Shown: positions 1-64,000 of the stretch, one piece after another
How the letters are laid out: every line of letters begins with the position of its first letter
How positions within the stretch are numbered: position 1 is the first letter of the stretch
DNA from: Nocardioides cavernaquae
GTDB lineage: Bacteria > Actinomycetota > Actinomycetes > Propionibacteriales > Nocardioidaceae
DNA: 64,000 bases
Reading direction: 5' to 3'
Assembly (NCBI RefSeq): GCF_003600895.1
Contig: NZ_QYRP01000002.1
Span: forward strand, 2,914,001 to 2,978,000
Notes under the pieces: model-generated
Database searches by the model: none
The model's input: only the letters and a program-made list of their open reading frames with translations
Told to the model about the DNA's origin: nothing
Translations under genes and position numbers: made by a program

Positions 1-47
1 CCCACGAGCAGCCCGCTGGGGCATTCGAAGCAGGGAGGAAACGATGA
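1..47 (+). CDS. 3' end of an unidentified upstream gene (partial)
   Basis: From position 3 the third frame is open and ends in TGA at 45-47. This overlaps the ATG of the next gene in the ATGA arrangement typical of coupled operon genes. Only 14 codons are inside the window, so the product cannot be identified. In many actinobacteria the gene before ppm1 is lnt (apolipoprotein N-acyltransferase), which would fit, but that is inference from gene order alone. Confidence 0.35.
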   Translation, partial: HEQPAGAFEAGRKR

Positions 48-802
48 CGGAGAACGCACTCGGACGCGTCGTCATGGTCGTCCCGACATACAACGAGGCC
101 CTGAACCTCGAGTGGATCGTCGGCCGGCTGCGTGCGGCGCAGCCCGATGTCGACGTGATGATCGTGGACGACAGCTCACCCGACGGCACCGGTGACATCG
201 CAGACCGGCTCGCGGCCGCCGACGACCAGATCCATGTTGTCCACCGCACGGAGAAGGCCGGCCTCGGCGCGGCGTACGTGCACGGCTTCACGATCGCCCT
301 GGCGCAGGGCTACGACGTCATCGGCGAGATGGATGCCGACGGCTCGCACCAGCCCGAGCAGCTCTACCGGCTGCTGAACGGCCTGGTGGACTCCGACCTC
401 GTCATCGGGTCGCGCTACGTCAAGGGCGGCTCGGTCGTGAACTGGCCGGTGTTCCGCCGCCTGCTCTCTGCCTTCGGCAACCTCTACGTGCGGCTCCTGC
501 TCGGCATCCACGTGCGCGACTCCACCGCGGGCTACCGCCTCTTCCGCAGGGCCACGCTGGAGAAGATCGACGTCACGACCGTGACCGTCTCCGGCTATGT
601 CTTCCAGACCGAGATGGCGTGGCGTGCAATTCAGGCCCGCCTGCGGGTGCACGAGGTCCCTATCGAGTTCATCGAGCGCGAGCGTGGTGACTCGAAGATG
701 AGCCAGGCCGTCGCGATCGAGTCGCTCCAGCGGATCACCTGGTGGGGGCTCCAGCAGCGCCGCAAGCAGCTGGTGCGCACGCTCCGTCGTTCCCACGGCT
801 GA
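44..802 (+). CDS. ppm1: Polyprenol monophosphomannose synthase (GT2 family)
   Basis: A 252-aa family 2 glycosyltransferase with no obvious membrane segments, about the length of the Ppm1/DPM catalytic domain. The N-terminus has the nucleotide-binding fold (VPTYNEALN) with DDSSPDGT near residue 41, then the metal-binding MDADGSHQP segment and the GSRYVKGG signature. The family transfers mannose from GDP-mannose to polyprenyl phosphate. The product donates mannose to extracytoplasmic mannosyltransferases for lipoglycans and O-mannosylated proteins. The start has a strong AGGGAGGA ribosome site 6 nt upstream and overlaps the preceding stop. Its acceptor lipid cannot be read from the sequence. 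Confidence 0.88.
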   Translation: MTENALGRVVMVVPTYNEALNLEWIVGRLRAAQPDVDVMIVDDSSPDGTGDIADRLAAADDQIHVVHRTEKAGLGAAYVHGFTIALAQGYDVIGEMDADGSHQPEQLYRLLNGLVDSDLVIGSRYVKGGSVVNWPVFRRLLSAFGNLYVRLLLGIHVRDSTAGYRLFRRATLEKIDVTTVTVSGYVFQTEMAWRAIQARLRVHEVPIEFIERERGDSKMSQAVAIESLQRITWWGLQQRRKQLVRTLRRSHG

Positions 803-844
803 TCGGGTCCGGGCCACCCCGGGGACGCGCTTGGCGCACCGGGC

Positions 845-1327
845 ATGATGGGTCCCACGATGACGACCGTACGACGTGTGCCCGGCGGGCTGGTGGCCCT
901 GCTCTTCTTCGGTGTGCCGCTGCTCGAGATCATCGTGCTGATCCAGGTGGGTCAGGCGATCGGCCCGTGGTGGACGATCCTGCTGCTGGTCGCAGACAGC
1001 GTCTTCGGCGCCTGGTTGATCAAGCACGAGGGGCGGCGCGCGTTGGCTGCGCTCAGCGGGTCGCTGAGTGCCGGGAAGATGCCTGCGCGTGAGCTCGCCG
1101 ATGGTGCGCTGATCGTGCTCGGCGGCGCGCTGATGCTGTCGCCCGGCTTCGTGACAGACCTGTTCGGCATGCTCTGCATCCTGCCCATGACCCGTCCGCT
1201 CGCCCGGCGTGGCCTGAGCCGGTTCTTCGCGACCCAGCTGACGACCGGCACCTTCGGCCCGGACGTGCAACGACCCCGCCCGGATCCGTCGGGTGACGTG
1301 ATCCAGGGCGAGGTCATCGGGGACTGA
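845..1327 (+). CDS. fxsA: FxsA family membrane protein
   Basis: A 160-aa protein with hydrophobic segments near the start (ALLFFGVPLLEIIVLIQVG), around residue 40 (WWTILLLVADSVFGAWLI) and around residues 85-105, followed by a charged tail. The GxWLIKxEGRR stretch and overall length match the FxsA family, named from its role in suppressing F-factor exclusion of phage T7 in E. coli. Its normal function is unknown. Two in-frame ATGs lie at 845 and 848 and another at 860; which is used is not certain. It follows ppm1 by 42 nt on the same strand and may share its transcript. Confidence 0.8.
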   Translation: MMGPTMTTVRRVPGGLVALLFFGVPLLEIIVLIQVGQAIGPWWTILLLVADSVFGAWLIKHEGRRALAALSGSLSAGKMPARELADGALIVLGGALMLSPGFVTDLFGMLCILPMTRPLARRGLSRFFATQLTTGTFGPDVQRPRPDPSGDVIQGEVIGD

Positions 1328-1353
1328 CTGACGACTGAGTCGCCAGGACTGCG

Positions 1354-1743
1354 TCACGACTTTGCGGCTGCTCGGGACTTCCGTGCCGGGCGGTGCAGGT
1401 GCGCGGGGCCGATCTCGCCGCCGCGGAGCAGCTCGAGCCGCTCAGTGAGGATGTCCTCGAGCTCAGCGACGCTGCGTCGCTCCAGCAGCATGTCCCAGTG
1501 CGTGCGGACCGGCTTCTCGGCCTTCGCCTCGGGCAGGATGCCGCTCGCGCTCAGTGCGACCGCGCCGCAGCGCGGGCACTCCCAGTTGGCCGGGACGTCG
1601 GCCTCGACGGACATCGTGATCTCGAACGAGTGGCCCTGCGGACAGTTGTAGCCGACCTGCTGGCGTGCCGCGAACTCGATGCCACGCTCGTCCTCGAAGC
1701 TCTGGCCTCCGAGACGAGCTCCACGCAGTGTGCGCTCTGCCAT
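1354..1743 (-). CDS. rbpA: RNA polymerase-binding protein RbpA
   Basis: A 129-aa protein matching actinobacterial RbpA throughout. It has an N-terminal tail (MAERTLRGARLGG), a central zinc-ribbon-like core (CPQGH then CPRCG) and the C-terminal sigma-interaction helix (THWDMLLERRSVAELEDIL). RbpA binds RNA polymerase and principal sigma factors and stabilises the open complex; it is confined to Actinobacteria, so it marks the phylum. A GGAGG ribosome site sits just upstream of the ATG. The tail is basic (RKSRAAAKS). It is convergent with fxsA, 26 nt apart. The first Cys position of the ribbon is retained, as in zinc-binding members. Confidence 0.95.
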   Translation of the reverse strand: MAERTLRGARLGGQSFEDERGIEFAARQQVGYNCPQGHSFEITMSVEADVPANWECPRCGAVALSASGILPEAKAEKPVRTHWDMLLERRSVAELEDILTERLELLRGGEIGPAHLHRPARKSRAAAKS

Positions 1744-1931
1744 TGCTACCTCCGGATGGTTTGTGGGCGTGTATCAGTGGGACGGGCGGGTGACGGAGCC
1801 ATGACGCCGTCGAGTGCGGATGATTGCCAACCGATCGTTCCTGGTTCCTACCAACGTACGGGGCGACGCAAGCATTCCGCGCCCCTGCGCGACGGGCGTC
1901 ACATCCACGGGCACCTTCCTACGGGCACCTC

Positions 1932-3299
1932 TTATTGGGCGGCCTCCCTGATGCCCCGGGCGGTGTCGACCCGCAGGAGCAGCGCACCGCCGACCACGAA
2001 GAACACCACCAGCGCGAAGATCGCCGGCCGGTAGGAGCCGGTGAACTGGTAGACCAGGCCGAAGGTGAGGGTGCCGAACCACGACGTGCCACGGTCGAGA
2101 GCGTGGTAGAAGCTGTAGAACTCAGCCTCACGTCCGCGGGGGATGAAGAGCGAGAAGTACGACCGGGCCAGGGCCTGGGTGCCTCCCTGGACCAGGCCGA
2201 TGCCGACCGCGAGGGCGAGGAACGGCACCAGCGCCTTCTCCGGGACCACCAGTGCAACCGTCACGACCAGGATCCAGCCGAGCAGGCCGGTCAGGATCGC
2301 CCGCTTGGCGCCCCACCGGGCGGCAGCCTTCCCGAACGCGAGCGCTCCGGCGATCGCGACGAACTGGACCAGCAGGATGGTGCCGATCAGCACGGAGGTG
2401 GAGAAGCCGAGCTCCTTCTCGCCGTACGTCGATGCGCTGGCGATGACTGTCTGGATACCGTCGTTGAAGAACAGGTAGGCCAGCAGGAACGTCAGCGCGG
2501 TGGGATAGCGCGGCAGGTCCTTGAGGGTGATCCAGAGCTGGCCGAAGCTGGCGCGGACCAGACCGCCGCGCACGGGATCGGGGTGCTCGACCGGGTGGTT
2601 GGACAGCTTGAGGAACGGGATGACCGTGAACGCAGCCCACCACACGGCGGCCGAGAGCATCGAGATGCGGACCGCGAGGGCCTTGTCCAGGCCGAGGGAC
2701 TCATGACCGAGGACGAGCCCCAGGTTGGCGACGAGGAGCAGTCCTCCGCCGAGGTATCCCCACGCCCAGCCACGCGACGAGACCCGGTCACGCTCGTGCT
2801 CCTCGGAGATCAGCGGAAGGATCGCGTCGTTGACGACGGTCGAGGCGCCCAGGCAGAGGTTCGCACCGATGACGGCGACCGCACCGATCTGCCAGTTGCC
2901 GCCCGCACAGAAGAAGAGCAGCGCTGCGAAGGCCGAACCGGTCCACGCAAGCCCGGCCAGCAGGCCCTTCTTGTTCGCCGTGCGGTCAGCGATCGCGCCC
3001 ACCATCGGCAGCAGGAACGCCGAGAGCAGGGTCGAGAACGTGACCAGGTAGCTCGGCAGCGCACCGGGAGCGATCGAGAGGCCGAGCACCTGCAGGTCGG
3101 CGTCGCAGGAGCGGATGTCGGAGCCGACGTACCCGCACGCGGCCTGCTCGGCGACGCTGATCAGGTACGGCGCCAGCAGCACCGTTGCGATGGTCGTGAC
3201 GTAGGCGGAGTTGGCCCAGTCGTACCAGTACCAGGCTCGCTGCTCACGCGCTCGGCCCAGGGGCCGGAGGTCCGCGATGCCGGATGCGCCTCGGGTCAT
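1932..3299 (-). CDS. MFS transporter, UMF1/Atg22-like
   Basis: A 455-aa membrane protein with about 12 hydrophobic segments. The start region WYWYDWANSAYVTTI is the signature of the UMF1 (Atg22-like effluxer) branch of the major facilitator superfamily. A cytoplasmic loop carries GGTQALARSYFSLFIPRGREAEF, also typical of the branch. The substrate is unknown; eukaryotic Atg22 exports amino acids from the vacuole. The ATG overlaps the stop of the upstream DUF1905 gene by 4 nt (ATGA), so the two are probably translationally coupled. It is last in a three-gene minus-strand operon with a glycerophosphodiester phosphodiesterase, which hints at export or uptake linked to phosphodiester breakdown (inference). 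Confidence 0.85.
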   Translation of the reverse strand: MTRGASGIADLRPLGRAREQRAWYWYDWANSAYVTTIATVLLAPYLISVAEQAACGYVGSDIRSCDADLQVLGLSIAPGALPSYLVTFSTLLSAFLLPMVGAIADRTANKKGLLAGLAWTGSAFAALLFFCAGGNWQIGAVAVIGANLCLGASTVVNDAILPLISEEHERDRVSSRGWAWGYLGGGLLLVANLGLVLGHESLGLDKALAVRISMLSAAVWWAAFTVIPFLKLSNHPVEHPDPVRGGLVRASFGQLWITLKDLPRYPTALTFLLAYLFFNDGIQTVIASASTYGEKELGFSTSVLIGTILLVQFVAIAGALAFGKAAARWGAKRAILTGLLGWILVVTVALVVPEKALVPFLALAVGIGLVQGGTQALARSYFSLFIPRGREAEFYSFYHALDRGTSWFGTLTFGLVYQFTGSYRPAIFALVVFFVVGGALLLRVDTARGIREAAQ

Positions 3300-3598
3300 G
3301 ACAGGTCGTCCTCCAGCTCGAGGTCCAGGTGGACCGGGTCACCCGCCAGGAGGCCCTCGGCCTCCCGGACCTGCTTCTTCACGGGCAGGACATAGCTGCC
3401 CGAGGACTTGTCCGGGAAGACCGACGTCGCCCATCCCGTGGCTCCTGCACGCACCCTGACCCGGACCGAGCCGAAACCACGGGGCGCCGTGGGGCACTCC
3501 CTGATCTCGTCACCGATGTCCGCCGGCAACTGCACGAAGTGCCACGATCCCGGCTCCTCTCCCCACGCGAAGAGGTCTGCGGTGAACGACCAGGTCAT
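3296..3598 (-). CDS. DUF1905 domain protein
   Basis: A 100-aa protein with the DUF1905 pattern: TFTAxL-like start (WSFTADLFAWGEEPGSWHFVQLP), a central GFGSVRVRVRAGATGWATSVFP strand region, and the GSYVLPVKKQVREAEGL ending. These proteins are small beta-barrel-like folds of unknown function. The start at 3598 is preferred over an in-frame codon 5 residues earlier because it overlaps the upstream phosphodiesterase stop in an ATGA; its own stop overlaps the MFS start the same way. It therefore sits in the middle of a tightly coupled operon. Confidence 0.82.
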   Translation of the reverse strand: MTWSFTADLFAWGEEPGSWHFVQLPADIGDEIRECPTAPRGFGSVRVRVRAGATGWATSVFPDKSSGSYVLPVKKQVREAEGLLAGDPVHLDLELEDDLS

Positions 3599-4356
3599 GC
3601 CGCCCCCTGCCACAACCCGAGCTCGACCAGCACCTCACGCAGGACGTCCGTGCGGTCGGTGAAGATCCCGTCGACCCCGAGCGCCGCGAGCTCGCGGACC
3701 TCGTCGGCGTCGTCGACGGTCCAGACGTGGACCTCGACCCCGGCACGGCGGGCCTTGGCGATCAGGCGCGGCGTCACCACTCGGAGCCGGCCCCGCCGCA
3801 TGGGCACCTGCAGTGCGATCGGGCGCCCTCGGGTGAGTCGGTGCGCGATGCGGCCCGTCGGCGCCAGGACGTACGCCGCGACCTCGAGCGGGTGGGCCGC
3901 GGTCCGCACCGTGCCCCTGCTGGCACGCCGGAAGGCCTTCAACGTGGCGGGGGAGAAGGATCCGACCAGCACCCGGTCCGCGAGCCGGCGCTCGGCGATG
4001 AACTCCGCGAGCGGCACCGCCGCCGCCGGCGACTTGATGTCGATGTTCAAGGACGCGTCCGGGAACGCCTCCACAAGCTCGGCAAGCGTCGGGATCGGCT
4101 CACGGCCGCCGACGAGCGCCACCTGCACCTCCGCGTAGCTCAGGTCGCAGAGGGCGCCGATGCCATCGGTGACCCGGTCCAGCAGGTTGTCGTGGAAGGC
4201 GATCAGGACGCCGTCGCGAGTGATGTGCACGTCGGTCTCGAGGTTCGTGTAGCCGAGTGCGACGGCATGCCGGAACGCCAGGAGGGTGTTCTCCAGGCCC
4301 TCGAGGTCCGGGTGCCTGGCACCGCCGCGATGCGCAAAGGCGATCATGATGCCCAT
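3595..4356 (-). CDS. Glycerophosphodiester phosphodiesterase
   Basis: A GDPD-family TIM barrel of about 253 aa with no signal peptide. Family motifs are in order: AHRGG (catalytic His/Arg), ENTLLAF, TDVHITRDG (metal-binding Glu/Asp) and FHDNLLDRVTDG (second catalytic His), with VHVWTVDD and GVDGIFTDR near the end. Members hydrolyse glycerophosphodiesters to glycerol-3-phosphate and an alcohol. The start could also be 4347, giving MIAFAHRGG directly. It is the first gene of the GDPD-DUF1905-MFS operon. Being cytosolic, it would act on imported or internally released diesters. Confidence 0.9.
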   Translation of the reverse strand: MGIMIAFAHRGGARHPDLEGLENTLLAFRHAVALGYTNLETDVHITRDGVLIAFHDNLLDRVTDGIGALCDLSYAEVQVALVGGREPIPTLAELVEAFPDASLNIDIKSPAAAVPLAEFIAERRLADRVLVGSFSPATLKAFRRASRGTVRTAAHPLEVAAYVLAPTGRIAHRLTRGRPIALQVPMRRGRLRVVTPRLIAKARRAGVEVHVWTVDDADEVRELAALGVDGIFTDRTDVLREVLVELGLWQGAA

Positions 4357-4432
4357 CGTGGCGCAGATCGACCGGCGCGGCATCCGTCGACATGCTCAAC
4401 CCGGAAGCCCGCGAAGGAGTAGGTTCTGGCCC

Positions 4433-4699
4433 ATGGAGTCCGAGTCGTTGGCCTGTCCGCGTTGCGGGGCCGAGATGGTGGAGCGTGCCGTTGGCCGCGT
4501 TCCCGTGCAGAAGTGCCCTGAGGGGCACGGCGTGTTCCTGCAGCGCATCGATCTTGGGGCGCTCATCGACGCCGAGAAGGCGTGGCACGACTCCGACGGC
4601 CGGCACACGATGGCGATCCCGCGGATCACCGCGAGCATGACCTCCCCACCGCCGAAGCCCCCACGGGCTCCGGCGTGGGTGGCCACGCTGTTCGACTGA
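4433..4699 (+). CDS. Small TFIIB-type zinc-ribbon protein
   Basis: An 88-aa protein with CPRCGAEM and, 23 residues on, KCPEGHGVFLQRIDLGALI, the two halves of a zf-TFIIB domain (CxxC plus CxxxxG). The C-terminus is proline-rich and ends AWVATLFD. Function is unknown; such proteins are often annotated only by the ribbon. The ATG is preceded both by GGAG and by TAGGTT with a 7-nt gap, so the transcript could be leaderless. It is divergent from the GDPD operon and convergent with the murA-like gene, with a terminator hairpin between. Confidence 0.7.
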   Translation: MESESLACPRCGAEMVERAVGRVPVQKCPEGHGVFLQRIDLGALIDAEKAWHDSDGRHTMAIPRITASMTSPPPKPPRAPAWVATLFD

Positions 4700-4702
4700 G
4701 CT

Positions 4703-4732
4703 GGCACCCGCGACCCAGATGTCGCGGGTGCC
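4703..4732. terminator. Bidirectional terminator hairpin
   Basis: A perfect 12-bp stem (GGCACCCGCGAC / GTCGCGGGTGCC) with a 6-nt loop lies between the convergent zinc-ribbon gene and the murA-like gene. No long T-run follows, as is common in high-GC genomes. Confidence 0.7.
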
Positions 4733-4739
4733 TCACACC

Positions 4740-6266
4740 TCAGATGTCGCGGAACGGCACGATGTTGGCGCCGAGCTCGTTGAGGCGTTCGGCAAGGTCC
4801 TCGTAGCCGCGGTGGATGACGTACGTCCCGCGCAGCACGCTCGTGCCCTTGGAAGCGAGCATCGCGAGCAGGATGACGACCGCGGGGCGCAGTGCCGGCG
4901 GGCAGACGATCTCCGCACCCGAGAAGTGCGTCGGGCCGTTGACGAGCACGCGGTGCGGGTCGAGCAGCTTCACGTTGCCGCCGAGCTTGGTGAGCTCGGT
5001 CAGGTAGATCGCGCGGTTCTCGTAGACCCAGTCGTGCAGGAGGGTCTGGCCCTCGGCCACTGCGGCGATGACCGCGAAGAACGGCAGGTTGTCGATGTTG
5101 AGGCCCGGGAACGGCAGTGGGTGGATCTTGTCCAGCGGCGCGCGCAGCTGCGACTTCTTCGTCGTGATGTCGACCAGGCGGGTGTGGCCGTTCTCGGCGA
5201 CGTACTCGTCGGAGCGGGTGTAGTTGAACCCCATCTCCTCGAGCGTGGCCAGCTCGATCTCCATGAACTCGATCGGCACCCGGGTGATGGTGATCTCGGA
5301 GTTGGTCACGATGGCGGCGGCCAGCAGGGACATCGCCTCGATCGGGTCCTCGCTCGGGGCGTAGTCGACATCGACGTCGATTTCCGTCAGGCCGGTGACC
5401 GTGAGCGTGGTGGTGCCGACGCCCTCGACGGTGACACCCAGCTTCTGCAGGTAGAAGCAGAGGTCCTGGACCATGTAGTTGGAGGAAGCGTTGCGGATGA
5501 TGGTGGTGCCGGGGTGCAGCGCGGCGGCCATCAACGCGTTCTCGGTGACGGTGTCGCCGCGCTCGGTGAGCACGATCGGGCGGGCCGGCTCCATCGCTCG
5601 GTTGACCGTCGCGTGGTAGCTGCCCTCGTTGGCCTTCACGTCGAGGCCGAAGGGGCGCAGCGCGGAGAGGTGCGGCTCGACGGTGCGCTCGCCGAGGTTG
5701 CAACCACCGGCGTACGGGAGGTCGAAGACCTCCTCGCGGTGCAGCAGCGGGCCCAGGAACATGATGATCGAGCGGGTACGACGCGCTGCGGTCTCGTCGA
5801 TGTTGGCCAGGTCCAGGTGCGCCGGCGGGATGATCTCGAGGTCGTTGTCCTCGTTGATCCAGCGGGTCTGCACGCCGAGGCTCTCGAGCACCTCGAGCAG
5901 GCGGTTGACCTCTTCGATGCGCGCGACCTTGCGCAGCGTCGTGCGACCGCGGTTGAGCAGCGACGCGCACAGCAGCGCGACGCCGGCGTTCTTCGAGGTC
6001 TTCACGGCGATGCTGCCCGAAAGCGTCGTCGGACCTGTGACGCGCAGGTGCAGCGGACCGGTGCTGAGGGAGACGATCTCGGAGTCGAGAGCGCTGCCGA
6101 TGCGGGCCAGCATCTCGAGCGAGAGGTTCTGGTGACCCTTCTCGATGCGGTTCACCGCCGACTGGCTGGTGTTGAGCAGATCGGCGAGCTGCTGCTGGGT
6201 GAGTCCGCGGTGTTTGCGGGCGTCGCGGATCAGGTTGCCGATGCGTCCGAGATAGTGCTCAGTCAT
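4740..6266 (-). CDS. HTH-MurA fusion (UDP-GlcNAc 1-carboxyvinyltransferase-like)
   Basis: A 508-aa protein, about 75 aa longer than MurA. Residues 8-62 are a Cro/C1-type helix-turn-helix (LTQQQLADLLNTSQSAVNRIEKG). The rest is a complete EPSP/MurA fold. Residues equivalent to the known active site are visible: SKNAG (Lys92-Asn93), the catalytic-loop Cys189 and Arg194 in GGCNLGERTVEPH, and YENRAIYL. MurA joins enolpyruvate from PEP to UDP-GlcNAc in the first committed step of peptidoglycan synthesis. The loop departs from the usual GARPVDLH sequence, so activity is likely but not certain. The HTH and an adjacent palindromic operator suggest autoregulation. It may be a second MurA beside a housekeeping copy elsewhere (inference). 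Confidence 0.85.
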   Translation of the reverse strand: MTEHYLGRIGNLIRDARKHRGLTQQQLADLLNTSQSAVNRIEKGHQNLSLEMLARIGSALDSEIVSLSTGPLHLRVTGPTTLSGSIAVKTSKNAGVALLCASLLNRGRTTLRKVARIEEVNRLLEVLESLGVQTRWINEDNDLEIIPPAHLDLANIDETAARRTRSIIMFLGPLLHREEVFDLPYAGGCNLGERTVEPHLSALRPFGLDVKANEGSYHATVNRAMEPARPIVLTERGDTVTENALMAAALHPGTTIIRNASSNYMVQDLCFYLQKLGVTVEGVGTTTLTVTGLTEIDVDVDYAPSEDPIEAMSLLAAAIVTNSEITITRVPIEFMEIELATLEEMGFNYTRSDEYVAENGHTRLVDITTKKSQLRAPLDKIHPLPFPGLNIDNLPFFAVIAAVAEGQTLLHDWVYENRAIYLTELTKLGGNVKLLDPHRVLVNGPTHFSGAEIVCPPALRPAVVILLAMLASKGTSVLRGTYVIHRGYEDLAERLNELGANIVPFRDI

Positions 6267-6272
6267 GGTTCC

Positions 6273-6300
6273 AAGGTATCTCAGATATGAGATACGTCAA
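6273..6300 (-). promoter_or_regulatory. Leaderless promoter with palindromic operator for the HTH-MurA gene
   Basis: On the minus strand TTGACG (6300-6295) is followed after 16 nt by TACCTT (6278-6273), then 6 nt to the ATG at 6266. Between and over these lies a perfect inverted repeat at 6276-6295, arms GTATCTCA and TGAGATAC, spacer GATA. Position and symmetry fit a dimeric Cro/C1-type repressor site. The predicted start of transcription coincides with the ATG. Confidence 0.7.
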
Positions 6301-6330
6301 TCCCGACCTGCCGGGTGGCAGGATCGGCAC

Positions 6331-7347
6331 ATGCGCGCGACGACCCTCCACGGACCCCAGGACATCCGCCTCAGCGAGGTGCCCGACCCGACCATCGAAG
6401 CCGACACCGACGCGATCGTGAAGGTCGTCGCCGGGTGCATCTGCGGGTCGGACCTCTGGCCGTACCGCGGCCTCAACGACATCGTTCCCGGCAACACGAT
6501 CGGGCACGAGTGCGTGGGCGTCGTGGAGGAGGTCGGCTCGGCGGTCAGCTCCTTCCGGCCTGGCGACTTCGTCGTCGTGCCCTTCGACCACTGCGACAAC
6601 ACCTGCGTGCACTGCGCCGCAGGCATGCAGGCGGCCTGCACGCACCTCGGCTTCACGACCAGCGGTCAGGCGGAGTTCGCCCGGGTGAGCCAGGCCGAGG
6701 GCTCGCTGGTCAAGACCGACGGCATGCCGGACGCGGCGCTGATTCCGTCGTTGCTGGCACTCACGGACGTGATGGCGACTGGCTGGCACGCCGCGATCTC
6801 GGCCGGTGTCGGCCCGGGCAGCACGGCAGTCGTCGTCGGCGACGGTGCGGTCGGCCTCTGCGGCGTCCTCGCGGCGAAGCAGCTCGGCGCTGAGCGGATC
6901 ATCGCGATGTCACGCCACGAACCGCGGCAGGCTGTTGCCCGCCGGTTCGGAGCAACGGACGTCGTCGCCGAGCGAGACAAGGAAGGTGTCGCCCGGATCA
7001 TGGAGCTGACCGGGGGAGTGGGAGCCGACTCCGTCCTCGAGTGCGTCGGCACCGGCGACTCGATGAAGACCGCCTTCAAGATCGCGCGTCCCGGTTCCAC
7101 CGTCGGGTTCGTCGGCGTGCCCCACGACGTGGTCCTGCCCGTCCAGGCCATGTTCGGCCGCAACATCGGGCTCGCCGGCGGCATGGCTCCGGTCCGGAAG
7201 TACCTCCCCGAGCTGCTCGAGCTGGTCACCACGGGTGCGATCGACCCGGGTCTCGTCTTCGACTCCACGCTTCCGCTGGACCAGGTGGCCGACGGCTACG
7301 CCGCGATGGACGAGCGCCGCGCGATCAAGGTGCTCCTGCAGCCGTGA
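6331..7347 (+). CDS. Zinc-dependent alcohol dehydrogenase (MDR family)
   Basis: A 338-aa medium-chain dehydrogenase/reductase. It has the catalytic-zinc Cys/His set (CGSDLW, GHECVG), a structural-zinc-like Cys cluster (CDNTCVHCAAGMQAACTH) and the Rossmann motif GDGAVGLCG. SRHEPR follows the second beta strand where NAD-type enzymes usually have Asp, which favours NADP. It oxidises or reduces an unidentified alcohol or aldehyde. An ATG at 6265 in the same frame would run through the murA operator, so 6331 is chosen; the protein then begins MRATTLHGP like its family. Its stop overlaps the next gene's GTG. Confidence 0.85.
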   Translation: MRATTLHGPQDIRLSEVPDPTIEADTDAIVKVVAGCICGSDLWPYRGLNDIVPGNTIGHECVGVVEEVGSAVSSFRPGDFVVVPFDHCDNTCVHCAAGMQAACTHLGFTTSGQAEFARVSQAEGSLVKTDGMPDAALIPSLLALTDVMATGWHAAISAGVGPGSTAVVVGDGAVGLCGVLAAKQLGAERIIAMSRHEPRQAVARRFGATDVVAERDKEGVARIMELTGGVGADSVLECVGTGDSMKTAFKIARPGSTVGFVGVPHDVVLPVQAMFGRNIGLAGGMAPVRKYLPELLELVTTGAIDPGLVFDSTLPLDQVADGYAAMDERRAIKVLLQP

Positions 7348-7805
7348 CCCTCACGATCCGCCCCGACGACCTGTCCGGCGACGCGGTGCAGGAGCTGCTT
7401 GCCGAGCACCTCGCCGACATGCACGCCACGTCGCCGCCGGAGTCCGTGCACCCCCTCGACCTCGACGGCCTGCGCGATGCTGCGGTCACCTTCTACGCCG
7501 CATGGCTCGACGACGTGCTGATGGGCTGTGGTGCGCTGAAGGAGCTCGGTGACGGGCACGCAGAGATCAAGTCCATGCGCACCTCGTCGCACGCGCGGGG
7601 GAGGGGAGTGGGCGGAGAGCTGCTGCTCTTCCTGCTCGCCGAGGCAGGTCGACGCGGGATCAGGCGGGTCAGCCTCGAGACTGGCGTCGAGCCCTATTTC
7701 GCTCCTGCCCGGCGGATGTATGCGCGCCATGGTTTCACCGAGTGCCCGCCGTTCGGCAGCTACCGCGTCGATCCGAACAGCGTCTTCATGACCAGGACTC
7801 TCTGA
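7344..7805 (+). CDS. GNAT family N-acetyltransferase
   Basis: A 153-aa GNAT fold. Residues about 75-90 hold the acetyl-CoA pyrophosphate-binding loop (SSHARGRGVGGELL), preceded by AEIKSMRT and followed by the typical YARHGFTEC segment. The C-terminal FGSYRVDPNSVFMTRTL resembles the YsnE/EpsM-like small acetyltransferases. The substrate is not evident. The GTG start overlaps the dehydrogenase stop by 4 nt (GTGA), implying coupled translation. Its last 20 nt overlap the 3' end of the convergent glycosyltransferase gene. Confidence 0.85.
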   Translation: MTLTIRPDDLSGDAVQELLAEHLADMHATSPPESVHPLDLDGLRDAAVTFYAAWLDDVLMGCGALKELGDGHAEIKSMRTSSHARGRGVGGELLLFLLAEAGRRGIRRVSLETGVEPYFAPARRMYARHGFTECPPFGSYRVDPNSVFMTRTL

Positions 7806-9327
7806 GGTCGATCCGGCAGGACGCCGGGCCCTGGTGGACGGCCCTGGTCACATCCGCCCGCAGGTAGATCCCCATGCCGCACGCTCGGCGCACGAGAACG
7901 TAGCGCTCCGCGAACACCTGCTCGAGGTGCGGCACGTCCAGCTGCCAGCCGGCGACTCGCTTCGTGACCACGATCCAGGTCGGGGCGTCCGGGCCGGAGA
8001 GCACCTCGTCGACCAGCTCGAACTGCGGATCGCGAACCCGGATCGGCAGCGTCCACAGGTAGGGATAGGGAGAGGTCAGGCCCGAGGCACGCACGATCGA
8101 AGGGTCGCCGTACAGGGCCATGACCGTGTCGCCGGGCTCGGCGGAGGCGCCGATGACGGCCCCCGCACCCGCCCCGGGTGCGTCGACCGGATCCAGGACC
8201 CGTGCCACGTTCGAACCGAGCGTGATGATCGCGAGGACGACAACCAGAGCGGTCCAGGCCCAGGGGCGCGGCCAGCGGAGCCCCGCGGGCACAGCCGCCA
8301 CACCGATCCCGGCCAGGACGGCGATCGGCAGGATCGGCTGGACCAGGTAGTGCGACCAGTAGCCGCCGCCGAAGACGATGGCCACCGCGTCGTACGCGAT
8401 CACAGCGACGAGCGCACCGATCACCGCGCGGTCGGGCGACATGCGGAGGCCACGCAGGCGCCAGGCGGCGTAGCCGAGGAGCGGAACCAGGCCGCCCGCG
8501 ATGACGGCAACGGCCATCAGGAGCACGCGATCGTCGGTGTTGGGCTGCAGGCCAGCGGCGCTGCGCGCCTCGATGCGGAAGGTCAGCATTGCGTCGTACA
8601 GAGCGGACAGCGAGGTCCCGTGGGCCATCGCGAAACCGAGGACGGTGACGGCGACGAGGGTCGCGCCCAGCACGAATCCGAGCCAGGACTGCACGCGGGC
8701 GCGCGTGAGCGCACGCCCACGGAGCACCTCGAAGATCGCGACGAAGACGAAGACATCGATGAAGCTCTGCTTCACGAGCACGGCGGCAACCGCGGCCGCA
8801 CCGGCGACGAGGCCACCCATGACCGTTTGCGACGGACGGATCCACGCCCACAGGCCCACCGCGACGAACGGGCCTGCGATGAGCTCGCCGTTCACCACCT
8901 CCGTGCCGTTGAGCGGTGTGGCCAGGAGCAGCGCCGCGGCAACCGCGGTGGCGGCGTACGCGCGCGGGCCCGCGACCCTGCGCGCCGCGAGGGCCGCAAA
9001 GAGTACGACGACGACCGCTGCTGCCGTTCCGAGCAGACGCAGCCCGACAGCGCCGCCCAGCAGGTCGCCCAGCCGGAAGAGGATCAGGAGGAGCGGGGGG
9101 CGATCGACCCAGTAGTCGCCGTAGAGCGCGCCGGCGGGGACCGATGTGACGGCGTGGCCCGCGGAGGTCAGCCAGTCACGGCCGAGGACCAGGAACCCGG
9201 CCTCGTCACGCGAGAGCGGGAGACGGAGGAAGGGAAGTCGCGAGGCGACCACGACCAGGATCGCAAGGAGGAGGGCGACCTGGGAACGGTCGCGGCTGAC
9301 TGCCTGCCAGGGGCGGCGAAGGGACAC
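7786..9327 (-). CDS. GT39/ArnT-like membrane glycosyltransferase
   Basis: A 513-aa protein with about 10 hydrophobic segments. Near residue 40 it carries SRDEAGFLVLGRDW, the acidic DE motif of GT-C glycosyltransferases in the first extracellular loop, followed by DYWVDRPPLLLILF. The C-terminal about 90 residues are soluble. Such enzymes use polyprenyl-phosphate sugars, which fits the Ppm1 homologue earlier in the window, but the acceptor is unknown. A GTG at 9327 is chosen because upstream residues are unlike a membrane-protein start. Confidence 0.8.
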   Translation of the reverse strand: MSLRRPWQAVSRDRSQVALLLAILVVVASRLPFLRLPLSRDEAGFLVLGRDWLTSAGHAVTSVPAGALYGDYWVDRPPLLLILFRLGDLLGGAVGLRLLGTAAAVVVVLFAALAARRVAGPRAYAATAVAAALLLATPLNGTEVVNGELIAGPFVAVGLWAWIRPSQTVMGGLVAGAAAVAAVLVKQSFIDVFVFVAIFEVLRGRALTRARVQSWLGFVLGATLVAVTVLGFAMAHGTSLSALYDAMLTFRIEARSAAGLQPNTDDRVLLMAVAVIAGGLVPLLGYAAWRLRGLRMSPDRAVIGALVAVIAYDAVAIVFGGGYWSHYLVQPILPIAVLAGIGVAAVPAGLRWPRPWAWTALVVVLAIITLGSNVARVLDPVDAPGAGAGAVIGASAEPGDTVMALYGDPSIVRASGLTSPYPYLWTLPIRVRDPQFELVDEVLSGPDAPTWIVVTKRVAGWQLDVPHLEQVFAERYVLVRRACGMGIYLRADVTRAVHQGPASCRIDLRESWS

Positions 9328-9385
9328 GCCGCGAGCGTACGGGCGCTCGCGCACTGGCGGGTCCGATTGGCGCAGCCGGGGCCAG

Positions 9386-9544
9386 TCAGCTCGCTGCGGC
9401 AATCTCCGGCTCGCCGGGCATGGCCGGCGGGACGCAGCCGCAGAAATCGCTGCACGCGAGGAAACGATGGGCAGCATGGCCGCAGCGCGGGCAGGGCAGG
9501 TCGTGCGTCAGGTGAATGGTGTTGACGTCCACGGTGTCCCACAT
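9386..9544 (-). CDS. Small zinc-ribbon-like protein, hypothetical
   Basis: A 52-aa protein starting MWDTVDVNTIHLTHDLPCPRCGH. The Cys pattern (CPRCGH, then CSDFCGC) suggests a metal-binding ribbon. It ends in a Pro/Ala-rich tail. A longer reading from 9682 is open, but the first 46 residues lack family-like character. It lies between the asparaginase and the glycosyltransferase on the same strand. Function unknown. Confidence 0.55.
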   Translation of the reverse strand: MWDTVDVNTIHLTHDLPCPRCGHAAHRFLACSDFCGCVPPAMPGEPEIAAAS

Positions 9545-9650
9545 GACCGGCTCCTCGGCGGCTCCGAGCCAACCAGGAGGCTCGATGTGAGTGGAACGTC
9601 CGATGTGTCGGGCTGTGACGCGGTTTCCGGGAAAGATTCTGGACAGGCGT

Positions 9651-10151
9651 TCAGACGCGGTCGACGAACCGCCCACGCGCACGGTCCTTGGTGACCGCTC
9701 CGGCCGGAAAGACCCGCCCGCTCATCGCGATGTAGACCCCGGGGGAGAGGCTCTGGAGCGCCCCGAGGGCGAGCCCGACGTTGAAGGCCGCGTCGCTGTC
9801 GCGCATGCTTGCCGGCTGCATCGCACCGGTGAGTACGACGGTGCGCGCGACGTCCGGGTCGAGGTGGGCGATCAGGTGCTCCGCGGTGTAGGTCATCGTG
9901 TCGGTGCCGTGGGTGATCAGCACCTGTGCGGCGCCGAGTTCGGCGACCCGTGCCGTGATCGTCGCCCGGTCGGCGTCGGAGAAGTGCAGGCTGTCCTTGC
10001 CGATGATCGGCTCCACCACCACCTCGAGATCGGTGCCGGCGATCTCGAGCAGGTCGGTGACAGCCGGTGGGCCGATCTCGAGGTCACCCGTCAGCGCGTA
10101 GACCTTGTCGATCGTGCCGCCGGTGGCCAGCACGTGAATCGGGGACGTCAT
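9651..10151 (-). CDS. Short asparaginase-family protein (N-terminal domain only)
   Basis: A 166-aa protein covering only the N-terminal domain of L-asparaginase (full enzymes are about 330 aa). The catalytic elements of that domain are present: ATGGTID (first Thr), HGTDTM (Thr-Asp pair), LTGAMQP, and the Lys of GAVTKDRARG. Asparaginases hydrolyse asparagine to aspartate and ammonia; full enzymes also contribute residues from the C-terminal domain at the oligomer interface, so activity here is uncertain. The reading frame ends cleanly at FVDRV, so this looks like a natural short form rather than a frameshift. It is divergent from the UvrA-like gene, with 31 bp between starts. Confidence 0.82.
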   Translation of the reverse strand: MTSPIHVLATGGTIDKVYALTGDLEIGPPAVTDLLEIAGTDLEVVVEPIIGKDSLHFSDADRATITARVAELGAAQVLITHGTDTMTYTAEHLIAHLDPDVARTVVLTGAMQPASMRDSDAAFNVGLALGALQSLSPGVYIAMSGRVFPAGAVTKDRARGRFVDRV

Positions 10152-10169
10152 GCATCGCAGGCTAGCCGC

Positions 10170-10182
10170 TAGCGTTGCCGTC
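10170..10182 (+). promoter_or_regulatory. Leaderless -10 box of the UvrA-like gene
   Basis: TAGCGT at 10170-10175 is followed by 7 nt and the ATG at 10183. No ribosome-binding site is seen. The whole divergent spacer with the asparaginase gene is only 31 bp, so both genes are probably controlled from here. Confidence 0.5.
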
Positions 10183-12525
10183 ATGGATCAGCCTGCCGAC
10201 AGCCACGATGTCATCCGCGTCCAGGGCGCACGTGTCAACAACCTCCGCGACGTCACCGTCGAGATCCCCAAGCGTCGCCTGACGGTCTTCACCGGTGTCT
10301 CCGGGTCGGGCAAGAGCTCGCTCGTCTTCGGGACTGTCGCCGCGGAGTCGCGCCGGCTGATTGACGAGACCTATTCCACCTTCGTGCAGGGGTTCATGCC
10401 GAACCTCCCGCGTCCCGACGTCGATGTCCTCGAGGGCCTGACGACGGCCATCCTCGTGGACCAGGAGCGGATCGGAGCCAACCCGCGTTCGACGCTCGGG
10501 ACGGTGACCGACGCCAACGCGATGCTGCGCTCACTGTTCAGCCGGCTGGGGGAGCCCTACATCGGCGGGCCGACGGCATTCTCGTTCAACATCCCGACCA
10601 CGAAGGTCGGCGGCGTCTCCATCACGGAGAGCGGGCAGAAGAACGTCATCCGCAACCAGGTCTACCTCGGTGGCATGTGCCCGGCCTGCGAGGGCCGCGG
10701 CACGGTCTCCGACCTCGACCTGAGCGCGATCATCGACGAGTCGAAGTCGCTGGAGGAGGGCGCGATCCTGGTGCCCGGCTACACCGCAGACGGCTGGCTG
10801 GTGGCCGCGTTCAAGGCCGTCGTCCCTTCGGACGTGCCGGTCGGCAAGCTCACCGACGAGCAGCGCCAGGACCTGCTTCACTCCGAGCCGCGGAAGGTCA
10901 AGGTCGACAAGATCAACATGACCTACGAGGGCCTGATCCCGAAGATCCGCAAGTCGATGTTCAGCAAGGACCCGGACTCCTTGCAGCCGCACATCAAGGC
11001 CTTCGTCGAGCGTGCTGCGGTCTTCGGGGAGTGCCCGACCTGCGACGGCACCCGGCTGAACGAGTCGGCACGCACGTCGAAGATCAAGGGGAAGGACATC
11101 GGCGACATCTGCCGTCTGCAGGTGACCGACGTCGCCGACTGGGTGCGCACCATCGACGACCCGCGGGTCGCCCCGCTGGTCGGTGCGCTGCTGCACCTGC
11201 TCGATGCGCTCACGGAGATCGGCCTCGGTTACCTCTCGCTCGATCGCCCGTCGGGGACACTGTCGGGCGGCGAGGCCCAGCGCACGAAGATGGTCCGTCA
11301 CCTCGGCTCCGCGCTCACCGACGTCACCTACGTGTTCGACGAGCCGACGATCGGCCTGCACCCCCACGACATCGAGCGCATGAACAAGTTGCTCCTCGAG
11401 CTCCGCGACAAGGGAAACACCGTCCTCGTCGTCGAGCACAAGCCCGAGACCATCTCGATCGCCGACCATGTCGTCGACATGGGCCCGGGCGCCGGCACCG
11501 GAGGCGGCGAGGTGGTCTTCGAAGGGACGTACGCCGCGTTGTGCGGGGCCGACACCCACACCGGCCGCCACCTCGGCTACCGCGCGGCGCTGAAGTCGAG
11601 CGTCCGGGAGTCCACGGGAGTCCTGGAGATCCGGGGTGCCAGCTCGCACAACCTGCAGGACGTGGACGTCGACATCCCGCTCGGCGTGCTCACGGTCGTC
11701 ACAGGTGTGGCCGGGTCGGGCAAGAGCTCGCTGATCCACGGTTCACTCGCCGGGCGCGAAGGCGTGATCACGGTCGACCAGGCTCCGATCAAGGGATCCC
11801 GCCGCAGCAACCCGGCGACGTACACAGGGCTGCTCGAGCCGATCCGCAAGGCATTCGCCAAGGCGTGCGGGGTCAAGCCGGCGCTCTTCAGCGCCAACTC
11901 GGAGGGCGCCTGCCCGACCTGCAACGGCGCCGGGGTGATCATCACCGAGCTCGGTTTCATGGACACGGTCTCGACGCCGTGCGAGGACTGCGGTGGCAAG
12001 CGCTTCCAGGCGTCGGTTCTCGAGCTGCGCATGGGCGGGCTCAACATCGCCGAGGTGCTGGACCTGCCGGTGACCGAGGCGTTGGCCTTCTTCTCCGCCG
12101 GCGAGGCGAAGACCCCGGCCGCGGCGCAGGTCCTGGCCCGGCTCGAGGACGTCGGGCTCGGCTACCTGCGCCTCGGTCAGCCCCTGAACACCTTGTCCGG
12201 CGGCGAGCGCCAGCGCGTGAAGCTTGCGATGAACATGAAGGACGCAGGTGGCATCTACATCCTCGATGAGCCCACCACCGGCCTTCACCTCGCCGATGTC
12301 GACAACCTGCTGCGGCTGCTCGACCGACTCGTGGACGCGGGCAAGACGGTCATCGTGATCGAGCACCACCAGGCCGTGATGGCACACGCAGACTGGATAG
12401 TCGACCTCGGACCGGGTGCCGGCCACGACGGGGGCCGCATCGTCTTCGAGGGCACGCCCAGTGACCTCGTCGCAGCTCGATCGACCGTCACGGGGGAGCA
12501 CCTCGCCGACTACGTCGCGGGCTGA
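10183..12525 (+). CDS. UvrA-like ABC ATPase (short, UvrB-domain-less class)
   Basis: A 780-aa tandem ABC protein; true UvrA is about 950 aa. Each half has a Walker A (GVSGSGKSS near residue 36, GVAGSGKSS near 510), an ABC signature (LSGGEAQR, LSGGERQR) and a Walker B (YVFDEPTIGLHP, YILDEPTTGLHLAD). Cys pairs CPACEGRG, CPTCDGT and CPTCNGAG...CEDCGGKRF give zinc modules as in UvrA. The shortness fits the UvrA2/DrrC-like class, which lacks the UvrB-binding region and is linked to DNA-binding drug tolerance rather than core excision repair. Which role applies here cannot be told. The upstream start is leaderless-like. Confidence 0.88.
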   Translation: MDQPADSHDVIRVQGARVNNLRDVTVEIPKRRLTVFTGVSGSGKSSLVFGTVAAESRRLIDETYSTFVQGFMPNLPRPDVDVLEGLTTAILVDQERIGANPRSTLGTVTDANAMLRSLFSRLGEPYIGGPTAFSFNIPTTKVGGVSITESGQKNVIRNQVYLGGMCPACEGRGTVSDLDLSAIIDESKSLEEGAILVPGYTADGWLVAAFKAVVPSDVPVGKLTDEQRQDLLHSEPRKVKVDKINMTYEGLIPKIRKSMFSKDPDSLQPHIKAFVERAAVFGECPTCDGTRLNESARTSKIKGKDIGDICRLQVTDVADWVRTIDDPRVAPLVGALLHLLDALTEIGLGYLSLDRPSGTLSGGEAQRTKMVRHLGSALTDVTYVFDEPTIGLHPHDIERMNKLLLELRDKGNTVLVVEHKPETISIADHVVDMGPGAGTGGGEVVFEGTYAALCGADTHTGRHLGYRAALKSSVRESTGVLEIRGASSHNLQDVDVDIPLGVLTVVTGVAGSGKSSLIHGSLAGREGVITVDQAPIKGSRRSNPATYTGLLEPIRKAFAKACGVKPALFSANSEGACPTCNGAGVIITELGFMDTVSTPCEDCGGKRFQASVLELRMGGLNIAEVLDLPVTEALAFFSAGEAKTPAAAQVLARLEDVGLGYLRLGQPLNTLSGGERQRVKLAMNMKDAGGIYILDEPTTGLHLADVDNLLRLLDRLVDAGKTVIVIEHHQAVMAHADWIVDLGPGAGHDGGRIVFEGTPSDLVAARSTVTGEHLADYVAG

Positions 12526-12609
12526 GCAGGCAATAGTCGCAATCGGCGACAATTCGGGGAGTGGCGTGCCTACGATCTGCGGGCCCCACTACCTCGTGAT
12601 TGTCCGCCG

Positions 12610-14004
12610 ATGCAGATCTACGGCCGCACCGTGCCCCGCACGGCCCCTGCCCTTCTCGCCCTGCTGATCCTCGTGACCGGCCTCGTCTCCATGTCGCCCT
12701 GGAGCCCGTCCGCCACGAACGGCGAGGCCACCGCGGCCAAGCCGGAACGCACGGGGGAGAAGCCCCGCCCATGGAACCGTCCAGCACCACCACGCCCGAA
12801 GGCACCCACCGGTTCCGCGTGGAGCGGCTACGCCTTCGACGCGTGCCGGGCGCCGAGCCAGCAGGTCATGGATCGCTGGCGGACTGCCTCCCCGTTCACC
12901 GGAGTGGGCATCTACCTGGGCGGGATCCACCGTGCGTGCGAGCAGCGCCACCTGACCCGTGCCTGGGTGGCGCGACAGGTACGTGCGAGCTGGAAGCTGC
13001 TGCCCATCTGGGTCGGACCGCAGGCGGCCTGCACGTCCTACGACCACCGGATCAGCGGCCGCCCAGGAGGCGGCTGGTACTCCCGGGCGCGCTCGGAGGG
13101 CAAGCGTGAAGCCACCCGCGCAGCCGCCACTGCACGCGGCCTCGGTATCGGGACGGGCGAAGTGGTCTTCTACGACATCGAGCCCTACGACACGCACAGC
13201 GCCAGCTGCCGCGACTCGTCGCTGGCGTTCCTCGAGGAGTGGACCAACGAGCTGCATCGCCGCGGGTACCGATCCGGTGTCTACTCACACGTCAAGGCGA
13301 GCATCGCGCAGCTCAGCCGGACCGGTCGCGGCTACGTCCGCCCCGACGCGGTCTGGTACGCGTGGATCGATCGCGTCGGTCACATGCCGCGCAAGTACGT
13401 CGCCGACCCGGCCTTCATGCGCACGAGCCGCGTCCACCAGTACGCGCTCGACCGTCGGGTGGAGTTCGGCGGCGTCCGTATGGACATCGACTGGGACTTC
13501 GTGAGCCTCGGAAGGACCGAGACACCCAGGTCGGCTGCGAGCTGCGACCAGCTCGCAGCGCGCGTGGGCACCACGAGCGTCGTCCACGGTGACCGTGGCC
13601 CGCACGTCCGCGCGCTACAATGTCTTGTGTCGGGCCAGCGCATTCACCCCCTCAAGACGAGCGGCCGGTACGACGCGGCGACGCGGGAGGCCGTGATCAG
13701 GTTCCAGACCCGCAGCGGACTGCGCGCCACCGGTGTCGTCGACCGGCCGACCTGGATCTCCCTGCTGGCGCGCGGCCACGCACCGGTGCTCAGCGCTGGA
13801 TCCCGCGGCGGTTCCGTCCAGCGGCTGCAGCGCAGCCTCAATGCGGCCGTCACGCACGGACGCGTCCGGGTGGATGGACACTTCGGGCGCTCCACGGCAC
13901 GCGCGGTGCGCCAGTACCGTCGAAACCTCGGATTGCCGCCGGCTGCGGTTGCGACAGAGCGCGTCTGGCGAGCTCTGGAACGTGGCCGCACCGTTCGACG
14001 GTAG
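12610..14004 (+). CDS. Secreted DUF1906 protein with two peptidoglycan-binding repeats
   Basis: A 464-aa protein with a Sec signal (PALLALLILVTGLVSMS) and a Pro-rich linker. Residues about 72-305 are a DUF1906 glycoside-hydrolase-like TIM barrel, the fold of mycobacterial Rv2525c, with WSGYAFDAC at its start, YDIEPYD near the middle and MDIDWDF at its end. Two PG_binding_1 repeats follow, about 340-397 (GPHVRALQCL...SGRYDAATREAV) and 402-460 (GGSVQRLQRSL...GHFGRSTARAV). It should act on or attach to the cell wall outside the membrane. Catalysis is not proven for DUF1906. It is the last GC-rich gene before the RHS locus. Confidence 0.85.
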   Translation: MQIYGRTVPRTAPALLALLILVTGLVSMSPWSPSATNGEATAAKPERTGEKPRPWNRPAPPRPKAPTGSAWSGYAFDACRAPSQQVMDRWRTASPFTGVGIYLGGIHRACEQRHLTRAWVARQVRASWKLLPIWVGPQAACTSYDHRISGRPGGGWYSRARSEGKREATRAAATARGLGIGTGEVVFYDIEPYDTHSASCRDSSLAFLEEWTNELHRRGYRSGVYSHVKASIAQLSRTGRGYVRPDAVWYAWIDRVGHMPRKYVADPAFMRTSRVHQYALDRRVEFGGVRMDIDWDFVSLGRTETPRSAASCDQLAARVGTTSVVHGDRGPHVRALQCLVSGQRIHPLKTSGRYDAATREAVIRFQTRSGLRATGVVDRPTWISLLARGHAPVLSAGSRGGSVQRLQRSLNAAVTHGRVRVDGHFGRSTARAVRQYRRNLGLPPAAVATERVWRALERGRTVRR

Positions 14005-14550
14005 ATCTGGCGCCAGCGAGCGAAACCGCGACGCTTCTCGGGTTTCTGTGCGCGTCGCGATGCACTGGTAGCGACGGGAATTCATGGGCCGGGAGTTGCT
14101 CGGATATCCGCCCGCTCGCGGCCCCGACGGAGTGAACACGGCGCCTCGTCGAGCTTGTCGGCAGCTCGAGGTCGGCGGGCAAAATTGGCCTTCGCGTATG
14201 GAAGACGTAGCGGCTATCGCGCAGATCATCTTCCGGCAGCCAGACGTCATGGCAACGATCGTTGGGGTTGGTGCTGCACTCGCACTGCTGTCTTGGTTCG
14301 CGACGCGAGCTCGAGGGTCCGGGCCTCCGTCCGGTCCCACGACCCGCAGGCGGAGAAGACAATCCGTGACGCAATGGTCGACGTCGAGGCGGCCGAGGCG
14401 GGTTGGTGGGCCTCTGCTGTCCTCATCGATGTGACGAGTCATTGGAGATTTCTGCTTTTGCTTGCGGGCCGGCGCAAGGTCCGACAGTCTCAACGCGTCA
14501 CAACAGTCGACGCGCTCGGGATCGTGTCCTCTCCATATCGGGGGTCTTGG
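14005..14550. other. Intergenic region before the RHS gene; one weak small ORF
   Basis: About 546 nt of visibly AT-richer sequence. The only candidate is an ORF at 14198-14434 (78 aa) with one hydrophobic stretch (VMATIVGVGAALALLSWFA) and an Arg-rich tail; it has no clear ribosome site and I would not rely on it. The RHS frame itself stays open back to 14155, but that stretch does not look like a protein start. No repeat or RNA was recognised. Confidence 0.4.
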
Positions 14551-17500
14551 GTGTTGGTTCGCTTCTCTGGTGCCGTGCGCGCCATCTCGCCAGTCGTGTC
14601 GACGGCGCTCGTGATCGGCGCATGCCAGGTGCTCGCAAGTTCGGCATCTCCCGCGACGGCGGCACCGGCCGCCGTCGCAATCGTTGCGGACCGCGGCGAT
14701 CCGGTCTCGGCGATGTCGACGGCTCGGGCGCAGGGCAAGCGCGTGGAGGATCTCTCCCAGAGGACACCATCGACCGCGACCTACGCGACCCCGTCTGGAT
14801 CGTGGATCACCGAGGCCTACTCAGGTCTGGTGCGGTCGAAGGTCGATGAGGACAAGTGGGTCGACATCGATCCGTCGATCAACTCTGCGGGCAAGGGCTT
14901 CGAACCGAAGGCCGTGCCGTTCGACGTGCTGTTCTCCGAGGGCCAGGATAAGAAGCTGGCCACCGTCTCGGCGGATGGCGGTGCGGCGTTGTCGGTCCAG
15001 TGGCCCAACACGCTGCCGACGGCGGAGCCGAAGGGCGACACCCTCACCTTCCCGAAAGCGGCCGGTGGCAGCGACCTGGTCGTGACCTCTCGCCCGGATG
15101 GCTTCAACTTCTCGGTCAAGCTCGACCAGGCCCCCGCCGCGGGCGCCGCACCGTTGAAGTACCAGGTGCCGCTGCATCTGGACAAGGGTCGGTTCCGGAT
15201 CCACGACGACGGCTCGTTTGAAGTTCTGCAGGACGGCCATGTGGTGGCGGCAATGACTCCTCCGCTGATGTGGGATACGGCGAAGGACGCCGAGCGGGTC
15301 CCGGTCGCCGCGACTGTCGAGGGCGAGGGCGGCGACCGGGTACTGGTGTTGCGGCCCGACATGGCGTGGCTGACCGACCCGGCGCGCGTTGCACCGATCA
15401 CGGTGGACCCGACGCTCACGCTGACGTCCACGGGTGACACGTGGGTGGAGTCGTTCCTGAATCCGCCGAGCCACGAGATCAGCCCGGAGTTGCAGGTCGG
15501 ATCGAACAGTCTGGGCCTGAACGTAGCTCGGTCGTATGCGAACTTCGATATCTCGGGGTTGACCTCCAAGCCCGGCGCGGTGGTGTCGTCCGCCAGCCTG
15601 CAGCTGTCGAACTTCGAGACCGGCTCGTGTGCTGGTACCGCGATCCGGGTCTCGCAGGTGACCAGCTCGTGGTCGGTCCCCAACATCACCTACAGCAACC
15701 AGCCGACCACCACCGCGACCGGCTCGGCGACTTCGACGCAGTCGTTCGGCGCGTCCGGGTGCGGTACAGAGGGCACCGTCTCGTTCGACGCGAAGGCGAT
15801 CGTGCAGGCGTGGCAGGGCGGCGCAGCCAACTACGGCGTCCAGATCAAGGCCGACAACGAATCGGCCAACACCGGGTGGCGCAAGTACCGGTCGCTGGAG
15901 AATGGCGATACCGCCAAGGCGCCGAAGCTGTCGATCACCTACAACACCCCTCCGGCGGTGCCGTCCTACAACCTGGTGACCCCTGCCGGCGCGGTGGGTT
16001 CGACGTTCTACACCCGGGAGACGAAGCCGACCTTCACCACCACCCCGACCGACCCGGACGGTGACCAGGTCACCGCGGAGTTGCGGATCCAGCAGGGCGG
16101 CTCGACGGTCCAGTCGTGGACCTCGGGTCAGGTTGCGTCCGGAGCGGGCCTGTCCCACGCGCTGGCGACGGCCCTTCATGAGGGCGCCTACGCCGCCAGC
16201 TGGCGGGTCAGCGACGGCTCACTGACCTCGGCGTGGTCGCCCGACCAGGCGTTCAACGTCGACGTGACCGCACCGGCGACGCCGGTGATGTCGTGCACCA
16301 ACTATCCGAACAACTCCTGGCAGGACCCCCGTCCGGCGGCCACTACAACATGCACGGTCACAGCCTCGGCCGACTCCCAGTGGGCAGCTGTGCACGACGG
16401 ACACGAATGGATCAATGTCCCCCCGCTGAACAACAACACCACGTCCTTTAGTTTCTCCGTACCCACGGACTCCACCTTCGGGTTCTGGGTCGTCGCCTCG
16501 GACGCGGCCGGCAACTGGGCGACCTCGACTTATACCTTCGGCGTCGGTGACGGTGGCTTCTACTCACCCGAGAACGGCGCACAGTTCGCTGGCCCGCTGC
16601 AGGTCAACGCCGGCGCGCCGTCGGGCGCGTATGCGGCGGTGCTGAACTGGCGCACCGCCGGCACCACGACCTGGACCCAGGCCACCCAGGTCAAGAAGGC
16701 GGGCGCGAACTGGACCGGCGGAGTGGACACCTCCGGCGCGATCTCCCGCACCGGCGACCTGATCTGGCAGGCCGACGCCGAGACCGGGATCACCTCCCCG
16801 GCAACCTTGGAGATCCAGGCCTGCTTCACCTACTGGACCGCACCGACCCAGCGATGCGGAAAGACCCGCCAGGTCACGCTGGTGCAGCACGCCTTCGGCG
16901 GCAGCTATCCGACCACGGAAGTCGGCCCCGCGTCTGTGGCGCTCATGACCGGCGAATACCAGACGTCCTCGACCGACGTCACCGTCCCCGGGTACCGGGA
17001 CACCCTTTCCATCGGCCGGACCTTCCAGTCCCTCGGTGCCCCCGTCACCGCGGCCGAGTCGGTGTTCGGCCCCGGCTGGATCGCCAACCTGCAAGGCCCC
17101 AGCTGGGGCTTCGCCTCAGGACAGGTCGTGGACACCACCGCGACCGACGGCACCATCCAACTGCTCGACCCCTCTGGCGCAGCCTCGGTCTACAAGCTCG
17201 CCGGGCCCGCTGCCCAGGCCGTCGGCGTGTACACCGGGCAGGGCCCAACCGCCGGCGACAACGCCAAGCTCGAACTGAAGGGCGGAACCCCGAAGACGTT
17301 GGAGCTTACCGAAGCCGACGGCGTGATCACCACCTGGACCAACGTCGCCGGCACCAACAAGTGGAACGTCACCACCGTCGTCGACCCCTCCGCGGCACCG
17401 GCCACCACGTTCTCCTACAACGGTGACTACGTCACCGGCATCTACTCCGCACCCCCCGGCGTGACCTGTAACGCCACCACCCAGAGCCGCGGGTGCCGCG

Positions 17501-20500
17501 CCCTGCAGCTCAGCTACACCGGCACCGGTACTTCGACTCGTCTGACGCAGGTTGACCTGCGTACCTGGGACCCCAAGCCGGGCACCGACGGCTCCCCCAC
17601 GGCAGCCGCGGGGATGGTCACGGTGCCTGTCGCGAAGTACTCCTACGACGCGAGCAACCGGTTGGCTTCGGTGTGGGATCCGCGCCTGGACTACGGCACC
17701 GGCGGCTCCTCCCACGTCGCCACCGGTTACGGCTACCAGACCATCGGTGGCCGTACCCAGCTCGCGTCGATCACCCCGGCAGGGGAGAAGACCTGGAACT
17801 TCACTCTCGACGGCACCACCGGCGTCTTTAAGGGAGCCACCCGGGAGCAAGACGCTGCGGTCGGCGGCACTGCCACCTGGGCGGTGAAGTACAACGTCGC
17901 GGTCTCCGGCGCCGGCCTGCCCGACCTCGCAGCAGATACTGCCAAGACCTGGGGCCAAAAGACCGTCCCCGCCACGGCCGCGGCGGTGTTCGGCCCCGAC
18001 GCCCCCGGCACGACCGATTACACCTACGCCAACCTGACGTACTTCACGTCCGCCGGCGTCACCACCAACACCGCCAACTACGGTTCCGGCGAGTGGCTGA
18101 TCGACACCATCGAGTACGACACACTCGACAACCCCGTCTGGTCCCTCTCCGCCGGTAACCGGGCGGCCCGACTCAAGGACAACTGGACTGGCAACCAGAT
18201 CCGCGCCTGGGGCGGCGACACGCGCACCTACAGCGCTGACGGCACCCGCGTCGAAACCGACACTTCCCCGATCGCTTGGCTCACCAAGAAGGACGGCACC
18301 GGGATCGTCGGTGGACGCGTCACGCGCTATGACTACGACGACGAAGCCCCTGCTGGCGACATGCCCGGACGCCCTGCCGAGTGGACCGCCGACAGTTGGC
18401 CGCGGCACAACGTCCTGATCAAGGCCACCACCACCGTCGATGACGGATGGGGGGTAGCGGCCCACGACCCCGAAACCACCTGGTACCGCTACCAGCCCGT
18501 CGTCACCGGCGACGGCAGCGGCTGGACCCTGGGCCAGCCGACCCGCGTCTCCACCTCGCTCGGCGCCGGCTGGTCCACCAACCTGACCCGCTTCGACACC
18601 CAGGGCCGCACCATCGAAACCCGCACCCCACAAGGCGTCGCCACCGTTGACGGCACCGCCAACGACGCACGATCCCGGATCACCTCGTACTACACCGCCG
18701 ACGCGACCGCCCCGGTCGCTGCGTGCCGCAACAAGCCCGAATGGATCGACGCCGTCTGCTCAGCGGGCCCTGCGGGTGGGACAGCGCCCACGACGACCAC
18801 GGAAGGGTTCGACTACCTCGGATTGCCCACGCGCGCAGTCGAGACGACCGGTTCCACCCAGAGGATCACCGTCACCAGTACCGACCAGGCAGGGCGCACG
18901 ACCAAGGTCGCGCTGACCACTGTGAACGCGCCGACGGGTCAGCAGGCAGTGCCCGACACGACCTTCTCATACGCGAATGCGACCGGCCGCCTGACCGGCA
19001 CCACGGCTGGCGGAAGCACCGCGTCAACGACCTCTGATAGCTGGGGACGCATCGTCACTCAGACCGATGGAGCTGGCAACACCGCGACCAGCACCTACAA
19101 CGCCGCCGGCCGCCCAGCGACATTCAATGACGGCAAGGGCACCTACACCTACACCTGGAACGGCACCGACGCCAACGGCAAGACCGAACGCCGCGGCCTG
19201 CTCACCGCTGTCAACGTCGGCCTTCCTGGCGGCCCGAGCGAGTTCAAGACCGGGTACGACCAAGCCGGCGCAGCCACCACGCTCGTCTACCCAAACGGGG
19301 TCTACCGCGCCACAACCTACGACGCCCTCGGCAACGAGGCCACCCGGGCGTACAACAAGGCCGACGGCACGAGCCTCCTGACCTGGCAGCAGTTCTTCGA
19401 CCGCGACGGTCGCGTCCGCGCCAACCAGACGGTCGGGGTGACCCTCGAAAACTACGAATTCGACGGCCGAGGCCGACTGACCAAGGTCAAGGACAACGTC
19501 TGGGGCCAGTGCACCACCAGGGTCTACGACTTCAGCCTCGACTCCAACCGCAACAGCCTCACCAGCTACGCACCCGCAGCCGACGGCACCTGCTCCACCA
19601 CAACCACCCCCACCGTCACCAACGGCACCTACGACGGTGACGACCGCAAAACCAATACCGGCTACGTCCACGACGCTCTCGGCCGGACGACCACCCTCCC
19701 GTCCGCGGACACCGACAAGCCCTCCGACGGCAACGTCACCGCGACGTACTACGCCAACGACCTCGTCGCAGGCCTCAACCGTCCCGGTGCCGCAGGCGGC
19801 GCGCAAGCCAAGACCTGGGGACTGGACGCACTCGGTCGCCTCGCTTCGATGTCCTCGACCACTGGTGGTGTCGAGCTCCGCAAGACCACCAGCCACTACG
19901 ACGACAGCAGCGACTCCCCGGCCTGGATCAGTGAAGACACCCGCCCCAACGCACAGACCGCCTGGACAACGAACTGGACCCGCAACGTCCTCGACCCCAC
20001 CGGCGCGCTCGGGCTCATCCAATCCTCCGACGGCACCAGCCGCATCCAGCTCGTCAACCCCCACGGCGACATCGTCTCCACCCTCAACAACGCCCCCACG
20101 ATCATCGGCCTCGAGAACTACAACGAAGCCACCGAATACGGCGCACCCCGAACCCAGTTCCCCGCCCTCGGGCAGGCCTACACGTGGCTCGGATCACATC
20201 GCCGCTCCGGCGACGCCCTCGCCGGCCTCACCCTCATGGGCGTCCGCCTCTACGACCCTGCGTCGGGTCGATTTCTCAGTAGTGACCCCGTCTATGGTGG
20301 AAACGACAACGCGTATGCCTACCCGGCCGACCCAATTAACCAATTCGATACGACAGGCAAATGGTGTCGCTTCCAGGTAGGAACAACTTGTACGCGTTAT
20401 GCCAAGGGTCCGTCCGGCCAGTCCATTCCAGTTCGCCATTGGGTTCGCGAGAAAGTTTGGAACAAGCACAATATTTCTTGGGAAACGATGAAGTTTGTCA

Positions 20501-20751
20501 TTCGAAACATGTACTACCTGTTCCCCGGCGCAAATGGACGCGATAACTACGGGACCCAATTGCACCAAGTATCTTGCAGATGGATCGGGCGTTTCGCGAA
20601 ACACTGCGAGCGCACAGGGGTCACCATGATGGTCAGAACGGTAATCGACTGGGGTGACAGTTCTGACGGGAAGACAATGGGGGTAGTGACAATGTATTGC
20701 CGCCGTGCGGGAACCGATCGCTGCCCTGACTGGGTGAACAACCTCGAATGA
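14551..20751 (+). CDS. RHS/YD-repeat polymorphic toxin, secreted
   Basis: A protein of about 2066 aa. The GTG at 14551 is chosen because it gives a Sec signal (SPVVSTALVIGACQVLASS ending ATAAPA) with a GGGGG about 8 nt upstream. Residues about 290-466 are a DNRLRE beta domain, then an Ig/fibronectin-like region. Residues about 790-1900 are YD repeats (for example YDALGNEATRAYN) forming the RHS cocoon. The core ends at the hallmark YDPASGRFLSSDPV near 1903-1915. The last about 130 residues (KWCRFQVG to VNNLE) are a variable C-terminus with six Cys and visibly AT-richer codons, as expected of a swapped toxin module. The toxin type is not recognised. The stop overlaps the candidate immunity start. 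Confidence 0.88.
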   Translation: MLVRFSGAVRAISPVVSTALVIGACQVLASSASPATAAPAAVAIVADRGDPVSAMSTARAQGKRVEDLSQRTPSTATYATPSGSWITEAYSGLVRSKVDEDKWVDIDPSINSAGKGFEPKAVPFDVLFSEGQDKKLATVSADGGAALSVQWPNTLPTAEPKGDTLTFPKAAGGSDLVVTSRPDGFNFSVKLDQAPAAGAAPLKYQVPLHLDKGRFRIHDDGSFEVLQDGHVVAAMTPPLMWDTAKDAERVPVAATVEGEGGDRVLVLRPDMAWLTDPARVAPITVDPTLTLTSTGDTWVESFLNPPSHEISPELQVGSNSLGLNVARSYANFDISGLTSKPGAVVSSASLQLSNFETGSCAGTAIRVSQVTSSWSVPNITYSNQPTTTATGSATSTQSFGASGCGTEGTVSFDAKAIVQAWQGGAANYGVQIKADNESANTGWRKYRSLENGDTAKAPKLSITYNTPPAVPSYNLVTPAGAVGSTFYTRETKPTFTTTPTDPDGDQVTAELRIQQGGSTVQSWTSGQVASGAGLSHALATALHEGAYAASWRVSDGSLTSAWSPDQAFNVDVTAPATPVMSCTNYPNNSWQDPRPAATTTCTVTASADSQWAAVHDGHEWINVPPLNNNTTSFSFSVPTDSTFGFWVVASDAAGNWATSTYTFGVGDGGFYSPENGAQFAGPLQVNAGAPSGAYAAVLNWRTAGTTTWTQATQVKKAGANWTGGVDTSGAISRTGDLIWQADAETGITSPATLEIQACFTYWTAPTQRCGKTRQVTLVQHAFGGSYPTTEVGPASVALMTGEYQTSSTDVTVPGYRDTLSIGRTFQSLGAPVTAAESVFGPGWIANLQGPSWGFASGQVVDTTATDGTIQLLDPSGAASVYKLAGPAAQAVGVYTGQGPTAGDNAKLELKGGTPKTLELTEADGVITTWTNVAGTNKWNVTTVVDPSAAPATTFSYNGDYVTGIYSAPPGVTCNATTQSRGCRALQLSYTGTGTSTRLTQVDLRTWDPKPGTDGSPTAAAGMVTVPVAKYSYDASNRLASVWDPRLDYGTGGSSHVATGYGYQTIGGRTQLASITPAGEKTWNFTLDGTTGVFKGATREQDAAVGGTATWAVKYNVAVSGAGLPDLAADTAKTWGQKTVPATAAAVFGPDAPGTTDYTYANLTYFTSAGVTTNTANYGSGEWLIDTIEYDTLDNPVWSLSAGNRAARLKDNWTGNQIRAWGGDTRTYSADGTRVETDTSPIAWLTKKDGTGIVGGRVTRYDYDDEAPAGDMPGRPAEWTADSWPRHNVLIKATTTVDDGWGVAAHDPETTWYRYQPVVTGDGSGWTLGQPTRVSTSLGAGWSTNLTRFDTQGRTIETRTPQGVATVDGTANDARSRITSYYTADATAPVAACRNKPEWIDAVCSAGPAGGTAPTTTTEGFDYLGLPTRAVETTGSTQRITVTSTDQAGRTTKVALTTVNAPTGQQAVPDTTFSYANATGRLTGTTAGGSTASTTSDSWGRIVTQTDGAGNTATSTYNAAGRPATFNDGKGTYTYTWNGTDANGKTERRGLLTAVNVGLPGGPSEFKTGYDQAGAATTLVYPNGVYRATTYDALGNEATRAYNKADGTSLLTWQQFFDRDGRVRANQTVGVTLENYEFDGRGRLTKVKDNVWGQCTTRVYDFSLDSNRNSLTSYAPAADGTCSTTTTPTVTNGTYDGDDRKTNTGYVHDALGRTTTLPSADTDKPSDGNVTATYYANDLVAGLNRPGAAGGAQAKTWGLDALGRLASMSSTTGGVELRKTTSHYDDSSDSPAWISEDTRPNAQTAWTTNWTRNVLDPTGALGLIQSSDGTSRIQLVNPHGDIVSTLNNAPTIIGLENYNEATEYGAPRTQFPALGQAYTWLGSHRRSGDALAGLTLMGVRLYDPASGRFLSSDPVYGGNDNAYAYPADPINQFDTTGKWCRFQVGTTCTRYAKGPSGQSIPVRHWVREKVWNKHNISWETMKFVIRNMYYLFPGANGRDNYGTQLHQVSCRWIGRFAKHCERTGVTMMVRTVIDWGDSSDGKTMGVVTMYCRRAGTDRCPDWVNNLE

Positions 20752-21164
20752 TTGAGCGATGGAGGGGGGGGAATGGACCAGAACTTCAGCTATCCCTTGA
20801 AGGGTGGATGGTGGAAGATGGCACCTTTCCGGCGCCCAGGACGGGAGGTCAGCTTTCCGGAATACTCCTATGCCTGGAGACGGCAGGTGGACCGTCCGTG
20901 GAGATTGCTGGTGTCAAGTATTCGTTGACTCCCTACCTTTGGGTTTGTGAAATTCGGGGTCTCCCGGCCGTGGCCAGGCTCGACAAATACTCACAGCCGG
21001 GAGATTCCGTCAATGTGGCGGGTATCACCATTCTTCCGGCCGACTATTTCGGGCCGAATCTCGGCGCGCCTACCGTAACTGCACATGTATTGAGTGTGCG
21101 CCCGAGTTCTGTTGACGAACCACCACTTGAGTACGCGGTTGGCGCAGTCGTCCGCGTTGAATGA
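20748..21164 (+). CDS. Candidate immunity protein for the RHS C-terminal toxin
   Basis: A 138-aa (or shorter, from a Met at residue 21) soluble protein, acidic and rich in beta-type residues (GGQLSGILLCLE, GVKYSLTPYLWVCEI). Its ATG overlaps the RHS stop as ATGA. Codon use is AT-richer, like the toxin tail. No family is recognised. Immunity is inferred from position directly after a polymorphic toxin. The sequence GGAGGGGGGG nearby faces an ATG in another frame (20773) whose ORF ends after 51 codons; that competing reading lowers confidence in the exact start. Confidence 0.6.
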   Translation: MIERWRGGNGPELQLSLEGWMVEDGTFPAPRTGGQLSGILLCLETAGGPSVEIAGVKYSLTPYLWVCEIRGLPAVARLDKYSQPGDSVNVAGITILPADYFGPNLGAPTVTAHVLSVRPSSVDEPPLEYAVGAVVRVE

Positions 21165-21191
21165 CGCGCGACAAGCCTAACTGGCCGCCTG

Positions 21192-21830
21192 ATGGCGCTG
21201 ACCGAAAGGATCCGAAACGACGTGCTGGTCTGGAACTGAGTCGACAAGGAAATCCTCGAGAGCGTCGAGCCTGGCCGACAGTGCCAATATCGCGTCGCGG
21301 ATCCGGCAGCCTTCGATCCTGAAACGTTCAGCTGCTCGGCTGCAGGGGCTGAGGACTCTGGCGTCTTCGCGCCCCCCGTCCGGAAAACTCCAACGCTGGG
21401 TGCGCCGACGGAGTTGCCCGCGATCGCTTCGCTCATGACAGTTGGATGTACAACAACGGCGCTGTGCACCACGAATATCGTCTCGCGGGACCTGCGAACG
21501 CCGACGCTGCAAACCCCGGAGGCTCTCGCAGCCGATCCACGGTCGCTGGTGGTGCACCCGGCGACGTACCTGACCGTGAGCTTCAATCCCGGGGTGGACA
21601 AGTTCGACGTCCCGACCGATCCCGCTTACAGCAATATTGCGACTGTTGATGTCAACGGCGTCATGGGCAAACTGACGGCTTCGACGAACGGCCCAGGCGT
21701 GATTCGCCGTGACTGGGTCGACGTGACTGGGACTTACCAGGTGGTGATGGTTGACCGACTCCAGACTTCAGACGGCCAAGTGGCCTTTTCGGCGCAGCAG
21801 ATCCTTGCCGTGGGCCGCAGCGTCAGGTGA
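21192..21830 (+). pseudogene. Uncharacterised ORF interrupted by an in-frame TGA
   Basis: From an ATG at 21192 the frame reads 15 codons, hits TGA at 21237-21239, then stays open to 21830. The open part (about 197 codons, or 138 aa from a TTG at 21414) has protein-like composition (ATYLTVSFNPGVDKFDVP, RRDWVDVTGTYQVVMVD) but no recognised family. No good start codon or ribosome site lies after the stop, so it may be the remains of a gene, perhaps an orphan toxin or immunity module. Its 3' end overlaps the convergent recombinase gene by 8 nt. A genuine gene starting at 21414 remains possible. Confidence 0.4.
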
Positions 21831-23310
21831 CTTCGGGCGGGCGGCGCCCCGGTGCGCCCACGGACTTGATGGAGGCGATGTACTCCGAATAGACCGCGGC
21901 AGAACCGATTGCGTGACGTTCGATCGTGGTCGTGCTGTACCCCAGTGCGTCGGCGACGATCGGGACCGGTCCGAGCTTGGTGAGCTCGTGCAGCGTGCCG
22001 AGTCGCGCGGCACGCGTGGCGAAGAGTGCTTTGAGGCTGATGCGGAGGCTTGAGCCGGTGATATGCCGGCCGGGGGAGTAGCCCCGAAAGACCCAGTTGT
22101 CCCTTGGATGGGCAGCGGTCAGCACCGGAGCGGCGGCGAGTTCTCGGAACGGTCCGTCTAAGGGGGAGGGGAGTGCGAATGTCGTCTTGCCGAGGCTGAC
22201 GGTGACGACCTCATTCACGATGGCGATGTCGCCCCAGGTCAGTTTGATGACGTCCTCGATCTGTTGGGCGAAGACGATGACGAGAATCGCAGCCGCGCGA
22301 TCGCGCGCGCTCAGCTCATTGGTGTGGACGACGCGCTCGACGGCGTCGTCCTGCGCCGGCTTCGAGAACTTGGGGCTGGTTCCGCGGCGATGCGCAGGTA
22401 CCTGAAGGTCAGGTCGGACCAGGCGCGACTTGACGGCCCAGGGCAGGAACCGGTCGAGGAACTTGCGGGTGCTCGGTCCGTCGGCAATCCAGGCGTCGAC
22501 GTGCTCCTGTGCGATCTCGTCGAGCCGGAGCGTGTGGTCGTCGAGCCAGTTGAGGAACTCGATCGCGACAGTGACGCTCTGCTTGGACCGTAGGTAGGTG
22601 CCGTCTGGGACGCTCGTCATCTCGTTCATCCGGCGTTGGTGGTACCAGCGGACGTAGCGGCGGATCACGTCGCGGTGTTCGTCGCTCTGCAGTCGGGCGA
22701 GTGCGGCGGCAGCCCATTGGCCGTATCGAATCGCGCGCTCGTCCCGCGCGGGCAGGACGTCGTGCTCGACCATGAGCCCTCGGACGTAGCTCCGGGTGCG
22801 GTCGACACCCGGCAGATCGTCGAGGGCCTCGTGGCTGATGGACGGTGCGGCAGCAAGCGCGCGGAGGAATCCGTCGACGTGCCCCTGTTGGATCCAGGTC
22901 ACGCCGCTGTTTGCGCGCTTCATCGCCTTCAGCGCATCGGCAAGTGGGGCCAGTTCGGGCCGGACGCCACCTGTCTCTGGGTGTGCAAGAACATTGTCGA
23001 CCCGAAGGGCGAGTTCGCAGTGCCAGCAGCGATCGCCGCGGTAGAGCTCGTCTTCGCGGCCGCAGGTCGCGCAGTCGACGTTCAGCTTGACTCCCGAACA
23101 CGGCCGACACGCCGGGGCGTTGTCGAGCCGACCGGGCAGCACGCCTTCGTGGCCGCAGGCGCACGTTCCGCGTGTGCGCTTGGCCTGCTGGTAGCAGTAG
23201 CCGCAGATGTCACCGTCGGGCCACTTGGCCGAAACGGGGTAGTGGCCCTTGCAGCGGGCGCAGGGGAGTGGCCACCGTTCGGGGTTGCCCGGCTTACGTG
23301 GCCTAGCCAT
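21823..23310 (-). CDS. Zinc-ribbon tyrosine-recombinase-like protein (degenerate), third gene of mobile element
   Basis: A 495-aa protein. The first about 100 residues hold several CxxC pairs (CARCKG, CGYC, CRPC, CATCG, CWHC), suggesting zinc ribbons. Residues about 115-300 resemble the SAM-like and core-binding parts of recombinases. The C-terminal part follows the tyrosine-recombinase layout: FAQQIEDVIKLTWGDI sits where the box I Arg is expected but has no Arg there, ALGYS replaces LGHS, and VYSEY could supply a Tyr. It is probably an accessory subunit rather than a full catalyst (inference). It overlaps the HTH gene by 8 nt and is last in the three-gene operon. Confidence 0.7.
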   Translation of the reverse strand: MARPRKPGNPERWPLPCARCKGHYPVSAKWPDGDICGYCYQQAKRTRGTCACGHEGVLPGRLDNAPACRPCSGVKLNVDCATCGREDELYRGDRCWHCELALRVDNVLAHPETGGVRPELAPLADALKAMKRANSGVTWIQQGHVDGFLRALAAAPSISHEALDDLPGVDRTRSYVRGLMVEHDVLPARDERAIRYGQWAAAALARLQSDEHRDVIRRYVRWYHQRRMNEMTSVPDGTYLRSKQSVTVAIEFLNWLDDHTLRLDEIAQEHVDAWIADGPSTRKFLDRFLPWAVKSRLVRPDLQVPAHRRGTSPKFSKPAQDDAVERVVHTNELSARDRAAAILVIVFAQQIEDVIKLTWGDIAIVNEVVTVSLGKTTFALPSPLDGPFRELAAAPVLTAAHPRDNWVFRGYSPGRHITGSSLRISLKALFATRAARLGTLHELTKLGPVPIVADALGYSTTTIERHAIGSAAVYSEYIASIKSVGAPGRRPPEVT

Positions 23311-23656
23311 CCTCGTGGTCCGGAACGATCCGCACCCGACGCGCGATTGGATTGCCCGGCTGGACGCCGAGGTCCTCAGGCCGTCGAGGAGCGTTCGCCG
23401 TCTTCGCGGCCCGAACCTCGACGACGACCTCGAGCAACTCGCCGATCTCGCAATCGAGGATGTCGCACAGCGCAGCGATCGTGCGCCCGGAAAAGCGCTC
23501 CGGTGTTCCGGTCACCAGTCGATAGACCTGGCTCTCGGAGAGGTTGATGCCGCGCGACCGAAGCAGCGGAAGGAGTTCGGTGCTCTTCCACAGACCGCGT
23601 TGCGCCATGAGGGTGCGCAGGTTCCAGCGATAGCCCATGCGGCGTTGCTCAGCCAT
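23303..23656 (-). CDS. Cro/C1-type HTH regulator, second gene of mobile element
   Basis: A 117-aa protein. Residues about 14-75 match a short Cro/C1-type HTH (LSESQVYRLVTGTPERFSGRTIAALCDIL, then CEIGELLEV). The C-terminal 35 residues are charged and likely unstructured. It overlaps the integrase stop by 8 nt and the next start by 8 nt, so all three are translated together. It may control element transposition, for example through the inverted repeat at 24800-24816 upstream of the operon (inference). Confidence 0.8.
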   Translation of the reverse strand: MAEQRRMGYRWNLRTLMAQRGLWKSTELLPLLRSRGINLSESQVYRLVTGTPERFSGRTIAALCDILDCEIGELLEVVVEVRAAKTANAPRRPEDLGVQPGNPIARRVRIVPDHEDG

Positions 23657-24776
23657 CTGTCCGTGCCTCCTCAGGTCGAGCGATCCGTCGGGCGATCATC
23701 TTCTGGATCGTCTTCTGCTTGAAGTCATCCCCGACAGAGGTGTAGACGCTGGTCACCGAAGCGTAGGCGTGCCCAGCCTGGGTCTGGACGAACGCCGGGT
23801 CGTAGCCAGCTTCGATCAGGTGGGTGATGTAGGAGTGCCGCAGGCAGTGCAGCCCGAGCTCCTTGGGGAGTCCGACCGCGTCGCGAGCCGCAGCGAAGGA
23901 GTCACCAAGGCTCCCGAGAGTGATCCGGTCAGCACGTTCACTGGGCCACAGCGCCGCCGATCGCTCAGCAGTGGGGAAGAGGCCGCGGCCGCCTTCATGA
24001 ATCCAGAACTTGAGCAGGTCCACGACCCACTCGAACTCGGGAACCGTAAGCACAGTGCGCCGCCGCGGACCAGATCCGGCCGTGCCCTTGGCCCACCGGA
24101 TCGTCACCGCGCCGAACTCGCCGTACGCAGGCACGTGCGGGTTCGGACCGAAGTCGTGCACGTCGAGCATCGAGACTTCACGTCGCCGCAGGCCGTACGC
24201 GTAACAGAGCTTGAAGGCGATCGAGTCGCGCAGTGCGGGCAGCCACCGCTTCGATCCGGCGGCGTGCTCGCGGTCTACCAGGTCGTCCATGTAGTCGAAG
24301 ATGCTCTGCAGCTCCTTCTGCGTGAACGCCCGGCGGCCAGGCGGCACAGCGTCATCGGTCGTGTGCCTCGGGGTGTTCCACTCAAAGGAAATCTGGGCAG
24401 GAACGTCGCCAAACGTCTTCTCACAGAACTCAATCCACCCGTAGGTCGGTGAAGAAACGTACGAGCAGAACATCGCGATCGCGTTGCTGTCGCTTCGAAG
24501 CGTGTTCAGGCTGATCGGCTTGGCACCGGACCGTCGCTCAGCCATGTAGTCGTCGAGATCGACGGCCTGCCATGTCCACGGAAACTTGCCGCCGAACACC
24601 TGAAAGCGGCGCAGCGTCCCGCAGCGGCCCTCGATGGTCTGGGTCGTGAGGCCGCGGGCGAGCATCTGCGCCTTCCAGCCGTCGAGCATCGCGTCGAACA
24701 CACGGTCATCGGCACGGAACAGGCCAACTTCGCCGTCACGAAGGACCCGAGGAACAAACCCAGGAATACCTTGCAT
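23649..24776 (-). CDS. Tyrosine recombinase/integrase, first gene of mobile element
   Basis: A 375-aa phage-integrase-family recombinase. It has an N-terminal core-binding domain (RGLTTQTIEGRCGTLRRF) and the catalytic domain with box I Arg (CYAYGLRRREVSMLDV), box II (HCLRHSYITHLIEAG), QAGHAYASVTSV, and the Tyr nucleophile in SVYTSVGDD. All catalytic positions look intact, so it should cut and rejoin DNA. The start at 24776 (MQGIPGFVPRV) is preferred; a Met at 24806 lies inside the upstream inverted repeat. The order recombinase-HTH-second recombinase recalls Tn554-type multi-recombinase transposons but is not identical. Confidence 0.85.
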   Translation of the reverse strand: MQGIPGFVPRVLRDGEVGLFRADDRVFDAMLDGWKAQMLARGLTTQTIEGRCGTLRRFQVFGGKFPWTWQAVDLDDYMAERRSGAKPISLNTLRSDSNAIAMFCSYVSSPTYGWIEFCEKTFGDVPAQISFEWNTPRHTTDDAVPPGRRAFTQKELQSIFDYMDDLVDREHAAGSKRWLPALRDSIAFKLCYAYGLRRREVSMLDVHDFGPNPHVPAYGEFGAVTIRWAKGTAGSGPRRRTVLTVPEFEWVVDLLKFWIHEGGRGLFPTAERSAALWPSERADRITLGSLGDSFAAARDAVGLPKELGLHCLRHSYITHLIEAGYDPAFVQTQAGHAYASVTSVYTSVGDDFKQKTIQKMIARRIARPEEARTDG

Positions 24777-24799
24777 CCCGCACCTAGCGTCCGTGGAAA

Positions 24800-24816
24800 C
24801 CTGCATCTAATGCAGG
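24800..24816. repeat. Inverted repeat upstream of the integrase operon
   Basis: Perfect 7-bp arms CCTGCAT and ATGCAGG around CTA. It lies 24 nt before the chosen integrase start, so it could be an operator for the element's HTH protein or part of a recombinase-binding site. Confidence 0.55.
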
Positions 24817-24921
24817 AAACATACGCCGACCTGCAGCAACAACGGAAGAGGCGACGTGTACTCGGTGTGCACCGATGCCTCAAAACCACGGATGACCTGC
24901 GAGAACACACGCGACCACCGG

Positions 24922-24955
24922 AACGGGAGTTCCCGCATCTGTTTCAACTCCCGTT
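24922..24955 (+). terminator. Hairpin followed by T-run (terminator or element-end repeat)
   Basis: Arms AACGGGAGTT and AACTCCCGTT, perfectly complementary, with a 14-nt loop, then GTTTTTG. On the plus strand this is a Rho-independent-type terminator, but no plus-strand gene precedes it, so it may instead be a structural end of the recombinase element. Confidence 0.45.
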
Positions 24956-24967
24956 GTTTTTGTGCCG

Positions 24968-24984
24968 ATAATGGACATTATGTC
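24968..24984. repeat. Nested palindrome, candidate recombination site
   Basis: Two overlapping dyads: ATAATG-GA-CATTAT (24968-24981) and GACAT-T-ATGTC (24974-24984). Short nested dyads are typical of tyrosine-recombinase core sites. It lies where the AT-rich element gives way to chromosomal sequence. No matching copy was found by eye at the left side. Confidence 0.45.
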
Positions 24985-25137
24985 AGTCACAACGTGGATC
25001 TACGCCCTCCTACTGACCGGCTCGAGAACCCGCGTCCGGAGGCCTGATCGAGCACGAGCGCCCCACTGCATGCGCGATGATCGAAGACGAGCGACCCAGC
25101 CAGCCGCCTCAGCGGCGAACGAGACAGGAGAACCGGC

Positions 25138-25668
25138 ATGCGAACAACCCGACGTCTTCGCGCCGCCAGTGTCGTCGTACTCGTTCTCGTCAGCGCGAGC
25201 TGCGGGACCGACGACAACGGCGCCGAGCGCGGCAGCACTCCGACATCACAGTCTCCGTCGACGTCGAAGTCCGGGGTGACCGAGACTCCGGGCTCGGACG
25301 CGCCCACGACGAGCGGCACGACGATCACCACAGCGACCAGCGAGTTCGGTGACGTGCTCTGGGGGCCGGACCGGCAGGTCGTCTACATCTGGGAGAAGGA
25401 ACCGTCAGGCACAGCCGAGTGCTACGACGACTGCGCTGTCGCCTGGCCCCCGGTGCTGACAACGGGTGACCCGGTCGCTGCCGGCGCGGTGAACGCAGAA
25501 CTGCTCGGCACCACCACGCGGCGGGACGGCTCCATGCAGGTCACGTACAACGGCCACCCGCTCTACTACTACGCGCACGAGGGTCCCGGCGAGGTCAAGT
25601 GCCACGACATCTCCACGCATGGAGGGTTGTGGTGGGTCATCACGCCGGCCGGCGAGCGAGCCGAGTGA
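25138..25668 (+). CDS. Lipoprotein of the secreted-repeat (PF03640/COG4315) family
   Basis: A 176-aa lipoprotein: signal RLRAASVVVLVLVSASCG with lipobox Cys, a Ser/Thr-rich linker to about residue 70, then two copies of the family module (VVYIWEKE...CYDDCAVAWPPVLT; YNGHPLYYYAHEGPGEVKC...GLWWVITP). These proteins are cell-surface lipoproteins of unclear role. A strong AGGAG precedes the ATG. It is followed after 16 nt by a second lipoprotein gene. It is the first normal chromosomal gene after the mobile element. Confidence 0.85.
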   Translation: MRTTRRLRAASVVVLVLVSASCGTDDNGAERGSTPTSQSPSTSKSGVTETPGSDAPTTSGTTITTATSEFGDVLWGPDRQVVYIWEKEPSGTAECYDDCAVAWPPVLTTGDPVAAGAVNAELLGTTTRRDGSMQVTYNGHPLYYYAHEGPGEVKCHDISTHGGLWWVITPAGERAE

Positions 25669-25684
25669 CCGCTACAGTCGGCGC

Positions 25685-26326
25685 GTGCTGATCCGACCTG
25701 CCCTTGCCGCCCTCCTTCTGCTGCCTGCGCTTGCATCGTGCGGCGCTGACGGGACGGAGGAGCCGAAGTCCGATGCTGAAGCGTGCACCTACACGAAGGA
25801 CGGCCAGGAGCCGGCCCGTGACGTGAAGCTCCCGCCCGGGACGCCGGATCACAGCGGCAAGGTCGCGGTGACGATGAAGACGACGGTCGGAGATCTGCAC
25901 CTGTCGCTCGATGCGAAGAACAAGCCGTGCACGGTCAACTCGTTCCTGTCCCTCGTCAAGCAGGACTACTACGACAAGACGGGGTGCCACCGCATCGGCC
26001 ACGACGCGCCGTACCTCTTCCTGCAGTGCGGCGACCCGACGTTCTCCGGCTACGGCGGGCCGGGCTACACGATTCCTGACGAGCTGACCGGCGACGAGAC
26101 GTACGCGGCCGGCACGCTCGCGATGGCCCGTACCCAGTCGCCCAACAGTGGGGGCAGCCAGTTCTTCATGGTCTACGGCAACTCCACGTGGCCGCCGGAC
26201 TACGCCACCTTCGGCACGTTCGACTCCTCGAGCATCCGGATCCTCCAGGGCGTGGGCGCCAAGGGCTCCGACGGCAACGAGCACCCCAACGAGAAGGTGG
26301 ACATCACCGACATCGTGGTGCGCTGA
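25685..26326 (+). CDS. Cyclophilin-type peptidyl-prolyl isomerase, lipoprotein
   Basis: A 213-aa protein. The GTG at 25685 gives a lipoprotein signal (LAALLLLPALASCG). The cyclophilin domain spans about residues 55-212: TTVGDLHLSLD, YYDKTGCHRIG (the family Arg region has RI), PGYTIPDEL, GTLAMARTQSPNSGGSQFFM and FGTFDSSSIRILQGV. It would catalyse proline cis/trans isomerisation in folding of exported proteins at the outer face of the membrane. TACAGT lies 6 nt before the GTG, so it may also have its own leaderless transcript. It ends 3 nt before the convergent OsmC gene. Confidence 0.88.
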   Translation: MLIRPALAALLLLPALASCGADGTEEPKSDAEACTYTKDGQEPARDVKLPPGTPDHSGKVAVTMKTTVGDLHLSLDAKNKPCTVNSFLSLVKQDYYDKTGCHRIGHDAPYLFLQCGDPTFSGYGGPGYTIPDELTGDETYAAGTLAMARTQSPNSGGSQFFMVYGNSTWPPDYATFGTFDSSSIRILQGVGAKGSDGNEHPNEKVDITDIVVR

Positions 26327-26329
26327 CGG

Positions 26330-26785
26330 TCACTCCACCGGGGGCAGCGTCGGGATCTCGCCAAGCTGCATGATCACAGGCTCCCCTGCCTCGACGGTCC
26401 GGCTGACCGTGCAGATGCGGTCGTGGGTGCGCTGGAGTGCCGACGGCAGGACCGCGCGCGCAGCATCGCCGGCCTCCCCCTCCGGGAAGACAAGGTCGAA
26501 GGTGACCACGATGTCGGCGATGCGGGTCGCGCCGTCCTCGTGCACCTTCATCCCCTCGGCACGTGCCCGGAAGGACTCCGCCGTCGCCCGGCGCGAGGTG
26601 ATCGGGTCGAGCGTGACCGCACCACAGGCGGCGAGCGCGGCCAGGAGCAGCTCCACGGGCGAGAAGTCGGGATCCTCGCCGTTCCCGATCGGGAGGACTC
26701 CCCCGCGCACGTTGGTGGCGCGGAACCGGCTCGGGCCGATCTTCTCCATGTCGACGACGCGGGGCTCCGGCGGCTTCTCAGTCAT
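26330..26785 (-). CDS. OsmC family protein
   Basis: A 151-aa protein with the OsmC fold: an N-terminal beta region (GPSRFRATNVRGGVLPIG), the helix SPVELLLAALAACGAVTLDPI that contains the first redox Cys, and a second Cys in DRICTVSRTVEAG. Family members reduce organic hydroperoxides; assignment to OsmC or Ohr is not possible here. The start is set at MTEKPPEP, which is preceded by TAGTCT and a 7-nt gap (leaderless type). A terminator hairpin for the LysM gene lies just upstream. Confidence 0.85.
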   Translation of the reverse strand: MTEKPPEPRVVDMEKIGPSRFRATNVRGGVLPIGNGEDPDFSPVELLLAALAACGAVTLDPITSRRATAESFRARAEGMKVHEDGATRIADIVVTFDLVFPEGEAGDAARAVLPSALQRTHDRICTVSRTVEAGEPVIMQLGEIPTLPPVE

Positions 26786-26823
26786 GGAGCCGAGACTAGG
26801 CCGCTCAGCCCCGGAAACCACGA

Positions 26824-26854
26824 AGGCGGCGACCCGGTGTCCGGGTCGCCGCCT
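26824..26854 (-). terminator. Terminator of the LysM gene
   Basis: A perfect 14-bp stem (AGGCGGCGACCCGG / CCGGGTCGCCGCCT) with a 3-nt loop, 22 nt past the LysM stop. Confidence 0.8.
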
Positions 26855-26875
26855 CGCGATGGAGCTGGGGTCAGC

Positions 26876-27268
26876 TCACTTGTTCGGGATCTTGAAGACC
26901 TGTCCGGGGTAGATCAGGTCCGGGTTCGGGATGTCGTTGATCCGCGCGATGTCGTGCCAGTCGACGCCGAACCGGGCGCCGATCTCGCTGAGGGTGTCGC
27001 CGGAGACGACGGTGTACTCACGGTGGGGCTTGCGCTTCGGCTTGTGCTCGTCGGCCGGACGAGCCTGCGGTGCCTCGGGGGCCTCGGGGGCCGGCGGGGC
27101 GGGCGCAGCCGGAGCATCGGGCTGGCCGGCATCCTTCTTTGCGGCGTCGGCCTTGTCCTGTGCTTCCTTGGCCTTCGCGGCTGCGTTGTCCGCCTGCGAC
27201 TGCGCGTCCTCGGCAACCTCACCCTTGTCGGTGGTCAGCCCGTCCTTGATCTTGTCCCAGAGGCCCAT
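26876..27268 (-). CDS. LysM-domain protein
   Basis: A 130-aa protein with no signal peptide. It begins MGLWDKIKDGLTTD, continues with a charged Ala/Gln-rich helix (residues 20-55), a Pro/Ala linker, and a C-terminal LysM domain (YTVVSGDTLSEIGARFG...YPGQVFKIPNK). The layout resembles E. coli YgaU/Kbp, a cytoplasmic K+-binding protein with BON and LysM, although no BON domain is evident here. Function unknown. It is divergent from pepN. Confidence 0.8.
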   Translation of the reverse strand: MGLWDKIKDGLTTDKGEVAEDAQSQADNAAAKAKEAQDKADAAKKDAGQPDAPAAPAPPAPEAPEAPQARPADEHKPKRKPHREYTVVSGDTLSEIGARFGVDWHDIARINDIPNPDLIYPGQVFKIPNK

Positions 27269-27351
27269 GTCCTCATCCTTTTCAGCTCGTTGGTCAGCGC
27301 ACCCGATTGCGGGCTGATCCAACTTTCTGCCGATGACCCTAACCCCTCCCC

Positions 27352-27363
27352 TAGGCTCGGAGC
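27352..27363 (+). promoter_or_regulatory. Leaderless -10 box of pepN
   Basis: TAGGCT at 27352-27357, 6 nt before the GTG at 27364, with no ribosome-binding site in between. Confidence 0.5.
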
Positions 27364-29827
<2,464 letters not shown>

Positions 29828-29909
29828 TTGCGCCCGATCGGCGACCTCATTCGGCACTCGGCGGCGTGGGCAGAGGAGATTGTCGGTGGTCACTGTTTGA
29901 CTGTCGGAC

Positions 29910-31286
29910 ATGGAAACGATCGGTCTTCTCCTCCTCGGCCTCGCGCTCGGCGTGGCCCTCGGCTGGCTTGCTGCGCGACAGCGCCTCGAGCCCGCCACCC
30001 CGGCCGTTCCTGTCGAGGACCCGGCGCTGATCCGGGCGCGGCACGACGCCGTCATCGCCGAGCTGCGCCAGCAGGAGTCAGCTGCTCGCGGCCAGGTCGA
30101 GGCGGACCTCGCCGGCGCTCAGGCGACGGTCGACGCCCTGCGCGAGACCGTGCTGGGCCTGCAGGGCGCTCTCGAGTCCGCTCGCGACGAGCACCGCAAC
30201 CTGGTCCGCACCCACCAGGCCGAGCGCCAGGAGCGCGAGCGCACCGAGGCGGGCCAGACCCAGGTCCTCAAGACCCTCACCCCCGTCGCCGAGCAGCTGC
30301 GCGCCATGCAGCGCAAGGTCGATGAGCTCGAGAAGCAGCGCTCCCACCAGCACGGCGAGCTGGCCGAGCAGCTGCGCACGACGCGTCGCACCGCCGAGGA
30401 GTCCCGCAAGGCGGCCGACACCCTCGCGTCCGCGCTGAGCAACAACGCCACCCGTGGCTACTGGGGCGAGACCCAGCTCCGCACGCTGGTCGAGTCAGCG
30501 GGTCTGCTCCACCGGGTCGACTTCGACACCCAGGCCTCCATCCAGGCCGACTCGGGTGCACGACGCCCCGACATGGTCGTCAACCTGCCTGCCGGCAAGC
30601 AGATGGCGATCGACGCCAAGGCGCCCTACACCGCATTCGTCGCCGCCCATCAGGACGGGATCGCTCCCGACCAGCGCCACACGTTGATGACCGAGCACGC
30701 GAAGAAGATCCGCGGCCACGTCGACGCCCTGAGCCACAAGAGCTACTGGACGGGCCTCGACGCCAGCCCGGAGTTCACCGTCGCCTTCATCCCCAATGAG
30801 CAGCTGCTCACGGCGGCTCTCGAGGTCGACCCGTCCCTGCTCGAGTACGCGTTCGGCAAGGGCGTCGTGCTCGCCACCCCGACCAACCTGTGGGCCGTCC
30901 TCAAGACCGTGGCGTTCACCTGGCGCCAGGACGTGCTCACCGAGGACGCCAAGCGCCTCTTCGACCTCGGCCAGGAGCTCTACCGCCGCGTGGTGACGCT
31001 CGCCGAGCACGCCGAGAAGCTCCGCCGTTCGCTGGAGAGCACCGTCGGTCACTACAACCGGTTCGCCAGCTCGCTGGAGACCCGGGTCCTCGTCACCGCC
31101 CGCAAGATCGACCAGATGGACGAGTCCAAGCTGATCCCGGCGCCGCAGCTCATCGAGGAGCGACCCCGTCCGTTGATCAGTGACGACTTCGCGGCCATCG
31201 CTGACCTGGACCGACCCGAGCTCGAGTTCGACACGGTCGACGCGGTGCTGATCGAGGAGCGCCAGGAGCGTCCCGCCGCGGGGTGA
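29910..31286 (+). CDS. rmuC: DNA recombination protein RmuC
   Basis: A 458-aa protein with an N-terminal membrane segment (METIGLLLLGLALGVALGWLAA), a coiled coil from about 40 to 160 rich in Gln, Arg and Glu, and the RmuC nuclease-like domain (GYWGETQLRTLVESAGLL, VVNLPAGKQMAIDAKAPY, ASPEFTVAFIPNEQLL, ATPTNLWAVLKTVAFTW). The DAK motif fits the PD-(D/E)XK-type fold assigned to the family. RmuC limits inversions at short repeats. It lies between pepN and tldD on the same strand but 83 nt and 19 nt away. Confidence 0.93.
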   Translation: METIGLLLLGLALGVALGWLAARQRLEPATPAVPVEDPALIRARHDAVIAELRQQESAARGQVEADLAGAQATVDALRETVLGLQGALESARDEHRNLVRTHQAERQERERTEAGQTQVLKTLTPVAEQLRAMQRKVDELEKQRSHQHGELAEQLRTTRRTAEESRKAADTLASALSNNATRGYWGETQLRTLVESAGLLHRVDFDTQASIQADSGARRPDMVVNLPAGKQMAIDAKAPYTAFVAAHQDGIAPDQRHTLMTEHAKKIRGHVDALSHKSYWTGLDASPEFTVAFIPNEQLLTAALEVDPSLLEYAFGKGVVLATPTNLWAVLKTVAFTWRQDVLTEDAKRLFDLGQELYRRVVTLAEHAEKLRRSLESTVGHYNRFASSLETRVLVTARKIDQMDESKLIPAPQLIEERPRPLISDDFAAIADLDRPELEFDTVDAVLIEERQERPAAG

Positions 31287-31293
31287 GCGCTGT

Positions 31294-31305
31294 TAGGTTC
31301 GAGCC
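31294..31305 (+). promoter_or_regulatory. Leaderless -10 box of tldD
   Basis: TAGGTT at 31294-31299, 6 nt before the ATG at 31306. Confidence 0.5.
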
Positions 31306-32838
31306 ATGACCGCGATCGATCCGTCGTTCACGACATTGCCGTTTCGCCGTCTCGCTGACGCCGCCCTTGAACGCGCTCGCGACCTCGGCGCGACCCACGC
31401 GGACTTCCGCTTCGAGCGGCTCCGGCACCAGCAGCTCTCGGTCCGCGACGCCGTCCTGCAAGGCGCGAGCGACAGCGACGAGACCGGCTTTGCGGTCAGG
31501 GTCATCCACGGCGGCGCGTGGGGCTTTGCCGCGGGCGTCCTGCTGACCACCGACGAGGCGGTGCGCGTCGCGGAGGAAGCCGTGCAGGTGGCCCGCGTGG
31601 CTGCCACCATGACGACCAGCCCGGTCGAGCTCGCGCCGGAGCCGGTCCACGACGACGTCGCCTGGTGCTCCGCTTATCACCTCGATCCGTTCACGGTCCC
31701 CACCGCCTCCAAGGCAGCCGTGCTGATCGACTGGACCGCCCAGCTGCTCCGCAACGATGCGGTCAGCCACGCAACGGCGTCGCTCCAGCAGGTCCTCGAG
31801 AACAAGTTCTACGCCGACCTCGCCGGGACCCGCACCACCCAGCAACGAGTGCGGATTCAGCCGTCGTTCGCCGCGATGGGCAGCCGCGACGGCGCCTTCG
31901 ACTCGATGCGCTCCCTGGCTCCACCCGTCGCCCGCGGCTGGGAATACGTCACCGGGCGTCATGAGGGCCGACCGCTCGACGAGGCCTGGGACTGGGAGGG
32001 CGAGCTCGCCGAGGTTCCCGAGCTCCTGGCCGAGAAGTTGGCCGCTCCGAGTGTTGTCGCCGGCACCTACGACCTCGTCGTCGACCCGTCCAACCTCTGG
32101 CTCACGATCCACGAGTCCATCGGGCACGCCACCGAGCTGGACCGTGCCCTCGGCTACGAGGCCAACTACGCCGGCACTTCCTTCGCAACCTACGACAAGC
32201 TGGGCAGGCTTCAGTACGGATCCCCCGCCATGCACGTCACCGGCGATCGCGTGGTTCGCCACGGCCTGGCCACGATCGGCTACGACGACGAAGGTGTCGC
32301 GACCCAGCAGTGGGACATCGTGCGCGACGGGGTGCTGGTGGGCTACCAGCTCGACCGGCCGATGGCGGCACTCAAACCCGAGCTCAACGACGGCCGGTCC
32401 AACGGATGCGCCTTCGCCGACTCCCCCGCCCACGTGCCGATCCAGCGGATGGCGAACGTCTCCCTGATGGCCTCTCCCGATGGCGGGTCGACGGCCGACC
32501 TGATCGGCCGGGTCGAGGACGGGATCTACGTCGTCGGCGACAAGTCGTGGTCGATCGACATGCAGCGCTTCAACTTCCAGTTCACCGGGCAGCGCTTCTA
32601 CCGGATCCGCGACGGACAGCTCGACGGTCAGCTGCGCGACGTCGCCTACCAGGCGACGACGACCGAGTTCTGGAACTCCCTCGAGGCTGTCGGCGGTCCG
32701 GAGACGTGGGTGCTGGGCGGCGCCTTCAACTGCGGCAAGGCCCAACCGGGGCAGGTCGCAGCCGTCAGTCATGGCTGCCCGACGTCGCTGTTTCGCGGCG
32801 TACGCATCCTCAACACGACCGAGGAGGCAGGGCTGTGA
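31306..32838 (+). CDS. tldD: TldD family metalloprotease
   Basis: A 510-aa protein of full TldD length. The zinc motif HESIGH is at residues 269-274, followed by ATELDRALGYEANYAGTSF as in the family. N-terminal segment DFRFERLRHQQLSVRDAVLQG and C-terminal NCGKAQPGQVAAVSHGCP are also family-like. TldD pairs with TldE/PmbA to form a heteromeric protease that trims unfolded peptides, such as microcin B17 precursor and CcdA. The partner gene follows at once with a GTGA overlap. No peptide substrate gene was recognised nearby. Confidence 0.93.
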   Translation: MTAIDPSFTTLPFRRLADAALERARDLGATHADFRFERLRHQQLSVRDAVLQGASDSDETGFAVRVIHGGAWGFAAGVLLTTDEAVRVAEEAVQVARVAATMTTSPVELAPEPVHDDVAWCSAYHLDPFTVPTASKAAVLIDWTAQLLRNDAVSHATASLQQVLENKFYADLAGTRTTQQRVRIQPSFAAMGSRDGAFDSMRSLAPPVARGWEYVTGRHEGRPLDEAWDWEGELAEVPELLAEKLAAPSVVAGTYDLVVDPSNLWLTIHESIGHATELDRALGYEANYAGTSFATYDKLGRLQYGSPAMHVTGDRVVRHGLATIGYDDEGVATQQWDIVRDGVLVGYQLDRPMAALKPELNDGRSNGCAFADSPAHVPIQRMANVSLMASPDGGSTADLIGRVEDGIYVVGDKSWSIDMQRFNFQFTGQRFYRIRDGQLDGQLRDVAYQATTTEFWNSLEAVGGPETWVLGGAFNCGKAQPGQVAAVSHGCPTSLFRGVRILNTTEEAGL

Positions 32839-34238
32839 TCACGCCTCAGGAGCTCGTCGAACACGCGCTGGCGACCAGCAGCGCCGATGACACCATCGCG
32901 ATCGTCCGCACCGGCTCGCGCGCCAACCTGCGCTGGGCCAACAACACCCTCACGACCAACGGCAGCACGCGCGACCTCACGGTCACCGTCATCGCCTTCG
33001 TACGCCGGGCGGCGGGCCCCGGCGGGTCCGGCGGGACCTGCACCGGCTCGGTCACGGGGTCCGCGACGACCCGCGAGCAGGTGTCGGCGCTCGTCGAGGC
33101 AGCGACCGCTGCCGCACGCGATGCGGAGGCGGCGGAGGACGCTGCCGACCTGGTCGCGGGCGGCGCCGCAGCGGACTGGGACGAGCCTCCCGCCACGACG
33201 TCCATCGGTGTCTACGAGACCTTCGCTCCCGCCCTCGGAGAGGCGTTCCAGCGGGCAGCCGGCGAGCAGCGGATCCTCTACGGCTTCGTCGACCACCTCG
33301 TCACCACGACGTACCTCGGGTCGACGACCGGGCTCCGGCTCCGTCACGCCCAGCCGACCGGTCACTACGGGTGCACCGGCAAGACCGCCGATCTGTCGAC
33401 GAGCGCCTGGGTCGGCGGTGCCACGCGCGACTTCGCCGACATCGATGCCACCGCGATGGATGCCGAGCTCGCCCAGCGGCTGGCATGGGGAGCGCGGCGC
33501 GTCGACCTGCTTGCGGGACGCTACGACACCGTGCTCCCGCCGACCGCCGTCGCCGACCTGATGATCGACGCCTACTGGGAGGCGGGTGCCCGGGTGGCTC
33601 ACGAGGGCGAGACCGTCTTCAGCCGCACCGGTGGCGGCACCCGCATCGGCGAGCGGATCGTCCGGCCCGAGGTTCAGCTCTGGTCCGACCCGAGCCGCTC
33701 CGGACTGGCCTGCGCCCCGTTCGTGACCGCGGCGTCGTCGGGCAACATGAGCAGCGTTTTCGACAACGGCCTCCCGCTCGCTCGCACCGACTGGATCCGC
33801 GACGGGGAGCTCGCAGCCCTGCTCCAGACGCGCCACAGTGCCGCGCTCACCGGCCAGCCGGTCACGCCGTACGTCGACAACCTGGTGCTGGAGGTCAACG
33901 GAGGGGCCGGGGACGTCCGTGACCTGGCCGCCGGCATGGAGCGGGGCCTCCTGCTCACCTGTCTCTGGTACATCCGCGAGGTCGATCCGCAGACGCTGCT
34001 GCTGACCGGCCTCACGCGCGACGGCGTCTATCTCGTCGAAGGCGGTGAGATCGTGGGCGCTGTGAACAACTTCCGGTTCAACGAGAGCCCGGTCGAGCTG
34101 CTCAACCGGTTCACGCATGCATCCGCCACCGTGCCGAGCTTCAGCCGCGAGTGGGGCGACGACTACTTCAGCCGCACGGCGACGCCGGCCCTCCGGATCC
34201 CCGACTTCAACATGTCGAGCGTCTCGCAGGCGCTGTAG
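32835..34238 (+). CDS. tldE: TldE/PmbA family protein, partner of TldD
   Basis: A 467-aa homologue of TldD without the HExxxH motif, as expected of the TldE (PmbA) subunit. Family features include RWANNTLTTNGSTRDL near the start, SGNMSSVFDNGLPLARTDWI in the middle and ETLLLTGLTRDGVYLVEGGEI-type sequence near the end (here DPQTLLLTGLTRDGVYL). The GTG start overlaps the tldD stop by 4 nt. A run of Gly/Pro around residue 65 (RRAAGPGGSGGTC) is a small insertion. It should bind TldD in the cytosol. Confidence 0.9.
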   Translation: MITPQELVEHALATSSADDTIAIVRTGSRANLRWANNTLTTNGSTRDLTVTVIAFVRRAAGPGGSGGTCTGSVTGSATTREQVSALVEAATAAARDAEAAEDAADLVAGGAAADWDEPPATTSIGVYETFAPALGEAFQRAAGEQRILYGFVDHLVTTTYLGSTTGLRLRHAQPTGHYGCTGKTADLSTSAWVGGATRDFADIDATAMDAELAQRLAWGARRVDLLAGRYDTVLPPTAVADLMIDAYWEAGARVAHEGETVFSRTGGGTRIGERIVRPEVQLWSDPSRSGLACAPFVTAASSGNMSSVFDNGLPLARTDWIRDGELAALLQTRHSAALTGQPVTPYVDNLVLEVNGGAGDVRDLAAGMERGLLLTCLWYIREVDPQTLLLTGLTRDGVYLVEGGEIVGAVNNFRFNESPVELLNRFTHASATVPSFSREWGDDYFSRTATPALRIPDFNMSSVSQAL

Positions 34239-34251
34239 GAGCGGGCACCGC

Positions 34252-34695
34252 TCAGAAGCTCAGGCGACTGGGGGCAAGCACGAGGAACGCCGCGAGGAGC
34301 GCGATCGAGACCGACCAGATCATCACGCGCCGCAGCGGGCGCGCGCGGCGGCGACGGCCAGGACCGGTCCGCACATCCGCCGGACGGGGCCGGTAGATCG
34401 GGAGCTGCTCCTGGGCCGGTGCACCGCCTTGCGCAGGCACGTCGGGAGTAGCAGGCGACCTGAGGGAGGCGAGCCATGCCGGGAGCTCGAGCTCTGCCTC
34501 CGCAAGCGTCACCTGGGCGTGGCGGGCCGGGGGCCCGGTCGGCTCCGGCTCCGCGGGAGCGGCCGGCGGGTTCCAGTTCCGTGGCGGCGGGACCGCCCGG
34601 TCGAACGGCAACCGGCACATCACGCAACGCACGGCGTCACCCGGTGACGTCGTGCCACACCACTGGCACTGCTGCTCATCCACGACGATTGTCAT
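34252..34695 (-). CDS. Zinc-ribbon protein with C-terminal membrane anchor, hypothetical
   Basis: A 147-aa protein. The N-terminus has CQWCGTT and CVMCRLPF, a CxxC/CxxC ribbon. A Pro-rich middle contains VTLAEAELELPAWLASLRS. The C-terminus has Arg-rich RRRRARPLRR followed by one hydrophobic helix (VMIWSVSIALLAAFLVL) and a short tail, so it is tail-anchored with the ribbon in the cytosol. Function unknown. It is convergent with tldE, 13 nt away. Confidence 0.65.
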   Translation of the reverse strand: MTIVVDEQQCQWCGTTSPGDAVRCVMCRLPFDRAVPPPRNWNPPAAPAEPEPTGPPARHAQVTLAEAELELPAWLASLRSPATPDVPAQGGAPAQEQLPIYRPRPADVRTGPGRRRRARPLRRVMIWSVSIALLAAFLVLAPSRLSF

Positions 34696-34704
34696 CCTCG
34701 ACGT

Positions 34705-36024
34705 CTACGCTCCATACGGCTCGCGTGTCAGGCGGAAGGTCGCCAGATCGAGGTGGCTGACGCTCCCACTCTCAGAGCGTACGACCCGGAGTTGCTCCCC
34801 CGCTTGGTAACCCCAAATTCCGACGATGCGGTCGCCGTCGAACCGGTAGCGGTACTGCTCGGCCCCGTTCACCCGCACGACCAGGTCAGCTCCTTCTGCA
34901 GAGAACACATGAGGTGTGTTCCCCCAGTGCCACACGCCCAGCAGCTCGGCGTACTCCGCAGGGACGGCGACCGTCGGCCGCCACGGCGCAGGCACGGTGG
35001 GTTCCCAGGTCTCCATCTCCTCCAGCATCCCGGCAAGCGTGCTCGCGGTGCGCACGCCTGTGGTGCCGTTGCAGAGCATCACCGCTCCCGTGCGACGCTG
35101 CGGGTCGACGAAGCAGCCCGCCACGAATCCCGGCATCGAACCGGTGTGGCCGACGAGCGTGCCGGAGCCACCGGGCCACAGCTGCAGCCCCAGCCCGTGG
35201 GCCTGCGTGAGACCAGCGCCTGGAGTCCCTGCGCGCGGTGTGGCCATCAGGCCGAGCATGTCGCGCGGCAGCACATCCGGGTGGCCGTCGAGAAGGAACC
35301 GGGTGTAGCCGGTGAGGTCCGACAGCGTGCTCCAGAGCTGCCCTGCCGGGGCCATGGCACCCGTGTCCGTGTGCGGTTCGGGGCTCAGCGTGCCGGCATA
35401 CGGGTGCACGCTGAATCCCTGCGCATGCGGCTTCAGCGGCTCGTACGTCGTGCGGTTCATGCCGAGTGGAGCGAGGACGCGAGTGCGCAGCGCCTCCCAC
35501 CACGACTGCCCGTGCACCTGCGCGACCACCTCGCCGAGAAGCCCGTAGCCCAGGTTGGAGTAGTGGAACCGCTCGCCGCGGCCGAAGACCCCATGGGCGG
35601 AGGCGTTGGACGCGGCGAGCTCCTCGAAGCTCCCGCCATCACGCCGCTCCCACCACTCCCCTGCCGGCTCCGCGGGAAGTCCGCCATCGTGGACGAGCAA
35701 CTCGCGGAGGCTCCGGTCGGCGAACGGCACGTCTGCGCCGAGCCACCTCGACGCCCGATCCTCCAGCGACGCCACACCGTCGACGACGAGCTGCATGACC
35801 AGGACCGCGGTGAACGTCTTGGTGATGGAGCCAATCCGGTACTGGACGTCGAGCGGGTCACCCGGCACGTCGCCATATCCGGCGGACCAGACGAGCCGGC
35901 CCTCACGCAGCAGCGCCGCAACCACGGAGGGCAGGCGGCCTTCCACCTGCACGGCGGCAAGCCGGGCAAGCAGCCGGCGCTCGGTGAGCGGAGCGATGCG
36001 GACGACGGAAAGCGGAGCGCTCAT
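34705..36024 (-). CDS. Serine hydrolase (class C beta-lactamase-like)
   Basis: A 439-aa protein starting MSAPLSVVRIAPLTERR; the frame is open far upstream but homology-like sequence begins here. The family triad is visible: SITK (Ser66-Lys69), YSNLGYG (Tyr near 158) and GHTGSMPG in the KTG position. The C-terminal about 100 residues form a beta domain (YRYRFDGDRIVGIW). No signal peptide is seen, so it is probably cytosolic. Members include esterases and D-aminopeptidases; beta-lactam hydrolysis is not implied. Confidence 0.85.
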   Translation of the reverse strand: MSAPLSVVRIAPLTERRLLARLAAVQVEGRLPSVVAALLREGRLVWSAGYGDVPGDPLDVQYRIGSITKTFTAVLVMQLVVDGVASLEDRASRWLGADVPFADRSLRELLVHDGGLPAEPAGEWWERRDGGSFEELAASNASAHGVFGRGERFHYSNLGYGLLGEVVAQVHGQSWWEALRTRVLAPLGMNRTTYEPLKPHAQGFSVHPYAGTLSPEPHTDTGAMAPAGQLWSTLSDLTGYTRFLLDGHPDVLPRDMLGLMATPRAGTPGAGLTQAHGLGLQLWPGGSGTLVGHTGSMPGFVAGCFVDPQRRTGAVMLCNGTTGVRTASTLAGMLEEMETWEPTVPAPWRPTVAVPAEYAELLGVWHWGNTPHVFSAEGADLVVRVNGAEQYRYRFDGDRIVGIWGYQAGEQLRVVRSESGSVSHLDLATFRLTREPYGA

Positions 36025-36153
36025 GGAGGGAGCCTGTCGGAGCGTCGAACTGTTCGCAACAGATTGGCAACGGAGGCACCGCGGCCCTTCCGCGCCGTGG
36101 CTACCGGTCAGTAGGTTCCGGCTGTTACCTCCGTCACACTCCCAGGAGATCGC

Positions 36154-37374
36154 ATGCACCTGCCCCGCCCGCTCGCCGTCCTGCTCGGCGCGACACCGAT
36201 CGTCGCCGCTGGACTCGTCGCCCTCCCCCTCACCGCTGCCCACGCCGACGGTCCGGGCGTCGGCACTCCGTGGGTCGTCTCCGTCGGCGACTCCTACATC
36301 TCGGGTGAGGGCGGTCGCTGGGCCGGCAACACCAACAACGGCGAGTCGATCCACGACGCCGGCGGCAACGCGACGTACCTCGACAACCCCGCGCACACCG
36401 CCGAGGCGATCAACCGGTGTCACCGGAGCACCGCGGCAGAGGTGCACATCGGTGGTGCCGCCAGCAGCATCAACCTGGCCTGCTCCGGCGCGAAGACCGG
36501 CACCGTCGCTGCCGACTCCAGCGGGTACTTCAAGCCCGGCCTCGACTTCTACGACAACGGCGCGGGCAAGCAGGGCCAGGCCAAGATGCTGCAGGCCTTC
36601 GCCACCACCCACAACGTGAAGATGGTCGCGGTCTCCATCGGCGGCAACGACTTCAACTTCGCCGGCATCGTCCAGCAGTGCGTGACCGACTTCCTCGGGT
36701 CGCCGACCTGGTGGAAGGACTACTGCAAGGACGACGCGATCGTCACCAACGCCATGTCGTCCGCCAACGTGAGTGCGCAGCGGGCAAAGATCGCCACCGC
36801 GTTCCAGAACATCCGCACCGCCATGCGCAACGCCGGGTACGCCGACAACTCGTGGACGCTGCTCGTGCAGAACTACATGTCGCCCCTGCCCAACGGTGCG
36901 GGCATCCGCTACTCGGAGAGCGGCTACTCGCGGCAGAACACCGGCGGCTGCGGGTTCTGGAACGCCGATGCCGACTACGCCAACAACACCCTGCTGCCTA
37001 CGATCAACGGCGCAGTGACCGGCGCGATCAGCGACTCGGGACTGACCAACACCAAGACCCTCAACGTCGCCAACGCCTTCACCGGCCGTCGTCTCTGCGA
37101 GAGCACGGTCGGGCTCTACGAGGAGAAGGGCCTGTCCAGCTGGACCAACGCGGGCGCGGTCGACAAGACCGAGTGGATCAGCACCATCCGCACGGCGACC
37201 GCGACGGGGAACTACTACATCCAGGAGTCCCTGCACCCGAACTTCTGGGGCCAGAAGGCTCTGCGCAACTGCGTCCGCCAGGCCTGGAACGCGGGAGTCC
37301 CGAAGAGCGGCAGCTGTGTGCGGGGTGCGAACGGGTTCAACGCCAGCGGTGAGCCCAACATGACGCTGCAGTGA
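36154..37374 (+). CDS. Secreted SGNH/GDSL-family hydrolase
   Basis: A 406-aa protein with a Sec signal (LAVLLGATPIVAAGLVALPLTAAHA). SGNH blocks are VSVGDSYISGEG (Ser47), ACSGAK, SIGGNDFNF and QESLHPNFWG, where Glu replaces the usual Asp two residues before Leu-His. Eight or so Cys suggest disulfides. It is likely an extracellular esterase or lipase. An AGGAG precedes the ATG, and TAGGTT further upstream may be its -10. It is divergent from the serine hydrolase gene. Confidence 0.85.
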   Translation: MHLPRPLAVLLGATPIVAAGLVALPLTAAHADGPGVGTPWVVSVGDSYISGEGGRWAGNTNNGESIHDAGGNATYLDNPAHTAEAINRCHRSTAAEVHIGGAASSINLACSGAKTGTVAADSSGYFKPGLDFYDNGAGKQGQAKMLQAFATTHNVKMVAVSIGGNDFNFAGIVQQCVTDFLGSPTWWKDYCKDDAIVTNAMSSANVSAQRAKIATAFQNIRTAMRNAGYADNSWTLLVQNYMSPLPNGAGIRYSESGYSRQNTGGCGFWNADADYANNTLLPTINGAVTGAISDSGLTNTKTLNVANAFTGRRLCESTVGLYEEKGLSSWTNAGAVDKTEWISTIRTATATGNYYIQESLHPNFWGQKALRNCVRQAWNAGVPKSGSCVRGANGFNASGEPNMTLQ

Positions 37375-37394
37375 TGCTGCGTTGACACCCTGCC

Positions 37395-37441
37395 GGACGT
37401 CATGCGGAGGGTGCCGTGGAGTGCACCTCCGCATGACGTCC
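37395..37441. terminator. Bidirectional terminator between SGNH hydrolase and gcvP
   Basis: A 16-bp perfect stem, arms 37395-37410 (GGACGTCATGCGGAGG) and 37426-37441, with the loop able to pair further. Confidence 0.8.
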
Positions 37442-37449
37442 TGCAGGAG

Positions 37450-40335
<2,886 letters not shown>

Positions 40336-40354
40336 GGCGATCTCCTGGAAATGC

Positions 40355-40368
40355 GTCCCACGTGGGAC
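40355..40368 (-). repeat. 14-bp palindrome in the gcvP leader
   Basis: GTCCCACGTGGGAC lies between the riboswitch aptamer and the gcvP ribosome site, ending 9 nt before AGGAG on the mRNA. It could be part of the riboswitch expression platform. Confidence 0.45.
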
Positions 40369-40423
40369 GGGTCGGGTCGAGTCGCCTCCCCCTCTGTCAC
40401 CCCACGCCCGCACGCGGCGAGGT

Positions 40424-40527
40424 GCTTCAGAGTTGCCTGGTCCGCACGGTCCTTGGCGCCTGAGAGGTTCCGGGGAGGAATTGCCCCTTCGGCGCTCCGC
40501 CAGTGCACACGGAGTCTCTCCCGCGCG
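40424..40527 (-). ncRNA. Glycine riboswitch (single aptamer)
   Basis: On the minus strand the leader shows the conserved aptamer blocks in order: CGGGAGAGACTCC, GCCGAAGGGGCAA, CTCCCCGGAACCTCTCAGG, AAGGACCGTGCGGACC and GGCAACTCTG. Only one aptamer is seen, not the tandem pair. It lies between ltrA and gcvP and should switch gcvP on when glycine is high. Confidence 0.92.
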
Positions 40528-40575
40528 GTGTCAGCAGCGGATCAAGGTTACCCCAGCCGCGCAGCTCGAACCGGA

Positions 40576-41796
40576 TCAGTCGTGGTGGTGAGAGGCGTGG
40601 CGGACGCGAGCCCGCTCCTCGGCGTACCGGACCGTCTCGAAGCCGGCCAGCAACCACACGACAACCGCGAGCAGCACGACCTGGAGCAGGGCAGGCACGT
40701 CCGCTGCCAGGGCCCAGCCGAGCGCGACCGCGACGACCAGGGCAGCGCGCGGCTTGCTGAGGACACCGAGCGTGCGCAGCTTGAAGGCGATGTGCCCGAG
40801 CAGGTAGAGGATCACGCCGCCGAACAGGGCTGCGGCCGCAAGGCCCCCGAGGGGGTCGCTCAGGTCGTGGTGTCCCGGGTCGCCGACGTATTCCATCGTC
40901 TTCTTCAGCCCGAGCGCCATCAGCACGATGCCAGCCACCAGGGGCAGGTGCAGGAGGGAGTACGCGTCGCGAGCCATCGCCACACGGCCGTCCCGGAGCG
41001 CCTCGGCGAGAGCCTCCTCGCCCTTGAGCGCACTGATGTCGAAGTAGATCCACCACAGGCCGGCGGCGAGCGCGATGCCCGCGACACCGGCTGCGACGAT
41101 CGGCCACGAGATCGGGAGCTTCTCCGTGCCGACGCCGATCGCGACGATCGACTCACCGAGCGCAATGATGACCATCAGGCCGTGGCGCTCCGCGAAGTGG
41201 CCCGCCGAGCGCAGCCGCCAGCCGCTGGAACCGCCCAGGAACGTGCCGCCGTAGTCGGCGATGACCGCGGCCACCCAGAAGAGCGTGCGGTGCACGTCGT
41301 CATGGGTGCTGGCCCCGAGCACGAGGAAGGTCGTGCTGAGGATGATCGTCGGGAAGAACCGCATCAGCTGGCGTTGCAGCCCGGCATCGTCACGGGCGTA
41401 AGCCCAGAAGAGCAGCACGTGCGTGAGCCGGAAGGCGAAGTAGCAGGCTGCGATGACGTAGGGACCGTAGAGGCCGCCGTCGAGGTCGTGGAATGCCTCC
41501 GGGATGGCGAGCGCGACCAGGAACATCACCGTCATCGCCATCATGATGATGATCCGGATGACGCCCTCGTCGGCGCGGACCAGGTTGCACAGCCAGGCGT
41601 AACCGACCCAACCCCACCAGAACAGCGCGAGGATCAGCATGCCCTGGGCGATGGCGAGAGCTCCGTGCTCTCCCTTGAGGCCGTGCGCCATGAACGCTGT
41701 CACCTGCGTCAACGCGAACACGAAGACCAGGTCGAAGAAGAGCTCGAGGGGTGTGGCGGACTGGTGCTCGTCGGTGCGCTCCATGGAGCGAAACAC
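40576..41796 (-). CDS. ltrA: Low temperature requirement protein A (LtrA) family
   Basis: A 406-aa membrane protein with about 11 hydrophobic segments. The LtrA signature is at the N-terminus: STPLELFFDLVFVFALTQVT-like (here TPLELFFDLVFVFALTQ), followed by WWGWVGYAWLCN, FAERHGLMVIIALGESIVAIG and a His-rich C-terminus (HASHHHD). Function is unknown; the family was named from cold-sensitive Listeria. The GTG at 41796 has GGAGG upstream; an ATG at 41784 is an alternative. It sits between a merR gene and gcvP, which are closer in mycobacteria. Confidence 0.85.
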   Translation of the reverse strand: MFRSMERTDEHQSATPLELFFDLVFVFALTQVTAFMAHGLKGEHGALAIAQGMLILALFWWGWVGYAWLCNLVRADEGVIRIIIMMAMTVMFLVALAIPEAFHDLDGGLYGPYVIAACYFAFRLTHVLLFWAYARDDAGLQRQLMRFFPTIILSTTFLVLGASTHDDVHRTLFWVAAVIADYGGTFLGGSSGWRLRSAGHFAERHGLMVIIALGESIVAIGVGTEKLPISWPIVAAGVAGIALAAGLWWIYFDISALKGEEALAEALRDGRVAMARDAYSLLHLPLVAGIVLMALGLKKTMEYVGDPGHHDLSDPLGGLAAAALFGGVILYLLGHIAFKLRTLGVLSKPRAALVVAVALGWALAADVPALLQVVLLAVVVWLLAGFETVRYAEERARVRHASHHHD

Positions 41797-41798
41797 TA

Positions 41799-41829
41799 AC
41801 GGCCTCCACCCCCAAGGGGTGAAGGCCGT
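41799..41829 (-). terminator. Terminator after the Rv1830-like merR gene
   Basis: A 14-bp stem with one mismatch (ACGGCCTCCACCCC / GGGGTGAAGGCCGT) and a CAA loop, just past the merR stop and immediately before the ltrA start. Confidence 0.65.
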
Positions 41830-41849
41830 CGGCGAATGATGTGTGGGAG

Positions 41850-42458
41850 TCAGCCGATCTTGCGCGCGGCGCGGCGTGCAGCGAGCTCGTCGTTGGCCGA
41901 CGGAGCACCCTCAGCGTCCGCGCGCTCGCTCGGAAGCGCGGCGAGCGTGCCCTCGATCTCGCGCCAGACACCGCCGATCGCGATGCCGAAGACGCCCTGT
42001 CCCCCCTGGAGCAGGTCGATGACCTCGTCGTTGCTCGTGCACTCGTAGACCGAGGCGCCGTCGCTCATCAGCGTCACGCGCGTCAGGTCGTCGGTGCCGC
42101 GCTCGCGCAGGTGGGTCACCGCGGTGCGGATCTGCTGGAGCGAGATGCCCGCGTCCAGGAGGCGCTTGATCACCTTGAGGATCAGGATGTCGCGGAAGGA
42201 GTAGAGCCGCTGCGTGCCGGAGCCGGTGGCGCCACGGACGCTCGGCTCGATCAGGCCGGTGCGCGCCCAGTAGTCGAGCTGGCGGTAGGTGATGCCGGCA
42301 GCGTTGCACGCGGTCGGGCCGCGGTAGCCCTGGTCGCTGGGCAGCGGCGACACGTCGTCGGTGAAGAGCAGTCCCTGCTCCTCGGCCTCACCCGCTGCGG
42401 CTTCTGCCGCGGGGTTCTGCACGCCGTCGTTCAGCTCCACGTCGACCTCCGTCATCAC
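41850..42458 (-). CDS. MerR family regulator (Rv1830-like)
   Basis: A 202-aa protein. After an acidic 45-residue lead, residues about 48-120 are a MerR HTH (AGITYRQLDYWARTGLIEPS, RLYSFRDILILKVIKRLLDAGISLQQI). The C-terminal part (MSDGASVYECTSNDEVIDLLQGGQGVFGIAIG) is a possible effector domain. Position after garA-merR-DUF151 matches mycobacterial Rv1830. GTG 42458 or ATG 42455 could start it. A dyad at 42589-42611 upstream may be an operator. Target genes are unknown. Confidence 0.87.
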   Translation of the reverse strand: MMTEVDVELNDGVQNPAAEAAAGEAEEQGLLFTDDVSPLPSDQGYRGPTACNAAGITYRQLDYWARTGLIEPSVRGATGSGTQRLYSFRDILILKVIKRLLDAGISLQQIRTAVTHLRERGTDDLTRVTLMSDGASVYECTSNDEVIDLLQGGQGVFGIAIGGVWREIEGTLAALPSERADAEGAPSANDELAARRAARKIG

Positions 42459-42588
42459 GCTCCGTAGGGTGCAACTCCCGGGGGGAAGGTCCGCAGCGGC
42501 CAGAAGACCACAGCGGTGGAGTTACAACGAAGACACTTCAAGGTAGGCCGCGACTGCGACATGGTCAACGCGACACCCCGCGTGTCGC

Positions 42589-42611
42589 ACCCTCAACCTC
42601 AACTTGAGGGT
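42589..42611. promoter_or_regulatory. Inverted repeat upstream of the Rv1830-like merR gene
   Basis: Arms ACCCTCAA and TTGAGGGT separated by 7 nt. The same layout occurs before garA (44399-44417), suggesting a shared MerR-type operator. Confidence 0.5.
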
Positions 42612-42619
42612 TACTGCTG

Positions 42620-43084
42620 TCAGGCTTCAAAGTCCTCGGGGGTGACGTGGTCGAGGAACTCCCGGAACTTCTCGACCTCGTCCTCCTGCTCCTCCGGCAC
42701 GGGCAGCCCGGCCTCGTCGAGGACGTCCTCGGCGCACACGATCCGCGTGCCGGTGCGCAACGCCAGCGCGATTGAGTCCGACGGCCGCGCGCTGATCTCC
42801 ACCCCGGAGCCGAAGACCAGGACCGCGAAGAAGACCCCGTCGCGGACCTCGGTGATGCGCACCTCGGCCAGCTCGTTGCCGGTGCCGGCGATGACGTCCT
42901 TCAGCAGGTCGTGCGTCAGCGGGCGTGGCGGCACCACGCCCTGCTGGGCGAAGGCGATGGCCGTCGCCTCGACCGCGCCGATCCAGATCGGCAGGTAGCG
43001 CTCCCCCGCGACCTCACGGAGCAGCACGATCGGCTGGTTGGAGGGCATCTCCACCCGGACTCCGACCACATCTATCTCGCGCAC
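42620..43084 (-). CDS. Bifunctional nuclease family protein (DUF151)
   Basis: A 154-aa DUF151 protein: VVGVRVEMPSNQPIVLLREV, YLPIWIGAVEATAIAFA, PRPLTHDLL and ISARPSDSIALALRTGT are all family motifs. The family shows weak DNase/RNase activity in plants; the bacterial role is not settled. The C-terminus is acidic (EEQEDEVEKFREFLDHV). It sits in the conserved gcvH-garA-merR-DUF151-merR block (Rv1829 position). Confidence 0.9.
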   Translation of the reverse strand: MREIDVVGVRVEMPSNQPIVLLREVAGERYLPIWIGAVEATAIAFAQQGVVPPRPLTHDLLKDVIAGTGNELAEVRITEVRDGVFFAVLVFGSGVEISARPSDSIALALRTGTRIVCAEDVLDEAGLPVPEEQEDEVEKFREFLDHVTPEDFEA

Positions 43085-43133
43085 GAACCCACCCTACCCG
43101 CGTGAGGGATGACTGGCCGAGGGGATGGACGAC

Positions 43134-43871
43134 TCAGCGCGAGCGCCGCAGGCCGGCCTTGACCAGCGTCGCGTGCAGGCGCACGGAAAGGGCGGCGATC
43201 TCGGCGGCTGCCTCATCGGCGCGGGCCTCGGCAGAAGCGTCGCGCCCGTTGCGCAGCGGTGCGGTCACCTGCTCGACGAGCCCGACCTCACGGTCGGCCG
43301 CGGCCTTGAAGGCACGCAGGTGGCGCGGCTCGAGACCGAACTCGGCGAGCTCGGCGGCGGTCCTTGCCACGAGCAGCGCGTCGCTGTCGTAGTGGCCGGT
43401 GCCGGGCCGGGCCTTGATCAGGCCGTGCTGCTCGAGCTGCTCGAGGGTCGCCTCGTCGATCTCGGCGATCTTCAACAGCTCCTTGCGCGAGAGCCGCACA
43501 TCCGACCGGGCGAGGAACGTCTCCGCGCCGGGCAGGCCGTCCTGGCCGAGCTTGACGGTGGGAACGGTCGGCACGACGTCCTGGATCGGCGGCGGCTCGA
43601 GGCCGCGGTCGATCGCGTCGAGGTGCTCACCGATGACCTTCAGCGGCATGTAGTGATCGCGCTGCATCCGCAGGATGTAGCGCAGTCGCTCCACGTCGCC
43701 GTGCGAGAACTTGCGGTAGCCCGACGGGGTCCGCTCGGGCTTGATCAGCCCCTTGTCCTCGAGGAACCGGATCTTCGGGATCGAGATGTTGGGGTGGTCG
43801 CCGCGCAGGAGCTCGAGCACCTCGCCGATGTTCATCCGCGCCCGGGACGCTGCGGACGGTTGCATGATCAC
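43134..43871 (-). CDS. ftsR: MerR family regulator, FtsR/Rv1828-like
   Basis: A 245-aa protein with a MerR HTH at residues about 14-75 (MNIGEVLELLRGDHPNISIPKIRFLEDKGLI, GYRKFSHGDVERLRYI) and a second HTH-like segment (LSRKELLKIAEIDEATLEQLEQHGLI). The Corynebacterium orthologue FtsR activates ftsZ; by synteny and sequence this is the same family (mycobacterial Rv1828). The GTG at 43871 overlaps the garA stop as GTGA, so it is coupled to garA. Confidence 0.88.
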   Translation of the reverse strand: MIMQPSAASRARMNIGEVLELLRGDHPNISIPKIRFLEDKGLIKPERTPSGYRKFSHGDVERLRYILRMQRDHYMPLKVIGEHLDAIDRGLEPPPIQDVVPTVPTVKLGQDGLPGAETFLARSDVRLSRKELLKIAEIDEATLEQLEQHGLIKARPGTGHYDSDALLVARTAAELAEFGLEPRHLRAFKAAADREVGLVEQVTAPLRNGRDASAEARADEAAAEIAALSVRLHATLVKAGLRRSR

Positions 43872-44371
43872 GCCTCGCCGGCAGGGCTCGCGTGACTGGC
43901 GAAGAAGACGAGACGGTACTTGCCGATCTGCACCTCGTCGCCGTCCTGCAGGGTGACCTCGTCGATCCGGTCACGGTTGACGTAGGTGCCATTGAGCGAG
44001 CCGACATCAGCAACGACGTACGTCGGGCCGCTGCGGCGGAACTCCGCGTGACGGCGCGACACGGTGACGTCGTCGAGGAAGATCTCGCTCTCGGGGTGAC
44101 GGCCGGCGGTGACGGTCTCGTCGTCCAGGAGGAAGCGGGAACCAGCGCTCGGGCCACGCTGCACGACCAGCAGGGCGTGGCCCACCGGCAGTGCGTCGAC
44201 CGCCGCGGACTCGGACGAGCCGAGACCGCGCTCGTCGACGTCGAAGGTGATCGTCGCCGTGGTCTCGCTCAGGCTCTCGGGGGACGCCGCAACCGCAAGG
44301 CGGGTGCCGCACTGCGAGCAGAATCGCGCCTCAGCGGGATTCTGGCTTCCGCAGTTCGTGCAGTAGGGCAT
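43868..44371 (-). CDS. garA: FHA-domain protein GarA with N-terminal zinc ribbon
   Basis: A 167-aa protein. Residues 1-25 form a zinc ribbon (CTNCGSQ, CSQCGTR). Residues 36-38 are the ETT motif, the site phosphorylated by PknB and PknG in mycobacteria. The FHA domain covers about 63-155 (GRHPESEIFLDDVTVSRRHAEF, VGSLNGTYVN). GarA controls 2-oxoglutarate dehydrogenase and glutamate enzymes according to its phosphorylation. Mycobacterial GarA has no zinc ribbon. GGGAGG precedes the ATG. Confidence 0.92.
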   Translation of the reverse strand: MPYCTNCGSQNPAEARFCSQCGTRLAVAASPESLSETTATITFDVDERGLGSSESAAVDALPVGHALLVVQRGPSAGSRFLLDDETVTAGRHPESEIFLDDVTVSRRHAEFRRSGPTYVVADVGSLNGTYVNRDRIDEVTLQDGDEVQIGKYRLVFFASHASPAGEA

Positions 44372-44398
44372 CTGCCTCCCCTTCTGGTCCGACGAAAC

Positions 44399-44417
44399 CC
44401 TCAACGGATGGTTGAGG
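44399..44417. promoter_or_regulatory. Inverted repeat upstream of garA
   Basis: Arms CCTCAAC and GTTGAGG with a 5-nt spacer, 28 nt before the garA ATG. It resembles the site at 42589-42611. Confidence 0.55.
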
Positions 44418-44450
44418 TGGATGGTTCCAAACGTATCAGTCCTTGAGGCC

Positions 44451-44837
44451 TCAGCCCTCGAGGTTCGCGGCGTAGGCGGCCGCGTCCAGGAGGGCACCGA
44501 GCTCGGACTCGTCCGACGGAACGATCTCGAAGAGCCAGCCGTCGCCGTAGGGGTCGGAGTTCACGATCTCCGGGGTCGCCTCGAGGGACTCGTTGCGGGC
44601 CACGATCTCGCCGCTCACGGGGGCGTAGACGTCGGAGACCGACTTGGTCGACTCGAGCTCGCCGACGGGGGCACCGGCCGCAACCGTGTCACCCACCTCC
44701 GGAAGGGAGACGTAGACGATGTCGCCGAGCGCGTCCTGGGCGAAGTCCGTGATGCCGACGCGGATCGAACCCTGGGCCTCGCCCGGGACGCGCAGCCACT
44801 CGTGCTCGCTGGTGTACTTCAAGTCTTCGGGGTACAC
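44451..44837 (-). CDS. gcvH: Glycine cleavage system H protein
   Basis: A 128-aa H protein starting at GTG 44837 with GAGGAG 6 nt upstream. The fold starts [12 protein letters not shown]; the lipoylated Lys65 is in [10 protein letters not shown]; the C-terminus has GDGWLFEI. It carries the aminomethyl group between P, T and L proteins. It is followed by garA, as in mycobacteria (Rv1826-Rv1827), which ties glycine breakdown to 2-oxoglutarate control. Confidence 0.95.
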
Positions 44838-44883
44838 GTGATCTCCTCGGGGCTGGTGCAGTCGTTCGCGGGACGACGGCAGG

Positions 44884-45609
44884 TTAGCGGTCGTCTTCGG
44901 GGACAGCGAACTCGGGTTGGCGGGCCTTCGCAACAGACTCGACAAGGACCTCGTCGAGCTTGTCGGTCTCGAGCGTGCCGTTGGCCTCCTCAACCCGTTC
45001 GACCGGGCCGAACGGGAAGTCCAGTGCACCGTCGAGGGCGGCAGGCTCGCCGATCACGTCGATGACGTAGGGCGCTTCCACGAGCTCGCCGCCGACCTCG
45101 ATGCCGGCCGCGGTCTCCTCGAACGACGTCTGCGCGACGACGCGGACCCGGTCGTTGAACTCCATGGCCTCGGCGCCTGTGGCGCGCAGCTCCTGGACCA
45201 TGTCGAGGATGACGCCGGCCGAGACCTGGCCTTCGGGGTCGTCGATGGTGATCCGGATGCCCGACCCGCTGACCGGGACCGTGCCGGCGAGGATGGTCAG
45301 GGACGTCCGCTCCTCACGGGCGAGGTCGATCGCGCTCTCGCGGCTCGATGTGCTGCCCTGGAGGTCGTCGCGGTCGGCCTTGAGCCGGTCGATCTCCTTC
45401 TCCGCGCGGTCGGTGCTGGTCGAGAGCCCGTCGAAGGCACGGATCAGGTCGGCCTGGCGCAGCCCGCTGTAGTCGTCGTCCCCCTGAGAGCGCACCTGGG
45501 TGGCGCCTGCGAAGCCGAGGACGAAGAGCAGGATCGTGACGACGGCCTGGCCACGCCCCGGCCGGGCCAGGAGTGTGCGTCGCAGGAGGTCGGGTCCGGG
45601 CTCAGGCAT
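44884..45609 (-). CDS. DUF881 family protein (Rv1825-like)
   Basis: A 241-aa protein with an N-terminal membrane anchor ([19 protein letters not shown]), a coiled coil (residues 60-95), and the DUF881 domain ([33 protein letters not shown]). Its topology puts the domain outside the membrane. The family is linked by gene order to cell division and envelope genes in Gram-positive bacteria; function is unknown. The start at 45609 overlaps the small basic protein stop by 8 nt. Confidence 0.85.
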
Positions 45610-45934
45610 GGAAGAGGTGCCTCCGGATCGCGGCCGCGTTGGAGAAGATGCGGATGCCGAGGACGACGATGACACCGGTGGTGAGCTGGCCGCCGACGCC
45701 CAGCTGGTCGCCGAGGTAGACGATCGTGGCCGCGATCAGCACGTTGCTGATGAAGGACACGACGAACACCTTGTCGTCGAAGATGCCGTCGAAGAACGCG
45801 CGAAGCGCTCCGAACGTCGCGTCGAGCGCCGCGACGACGGCGATGGGCAGGTAGGGCTCGAAGGCGGCTGGCACGTCCGGCTTGACCAGCAAGCCGAGGA
45901 CGATGCCACCGAGAAGTCCCAGAACTGCGATCAC
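45602..45934 (-). CDS. sbp: Small basic family protein (DUF1290)
   Basis: A 110-aa protein with three hydrophobic segments: VLGLLGGIVLGLLV, PYLPIAVVAALDATFGALRA and FISNVLIAATIVYLGDQLGVG. This is the Sbp family found near ftsZ or DUF881 genes in Gram-positives. The start is a GTG. Neighbours on both sides are DUF881 proteins, the canonical arrangement (Rv1824). Function unknown. Confidence 0.88.
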   Translation of the reverse strand: MIAVLGLLGGIVLGLLVKPDVPAAFEPYLPIAVVAALDATFGALRAFFDGIFDDKVFVVSFISNVLIAATIVYLGDQLGVGGQLTTGVIVVLGIRIFSNAAAIRRHLFHA

Positions 45935-45965
45935 GGTGTCACTTCTTTCATGAGGCCGTCTCGTT

Positions 45966-46817
45966 TCATGAGGCGCCAGCCTGCTTCGGGCGGTCGGGTG
46001 TCACGGGCGTCGCACGAGCCACGTCGGGACGGTGGGCGGCCGGGAGCCGGAGCTGCTTGTCATTCTGCATGCGGAACACGAATCCGAAGCGGGAGCGCAG
46101 GCCGAGGAACGTGTTGCCCGACGACGTCTCGACGAAACGGCTCTGCAGGGTGTTGCTGTTGCCGATCGCCAGGACGACGTAGGGCGGGCGGAGAGCGCGG
46201 TCGTGCACGAGGATCGCGCTGCCTGCCGTGCGGATGCCGCTGGTGACGGTCAGCCGTCGCCCGTTGATCGAGATCGCCTCGGCTCCCGCCGCCCACAGAC
46301 CGTCGACCAACGTGGCGAGGTCCTCATCGCGTACGACGCCGTCCCGGTCGCCACCGGGGGCGTTGGCGACCGTGATCCTCACGCCCTCCCCCGTGACGGC
46401 CGCATAGCCGGCGAGCCCGGCGAGCTTCAGGTTGGCTGCAGCGGCCGCGCGCTCGGTGCGGGTGAGCCGCATCAGCGAGGTGCTCAACGACTGGATCTCG
46501 TCGCGGAGGTCGCCGATCTCCCGGTTGGCATCGCGCAGCTCGTTGCTCTTGGCAGTCGTCTGCTGGATCAGGGCCTCGCGGGCGAGCGCATCGGTGCGCG
46601 CTTCGGACTGGTTCTGCACGGCGGCGATCACGAGCAGGAGGCCGAACAATCCGACGACGACCGCCGCGCCCCAGCGCATCGGGCGTGCGTCGGCCGAGTC
46701 GCCGGTGGCTGCGCGCACCGCCGCCACGTGCTGGTAGTCCTGGTCCAGGGAGTTGCGGATGACCACGTCCAGCAAGGGCATGGTCACGTGGGCCGGCAGG
46801 GGTGCGCGCTCAGGCAT
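45966..46817 (-). CDS. DUF881 family protein (Rv1823-like)
   Basis: A 283-aa protein. It has a cytosolic lead of about 48 residues, one membrane helix (WGAAVVVGLFGLLLVIAAVQ), a coiled coil (ANREIGDLRDEIQSLSTSL) and the DUF881 domain (GEGVRITVANAPGGD, LVDGLWAAGAEAISINGRRL, VVLAIGNSNTLQSRF). It overlaps the pgsA stop by 8 nt. With the small basic protein and the second DUF881 protein it may form a membrane complex (inference). Confidence 0.87.
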   Translation of the reverse strand: MPERAPLPAHVTMPLLDVVIRNSLDQDYQHVAAVRAATGDSADARPMRWGAAVVVGLFGLLLVIAAVQNQSEARTDALAREALIQQTTAKSNELRDANREIGDLRDEIQSLSTSLMRLTRTERAAAAANLKLAGLAGYAAVTGEGVRITVANAPGGDRDGVVRDEDLATLVDGLWAAGAEAISINGRRLTVTSGIRTAGSAILVHDRALRPPYVVLAIGNSNTLQSRFVETSSGNTFLGLRSRFGFVFRMQNDKQLRLPAAHRPDVARATPVTPDRPKQAGAS

Positions 46818-47460
46818 CGGGAAGCGGCGCCCTTCGGTCGCGGTCCGCGAGCAGCTTGCGGACCTGCCAGGCGTAGAGCAGACCGGCCCACCAGTAGAGG
46901 ACGATCCCCCACCAGGTGAACGCCCACCCGAAGACGTTGGCGAGCGTGCCGCCGACACCTTCGACCTCACCGAGGAGGAGCAGCGGGAACGCGTAGAGCA
47001 GGTTGAACGTGGCGCACTTGCCGAGGAAGTGCACGGGCAGCGCGCTGTATCCGCGCCTGCGGAGGAACGGGACCAGGCACCAGAGGAAGACATCCCGCGC
47101 CGGAAGGATCACGGCCACCCACCACGGCACGATGTCGCGCAGGGCAAAGCCGATCACGACAGCGAGGATGTAGAGACGGTCGGCGACCGGATCGAGGATC
47201 TCGCCGAGCGCCGAGCGCTGGTCGAACCTGCGGGCAGTCCAGCCGTCGAGCCAGTCGGTCACGCCCGCCAGGAAGAGCACGGCGAGAGCCCAGCCGTCGG
47301 CCTCCGGACCGAGCAGGAGCCACAGGAAGAGCGGCACGCCGCCAAGACGCACGAAGCTCAGCGCATTCGGGAGCGTGAGCACCCGGTTGCTCCGTCGAAC
47401 TTCCTGCACGTCTCCCCTAGGGCTGCCGGCTGACTGCTGCTCGTCCACCCTAGCCGTCAC
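46810..47460 (-). CDS. pgsA: CDP-alcohol phosphatidyltransferase
   Basis: A 216-aa membrane enzyme with the full family signature DWLDGWTARRFDQRSALGEI followed by LDPVADR, which gives all the metal-binding Asp residues. About six membrane helices follow LPNALSFVRLGGVPLFLWLL. By homology and the Rv1822 synteny it makes phosphatidylglycerol phosphate or a related lipid from CDP-diacylglycerol. The GTG start overlaps the preceding CBS-protein stop as GTGA. Confidence 0.88.
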   Translation of the reverse strand: MTARVDEQQSAGSPRGDVQEVRRSNRVLTLPNALSFVRLGGVPLFLWLLLGPEADGWALAVLFLAGVTDWLDGWTARRFDQRSALGEILDPVADRLYILAVVIGFALRDIVPWWVAVILPARDVFLWCLVPFLRRRGYSALPVHFLGKCATFNLLYAFPLLLLGEVEGVGGTLANVFGWAFTWWGIVLYWWAGLLYAWQVRKLLADRDRRAPLPDA

Positions 47461-48503
47461 GCCTCGTCCTGGTGGGCAGCGTCGCGGATCTCGCCGACCA
47501 GCTCCTCGAGGACATCCTCGAGGGCGACCAGGCCGAGCACGACACCCGCTTCGTCCACGACACGGGCCATGTGGGCGCCGCGGCGCTGGAGCGTCTCCAG
47601 CGCGTCGTGGAGTACGTCGTCCGCGCGCACGCTCGCGAACGGACGGATCCACTTGTCGTCGATCGGCCGGTTGCGACGGGACTCGTCGGTCTCCAGCACG
47701 TCCTTGATGTGCACGTAGCCCAGCCAGGAACCGTCGCCACCCCGCACGGGGAAGCGGGAGAAGCCGGTGGCAGCACACAGGTCCTCGGCCGCCGCGGCTG
47801 ACGCTCCGTGCTCAAGGGTGGTCACGTCGCCCGTCGGCAGGATCACAGCGCTCACGGTGCGCTCGGTGAAGCCCAGAGCACCGGCCAGGCGGTCGTACTC
47901 GTTCTCCTCGAGAAGACCTTCGCCACGGGACTCCTCCACCAGCGCAGCCACCTGGTCGCGGGTGTAGGTCGAGGAGACCTCGTCCTCCATCTCCACGCCG
48001 AGCCGTCGGAGGATCCACCGGGCGATCGCGTTGATCACCACGATGACGGGACGCAGCACGACGACGAAGCCCCAGACCGCGGGACCGAGGATCAGTGCCG
48101 CCCGGTCCGGGCCGGCCAGAGCGATGTTCTTCGGGATCATCTCGCCGAGCACCACGTGCAGGAAGACGACGACGGTCATCGCGAGGACGAACGAGATCGG
48201 GTGGAGCGCGCCGTGCGGGACGTGCGCAGCCTCGAGAACCGGCTCGATGAGATGGGCGACGGCCGGCTCGCCGACGGCACCGAGGACCAGCGAACAGATG
48301 GTGATGCCGAGCTGGTTCACGCCGATCACCAGGGAGATGTTCTCCATGGCCTTCAGCGTCGTGCGGGCCAGGGCAGAGCCGGCCTCGGCCTTCGGCTCGA
48401 TCTGCGTGCGGCGGGCCGCGACGAGCGCGAACTCCGCGCCGACGAAGAACGCGTTGCCGAGCAGCAGCGCGAACGCGAGGGCGATGGCGACCGGTCCACT
48501 CAT
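47457..48503 (-). CDS. CNNM/CorC-like membrane protein with CBS pair (first of two)
   Basis: A 348-aa protein. Residues 1-190 are the DUF21/CNNM domain (LLLGNAFFVGAEFALVAARRTQIEP, HVVLGEMIPKNIALAGPDRAAL). A CBS pair follows (about 215-340: ATGFSRFPVRGGDG...VLGLVALEDVLEELVGEI). It lacks the C-terminal CorC domain of its neighbour. Relatives take part in Mg2+ or Co2+ efflux. Its ATG overlaps the neighbour's stop (ATGA), so the two are coupled and may form a heterodimer (inference). Confidence 0.85.
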   Translation of the reverse strand: MSGPVAIALAFALLLGNAFFVGAEFALVAARRTQIEPKAEAGSALARTTLKAMENISLVIGVNQLGITICSLVLGAVGEPAVAHLIEPVLEAAHVPHGALHPISFVLAMTVVVFLHVVLGEMIPKNIALAGPDRAALILGPAVWGFVVVLRPVIVVINAIARWILRRLGVEMEDEVSSTYTRDQVAALVEESRGEGLLEENEYDRLAGALGFTERTVSAVILPTGDVTTLEHGASAAAAEDLCAATGFSRFPVRGGDGSWLGYVHIKDVLETDESRRNRPIDDKWIRPFASVRADDVLHDALETLQRRGAHMARVVDEAGVVLGLVALEDVLEELVGEIRDAAHQDEA

Positions 48504-49855
48504 CGCTCCTCCTCCGGATCCATCAGCTGCTCGTCGAGCGTGAGCCGGAGCCGGTCGATGCGCCGGGCCTCCATGCGCTCGACGCGGAGCAGCGCTGCGC
48601 GGCGTACGTCGGGTCGGTCGGGATCGACCGGGAGCGGAACGACCGCGACATCCCCCGCGAGCGGGATCCGGCCGAGAGAGCGCAGCACCAGGCCGGCGAT
48701 CGTGTCGTAGTCGTCGTCCTCCGGGAGCGCGAAGCCGGTCACGTCCTCGACCTCGTCGGGCCGGAGCAGACCGGACAGCGACCAGGAGCCGTCGCGCCGC
48801 TGGCGCGCCCGTGCACCGAGGCGGTCGTGCTCGTCCGCGATGTCGCCGACGATCTCCTCGACGACGTCCTCGAGAGTGACGATGCCGGCGTGACCGCCGT
48901 ACTCGTCGAGCACCACTGCGAGCTGGAAGCCCTCGCCGCGCAGCAGCGCGAGGAGCGGGTCGAGCTTGAGCGAGTCGGGGACCACGATCGGCGGGACCAT
49001 GATGTGGCGGATCCGTGTGGTCGGGCGCTCGTGGACCGGCAGCGCGACAGCGTGCTTGATGTGGACCGTGCCGACGACCTCGTCATGGTCGTCGAGCACC
49101 GGGAAGCGTGAGTGGCCGGTCTGGCGCGCCAGCTCGATCACGGCCGCCGCCCGCTCGGTGCCCTCGAGGCTGTGCACACGCATGCGCGGGGTCATGATCT
49201 CGCCCGCCGTGCGGCTGCCGAACTCCACGGACTTCTCCATGAGCTCTGCGGTGTCCGCATCGAGGGTGCCCAGGTCGGCGGAACGCTGGATCAGCGACTG
49301 CAGCTCGGCGGGGCTGCGTGCCGAGCGGAGCTCCTCCTGGGGCTCGATGCCCAGCCGGCGCACGGCCGCGTTGGCAGAGCCGTTGAGCAGCCAGATCGGC
49401 AGCCGCATCGCCGAGGTGAAGCCGCGCTGGAAACGCTGCGTCGCGCGGGCCACTTCCAGTGGGCGCGCGACCGCGAGGTTCTTGGGCACCAGCTCGCCGA
49501 AGATCATGGTGAGCGCCGTGCCCAGCCCGAGGCCGAGTCCGAGCGCGACCGGGCCCACGAACCGGTCCGGGAGACCCGCAGCCTCGAGCGGGCCGTCAAC
49601 GATGCTGGAGATCGCCGGCTCGGCCAGGAAGCCGATCGCGAGGTTGGTGACGGTGATGCCGACCTGTGCGCCGGAGAGCTGGGTCGACAGTGATCGCAGT
49701 GCCTTCTGGATGCCGAGAGCCCCGTGGTCGCCCTCCGCCGCCAGTCGCTCGACGTGGCCGCGGTCAACGGTGAGGAAGGCGAACTCGGCCGCCACGAACA
49801 GCCCGCACGCAGCAACGAGCGACAGCGAGACTCCGAGCAGGATCCACTCGGTCAT
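48500..49855 (-). CDS. CNNM/CorC-like membrane protein with CBS pair and CorC domain (second of two)
   Basis: A 451-aa protein: CNNM domain (VAAEFAFLTVDRGHVERLA, IFGELVPKNLAVARPLEVA), CBS pair (IMTPRMRVHSLEG, HSRFPVLDDHDEVVGTVHI, VVLDEYGGHAGIVTLEDVVEEIVGDI) and a C-terminal CorC_HlyC domain (GLLRPDEVEDVTGFALPEDDDYDTIAG). It starts at ATG 49855, or 49861. It belongs to the HlyC/CorC group often called hemolysin-like, but the role is probably divalent-cation transport. It is divergent from the cyclase gene. Confidence 0.87.
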   Translation of the reverse strand: MTEWILLGVSLSLVAACGLFVAAEFAFLTVDRGHVERLAAEGDHGALGIQKALRSLSTQLSGAQVGITVTNLAIGFLAEPAISSIVDGPLEAAGLPDRFVGPVALGLGLGLGTALTMIFGELVPKNLAVARPLEVARATQRFQRGFTSAMRLPIWLLNGSANAAVRRLGIEPQEELRSARSPAELQSLIQRSADLGTLDADTAELMEKSVEFGSRTAGEIMTPRMRVHSLEGTERAAAVIELARQTGHSRFPVLDDHDEVVGTVHIKHAVALPVHERPTTRIRHIMVPPIVVPDSLKLDPLLALLRGEGFQLAVVLDEYGGHAGIVTLEDVVEEIVGDIADEHDRLGARARQRRDGSWSLSGLLRPDEVEDVTGFALPEDDDYDTIAGLVLRSLGRIPLAGDVAVVPLPVDPDRPDVRRAALLRVERMEARRIDRLRLTLDEQLMDPEEER

Positions 49856-49940
49856 GGGCATCCGTGTCGTCGGGGAGGTCCTGAAGGGTCCGGGGGCGTC
49901 ACGCGCAAACCCTAACGGCTGCAGTAGCGTCATCCGCGCC

Positions 49941-50774
49941 ATGGAGCTCCCTTTCACGTTCCCGACGATCGACACAGCAGCGCTGATCGCTGGCCTGGTC
50001 ATCGCCCTGCTGCTCACGGGCTTCCTGCTCCTGGTCAGCAGGCTGCAGCTCCGTCGGGCCCGCCGGCAGCTCCGAGTGCTCGAGAGCACCGAGCCCCTCA
50101 CGAGCCGAGCCGTGCGCACCGCGGGCTGGGCCATGCGTGGGGTCGTCGGCACTGCGGTCAAGGTCCGGGAGCAGGGCGTCGGCGGGCTGCTCCGCTCCTC
50201 CATCGAGGAGCTCACCGGCATTGCGCTCGCGGACAAGCAGGCCATCGCTCAGGTCATCGGCGAGGACGGCACGGTCACCATCGTCTTCTCCGACATCGAG
50301 AACTCCACGATGCTCAACGAGAGCCTCGGCGACGACGCCTGGGTCGCCCTGCTCGACGCCCACGACCACCTGATCCGCCGGCTGGTCGACCGGGAGCACG
50401 GCCACGTCGTGAAGTCGCAGGGCGACGGCTTCATGATCGCCTTCGGAGACCCGACTGCAGCGGTCCGCGTCGCTGTCGGGATGCAGCGCGCGCTGACGGT
50501 GTCGCGGCGCCGCGCGCTGCGTCGTACGCCGATCCGGGTGCGCATCGGTGTCCACGCCGGACGTGTCGTCGCACGCGATGGCGACTACTTCGGGTTGAAC
50601 GTCGCCATGGCCGCCCGCGTCGCCGCGCTCGCGGTCGGCGGCGAGATCCTCGCGACCGAGGGCGTGCGCGCGGCGGTCGAGGACCAGTCCTTCCAGCTCC
50701 GGATGCCCGCTGCCGAGCTCAAGGGCATCCCCGGGCACCACCAGCTCTGGTCGGTTGCCTGGGACTCCGCGTAA
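49941..50774 (+). CDS. Membrane-anchored class III adenylate/guanylate cyclase
   Basis: A 277-aa protein. One membrane helix (TAALIAGLVIALLLTGFLLL) is followed by a linker and a class III cyclase domain (about 110-275). Metal-binding Asp118 (VFSDIENST) and Asp162 (GDGF) are present, Lys158 lies in the substrate position, and NVAMAARVA supplies the Asn/Arg pair. It should make cAMP or cGMP; the base choice is not clear. The ATG at 49941 is chosen over a long upstream frame that is antisense to the CNNM gene. Confidence 0.87.
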   Translation: MELPFTFPTIDTAALIAGLVIALLLTGFLLLVSRLQLRRARRQLRVLESTEPLTSRAVRTAGWAMRGVVGTAVKVREQGVGGLLRSSIEELTGIALADKQAIAQVIGEDGTVTIVFSDIENSTMLNESLGDDAWVALLDAHDHLIRRLVDREHGHVVKSQGDGFMIAFGDPTAAVRVAVGMQRALTVSRRRALRRTPIRVRIGVHAGRVVARDGDYFGLNVAMAARVAALAVGGEILATEGVRAAVEDQSFQLRMPAAELKGIPGHHQLWSVAWDSA

Positions 50775-50888
50775 GGCCTGCACATCCCTTGCAAGACTGG
50801 GGAAAGCGACCCTTCTGGACGATTGACCCACCCGAGCTCCAGCCGGGTAGCGTGACTTCCTGCACGACCTCCGACGAAGGGTGACTGG

Positions 50889-51542
50889 GTGACCAGCGAA
50901 GGCATTGAACCGGCCCAGCCGGCTCCCCTGCCGATGACGTACGCCGAGTTCGGCGACAACTTCATCCGGATGGTTCTCCACCGTCGGCGCATCCTCGAGT
51001 CGATCGACCGTCTCCTCGGGGACAAGATCGAGTTGGGTCCGATCGGCGCTGGCCCGGGCCGGGTCTTCGCGAAGGTGCGGGCGACGGGATGGTTCCAGCC
51101 GACGTCAGGCGTCGAGATCCCCGGCCCGCTCGTGGCCTACCGCGTCATCCTGCCGATCGATGCGGACTTCGAGATCGAGATCGCCCGCGACATCAACCGG
51201 TTCAAGGCAAAGGTCCTCCTCCCCCTCACCCTGAACGTGCGGGTCGAGCACCCGCTCACGATCGTCTGGGACATCGTCCTTCCCGGCGAGGACGAGGTCT
51301 CCATCAGCGTCGAGACCGACAAGCGCCGCAGCGCGGTCCTGCAGAAGGTCGCTGGCCTCGATGCGGAGCTGCGCCGGTTCCTGATCCGCGTCATCGAGAA
51401 GGAACTCGACAAGCCGCACATCCGCCGGGCGACGCGCATCGACATGGACGCCATCATCGCCGGCGCCTGGGGCCCGATCGCGGACCAGTTCCTTCCGGTC
51501 GAGGGTGACCCTGATGCCGAAGTGACCGGAACTCTCCTGTAG
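50889..51542 (+). CDS. Conserved hypothetical protein
   Basis: A 217-aa soluble protein starting at GTG 50889. It opens with a Pro-rich lead (PAQPAPLPMTYAEFGDNFI), then beta-rich sequence (LVAYRVILPIDADFEIEI, KVLLPLTLNVRVEHPLTIVWDIV) and a helical end (LDAELRRFLIRVIEKELDKPHIRRATRIDMDAIIAGAW). No family is recognised with confidence; the pattern recalls lipid- or ligand-binding beta folds in actinobacteria. TAGCGT at 50848 may be its -10. It precedes tRNA-Pro. Confidence 0.75.
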   Translation: MTSEGIEPAQPAPLPMTYAEFGDNFIRMVLHRRRILESIDRLLGDKIELGPIGAGPGRVFAKVRATGWFQPTSGVEIPGPLVAYRVILPIDADFEIEIARDINRFKAKVLLPLTLNVRVEHPLTIVWDIVLPGEDEVSISVETDKRRSAVLQKVAGLDAELRRFLIRVIEKELDKPHIRRATRIDMDAIIAGAWGPIADQFLPVEGDPDAEVTGTLL

Positions 51543-51589
51543 GGTTCACTCGCTCTCCCCGGAGGGCACGGGTCCTCCCCGGAGGGCTT

Positions 51590-51663
51590 CGGGCTGTAGC
51601 GCAGCTTGGTAGCGCACCTGACTGGGGGTCAGGGGGTCGCAGGTTCAAATCCTGTCAGCCCGA
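51590..51663 (+). tRNA. tRNA-Pro(GGG)
   Basis: Acceptor CGGGCTG pairs with CAGCCCG, discriminator A. D arm GCGCAGCTTGGTAGCGC, anticodon stem CCTGA/TCAGG with loop CTGGGGG (anticodon GGG), T arm GCAGG-TTCAAAT-CCTGT. CCA is not encoded. Confidence 0.95.
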
Positions 51664-51671
51664 CCGTGTGT

Positions 51672-51708
51672 GAAGGTCTCCACCCGCATGTCGCGGGTGG
51701 AGACCTTC
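51672..51708 (+). terminator. Terminator after tRNA-Pro
   Basis: A perfect 16-bp stem (GAAGGTCTCCACCCGC and its complement) with loop ATGTC, 8 nt after the tRNA. Confidence 0.85.
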
Positions 51709-51833
51709 CTGCATTTCCCGCGGACCCCAGCAGGGGGAAAGATGCCGCGTCCGGGTGATGTGCCGCGGTGTGCCAGGCGTTAGACCTGAGAGGTCGGGCC
51801 CCGCTCCGGGGCCTCCCCTGAAGGGATCGAGCC

Positions 51834-52334
51834 GTGTTGCGACGAACGACGATTGCCTTGGCAGGTGCCGGAACTCTGGTTCTTCTCCCGGCAGGCGCGC
51901 TCGCTGCGCGTGTCCTGGTCGACCACGGGCACGGGCCCACTGTCGTCCACAACACGACGTACGCCGACATCGAGACCCAGGTGCACTCCTGGACCCGGGA
52001 CGGCAGCACGCACGTGCGCCTGATGGTCGACGGCCTCCCGCCGGGCCAGACCTTCGGCGCTCACGTGCACACCAGGTCGTGCGGAACCGACCCGCTGGCG
52101 TCAGGCGGTCACTACCAGCACTCGACGGACGCCAGCATCCCGCTGAGCGAGCGGGAGATCTGGCTCGACGTGACCGCCGGTGACGACGGCCATGCCTCGG
52201 CCCGCCGGACTGTCGACTGGGTGATCGCGGCCGGGACCGCCGGGTCAGTCGTCATCCACGCGAGCCCCACGAATCCGACCACCGGAGCGGCGGGCGCACG
52301 CCTGGCCTGCACCGACGTCGCCTTCGGCCAGTAG
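51834..52334 (+). CDS. Secreted Cu/Zn superoxide dismutase-like protein
   Basis: A 166-aa protein with a Sec signal (TTIALAGAGTLVLLPAGALA). It keeps several SodC-type metal positions: HVH, GGHYQH and VVIHA, with Cys65-type and Cys near the end for a disulfide. Overall similarity to SodC is loose and the electrostatic loop is short, so dismutase activity is not certain. GTG start with AAGGGA upstream. It is convergent with the carbonic anhydrase gene. Confidence 0.7.
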   Translation: MLRRTTIALAGAGTLVLLPAGALAARVLVDHGHGPTVVHNTTYADIETQVHSWTRDGSTHVRLMVDGLPPGQTFGAHVHTRSCGTDPLASGGHYQHSTDASIPLSEREIWLDVTAGDDGHASARRTVDWVIAAGTAGSVVIHASPTNPTTGAAGARLACTDVAFGQ

Positions 52335-52382
52335 CACGCGGGCTGGCCTTCCCAGCGAGGGCGGGTGCGTGGCTCGATCAAC

Positions 52383-53168
52383 TCAGGAAACGCTCCAGTC
52401 GACCCGGCCACTGGCCAGGTCGTAGACCGCCGGTATCACGCGAGTCCGACCTGCTGCGACGGCAGCGCGGATGATCTTCGAGCGCCGGACCAGGTCCCGG
52501 CTCACCGCAATGGTGTTCGCGCGCACCACCTCGTCGATGTACGCCGCCTGGTCGCCCTTCCGCGCCACCCGCCGCGCAACGGGTGCGATCTCCCCCAGAA
52601 TGTCGGAGACCTCTCCCGGCGCCTCCGGGTGACCTGGCGACGTCTCCATGGCCTCGACGGTCGCCGTGACCGCGCCACATCCGGTGTGGCCGAGGATCAC
52701 GATCAGCGGGACGGCATACGGGGCACTCGCTGCGAACTCCATGCTGCCGACGATGGTGTCGTCGAGCACCGCTCCTGCCGTGCGCGTCGCGAACACGTCC
52801 CCGATGCCCTGGTCGAAGACCAGCTCGGGAGACACGCGCGAGTCGACGCAGCCGTGGATGAGGGCCCACGGCGCCTGGTGTCCAGCAACGTCGTCGCGTG
52901 CCCGCGTCGACTGGTGCGGATGCATCGCGTCGCCGCTCGCGAAGCGGGAGTTGCCCTCGGTCAGCCGCCGCTGCGCCTCCGACGGCGAGGCCGGTGTGCT
53001 CGAGTGCCCTGCTGCCGCGGGATGCGCTGCCGTCGGCGTGCTGTCACCGGTCGACCGGCAACCCACGAGGGAGGCACCGGCGGCGAGCCCACCGGCGGCG
53101 AGGAGGAGGCGCCGGGTGACGACGGCCGGAATGGTCGAGGGGACGGATGAGGGGTCGTTGCGGCGCAC
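52383..53168 (-). CDS. Beta-carbonic anhydrase, Tat-exported lipoprotein
   Basis: A 261-aa protein. The lead has a twin-arginine signal (VTRRLLLAAGGLAAGASLVGC) with a lipobox Cys37. The beta-carbonic anhydrase domain has zinc ligands Cys107 and the Asp-Arg pair in CVDSR, and LGHTGCGAV with His and Cys. It should convert CO2 and bicarbonate outside the membrane. Exported beta-class enzymes are less common than cytosolic ones. The start is a GTG. Confidence 0.88.
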   Translation of the reverse strand: MRRNDPSSVPSTIPAVVTRRLLLAAGGLAAGASLVGCRSTGDSTPTAAHPAAAGHSSTPASPSEAQRRLTEGNSRFASGDAMHPHQSTRARDDVAGHQAPWALIHGCVDSRVSPELVFDQGIGDVFATRTAGAVLDDTIVGSMEFAASAPYAVPLIVILGHTGCGAVTATVEAMETSPGHPEAPGEVSDILGEIAPVARRVARKGDQAAYIDEVVRANTIAVSRDLVRRSKIIRAAVAAGRTRVIPAVYDLASGRVDWSVS

Positions 53169-53185
53169 TGGGTTCTCCCGAGAGT

Positions 53186-53197
53186 AGGAACGTTCCT
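53186..53197. promoter_or_regulatory. Palindrome upstream of carbonic anhydrase
   Basis: AGGAACGTTCCT, 18 nt before the start. On the minus strand a GGAAC and a CGTT lie about 14 nt apart, vaguely like an ECF-sigma promoter. Role unproven. Confidence 0.35.
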
Positions 53198-53267
53198 CCT
53201 CGGATCGTTCCCGCGCGCACGCCTCGGCCGCGTCGCCCGCGACGGTGAGTCAGGGGGTGGACCGCCG

Positions 53268-54419
53268 TCAGGCGGTGGCCTCCCCCAGCTCGACCGCGCT
53301 CGGCGCGATCTCGCCGAGCAGCTCGTCGCGCAGCGCGACCAGCTCGGTGACCGACTCGATGAACCGCTTCGTGCTGTCGCCGACGCTCAGGTCGTCGAAG
53401 TAGTGGTGCCGCATGGCCACGCGAGCGATGTGGTGCTCGTCGTGGTCGAGGCGGTCGGCCACCAGCTCGGTCAGGTCCGCCAGGTCGGCCGATGCGATCA
53501 CGTCGGCACAGCGGCTGACGGGGACCTCGGTGCGCAGCCGCTCACCGTCCTCGTGGCGGTCCGTGATGAAGATCGGCTTGTCGGTGCGCAGGTAGAGCCA
53601 GTCCAGGCCGACAGAGGAGACGTCGGTGACCATCGCATCGCAACCCGGGAAGACGGCGAGGATGTCACCCCGGACGACGGACTCGTGGCCTGCCTCGGGC
53701 TCACGGGCAGCGGCCTCGTCGATGAGGGCGAGGATGGCGAGGTGGCTGTCGCGGATCGCCTGGGTCTCGCTGGTGGTCACCTTCGGGTGCGGCTTGTAGA
53801 CCACGCGAACATCGGGGACCTCGAGCAGCGAACGCACGATGGAGGGGCCGAAGACGTCGACGGAGGTGTAGTCGTTGTACTCCGCATCGCCCTCCCAGGT
53901 CGGCGCGTACAGGACCGTGCGCCGTTCAGTCGGCTCGAGCAGCGGCTCCGGGTGGAGGTCCAGCTGAGGACGCCCGATCCGCACGAGCTTCGTCTCGTCG
54001 AAGGCGAGCAGGCCTCCGCGGTGCCGCTGGACGGCCGCCTCGCCGGCGACGAAGACGCGGTCATAGGCCTTGGCGTTGTTGCTGACCATGCTCTGCTTGT
54101 CGGACTCGCCGTGGTTGATGTGCGCGTGCAGCGTCCGGCCGTGCAGCAGCGAGTTGAAGTTCCGCGCGCCGTTGTTGCAGTAGAGAGCGACCTTCGGGTC
54201 GTGCACCTCGTAGAACTCGACAAGGTCCGTGAACTCCGGGGCATCGTGGACCGGCAGACCGGTGCGCGCTTCCACGAGGGCAGCGGTCTCGGGATTGCGG
54301 GTCACGATCGCCACCGGACTCACCTCATCGAGGCGCTCCAGCACGGGGAGCCACTGCAACAACTGGTAGACGCGCGTCGGGTCGTCTGCGAAATACGCGA
54401 TCACTTCGGGGTTCTGCAC
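53268..54419 (-). CDS. CDP-glycerol glycerophosphotransferase family protein
   Basis: A 383-aa protein of the TagB/TagF-like Glyphos_transf family: NHGESDKQS, RIGRPQLDLH, VLYAPTWEGDAEYNDYTS, VVYKPHPKV, CDAMVTDVSSVGLDWLY and KPIFITD follow the usual order. The enzymes add glycerol phosphate (or other polyol phosphates) to teichoic acid precursors on the inner face of the membrane. The GTG start is preceded by TAGAAT with a 6-nt gap, a leaderless-type promoter. It is divergent from icmF. Confidence 0.85.
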   Translation of the reverse strand: MQNPEVIAYFADDPTRVYQLLQWLPVLERLDEVSPVAIVTRNPETAALVEARTGLPVHDAPEFTDLVEFYEVHDPKVALYCNNGARNFNSLLHGRTLHAHINHGESDKQSMVSNNAKAYDRVFVAGEAAVQRHRGGLLAFDETKLVRIGRPQLDLHPEPLLEPTERRTVLYAPTWEGDAEYNDYTSVDVFGPSIVRSLLEVPDVRVVYKPHPKVTTSETQAIRDSHLAILALIDEAAAREPEAGHESVVRGDILAVFPGCDAMVTDVSSVGLDWLYLRTDKPIFITDRHEDGERLRTEVPVSRCADVIASADLADLTELVADRLDHDEHHIARVAMRHHYFDDLSVGDSTKRFIESVTELVALRDELLGEIAPSAVELGEATA

Positions 54420-54450
54420 TACCCGATTCTACGGGTCTGTTGTGTCGGAA

Positions 54451-54496
54451 TTGTTTCCAGGGTCGGACGCGGTACGGTATTTAGTAGGACGTCCTA
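54451..54496 (+). promoter_or_regulatory. icmF promoter with palindromic operator
   Basis: TTGTTT (54451-54456) and TACGGT (54473-54478), spacing 16, are a sigma-70-type promoter. The 12-bp palindrome TAGGACGTCCTA at 54485-54496 covers the expected transcription start. Confidence 0.6.
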
Positions 54497-54520
54497 GCAG
54501 TTGCCTCTGGAGGCCACCCG

Positions 54521-57500
54521 ATGACCCGCTTCGTGACCGCTTCAAGCCTCTTCGACGGGCACGACGCGAGCATCAACATCATGCGCCGGATCCTTCAGTC
54601 GCAGGGCGCAGAGGTGATCCATCTCGGCCACAACCGCTCGGTCCGCGAGGTCGTCGCCGCGTGCCTCGAGGAGGACGTCCACGGCGTCGCCGTGTCGTCG
54701 TACCAGGGCGGTCACGTGGAGTACTTCGAGTACCTCGCCGAAGAGCTCCGCACGCAGCGCAACGGCGAGGTGAAGGTCTTCGGTGGGGGCGGCGGCGTCA
54801 TCGTTCCCGACGAGATCGCCCGCCTCGCGCAGGCCGGCGTGAAGATCTTCTCCCCCGAGGACGGTCAACGCCTCGGCCTTCCCGGCATGATCCGCGAGGT
54901 CCTCCAGAGCGCGTCGGGCGATCTCTGGGCGCAGCGGCCTGCCACCCTCGAGGCCGTCCGCAACGGCGAGCGGTGGGCGGTCGCCCGGGCGATCACGGGC
55001 GCCGAGGACGGCACGCTCATCGCCGGGATCGGCGACGCGGCCGCCCAGCGCCACACTCCCGTGCTCGGCATCACCGGCACCGGCGGCTCCGGCAAGTCGT
55101 CGCTGACCGACGAGCTGCTCCGCAGGTTCCGCACCGACCAGTCCGACCTGCTCCGGATCGCGGTCGTCGCCATCGACCCGACCCGGCGTCGCGGTGGCGG
55201 TGCGCTGCTCGGTGACCGGATCCGCATGAACGCCCTCGACGGCGAGCGCATCTTCTTCCGGAGCCTCGCCACGCGCGGCGCCCACGAGCTCCCGGAGCAC
55301 CTGAACGACGTGCTCGACGTCCTCCGGGCGGCGCCGTTCGACCTGATCATCATCGAGACGCCGGGCATCGGGCAGGGCGACGCCGCGATCGTGCCGTTCG
55401 TCGACACGAGCCTCTACGTGATGACGCCGGAGTTCGGCGCCGCGAGCCAGCTCGAGAAGATCGACATGCTCGACTTCGCCGACGCCGTCGCGATCAACAA
55501 GTTCGAGCGGCGCGGCGCGTCCGACGCCCTGCGTGACGTCGCACGCCAGCTGGTTCGCAACCGGGAGGCCTTCGGCTCCTCCCCCGACGAGATGCCCGTC
55601 TTCGGCACCTCCGCCGCGACCTTCGACGACGACGGCGTCAGCGCGCTCTACCAGCACCTGCGCGACGAGCTGGCCGGACACGGACTCCAGGTGAAGCCGG
55701 GCCAGCTGGTGCCCGTCACCGGCAAGCAGTCCACCCGGGTCAGCACGGTCATCCCGCCGAGCCGGGTCCGCTACCTCGCCGAGGTCGCGGAGACCGTCCG
55801 GGCCCATCACCGCACCACCGACGAAGCCGCTGCGGCTGCCCGTCGGCTCCAGCACCTCGAGACCGCGGCCGACGAGCTCGGCGAGGCCACCCCGGATGGT
55901 CTTCGCGACCTGGTTGCGTCGGCCCGTGCCGCAGTCCCGGAGCGGGTCAGGGCGGCGCTGGACGAGTGGCCCGCCACCGTCGCGTCGTACGCCGCAGACG
56001 AAGGCCGCGCCTCCCTCGCCGGCACCCGGATCCCGCGCGTCGCGCTCCCCCGGTTCAGTGACCACGGCGACCTGGTCCGCTGGTGGGGCCGGGAGAACCT
56101 GCCCGGCCGCTTCCCGTTCACCGCAGGTGTCTTCCCGCACAAGCGGCAGGACGAGGACCCGACGCGCATGTTCGCCGGCGAGGGCGACGCGGCGCGCACG
56201 AACCGCCGGTTCCACCTGCTCGCGGAGGGTCAGTCGGCAACGCGGCTCTCGACCGCGTTCGACTCGGTGACGCTCTACGGTCGTGACCCGGGCCCGGAGC
56301 CGGACGTCTACGGCAAGGTCGGCACCTCGGGCGTCAGCATCGCCACCCTCGACGACATGAAGGCGCTCTATGCGGGGTTCGACCTGCTCTCTCCCGCGAC
56401 CAGCGTCAGCATGACCATCAACGGCCCGGCCCCGACGGTGCTGGCGTTCTTCCTCAACACCGTCATCGACCAGGCGCGCGAGCGCGGCGTGGAGCCCGCC
56501 GAGGCGATGCGCCGGGTCCGCGGCACGGTGCAGGCCGACATCCTCAAGGAGGATCAGGGCCAGAACACCTGCCTGTTCTCCACCGACTTCGCGCTGCGGA
56601 TGATGGCTGACGTCCAGGAGTGGTTCATCGAGCACGAGGTCCGCAACTTCTACTCCGTCTCGGTCTCGGGCTATCACATCGCCGAGGCCGGGGCGAACCC
56701 GATCAGCCAGCTCGCGTTCACCCTCGCCAACGGCTTCACCTACGTCGAGTCGTGGCTCGAGCGCGGCATGGACATCGACGACTTCGCGCCGAGCCTGTCG
56801 TTCTTCTTCTCCAACGGCATGGACCCCGAGTACTCCGTCCTCGGTCGTGTCGCGCGGCGCATCTGGGCCGTCGCGATGCGTGATCGCTACGGCGCCAACG
56901 AGCGCAGCCAGAAGCTGAAGTACCACGTGCAGACCTCCGGCCGGTCCCTGCACGCGCAGGAGATGTCGTTCAACGACATCCGCACCACCCTCCAGGCGCT
57001 GATCGCGCTGCAGGACAACGCCAACAGCCTCCACACCAACGCGTACGACGAAGCGGTCACCACTCCGTCGACCGAGTCCGTGCGCCGCGCGATGGCCATC
57101 CAGCTCGTGATCAACCGCGAGTGGGGACTCTCGATGAACGAGAACCCGCTCCAGGGATCATTCGTGATCGACGAGCTGACGGACCTGCTCGAGGAGGCAG
57201 TCCTGGCCGAGTTCGACCGGATCAGCGAGCGTGGTGGCGTCCTCGGTGCGATGGAGACCGGCTACCAGCGCGGGCGGATCCAGGACGAGTCGATGCTCTA
57301 CGAGCAGCGCAAGCACGACGGCAGCCTCCCCATCGTCGGCGTCAACACGTTCCGTGCGGCCGATGACGCCGAGGTCAAGCCGGTCCCGCTGGCCCGGGCG
57401 ACCGACGCGGAGAAGGCCGGCCAGCTCGAGCGGGTGCGTAGCTTCCGCGCGGAGCACGCCCACGAGGCCGAGGAGGCCCTCAAGCGCCTGCGCCACGCGG

Positions 57501-57616
57501 TCGCCGACGGCGACAACGTCTTCGCGGAGCTGATGGATGCGGCGCGGGTGTGCACGCTGGGCCAGGTGACCGACGCCTTCTTCGAGGTCGGTGGCGAGTA
57601 CCGGCGCAACGTCTGA
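54521..57616 (+). CDS. icmF: Fused isobutyryl-CoA mutase IcmF
   Basis: A 1031-aa three-part fusion. Residues 1-135 bind B12 (FDGHDASINIM, GGGGGVIVPDE). Residues about 165-460 are a MeaB-like G domain (GTGGSGKSS, ETPGIGQGD). Residues about 520-1031 are the acyl-CoA mutase barrel (STAFDSVTLYG, TSVSMTINGPAP, QEWFIEHEVRNFYSVSVSGYH). IcmF interconverts isobutyryl- and n-butyryl-CoA using adenosylcobalamin, with the G domain as chaperone; related mutases use other acyl-CoAs, and substrate cannot be fixed here. It is followed by an SRPBCC gene. Confidence 0.92.
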   Translation: MTRFVTASSLFDGHDASINIMRRILQSQGAEVIHLGHNRSVREVVAACLEEDVHGVAVSSYQGGHVEYFEYLAEELRTQRNGEVKVFGGGGGVIVPDEIARLAQAGVKIFSPEDGQRLGLPGMIREVLQSASGDLWAQRPATLEAVRNGERWAVARAITGAEDGTLIAGIGDAAAQRHTPVLGITGTGGSGKSSLTDELLRRFRTDQSDLLRIAVVAIDPTRRRGGGALLGDRIRMNALDGERIFFRSLATRGAHELPEHLNDVLDVLRAAPFDLIIIETPGIGQGDAAIVPFVDTSLYVMTPEFGAASQLEKIDMLDFADAVAINKFERRGASDALRDVARQLVRNREAFGSSPDEMPVFGTSAATFDDDGVSALYQHLRDELAGHGLQVKPGQLVPVTGKQSTRVSTVIPPSRVRYLAEVAETVRAHHRTTDEAAAAARRLQHLETAADELGEATPDGLRDLVASARAAVPERVRAALDEWPATVASYAADEGRASLAGTRIPRVALPRFSDHGDLVRWWGRENLPGRFPFTAGVFPHKRQDEDPTRMFAGEGDAARTNRRFHLLAEGQSATRLSTAFDSVTLYGRDPGPEPDVYGKVGTSGVSIATLDDMKALYAGFDLLSPATSVSMTINGPAPTVLAFFLNTVIDQARERGVEPAEAMRRVRGTVQADILKEDQGQNTCLFSTDFALRMMADVQEWFIEHEVRNFYSVSVSGYHIAEAGANPISQLAFTLANGFTYVESWLERGMDIDDFAPSLSFFFSNGMDPEYSVLGRVARRIWAVAMRDRYGANERSQKLKYHVQTSGRSLHAQEMSFNDIRTTLQALIALQDNANSLHTNAYDEAVTTPSTESVRRAMAIQLVINREWGLSMNENPLQGSFVIDELTDLLEEAVLAEFDRISERGGVLGAMETGYQRGRIQDESMLYEQRKHDGSLPIVGVNTFRAADDAEVKPVPLARATDAEKAGQLERVRSFRAEHAHEAEEALKRLRHAVADGDNVFAELMDAARVCTLGQVTDAFFEVGGEYRRNV

Positions 57617-57634
57617 CCAGATCACCAGGGGCGA

Positions 57635-57646
57635 TAGCGTGAGTCC
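57635..57646 (+). promoter_or_regulatory. Leaderless -10 box of the SRPBCC gene
   Basis: TAGCGT at 57635-57640, 6 nt before the ATG at 57647. Confidence 0.5.
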
Positions 57647-58081
57647 ATGCGCGCAACCAGCACCGCCGTCGTCCCTGCCTCTGTCCAGCACGTCTGGGAC
57701 GTGCTCAGCGACCACGAAGGCATGTCCAAGTGGGGCCCCGGCCTCTCCGTCACGCTGACGCACCCGGGCAAGCCCGATCGCAACGGCCTCGGCGCTGTAC
57801 GCCGCGTCTCGGTGCCCGGCCCCGCGCCGGCGATCGTCGAGGAGGTCATCGCCTTCGAGGCACCCTCCCGCCTGGGATACCGAGCGCTGTCCGGCGTGCC
57901 GTTCCGCAACTACTCGGGTGACGTGCGCCTGATCGCCACGCAGACCGGCACCGAGATCGTCTACGTCGTGTCTGCCGACAAGCGGCTGCCGGTGGTGGAC
58001 AAGCTGGAGCAGCTCGCGCTCAAGGCCATTTCCGCCGGTCTGCTCGCGGCACTCGTGCGCCGCGTGAAGGCCACCTCCTGA
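57647..58081 (+). CDS. SRPBCC family protein
   Basis: A 144-aa START/Bet v1-like protein (AVVPASVQHVWDVLSDHEGMSKW, LGAVRRVSV, GTEIVYVVSADKRLP). These bind hydrophobic ligands or act in polyketide/lipid pathways; the ligand is unknown. It follows icmF by 30 nt but has its own TAGCGT promoter. Confidence 0.8.
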   Translation: MRATSTAVVPASVQHVWDVLSDHEGMSKWGPGLSVTLTHPGKPDRNGLGAVRRVSVPGPAPAIVEEVIAFEAPSRLGYRALSGVPFRNYSGDVRLIATQTGTEIVYVVSADKRLPVVDKLEQLALKAISAGLLAALVRRVKATS

Positions 58082-58094
58082 ACCGCTGAACCGG

Positions 58095-58117
58095 TCCGGC
58101 GGGGCTTCCCCGCCGGA
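58095..58117 (+). terminator. Terminator before the sigma-54 gene
   Basis: A 10-bp perfect stem TCCGGCGGGG / CCCCGCCGGA, loop CTT. It separates the sigma-54 gene from the icmF-SRPBCC transcripts. Confidence 0.7.
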
Positions 58118-58122
58118 TCAGG

Positions 58123-58140
58123 CGACGCTAGCGTCGGGTC
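58123..58140 (+). promoter_or_regulatory. Palindrome and leaderless -10 of the sigma-54 gene
   Basis: CGACGCTAGCGTCG (58123-58136) is a perfect 14-bp palindrome. Inside it TAGCGT (58129-58134) lies 6 nt before the GTG at 58141. A repressor bound here would cover the -10. Confidence 0.5.
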
Positions 58141-59379
58141 GTGGACCTGCGTCCCGGCCTCGAGATCACGCCGCGGCTCGCGGCCGAGCCGGGCCTGCGC
58201 TTCCTGTCCTACCTCGCGTTGCTCCCTGCCGGATCCGTCGACCTCGAGGCCGCGATCGAACGCGCCGTGGCCACCAACCCGGCACTCGAACGCGTGCCCG
58301 GCCGCCATTGCCCCGGCTGCGGGATGTACGGCGTGGGCGAGCGGTGTGCGGCCTGCTCGGCGACCGCACGGCCACCCGACCTCGCTGCACCGGTCGACTG
58401 GAGGGGCGACCTGATCCACGAGGCCCGACTGGAGCTTCCCCGTCGCCTCCACGAGCTCCTGTCGACCACGGTCGAGGCCCTCGACGACCACGGCTTCCTG
58501 CACCGCACCCCGCCCGGGGTCGATGACGGCGACCTCCAGGCGGTCATCACCGGGCTGCGCATCGTCGGCCCGCCCGGCATCGCCGCGTCGTCGCCCGTCG
58601 ACTGCGTCCGGGTCCAGGCAGACCGCCTCGCCGCGCTGGGTGAAGTGCCCGTCCTCGTAGCCGTCCTCGCCGCTGGCTTCCTCGACGCCGTCGCGGAGGG
58701 CCGCCACGCCGAGATCTCGGCTGCGACGGGAGCCTCCGTCGCGGCAGTCGAGCAGGCCGTCTCGGTCCTCCGCGAGCGGGTCCGGCCGTTCGTCCTCCTC
58801 GACGGAGGATCCGACCGGGCCCGGCCCACCGACGTGGTCTTCGTGGTCGACGCGAGCGGCACGGTTCGCGCGCACGTCGCGGACGCCGGAGCGTTCGGGG
58901 TGAGGCAGGTGCTCGACCCCCTGACGGGCGATCCCGAGGCGCGGCGGTGGTGGACGCCATACCGCGACGAGGCCGGCCGGCTGCTCGCCGCCATCGAAGC
59001 GCGGGCCACGATGCTGGGACGCGTCGCCGGCCTGCTCGCCGAGGAGCAGGCCGGATTCATCCTCCAGGGCAGGGCGGCGCACCAGCCGCTGCGTCGCCAC
59101 GACGTGGCCCGGATGCTCTCCGTGCACCCCTCGACCGTGGGGCGGGCCGTGCAGGACAAGGTCGCCCGCTGTCCCGACGGCCGCCTGCTCCCCCTGTCCC
59201 TGTTCTTCGGCCGGACCACCAGCCTCCTCGAGCAGGTCAGCGCTGCCGTCGCCGACCACCCGGGAGCCACGGACGCCGAGATCGCCGAGCGGCTGGCCGC
59301 GTCAGGGGTCCCGCTCGCCCGACGCACGGTGGCGAAGTACCGCCTGCTCGCCGCGAACCCTGCTTCGCCGAAGCACTGA
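58141..59379 (+). CDS. rpoN: Sigma-54 (RpoN) homologue with zinc-ribbon insertion
   Basis: A 412-aa protein aligning with sigma-54 along its length. Residues 5-52 match region I (ITPRL, NPALE) but lack its Gln richness. Residues 56-72 are CPGC-x8-CAAC, a zinc-ribbon-like insertion where region II is normally acidic. Residues 95-220 are the core-binding part (EALDDHGFL, GPPGIAASSPVDC). Residues 275-360 hold the HTH (DVARMLSVHPSTVGRAVQDK) and LSLFFGR. The RpoN box ARRTVAKYR is at 393-401. Sigma-54 directs RNA polymerase to -24/-12 promoters and needs an AAA+ activator. No other sigma family has the RpoN box. A matching promoter follows at once. Confidence 0.9.
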   Translation: MDLRPGLEITPRLAAEPGLRFLSYLALLPAGSVDLEAAIERAVATNPALERVPGRHCPGCGMYGVGERCAACSATARPPDLAAPVDWRGDLIHEARLELPRRLHELLSTTVEALDDHGFLHRTPPGVDDGDLQAVITGLRIVGPPGIAASSPVDCVRVQADRLAALGEVPVLVAVLAAGFLDAVAEGRHAEISAATGASVAAVEQAVSVLRERVRPFVLLDGGSDRARPTDVVFVVDASGTVRAHVADAGAFGVRQVLDPLTGDPEARRWWTPYRDEAGRLLAAIEARATMLGRVAGLLAEEQAGFILQGRAAHQPLRRHDVARMLSVHPSTVGRAVQDKVARCPDGRLLPLSLFFGRTTSLLEQVSAAVADHPGATDAEIAERLAASGVPLARRTVAKYRLLAANPASPKH

Positions 59380-59441
59380 TCGCACGGGGGTGGAGCGAAC
59401 CGGGCTTCGCCCATCGCGCGGCTGCTGAGCCCGGAGCGCTC

Positions 59442-59457
59442 TGGCACGGAAATTGCA
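59442..59457 (+). promoter_or_regulatory. Sigma-54 -24/-12 promoter
   Basis: TGGCACGGAAATTGCA: TGGCACG, four bases, TTGCA, an exact match to the sigma-54 consensus with GG and GC at correct spacing. It lies 63 nt after the sigma-54 gene and 42 nt before the next ATG. Confidence 0.85.
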
Positions 59458-59499
59458 TGGGGAAGGTCGAGAGCTTCATCCGACCGAGAGGGGAGACCC

Positions 59500-60165
59500 A
59501 TGCACGACATCGACCGCGCCATGTTCGAGTTCGAGCAGGAGACATACGAGACCGGCGGGCCCGGCGAGACCGCGGGCGAGTCCTACGAGGCATTCGAGGC
59601 CTACGAGAGCTTCGAGGCCAGCCACGAGGCCGAGGCCCTCGAGATGGAGTACGCGGCCCGCCTGCTGGAGATCACGAACGAGGCGGAGCTCGAGGAGTTC
59701 CTCGGCGGGCTGCTCCGGACCGCGACCTCGGCCGCCCGCTCCTTCATCAGCTCCCCCACCGGTCAGGCACTCGGCGGCGTCCTCAAGAACGCGGCCCGCC
59801 AGGTCCTGCCGCAGGTCGGCGGCATCGTCGGCAATGCGATTGGAGGCGACTTCGGCCGCCGCGTCGGGTCAGCCGGCGGGCGCTGGCTCGGCAAGCAGTT
59901 CGAGTACGAGGGCATGTCCGCTGAGGACCGCGAGTTCGAGGTCGCACGTGCCTTCGTCCGCACCGCCCGCGACGCGGCGCAGATCGCCCAGCGCACGGCG
60001 TACCTGCCGCCGCAGCAGGCCGCCCGCACCGCTCTCGTCACCGCTGCGCAGCGCAGCCTGCCCGGACTCGTCCCGGTGATCACCGGCGGCAGCGTCCCCG
60101 GCCCGCGCCGGACCAGCGGTCGCTGGGTGCGCAAGGGCAACCGGATCGTCCTCTACGGCGCCTGA
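59500..60165 (+). CDS. Tyr/Glu-rich glycine-zipper protein A, sigma-54 operon
   Basis: A 221-aa protein of unknown family. Residues 1-50 are acidic and aromatic (FEFEQETYE, YEAFEAYESFE). LLEITNEAELEEFLGGLLR (56-74) is a helical motif shared with the next gene. Residues 85-130 are Gly/Ala/Val-rich with glycine-zipper spacing (GGIVGNAIGGDFGRRVGSAGG). A basic C-terminus ends RWVRKGNRIVLYGA, also shared. No signal peptide. GAGAGGGGAG precedes the ATG. It may be a paralogue of the next product. The zipper suggests membrane association or self-assembly (inference). Confidence 0.8.
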   Translation: MHDIDRAMFEFEQETYETGGPGETAGESYEAFEAYESFEASHEAEALEMEYAARLLEITNEAELEEFLGGLLRTATSAARSFISSPTGQALGGVLKNAARQVLPQVGGIVGNAIGGDFGRRVGSAGGRWLGKQFEYEGMSAEDREFEVARAFVRTARDAAQIAQRTAYLPPQQAARTALVTAAQRSLPGLVPVITGGSVPGPRRTSGRWVRKGNRIVLYGA

Positions 60166-60205
60166 GCGCCTCCCTACCAAACCCACCCTTGAAGGAGATG
60201 CACCC

Positions 60206-61114
60206 ATGACCGCGTACGAAGCATTCGAGTACCAGCCGGAGCTCCACGAGTCCTACGAACAAGCGGAGGCCTACGAGACCTTCGAGACCCAGGAGCTGCA
60301 CGAGGCCCTCGAGTTCGAGCTCGCCCAGGAGCTCCTCGAGATCACCACCGAGGCCGAGCTCGAGGAGTTCCTCGGCAAGCTGGTCAGGCGAGTGGCGAAG
60401 GGCGCCAGCTCCTTCATGAAGTCCGGGATCGGCAAGGCGGTTGGCGGCGTGCTCCGCAACGTCGCGAAGACCGCGCTTCCCATGGTCGGCTCCGCGCTCG
60501 GCTCGTTCGTCGCCCCCGGGCTCGGCACGGCCATCGGAGGCAAGCTCGGCGGCATGGCCGCAAGCCTGCTCGAGGCCGAGGAGCTGGAGTCGATGGGCGA
60601 GGCCGAGGCCGAGATGGAGGCCGCTCGTCGCTACGTCCGCTGGGCCTCCGGCACCGTGCGCAACGCGATGCGCGCGCCGGCCGGCGTACCGCCGCGCACC
60701 GTCGCGCGCAGCGCAGCCGTGTCCTCGGCCCGCCGCTACGCGCCCGCGCTCGTGCGTCCGTCGTACGCCGCCCGCACGCAGCCGTGGCGCAGCCGGCGTG
60801 CCTCGTCGTACGGACGGTCCGCCTGGGCCGCACCGTACGGAGGCGGAGTCGGGTTTGCGCAGGCGGCGCCCTACGCACCCTTCACCCCTGCAGGGCCGGT
60901 CGCAGGGGGCTGCTCGTGCGGCGGCCATGGCGGGGGCCAGTCCGCTCCGGACTTCGAGCCGTTCGACGGTGACTTCGAGAGCTACGAGACACAGGAGTCC
61001 CAGGAGGCGATGGAGGCCTTCGAGTCCCACGAAGCGCACGAGGCGCACGAGGTCGGCGGTGGGGGTGGCCGCTGGTACCGCCGCGGCAACCGCATCGTCC
61101 TGGTCGGGGCCTGA
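60206..61114 (+). CDS. Tyr/Glu-rich glycine-zipper protein B, sigma-54 operon
   Basis: A 302-aa paralogue of protein A. Acidic N-terminus (YEAFEYQPELHESYEQ), LLEITTEAELEEFLGKLVR at 43-61, glycine zipper at 75-118 (GSALGSFVAPGLGTAIGGKL), an Arg-rich middle, a Gly/Cys/His patch (CSCGGHGGG, 236-244), a second acidic repeat (FESYETQESQEAMEAFESHE, 257-276) and the shared end RWYRRGNRIVLVGA. GAAGGAG is 9 nt before the ATG. Function unknown. Confidence 0.8.
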   Translation: MTAYEAFEYQPELHESYEQAEAYETFETQELHEALEFELAQELLEITTEAELEEFLGKLVRRVAKGASSFMKSGIGKAVGGVLRNVAKTALPMVGSALGSFVAPGLGTAIGGKLGGMAASLLEAEELESMGEAEAEMEAARRYVRWASGTVRNAMRAPAGVPPRTVARSAAVSSARRYAPALVRPSYAARTQPWRSRRASSYGRSAWAAPYGGGVGFAQAAPYAPFTPAGPVAGGCSCGGHGGGQSAPDFEPFDGDFESYETQESQEAMEAFESHEAHEAHEVGGGGGRWYRRGNRIVLVGA

Positions 61115-61122
61115 GGCCCGCG

Positions 61123-62427
61123 ATGGACGTCCGCCGACTGAGCGGCTCCCTGCTCGAGCTGGAGGCACGGGCGCTGCTGTCCCGCCTGGACCAGATCCGG
61201 CCCCTCGCCCTCCACGAGACGATGGTGCCGGCCGCTGCCCTCCCGCCCCGAGCCAGCCTCGACGTCGAGCGGTTCCTCCACACCGGACGGAAGGTCCTGC
61301 GCAGCCAGGTCCGGGACTACCTCGCCTGGCTGCGCGGCCCCGGCCGTACGGCGACCCCCGAGGAGCAGCAGTACCGCTTCGTGCTGATCCGGATGCGGTT
61401 CAACGCGATCCTGAGCCAGTTCGACATGTTCACCGAGGTGGTGACCCAGCGCAGCGAGAACCGCACCGGCGTCTGGCTCTCCGGCCTCGACGTCGTGGCA
61501 GCGGATGCGCTGGTCGCCAATCCCCTGATCGTCGATCCGCCACCGCTCGTCTGCTACCTGGCCCGGGGGCCCGGTGCGGCGATCCGGCGGGCGAAGACCA
61601 AGATGCCCGGCGGTGACCTCAGCCCGGCAGCCATCGTGAGGATCCCCCGCGAGCGGATGGTCGGTCACGGCATCGCCTCGTCGCTGGTCCACGAGGTCGG
61701 GCACCAGGGCGCAGCGCTGCTCGACCTGGTCCCGTCACTGCGCAAGGAGCTCGCCGAGCACCGCGCGAAGGCGGGATCCGCGGCACCCGTGTGGCGCAAC
61801 TGGGAGAACTGGATCTCCGAGATCATCGCGGACTTCTGGTCAGTGGCGACGCTCGGGATGTCCTCGACGATGGGGCTGCTCGCCGTGGTCAGCCTCCCCC
61901 GGTTCTTCGTGTTCCGGCCTTCGGGAGATGACCCGCACCCGATCCCCTACGTCCGGGTCCTGCTCAGCTGCGCGATCGGCAATGAGCTCTACCCGCATCC
62001 GCAATGGGCGGACATGGCCCGGACCTGGAAGGCGCTCTACCCGGTCTCCGCACTACCCCCGGCGCGGCAGCAGGAGTTCGCAGCGATCGAGGCCGGGATC
62101 CCGGCGTTCGTGAAGGTGCTGGCCGGCCACCGCTCTCCCACGCTCAAGGGCCGCAGGCTCCGGGAGACGTTCCCGCTTGCCGAGCGCCAGCCCGCCCGCC
62201 TCCTCGAGCTGCACCGGACCTGGAAGAACGACGTCGGCGTCATGGCCCGGCAGCGCCCGGCCCTCGTCTTCGCGGTCGTCGGCCAGGCCCGCGCCGGCCA
62301 GCTGATCACCCCCGAGGCCGAGAGCCAGCTCATCTCCGCGCTGCTGCGCGCATGGGCCCTGCGCAGCAGCCTCACCTCCACCGAGAACGTCACCACCAAC
62401 CGACGCGCACTCGTGCGCGCCTCATGA
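61123..62427 (+). CDS. HExxH protein, putative zinc metallopeptidase, sigma-54 operon
   Basis: A 434-aa protein of unknown family. HEVGH at 190-194 and E233 in SEIIADF fit a gluzincin-type site (HExxH plus a downstream Glu). No signal peptide is seen. It starts 8 nt after protein B. It could process the neighbouring proteins, but that is only inference from position. Confidence 0.75.
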   Translation: MDVRRLSGSLLELEARALLSRLDQIRPLALHETMVPAAALPPRASLDVERFLHTGRKVLRSQVRDYLAWLRGPGRTATPEEQQYRFVLIRMRFNAILSQFDMFTEVVTQRSENRTGVWLSGLDVVAADALVANPLIVDPPPLVCYLARGPGAAIRRAKTKMPGGDLSPAAIVRIPRERMVGHGIASSLVHEVGHQGAALLDLVPSLRKELAEHRAKAGSAAPVWRNWENWISEIIADFWSVATLGMSSTMGLLAVVSLPRFFVFRPSGDDPHPIPYVRVLLSCAIGNELYPHPQWADMARTWKALYPVSALPPARQQEFAAIEAGIPAFVKVLAGHRSPTLKGRRLRETFPLAERQPARLLELHRTWKNDVGVMARQRPALVFAVVGQARAGQLITPEAESQLISALLRAWALRSSLTSTENVTTNRRALVRAS

Positions 62428-62439
62428 GAAGGAGACACC

Positions 62440-64000
62440 ATGTCCAACCAGATCAGGCCCGTGAGCAGGGTCTTTGCCCCGGGCGACGCGATCGTCCTCG
62501 AGATCGCCATCGAGTCCGCCGTGACTGCCTTCACCTGGGTGCTCTCCACCGAGGACGACAAAGGCACGGAGGTCGTGGTTGCGCGCGGCTGGCGTCCCAA
62601 GACGGGGGTGCGCAAGCCGCCCTCCGAGGTGTCGGTGACGCTCGCGCCCACGGACCTCGCCGGCTTCGCCCTCGACGCCTCCGAGAGCAGGGACCTTCGC
62701 GCCGGTCTGTGGGGAGGCGACTTCGTCGTACGTCTGTACAACGGCAAGCCGTCCGATCCCGATGACCTCGACGACTTCCTCGCCACCGCCGAGCTGCTCG
62801 ACGAGGACGCGTTCTCGGTGACCGACCAGGGCATCGCCGAGAGTGCCGGCACCGAGACCGGTGACATCGGCTCGCCGATCCGGGTCGCCCTCGTCCGGGA
62901 GGGCCCGGCACCGGGCACCCTGCGGTCCGCGCCCGTCACCTTCGAGCGGTTCCACGAGTTCCTCGCCGATCGCTGGTCCGACGGCGAGAAGTACGACGAC
63001 GCGAACGCCTGGCCCGCCTTCGGCTCGAAGCCGTACCAGGACCTCCGCGACGCGGCCCGCGAGTTCGTCGGGCGGGCCACGGTCACCAACTTCTCCGACC
63101 TGATCCCCGCGGGCTACGAGGAGGGCAAGCTCCGCAACACGGAGTCGCAGTTCCCGACGCTCGGCAAGCTCCCGCGCAACGCGAAGACGGCGTACCTGCC
63201 CGGCGTCGAGCTGATCTGGAACTACTGGCTCGAGGAGGGCATGCTCGTCCAGACGCTCAACGTGATCCTGGCCCGCTTCCAGAACCGCCGGCTCCCCGGT
63301 CGGGACCCGCTCTCCCGCTTCGACGTCACGCCGCTGCTCCCGCTGCGCAACCGCCTGTGGGGCTACGCGGAGGACGAGGTGCATCGGATGACGGTGCGCA
63401 GGCGCGCGGTGGAGTACGAGTACGAGTACGGCTTCCCGCTGATCGGGCGTGCCATCCCCAAGACGCGGACGCTCGTCGAGCGCCGCAGCGGGTTCCTGGA
63501 GTCGTTCCACCAGGTGCTCTTCCTCGCGCACCAGTACTTCAAGGAGCTCGACGACCTGACCGTCCAGGCCGACGCCTTCCCGCTCTACCGGGCGCTGCGC
63601 GACTGCCACATCGTCCTCTCGCAGGGCACCCAGAACCAGTACGGCGAGATGGCGGTCGCCGCACGCGCCGAGTTCCTGGTGATGCAGTCGATCCTGGCCG
63701 AGCCGCAGATGCGGGAGTTCCTCGGCGGACGGCCGATGACGCCGTACCCCGAGCCGTGGATGGACCGCGTCGACGCGATGAAGTCCATCCAGGGCTGGAC
63801 CGACACGAGCATCATGAACTTCAACGACCTGGCCACGATCGGCGAGCAGCTGGTGCTGACGATCCGGCTCGGCAACTGGGCCGACACGGCTGTCAACGTC
63901 GCCGAGGCCTCCTCGTGGGCACAGGCGTTCCGCGCCGGCATCCAGCAGTACGCCGCGGCGTACCGCACCGCGACCGGGGTCGACCTGGCCCGCGAGGCGA
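62440..64000 (+). CDS. Large uncharacterised protein, sigma-54 operon (3' end outside window)
   Basis: The frame is open from ATG 62440, with AAGGAGA upstream, to the window edge (520 codons so far). The N-terminal about 160 residues are beta-rich (IRPVSRVFAPGDAIVLEIAI, GGDFVVRLYNG). The rest is mainly helical and aromatic (WNYWLEEGMLVQTLNVILAR, LLPLRNRLWGYAEDEV, EYEYEYGFPLIGR). No family was recognised. It follows the HExxH gene by 12 nt. Confidence 0.8.
   Translation, partial: MSNQIRPVSRVFAPGDAIVLEIAIESAVTAFTWVLSTEDDKGTEVVVARGWRPKTGVRKPPSEVSVTLAPTDLAGFALDASESRDLRAGLWGGDFVVRLYNGKPSDPDDLDDFLATAELLDEDAFSVTDQGIAESAGTETGDIGSPIRVALVREGPAPGTLRSAPVTFERFHEFLADRWSDGEKYDDANAWPAFGSKPYQDLRDAAREFVGRATVTNFSDLIPAGYEEGKLRNTESQFPTLGKLPRNAKTAYLPGVELIWNYWLEEGMLVQTLNVILARFQNRRLPGRDPLSRFDVTPLLPLRNRLWGYAEDEVHRMTVRRRAVEYEYEYGFPLIGRAIPKTRTLVERRSGFLESFHQVLFLAHQYFKELDDLTVQADAFPLYRALRDCHIVLSQGTQNQYGEMAVAARAEFLVMQSILAEPQMREFLGGRPMTPYPEPWMDRVDAMKSIQGWTDTSIMNFNDLATIGEQLVLTIRLGNWADTAVNVAEASSWAQAFRAGIQQYAAAYRTATGVDLAREA

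Follow-up and report, generated by a model that had tools for sequence, protein, structure and literature searches.

Actinobacteria have been described in two surveys as lacking sigma-54, or as effectively lacking a functional one (PMC3162934, from 2011, and PMC12316311, from 2025; portions of the text available to us). In the available portions of the later survey, candidates were found in 4 of 173 Actinomycetota, three of which were not accepted as bona fide and one of which was misclassified, and high G+C is offered as a plausible reason for the missing sigma-54; the accessible text of PMC9640686 reports no sigma-54 in 205 Streptomyces genomes. Chlamydia and Borrelia have one sigma-54 and one or few activators (bEBPs), as stated in the accessible part of PMC3162934, a one-sigma-one-activator likeness to the genomes treated here. 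Unlike in Chlamydia and Borrelia, the sigma factor, activator, sites and operon of the present system all lie in one patchily distributed locus. In those two organisms, the sigma-54-regulated genes are spread over the genome. The available portions of PMC8784404, PMC10663231 and PMC7159879 do not describe the system, and our search, which most subscription papers and preprints lay beyond, found no published report of it. Here we describe a real, conserved, self-contained sigma-54 cassette in a lineage said to lack sigma-54.

The features of the locus in the window (the whole 64-kb stretch of DNA analyzed) and past its end are collected in Table 1. G000 denotes the genome carrying the window, and G166, G201, G202, G547, and G599 denote five further carrying genomes.

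Table 1. Features of the sigma-54 cassette locus (positions in window numbering unless a contig is named)
Feature	Position	Strand	Remarks
Divergent sigma-54 (RpoN-type) gene	58141..59379	+	412 aa, GTG start; zinc-ribbon-like CxxC pair, residues 57-72
Candidate enhancer site 1, GCGAA-N6-TTCGC	59353..59368	.	Within last codons of sigma gene
Candidate enhancer site 2, GCGAA-N6-TTCGC	59395..59410	.	Between sigma stop and promoter
Sigma-54 -24/-12 promoter element, TGGCACGGAAATTGCA (TGGCACG-GAAA-TTGCA)	59442..59457	+	Starts 63 nt past sigma stop
Glu-rich protein 1, Gly-rich core	59500..60165	+	221 aa; first gene past promoter; no Pfam family above cut-off
Glu-rich protein 2, related to protein 1	60206..61114	+	302 aa
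HExxH protein (HEVGHQ), putative metallopeptidase	61123..62427	+	434 aa
540-aa protein	62440..64000	+	Frame continues to 64062; family not recognized
Cluster past window (locus L007)			BioF-like PLP enzyme, amidohydrolase, M20 hydrolase, 178-aa protein, bEBP gene
Convergent bEBP gene	G000:C2:2981526-2982845	-	Far end of cluster, past window end (locus L007)

The initial annotation had read the first gene as a 412-aa product with an RpoN box, the sigma-54 HTH and a core-binding region, and its coordinates for this gene and for the promoter proved correct. In Pfam, the protein matched Sigma54_DBD (PF04552; 3.8e-22) and Sigma54_CBD (PF04963; 3.1e-8) above the curated cut-offs, and it carries the RpoN box ARRTVAKYR; thus, that reading held. 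The Pfam comparison was positive for these two domains, but Sigma54_AID (PF00309) stayed below its cut-off (0.022; 15.0 versus 23.8 bits). Among the 32 members of alignment A1, DBD and CBD were detected in all (CBD at E<=0.1) and AID at E<=0.1 in 23, the best at 6.8e-6; region I of the cassette sigma-54 appears degenerate but recognizable. A CxxCG..CxxC motif occupies the place of region II. This CxxC pair, which may bind zinc, was found in 29 of 31 cassette-type rows scanned (all except P0035 and G547) and in several environmental sigma-54s, among them one labeled Chloroflexales. A profile search against solved structures gave a best match of 1.6e-36. The AlphaFold2 model (pLDDT, 81.2; pTM, 0.51) leaves the domain arrangement uncertain; all 30 PDB matches that Foldseek returned for it at E<=0.001 were sigma-54/SigN chains (best, 9.3e-17), with low whole-chain TM-scores (0.26 to 0.43). 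The NCBIfam model TIGR02395 matched at 1.5e-32, and its equivalog cut-off was missed (113.2 bits versus 277.35). By sequence, then, the protein is a divergent member of the sigma-54 family and not the NCBI equivalog: it resembles the Sigma-54/RpoN family in its DBD with RpoN box, CBD, Foldseek-detected fold and, less clearly, region I, and it differs in its length of 412 aa, in the CxxC pair replacing region II, in falling far under the TIGR02395 cut-off and in being encoded within its own presumed target cluster.

The sigma gene is the only Sigma54_DBD match in the 3.47-Mb genome of G000. In NCBI, the Agromyces luteolus relative and that of Nocardioides sp. S-58 are listed as hypothetical proteins; the latter carries a sigma-54 label in UniRef, as do several metagenome relatives at JGI, so databases do show the protein even though no paper on it was found. 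A C-terminal tail resembling A-N-P-A-S-P recurs in a number of homologues. Upstream of the gene, the stretch 58129-58140 consists of TAGCGT and six further bases and leads directly into the GTG start; TAGCGT could be the -10 box of a leaderless transcript. By eye, a similar box precedes the sigma gene in G202 and G201 (TACGGT) and in G599 (TAGCCT), and the sequence is unlike it in G166 and G547.

The sigma protein might have lost enhancer-dependent function, acting otherwise or decaying, with a sigma-70-type promoter driving the operon. The AID score under the Pfam cut-off, the weak region I and the replaced region II would fit such a loss, as would conservation: between G000 and G166, sigma identity is 49%, compared with 70% for the bEBP and 87% for the HExxH protein. 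Because its conservation is lower than that of its presumed targets, the sigma may be evolving rapidly or may have undergone exchange. Nevertheless, the reading frame is open and full-length in all six carrying genomes, DBD and CBD persist throughout A1, and the promoter, the paired palindromes and the Walker A and GAFTGA/GSFTGA motifs of the activator are all retained (see below), which makes loss of function very unlikely.

The initial annotation had also placed an exact -24/-12 consensus 63 nt past the sigma stop, and this claim was borne out, with counterparts in five further genomes. The pattern TGGCACG-N4-TTGCW is matched exactly there, and no other site in the window matches it with at most one mismatch (0.48 expected). 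Taking the genome-wide rate, we calculated a chance of about 3e-5 for a perfect plus-strand match in the 120-nt gap. Transcription would be expected to start near 59467. An element lies 3' of the sigma gene in all six carrying genomes, exact in four, including G202, G201, and G166 (63, 63, and 65 nt past the sigma stop), and with one mismatch in G599 and G547 (175 and 98 nt). This recurrence rules out a chance motif. G547, whose HExxH gene is located upstream of sigma, has another one-mismatch element in front of that gene. Within the expected 5' leader, GGTCG...CGACC (59465-59485) is conserved in G166 and G202, and four expected leaders, folded alone, gave small hairpins.

Across G000, the pattern with at most one mismatch was not enriched (13 matches versus 39 reversed controls), so that the promoter evidence is one of position and conservation and not of number. 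These counts bear on whether a functional sigma-54 might serve a wider regulon, the local operon being one target of several and the shared locus reflecting co-inheritance. Beyond the window promoter, G000 has one more perfect match and 11 one-mismatch matches, and a looser pattern gave 3 to 10 matches per genome across the six carriers, which leaves room for further targets. The other perfect match, at C2:2528395, lies in a stretch for which no plus-strand ORF of at least 80 aa was listed. Set against further targets, matches elsewhere did not exceed the reversed control in five of the six genomes (the sixth, G599, had 10 versus 9), each genome has a single strong bEBP match, and the palindrome pair occurs in G000 only at the cassette locus. 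We consider a wider regulon unlikely and a private channel that transcribes a single operon most likely.

In all six loci, two palindromes precede the promoter and are candidate paired binding sites for the bEBP; the pair is perfect in four. The two copies listed in Table 1 are the only GCGAA-N6-TTCGC sequences in the window (0.15 expected), and 1 of 100 shuffles held as many. With transcription assumed to begin 25 nt past the first promoter base, they lie near -114 and -72. G202 and G201 have two perfect palindromes at nearly the same distances, G166 has two with one mismatch each, G599 has two perfect copies at a differing spacing (-145/-125), and G547 has two copies of a version with changed half-sites, GCGCA-N6-TGCGC, at -113/-71; no such pair lies within the 260 nt preceding the second G547 promoter. 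In five 20-kb loci, all eight perfect palindromes sit no more than 260 nt upstream of the promoter, although the eight are not independent cases because G201 and G202 are near-identical there. Across 209 genomes of the genus, the spaced pair was found in one, at the G000 locus alone, in a sample from which G201 and G202 were absent and in which G166 was missed owing to its mismatches. Copy 1 in G000, G201, and G202 coincides with the codons for the last sigma residues, A-N-P-A-S-P.

The pair could instead be the site of another regulator, such as a repressor, given that nothing directly ties the HTH of the bEBP to the palindromes and that positions near -114 and -72 would suit such a protein as well. 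Sigma-54 and the bEBP are nonetheless the only recognizable regulators common to the six loci, and G547 combines its changed half-site with a changed C-terminal HTH region of the bEBP, a single case of little weight. Another regulator seems improbable, and we take the bEBP to be the probable ligand.

The bEBP gene lies convergently at the cluster end opposite sigma in the carrying genomes. Its G000 product matched the Pfam family Sigma54_activat (PF00158) at 8e-52, well above the cut-off, and the four other Sigma54_activat matches of this genome were at 2e-7 or weaker. Each carrying genome has one sigma-54 match and one strong Sigma54_activat match (1.6e-52 or better), 4 to 9 kb apart. Walker A is intact in all six proteins, and the GAFTGA loop is kept in five, with GSFTGA in G547; GAFTGA, GAYTGA or GSFTGA was present in 116 of the 120 homologues listed. 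In its AAA+ domain, Walker A, GAFTGA, lid domain and C-terminal HTH-like region, the protein resembles the NtrC-type bEBPs, from which it differs in that no Pfam family matches its ~110 N-terminal residues and in that it is the only strong bEBP of G000. Assignment as RtcR was rejected because the N-terminal CARF domain is missing from the match: the PADLOC/NCBIfam RtcR models covered residues 113-423, 114-335, and similar stretches. Within the genus, 5 of 215 genomes had a strong bEBP, and four of these are the sigma carriers; the fifth, G232 (contig C1; loci L091 and L092; 5e-72), lacks a cassette sigma-54 and has its bEBP on a contig of 20,450 bases and 59% G+C, which is possibly a contaminant. 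Named genera with relatives of the bEBP are Agromyces, Friedmanniella, Kribbella, Nocardia, Rhodococcus, and Streptomyces.

All six loci encode Glu-rich protein(s), the HExxH protein and the 540-aa protein; in G547, the Glu-rich component is a single reading frame with two Glu-rich segments. The BioF-like PLP enzyme and the amidohydrolase are present in five of the six loci and the M20 hydrolase in four. A Gly-rich core characterizes the Glu-rich proteins, and that of one relative had a weak, below-cut-off glycine zipper score. The HExxH protein matched nothing by sequence in Pfam, NCBIfam or the PDB and no known fold at E<=0.001, and a profile search with it returned a single match at chance level. 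It belongs to a very large family (E<=0.001 for 5546 of 8000 scored candidates), with no Pfam domain among the 120 rows listed. The 178-aa protein encoded ahead of the bEBP gene in locus order (L007:9497-10033) has no family match and carries an EIKP motif, shared by its G166 and G202 counterparts and perhaps reminiscent of nuclease-like toxin domains. A known defense system was rejected, since PADLOC, run on seven proteins, matched only the ATPase and C-terminal part of the bEBP. Our guess is a membrane-active or exported operon product with a processing protease. The pairing of a putative metalloprotease with unusual small proteins recalls, as a functional analogy only, the peptide-processing systems of a zincin and a small diverging protein outlined in the accessible part of PMC7159879.

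The cassette was found in four genomes belonging to the window's genus and in two from other families of the class, so that a similar cluster occurs in three families. A scan of the family gave matches at E<=0.001 in 7 of 341 genomes, of which three were discarded as short HTH matches (20 to 22 bits), leaving full-length sigma in 4 of 341. In the class, 3 of 394 genomes had the sigma; the HExxH profile matched 11 of 394, the three strong matches (550 to 794 bits) being the three sigma carriers and the other eight (107 to 124 bits) including none of the class sigma matches. Scanning genome contigs with the single window protein returned two distant sigma-54s only. Among the 38 closest sigma homologues, 14 lie on a contig of the same size as a listed HExxH (n=120) or bEBP (n=119) contig, compared with 0 to 1 in ten offset controls, where we inferred that identically sized contigs are one contig. 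In one Kribbella and in Friedmanniella luteola, HExxH and bEBP homologues likewise lie on contigs of equal size, which suggests that the system is probably wider than six genomes. The Modestobacter, Citricoccus and Alloactinosynnema proteins that the 2025 survey did not accept may, as a guess, be further members.

Across the phylum, 16 of 396 genomes including the window's had a sigma-54 match, and the other 15 all belong to other classes; the statement in the initial annotation that sigma-54 is absent from Actinobacteria is therefore too broad. Fourteen loci from these 15 genomes entered a first tree, which omitted P0037, P0038, ten other close homologues and roughly half of P0039-P0120; after removal of eight rows, mostly long branches, 11 of the loci entered the AU test. 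A single clade of the 31 cassette-type rows together with the 11 other-class sigma-54s was rejected (p 1e-6), and the 31 rows as one clade were not (p 0.587). In a careful 44-row tree, the window, G166, G202, and G599 fell within a 14-row clade with support 100/100, and G547 was placed nearby without firm support. The other-class proteins, which share phylum and family with the cassette type and form a separate group in the trees, show no CxxC pair in any of 14 rows checked, two of them from doubtful translations. As far as sequence can tell, other actinobacterial classes hold a separate sigma-54 type. In one of those classes (G1028), a perfect TGGCACGGTTCTTGCA at L032:2125 lies ~190 nt beyond the point where a sigma-54 DBD match ends, in the same sigma-then-promoter order.

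The module adjoins der in G000 and G166. Eight of eight further relatives have der with no module gene in ~17 kb beside it, and for G201 and G202 the fetched stretch contains the module and no der. At third codon positions, the G+C of the cluster (0.87 to 0.95) is like that of neighboring genes (0.89 to 0.93); composition gives no support for recent foreign DNA, and assembly contamination is unlikely, the sigma gene lying on a 3.46-Mb contig. Elsewhere in the window are a glycine riboswitch (40437-40533, minus strand, 65.9 bits) and a tRNA gene (51590-51663, plus strand). The proposal that the sigma gene and promoter, side by side, suggest a "transferred or lineage-specific" regulatory module is supported: the cluster is conserved but patchy, occurring in three families of the class, and 4 of the 341 family genomes carry a full-length sigma. 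The module is larger than proposed, including the bEBP gene and the palindrome pair and extending past the window.

Conservation extends jointly to the genes, the promoter and the palindrome pair, and each carrying genome has a single sigma-54 match and a single strong bEBP match. Most likely, sigma, promoter, bEBP with its palindrome pair, and operon constitute a self-contained, single-locus sigma-54 system. By analogy with its family, the sigma would join core RNA polymerase and hold it closed at the -24/-12 element just 3' of its own gene. The bEBP would bind the two 16-bp palindromes upstream of the promoter, as their position, pairing and conservation suggest; its N-terminal domain would receive a signal, and ATP and the GAFTGA loop would then, as in other family members, drive formation of the open complex. 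From the opened promoter, the operon would be made: the Glu-rich proteins, the HExxH protein, the 540-aa protein, and the enzymes. We lean, with less assurance, toward a broader picture of a portable closed unit in which sigma, enhancer pair, promoter, operon and bEBP travel together among Actinomycetes as a private all-or-none channel, other promoters being of sigma-70 type and the zinc-ribbon-variant sigma working with actinobacterial polymerase.

The cassette locus, at ~70% G+C, is a counter-example to the view that Actinobacteria lack sigma-54, and the high-G+C explanation now becomes testable. Its sigma shows a variant sigma-54 architecture, and the cassette points to an operon under what we propose is unusually tight, dedicated control. 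If this is true, the locus would provide a minimal, naturally occurring sigma-54 regulon in which to study enhancer-dependent initiation on actinobacterial polymerase.
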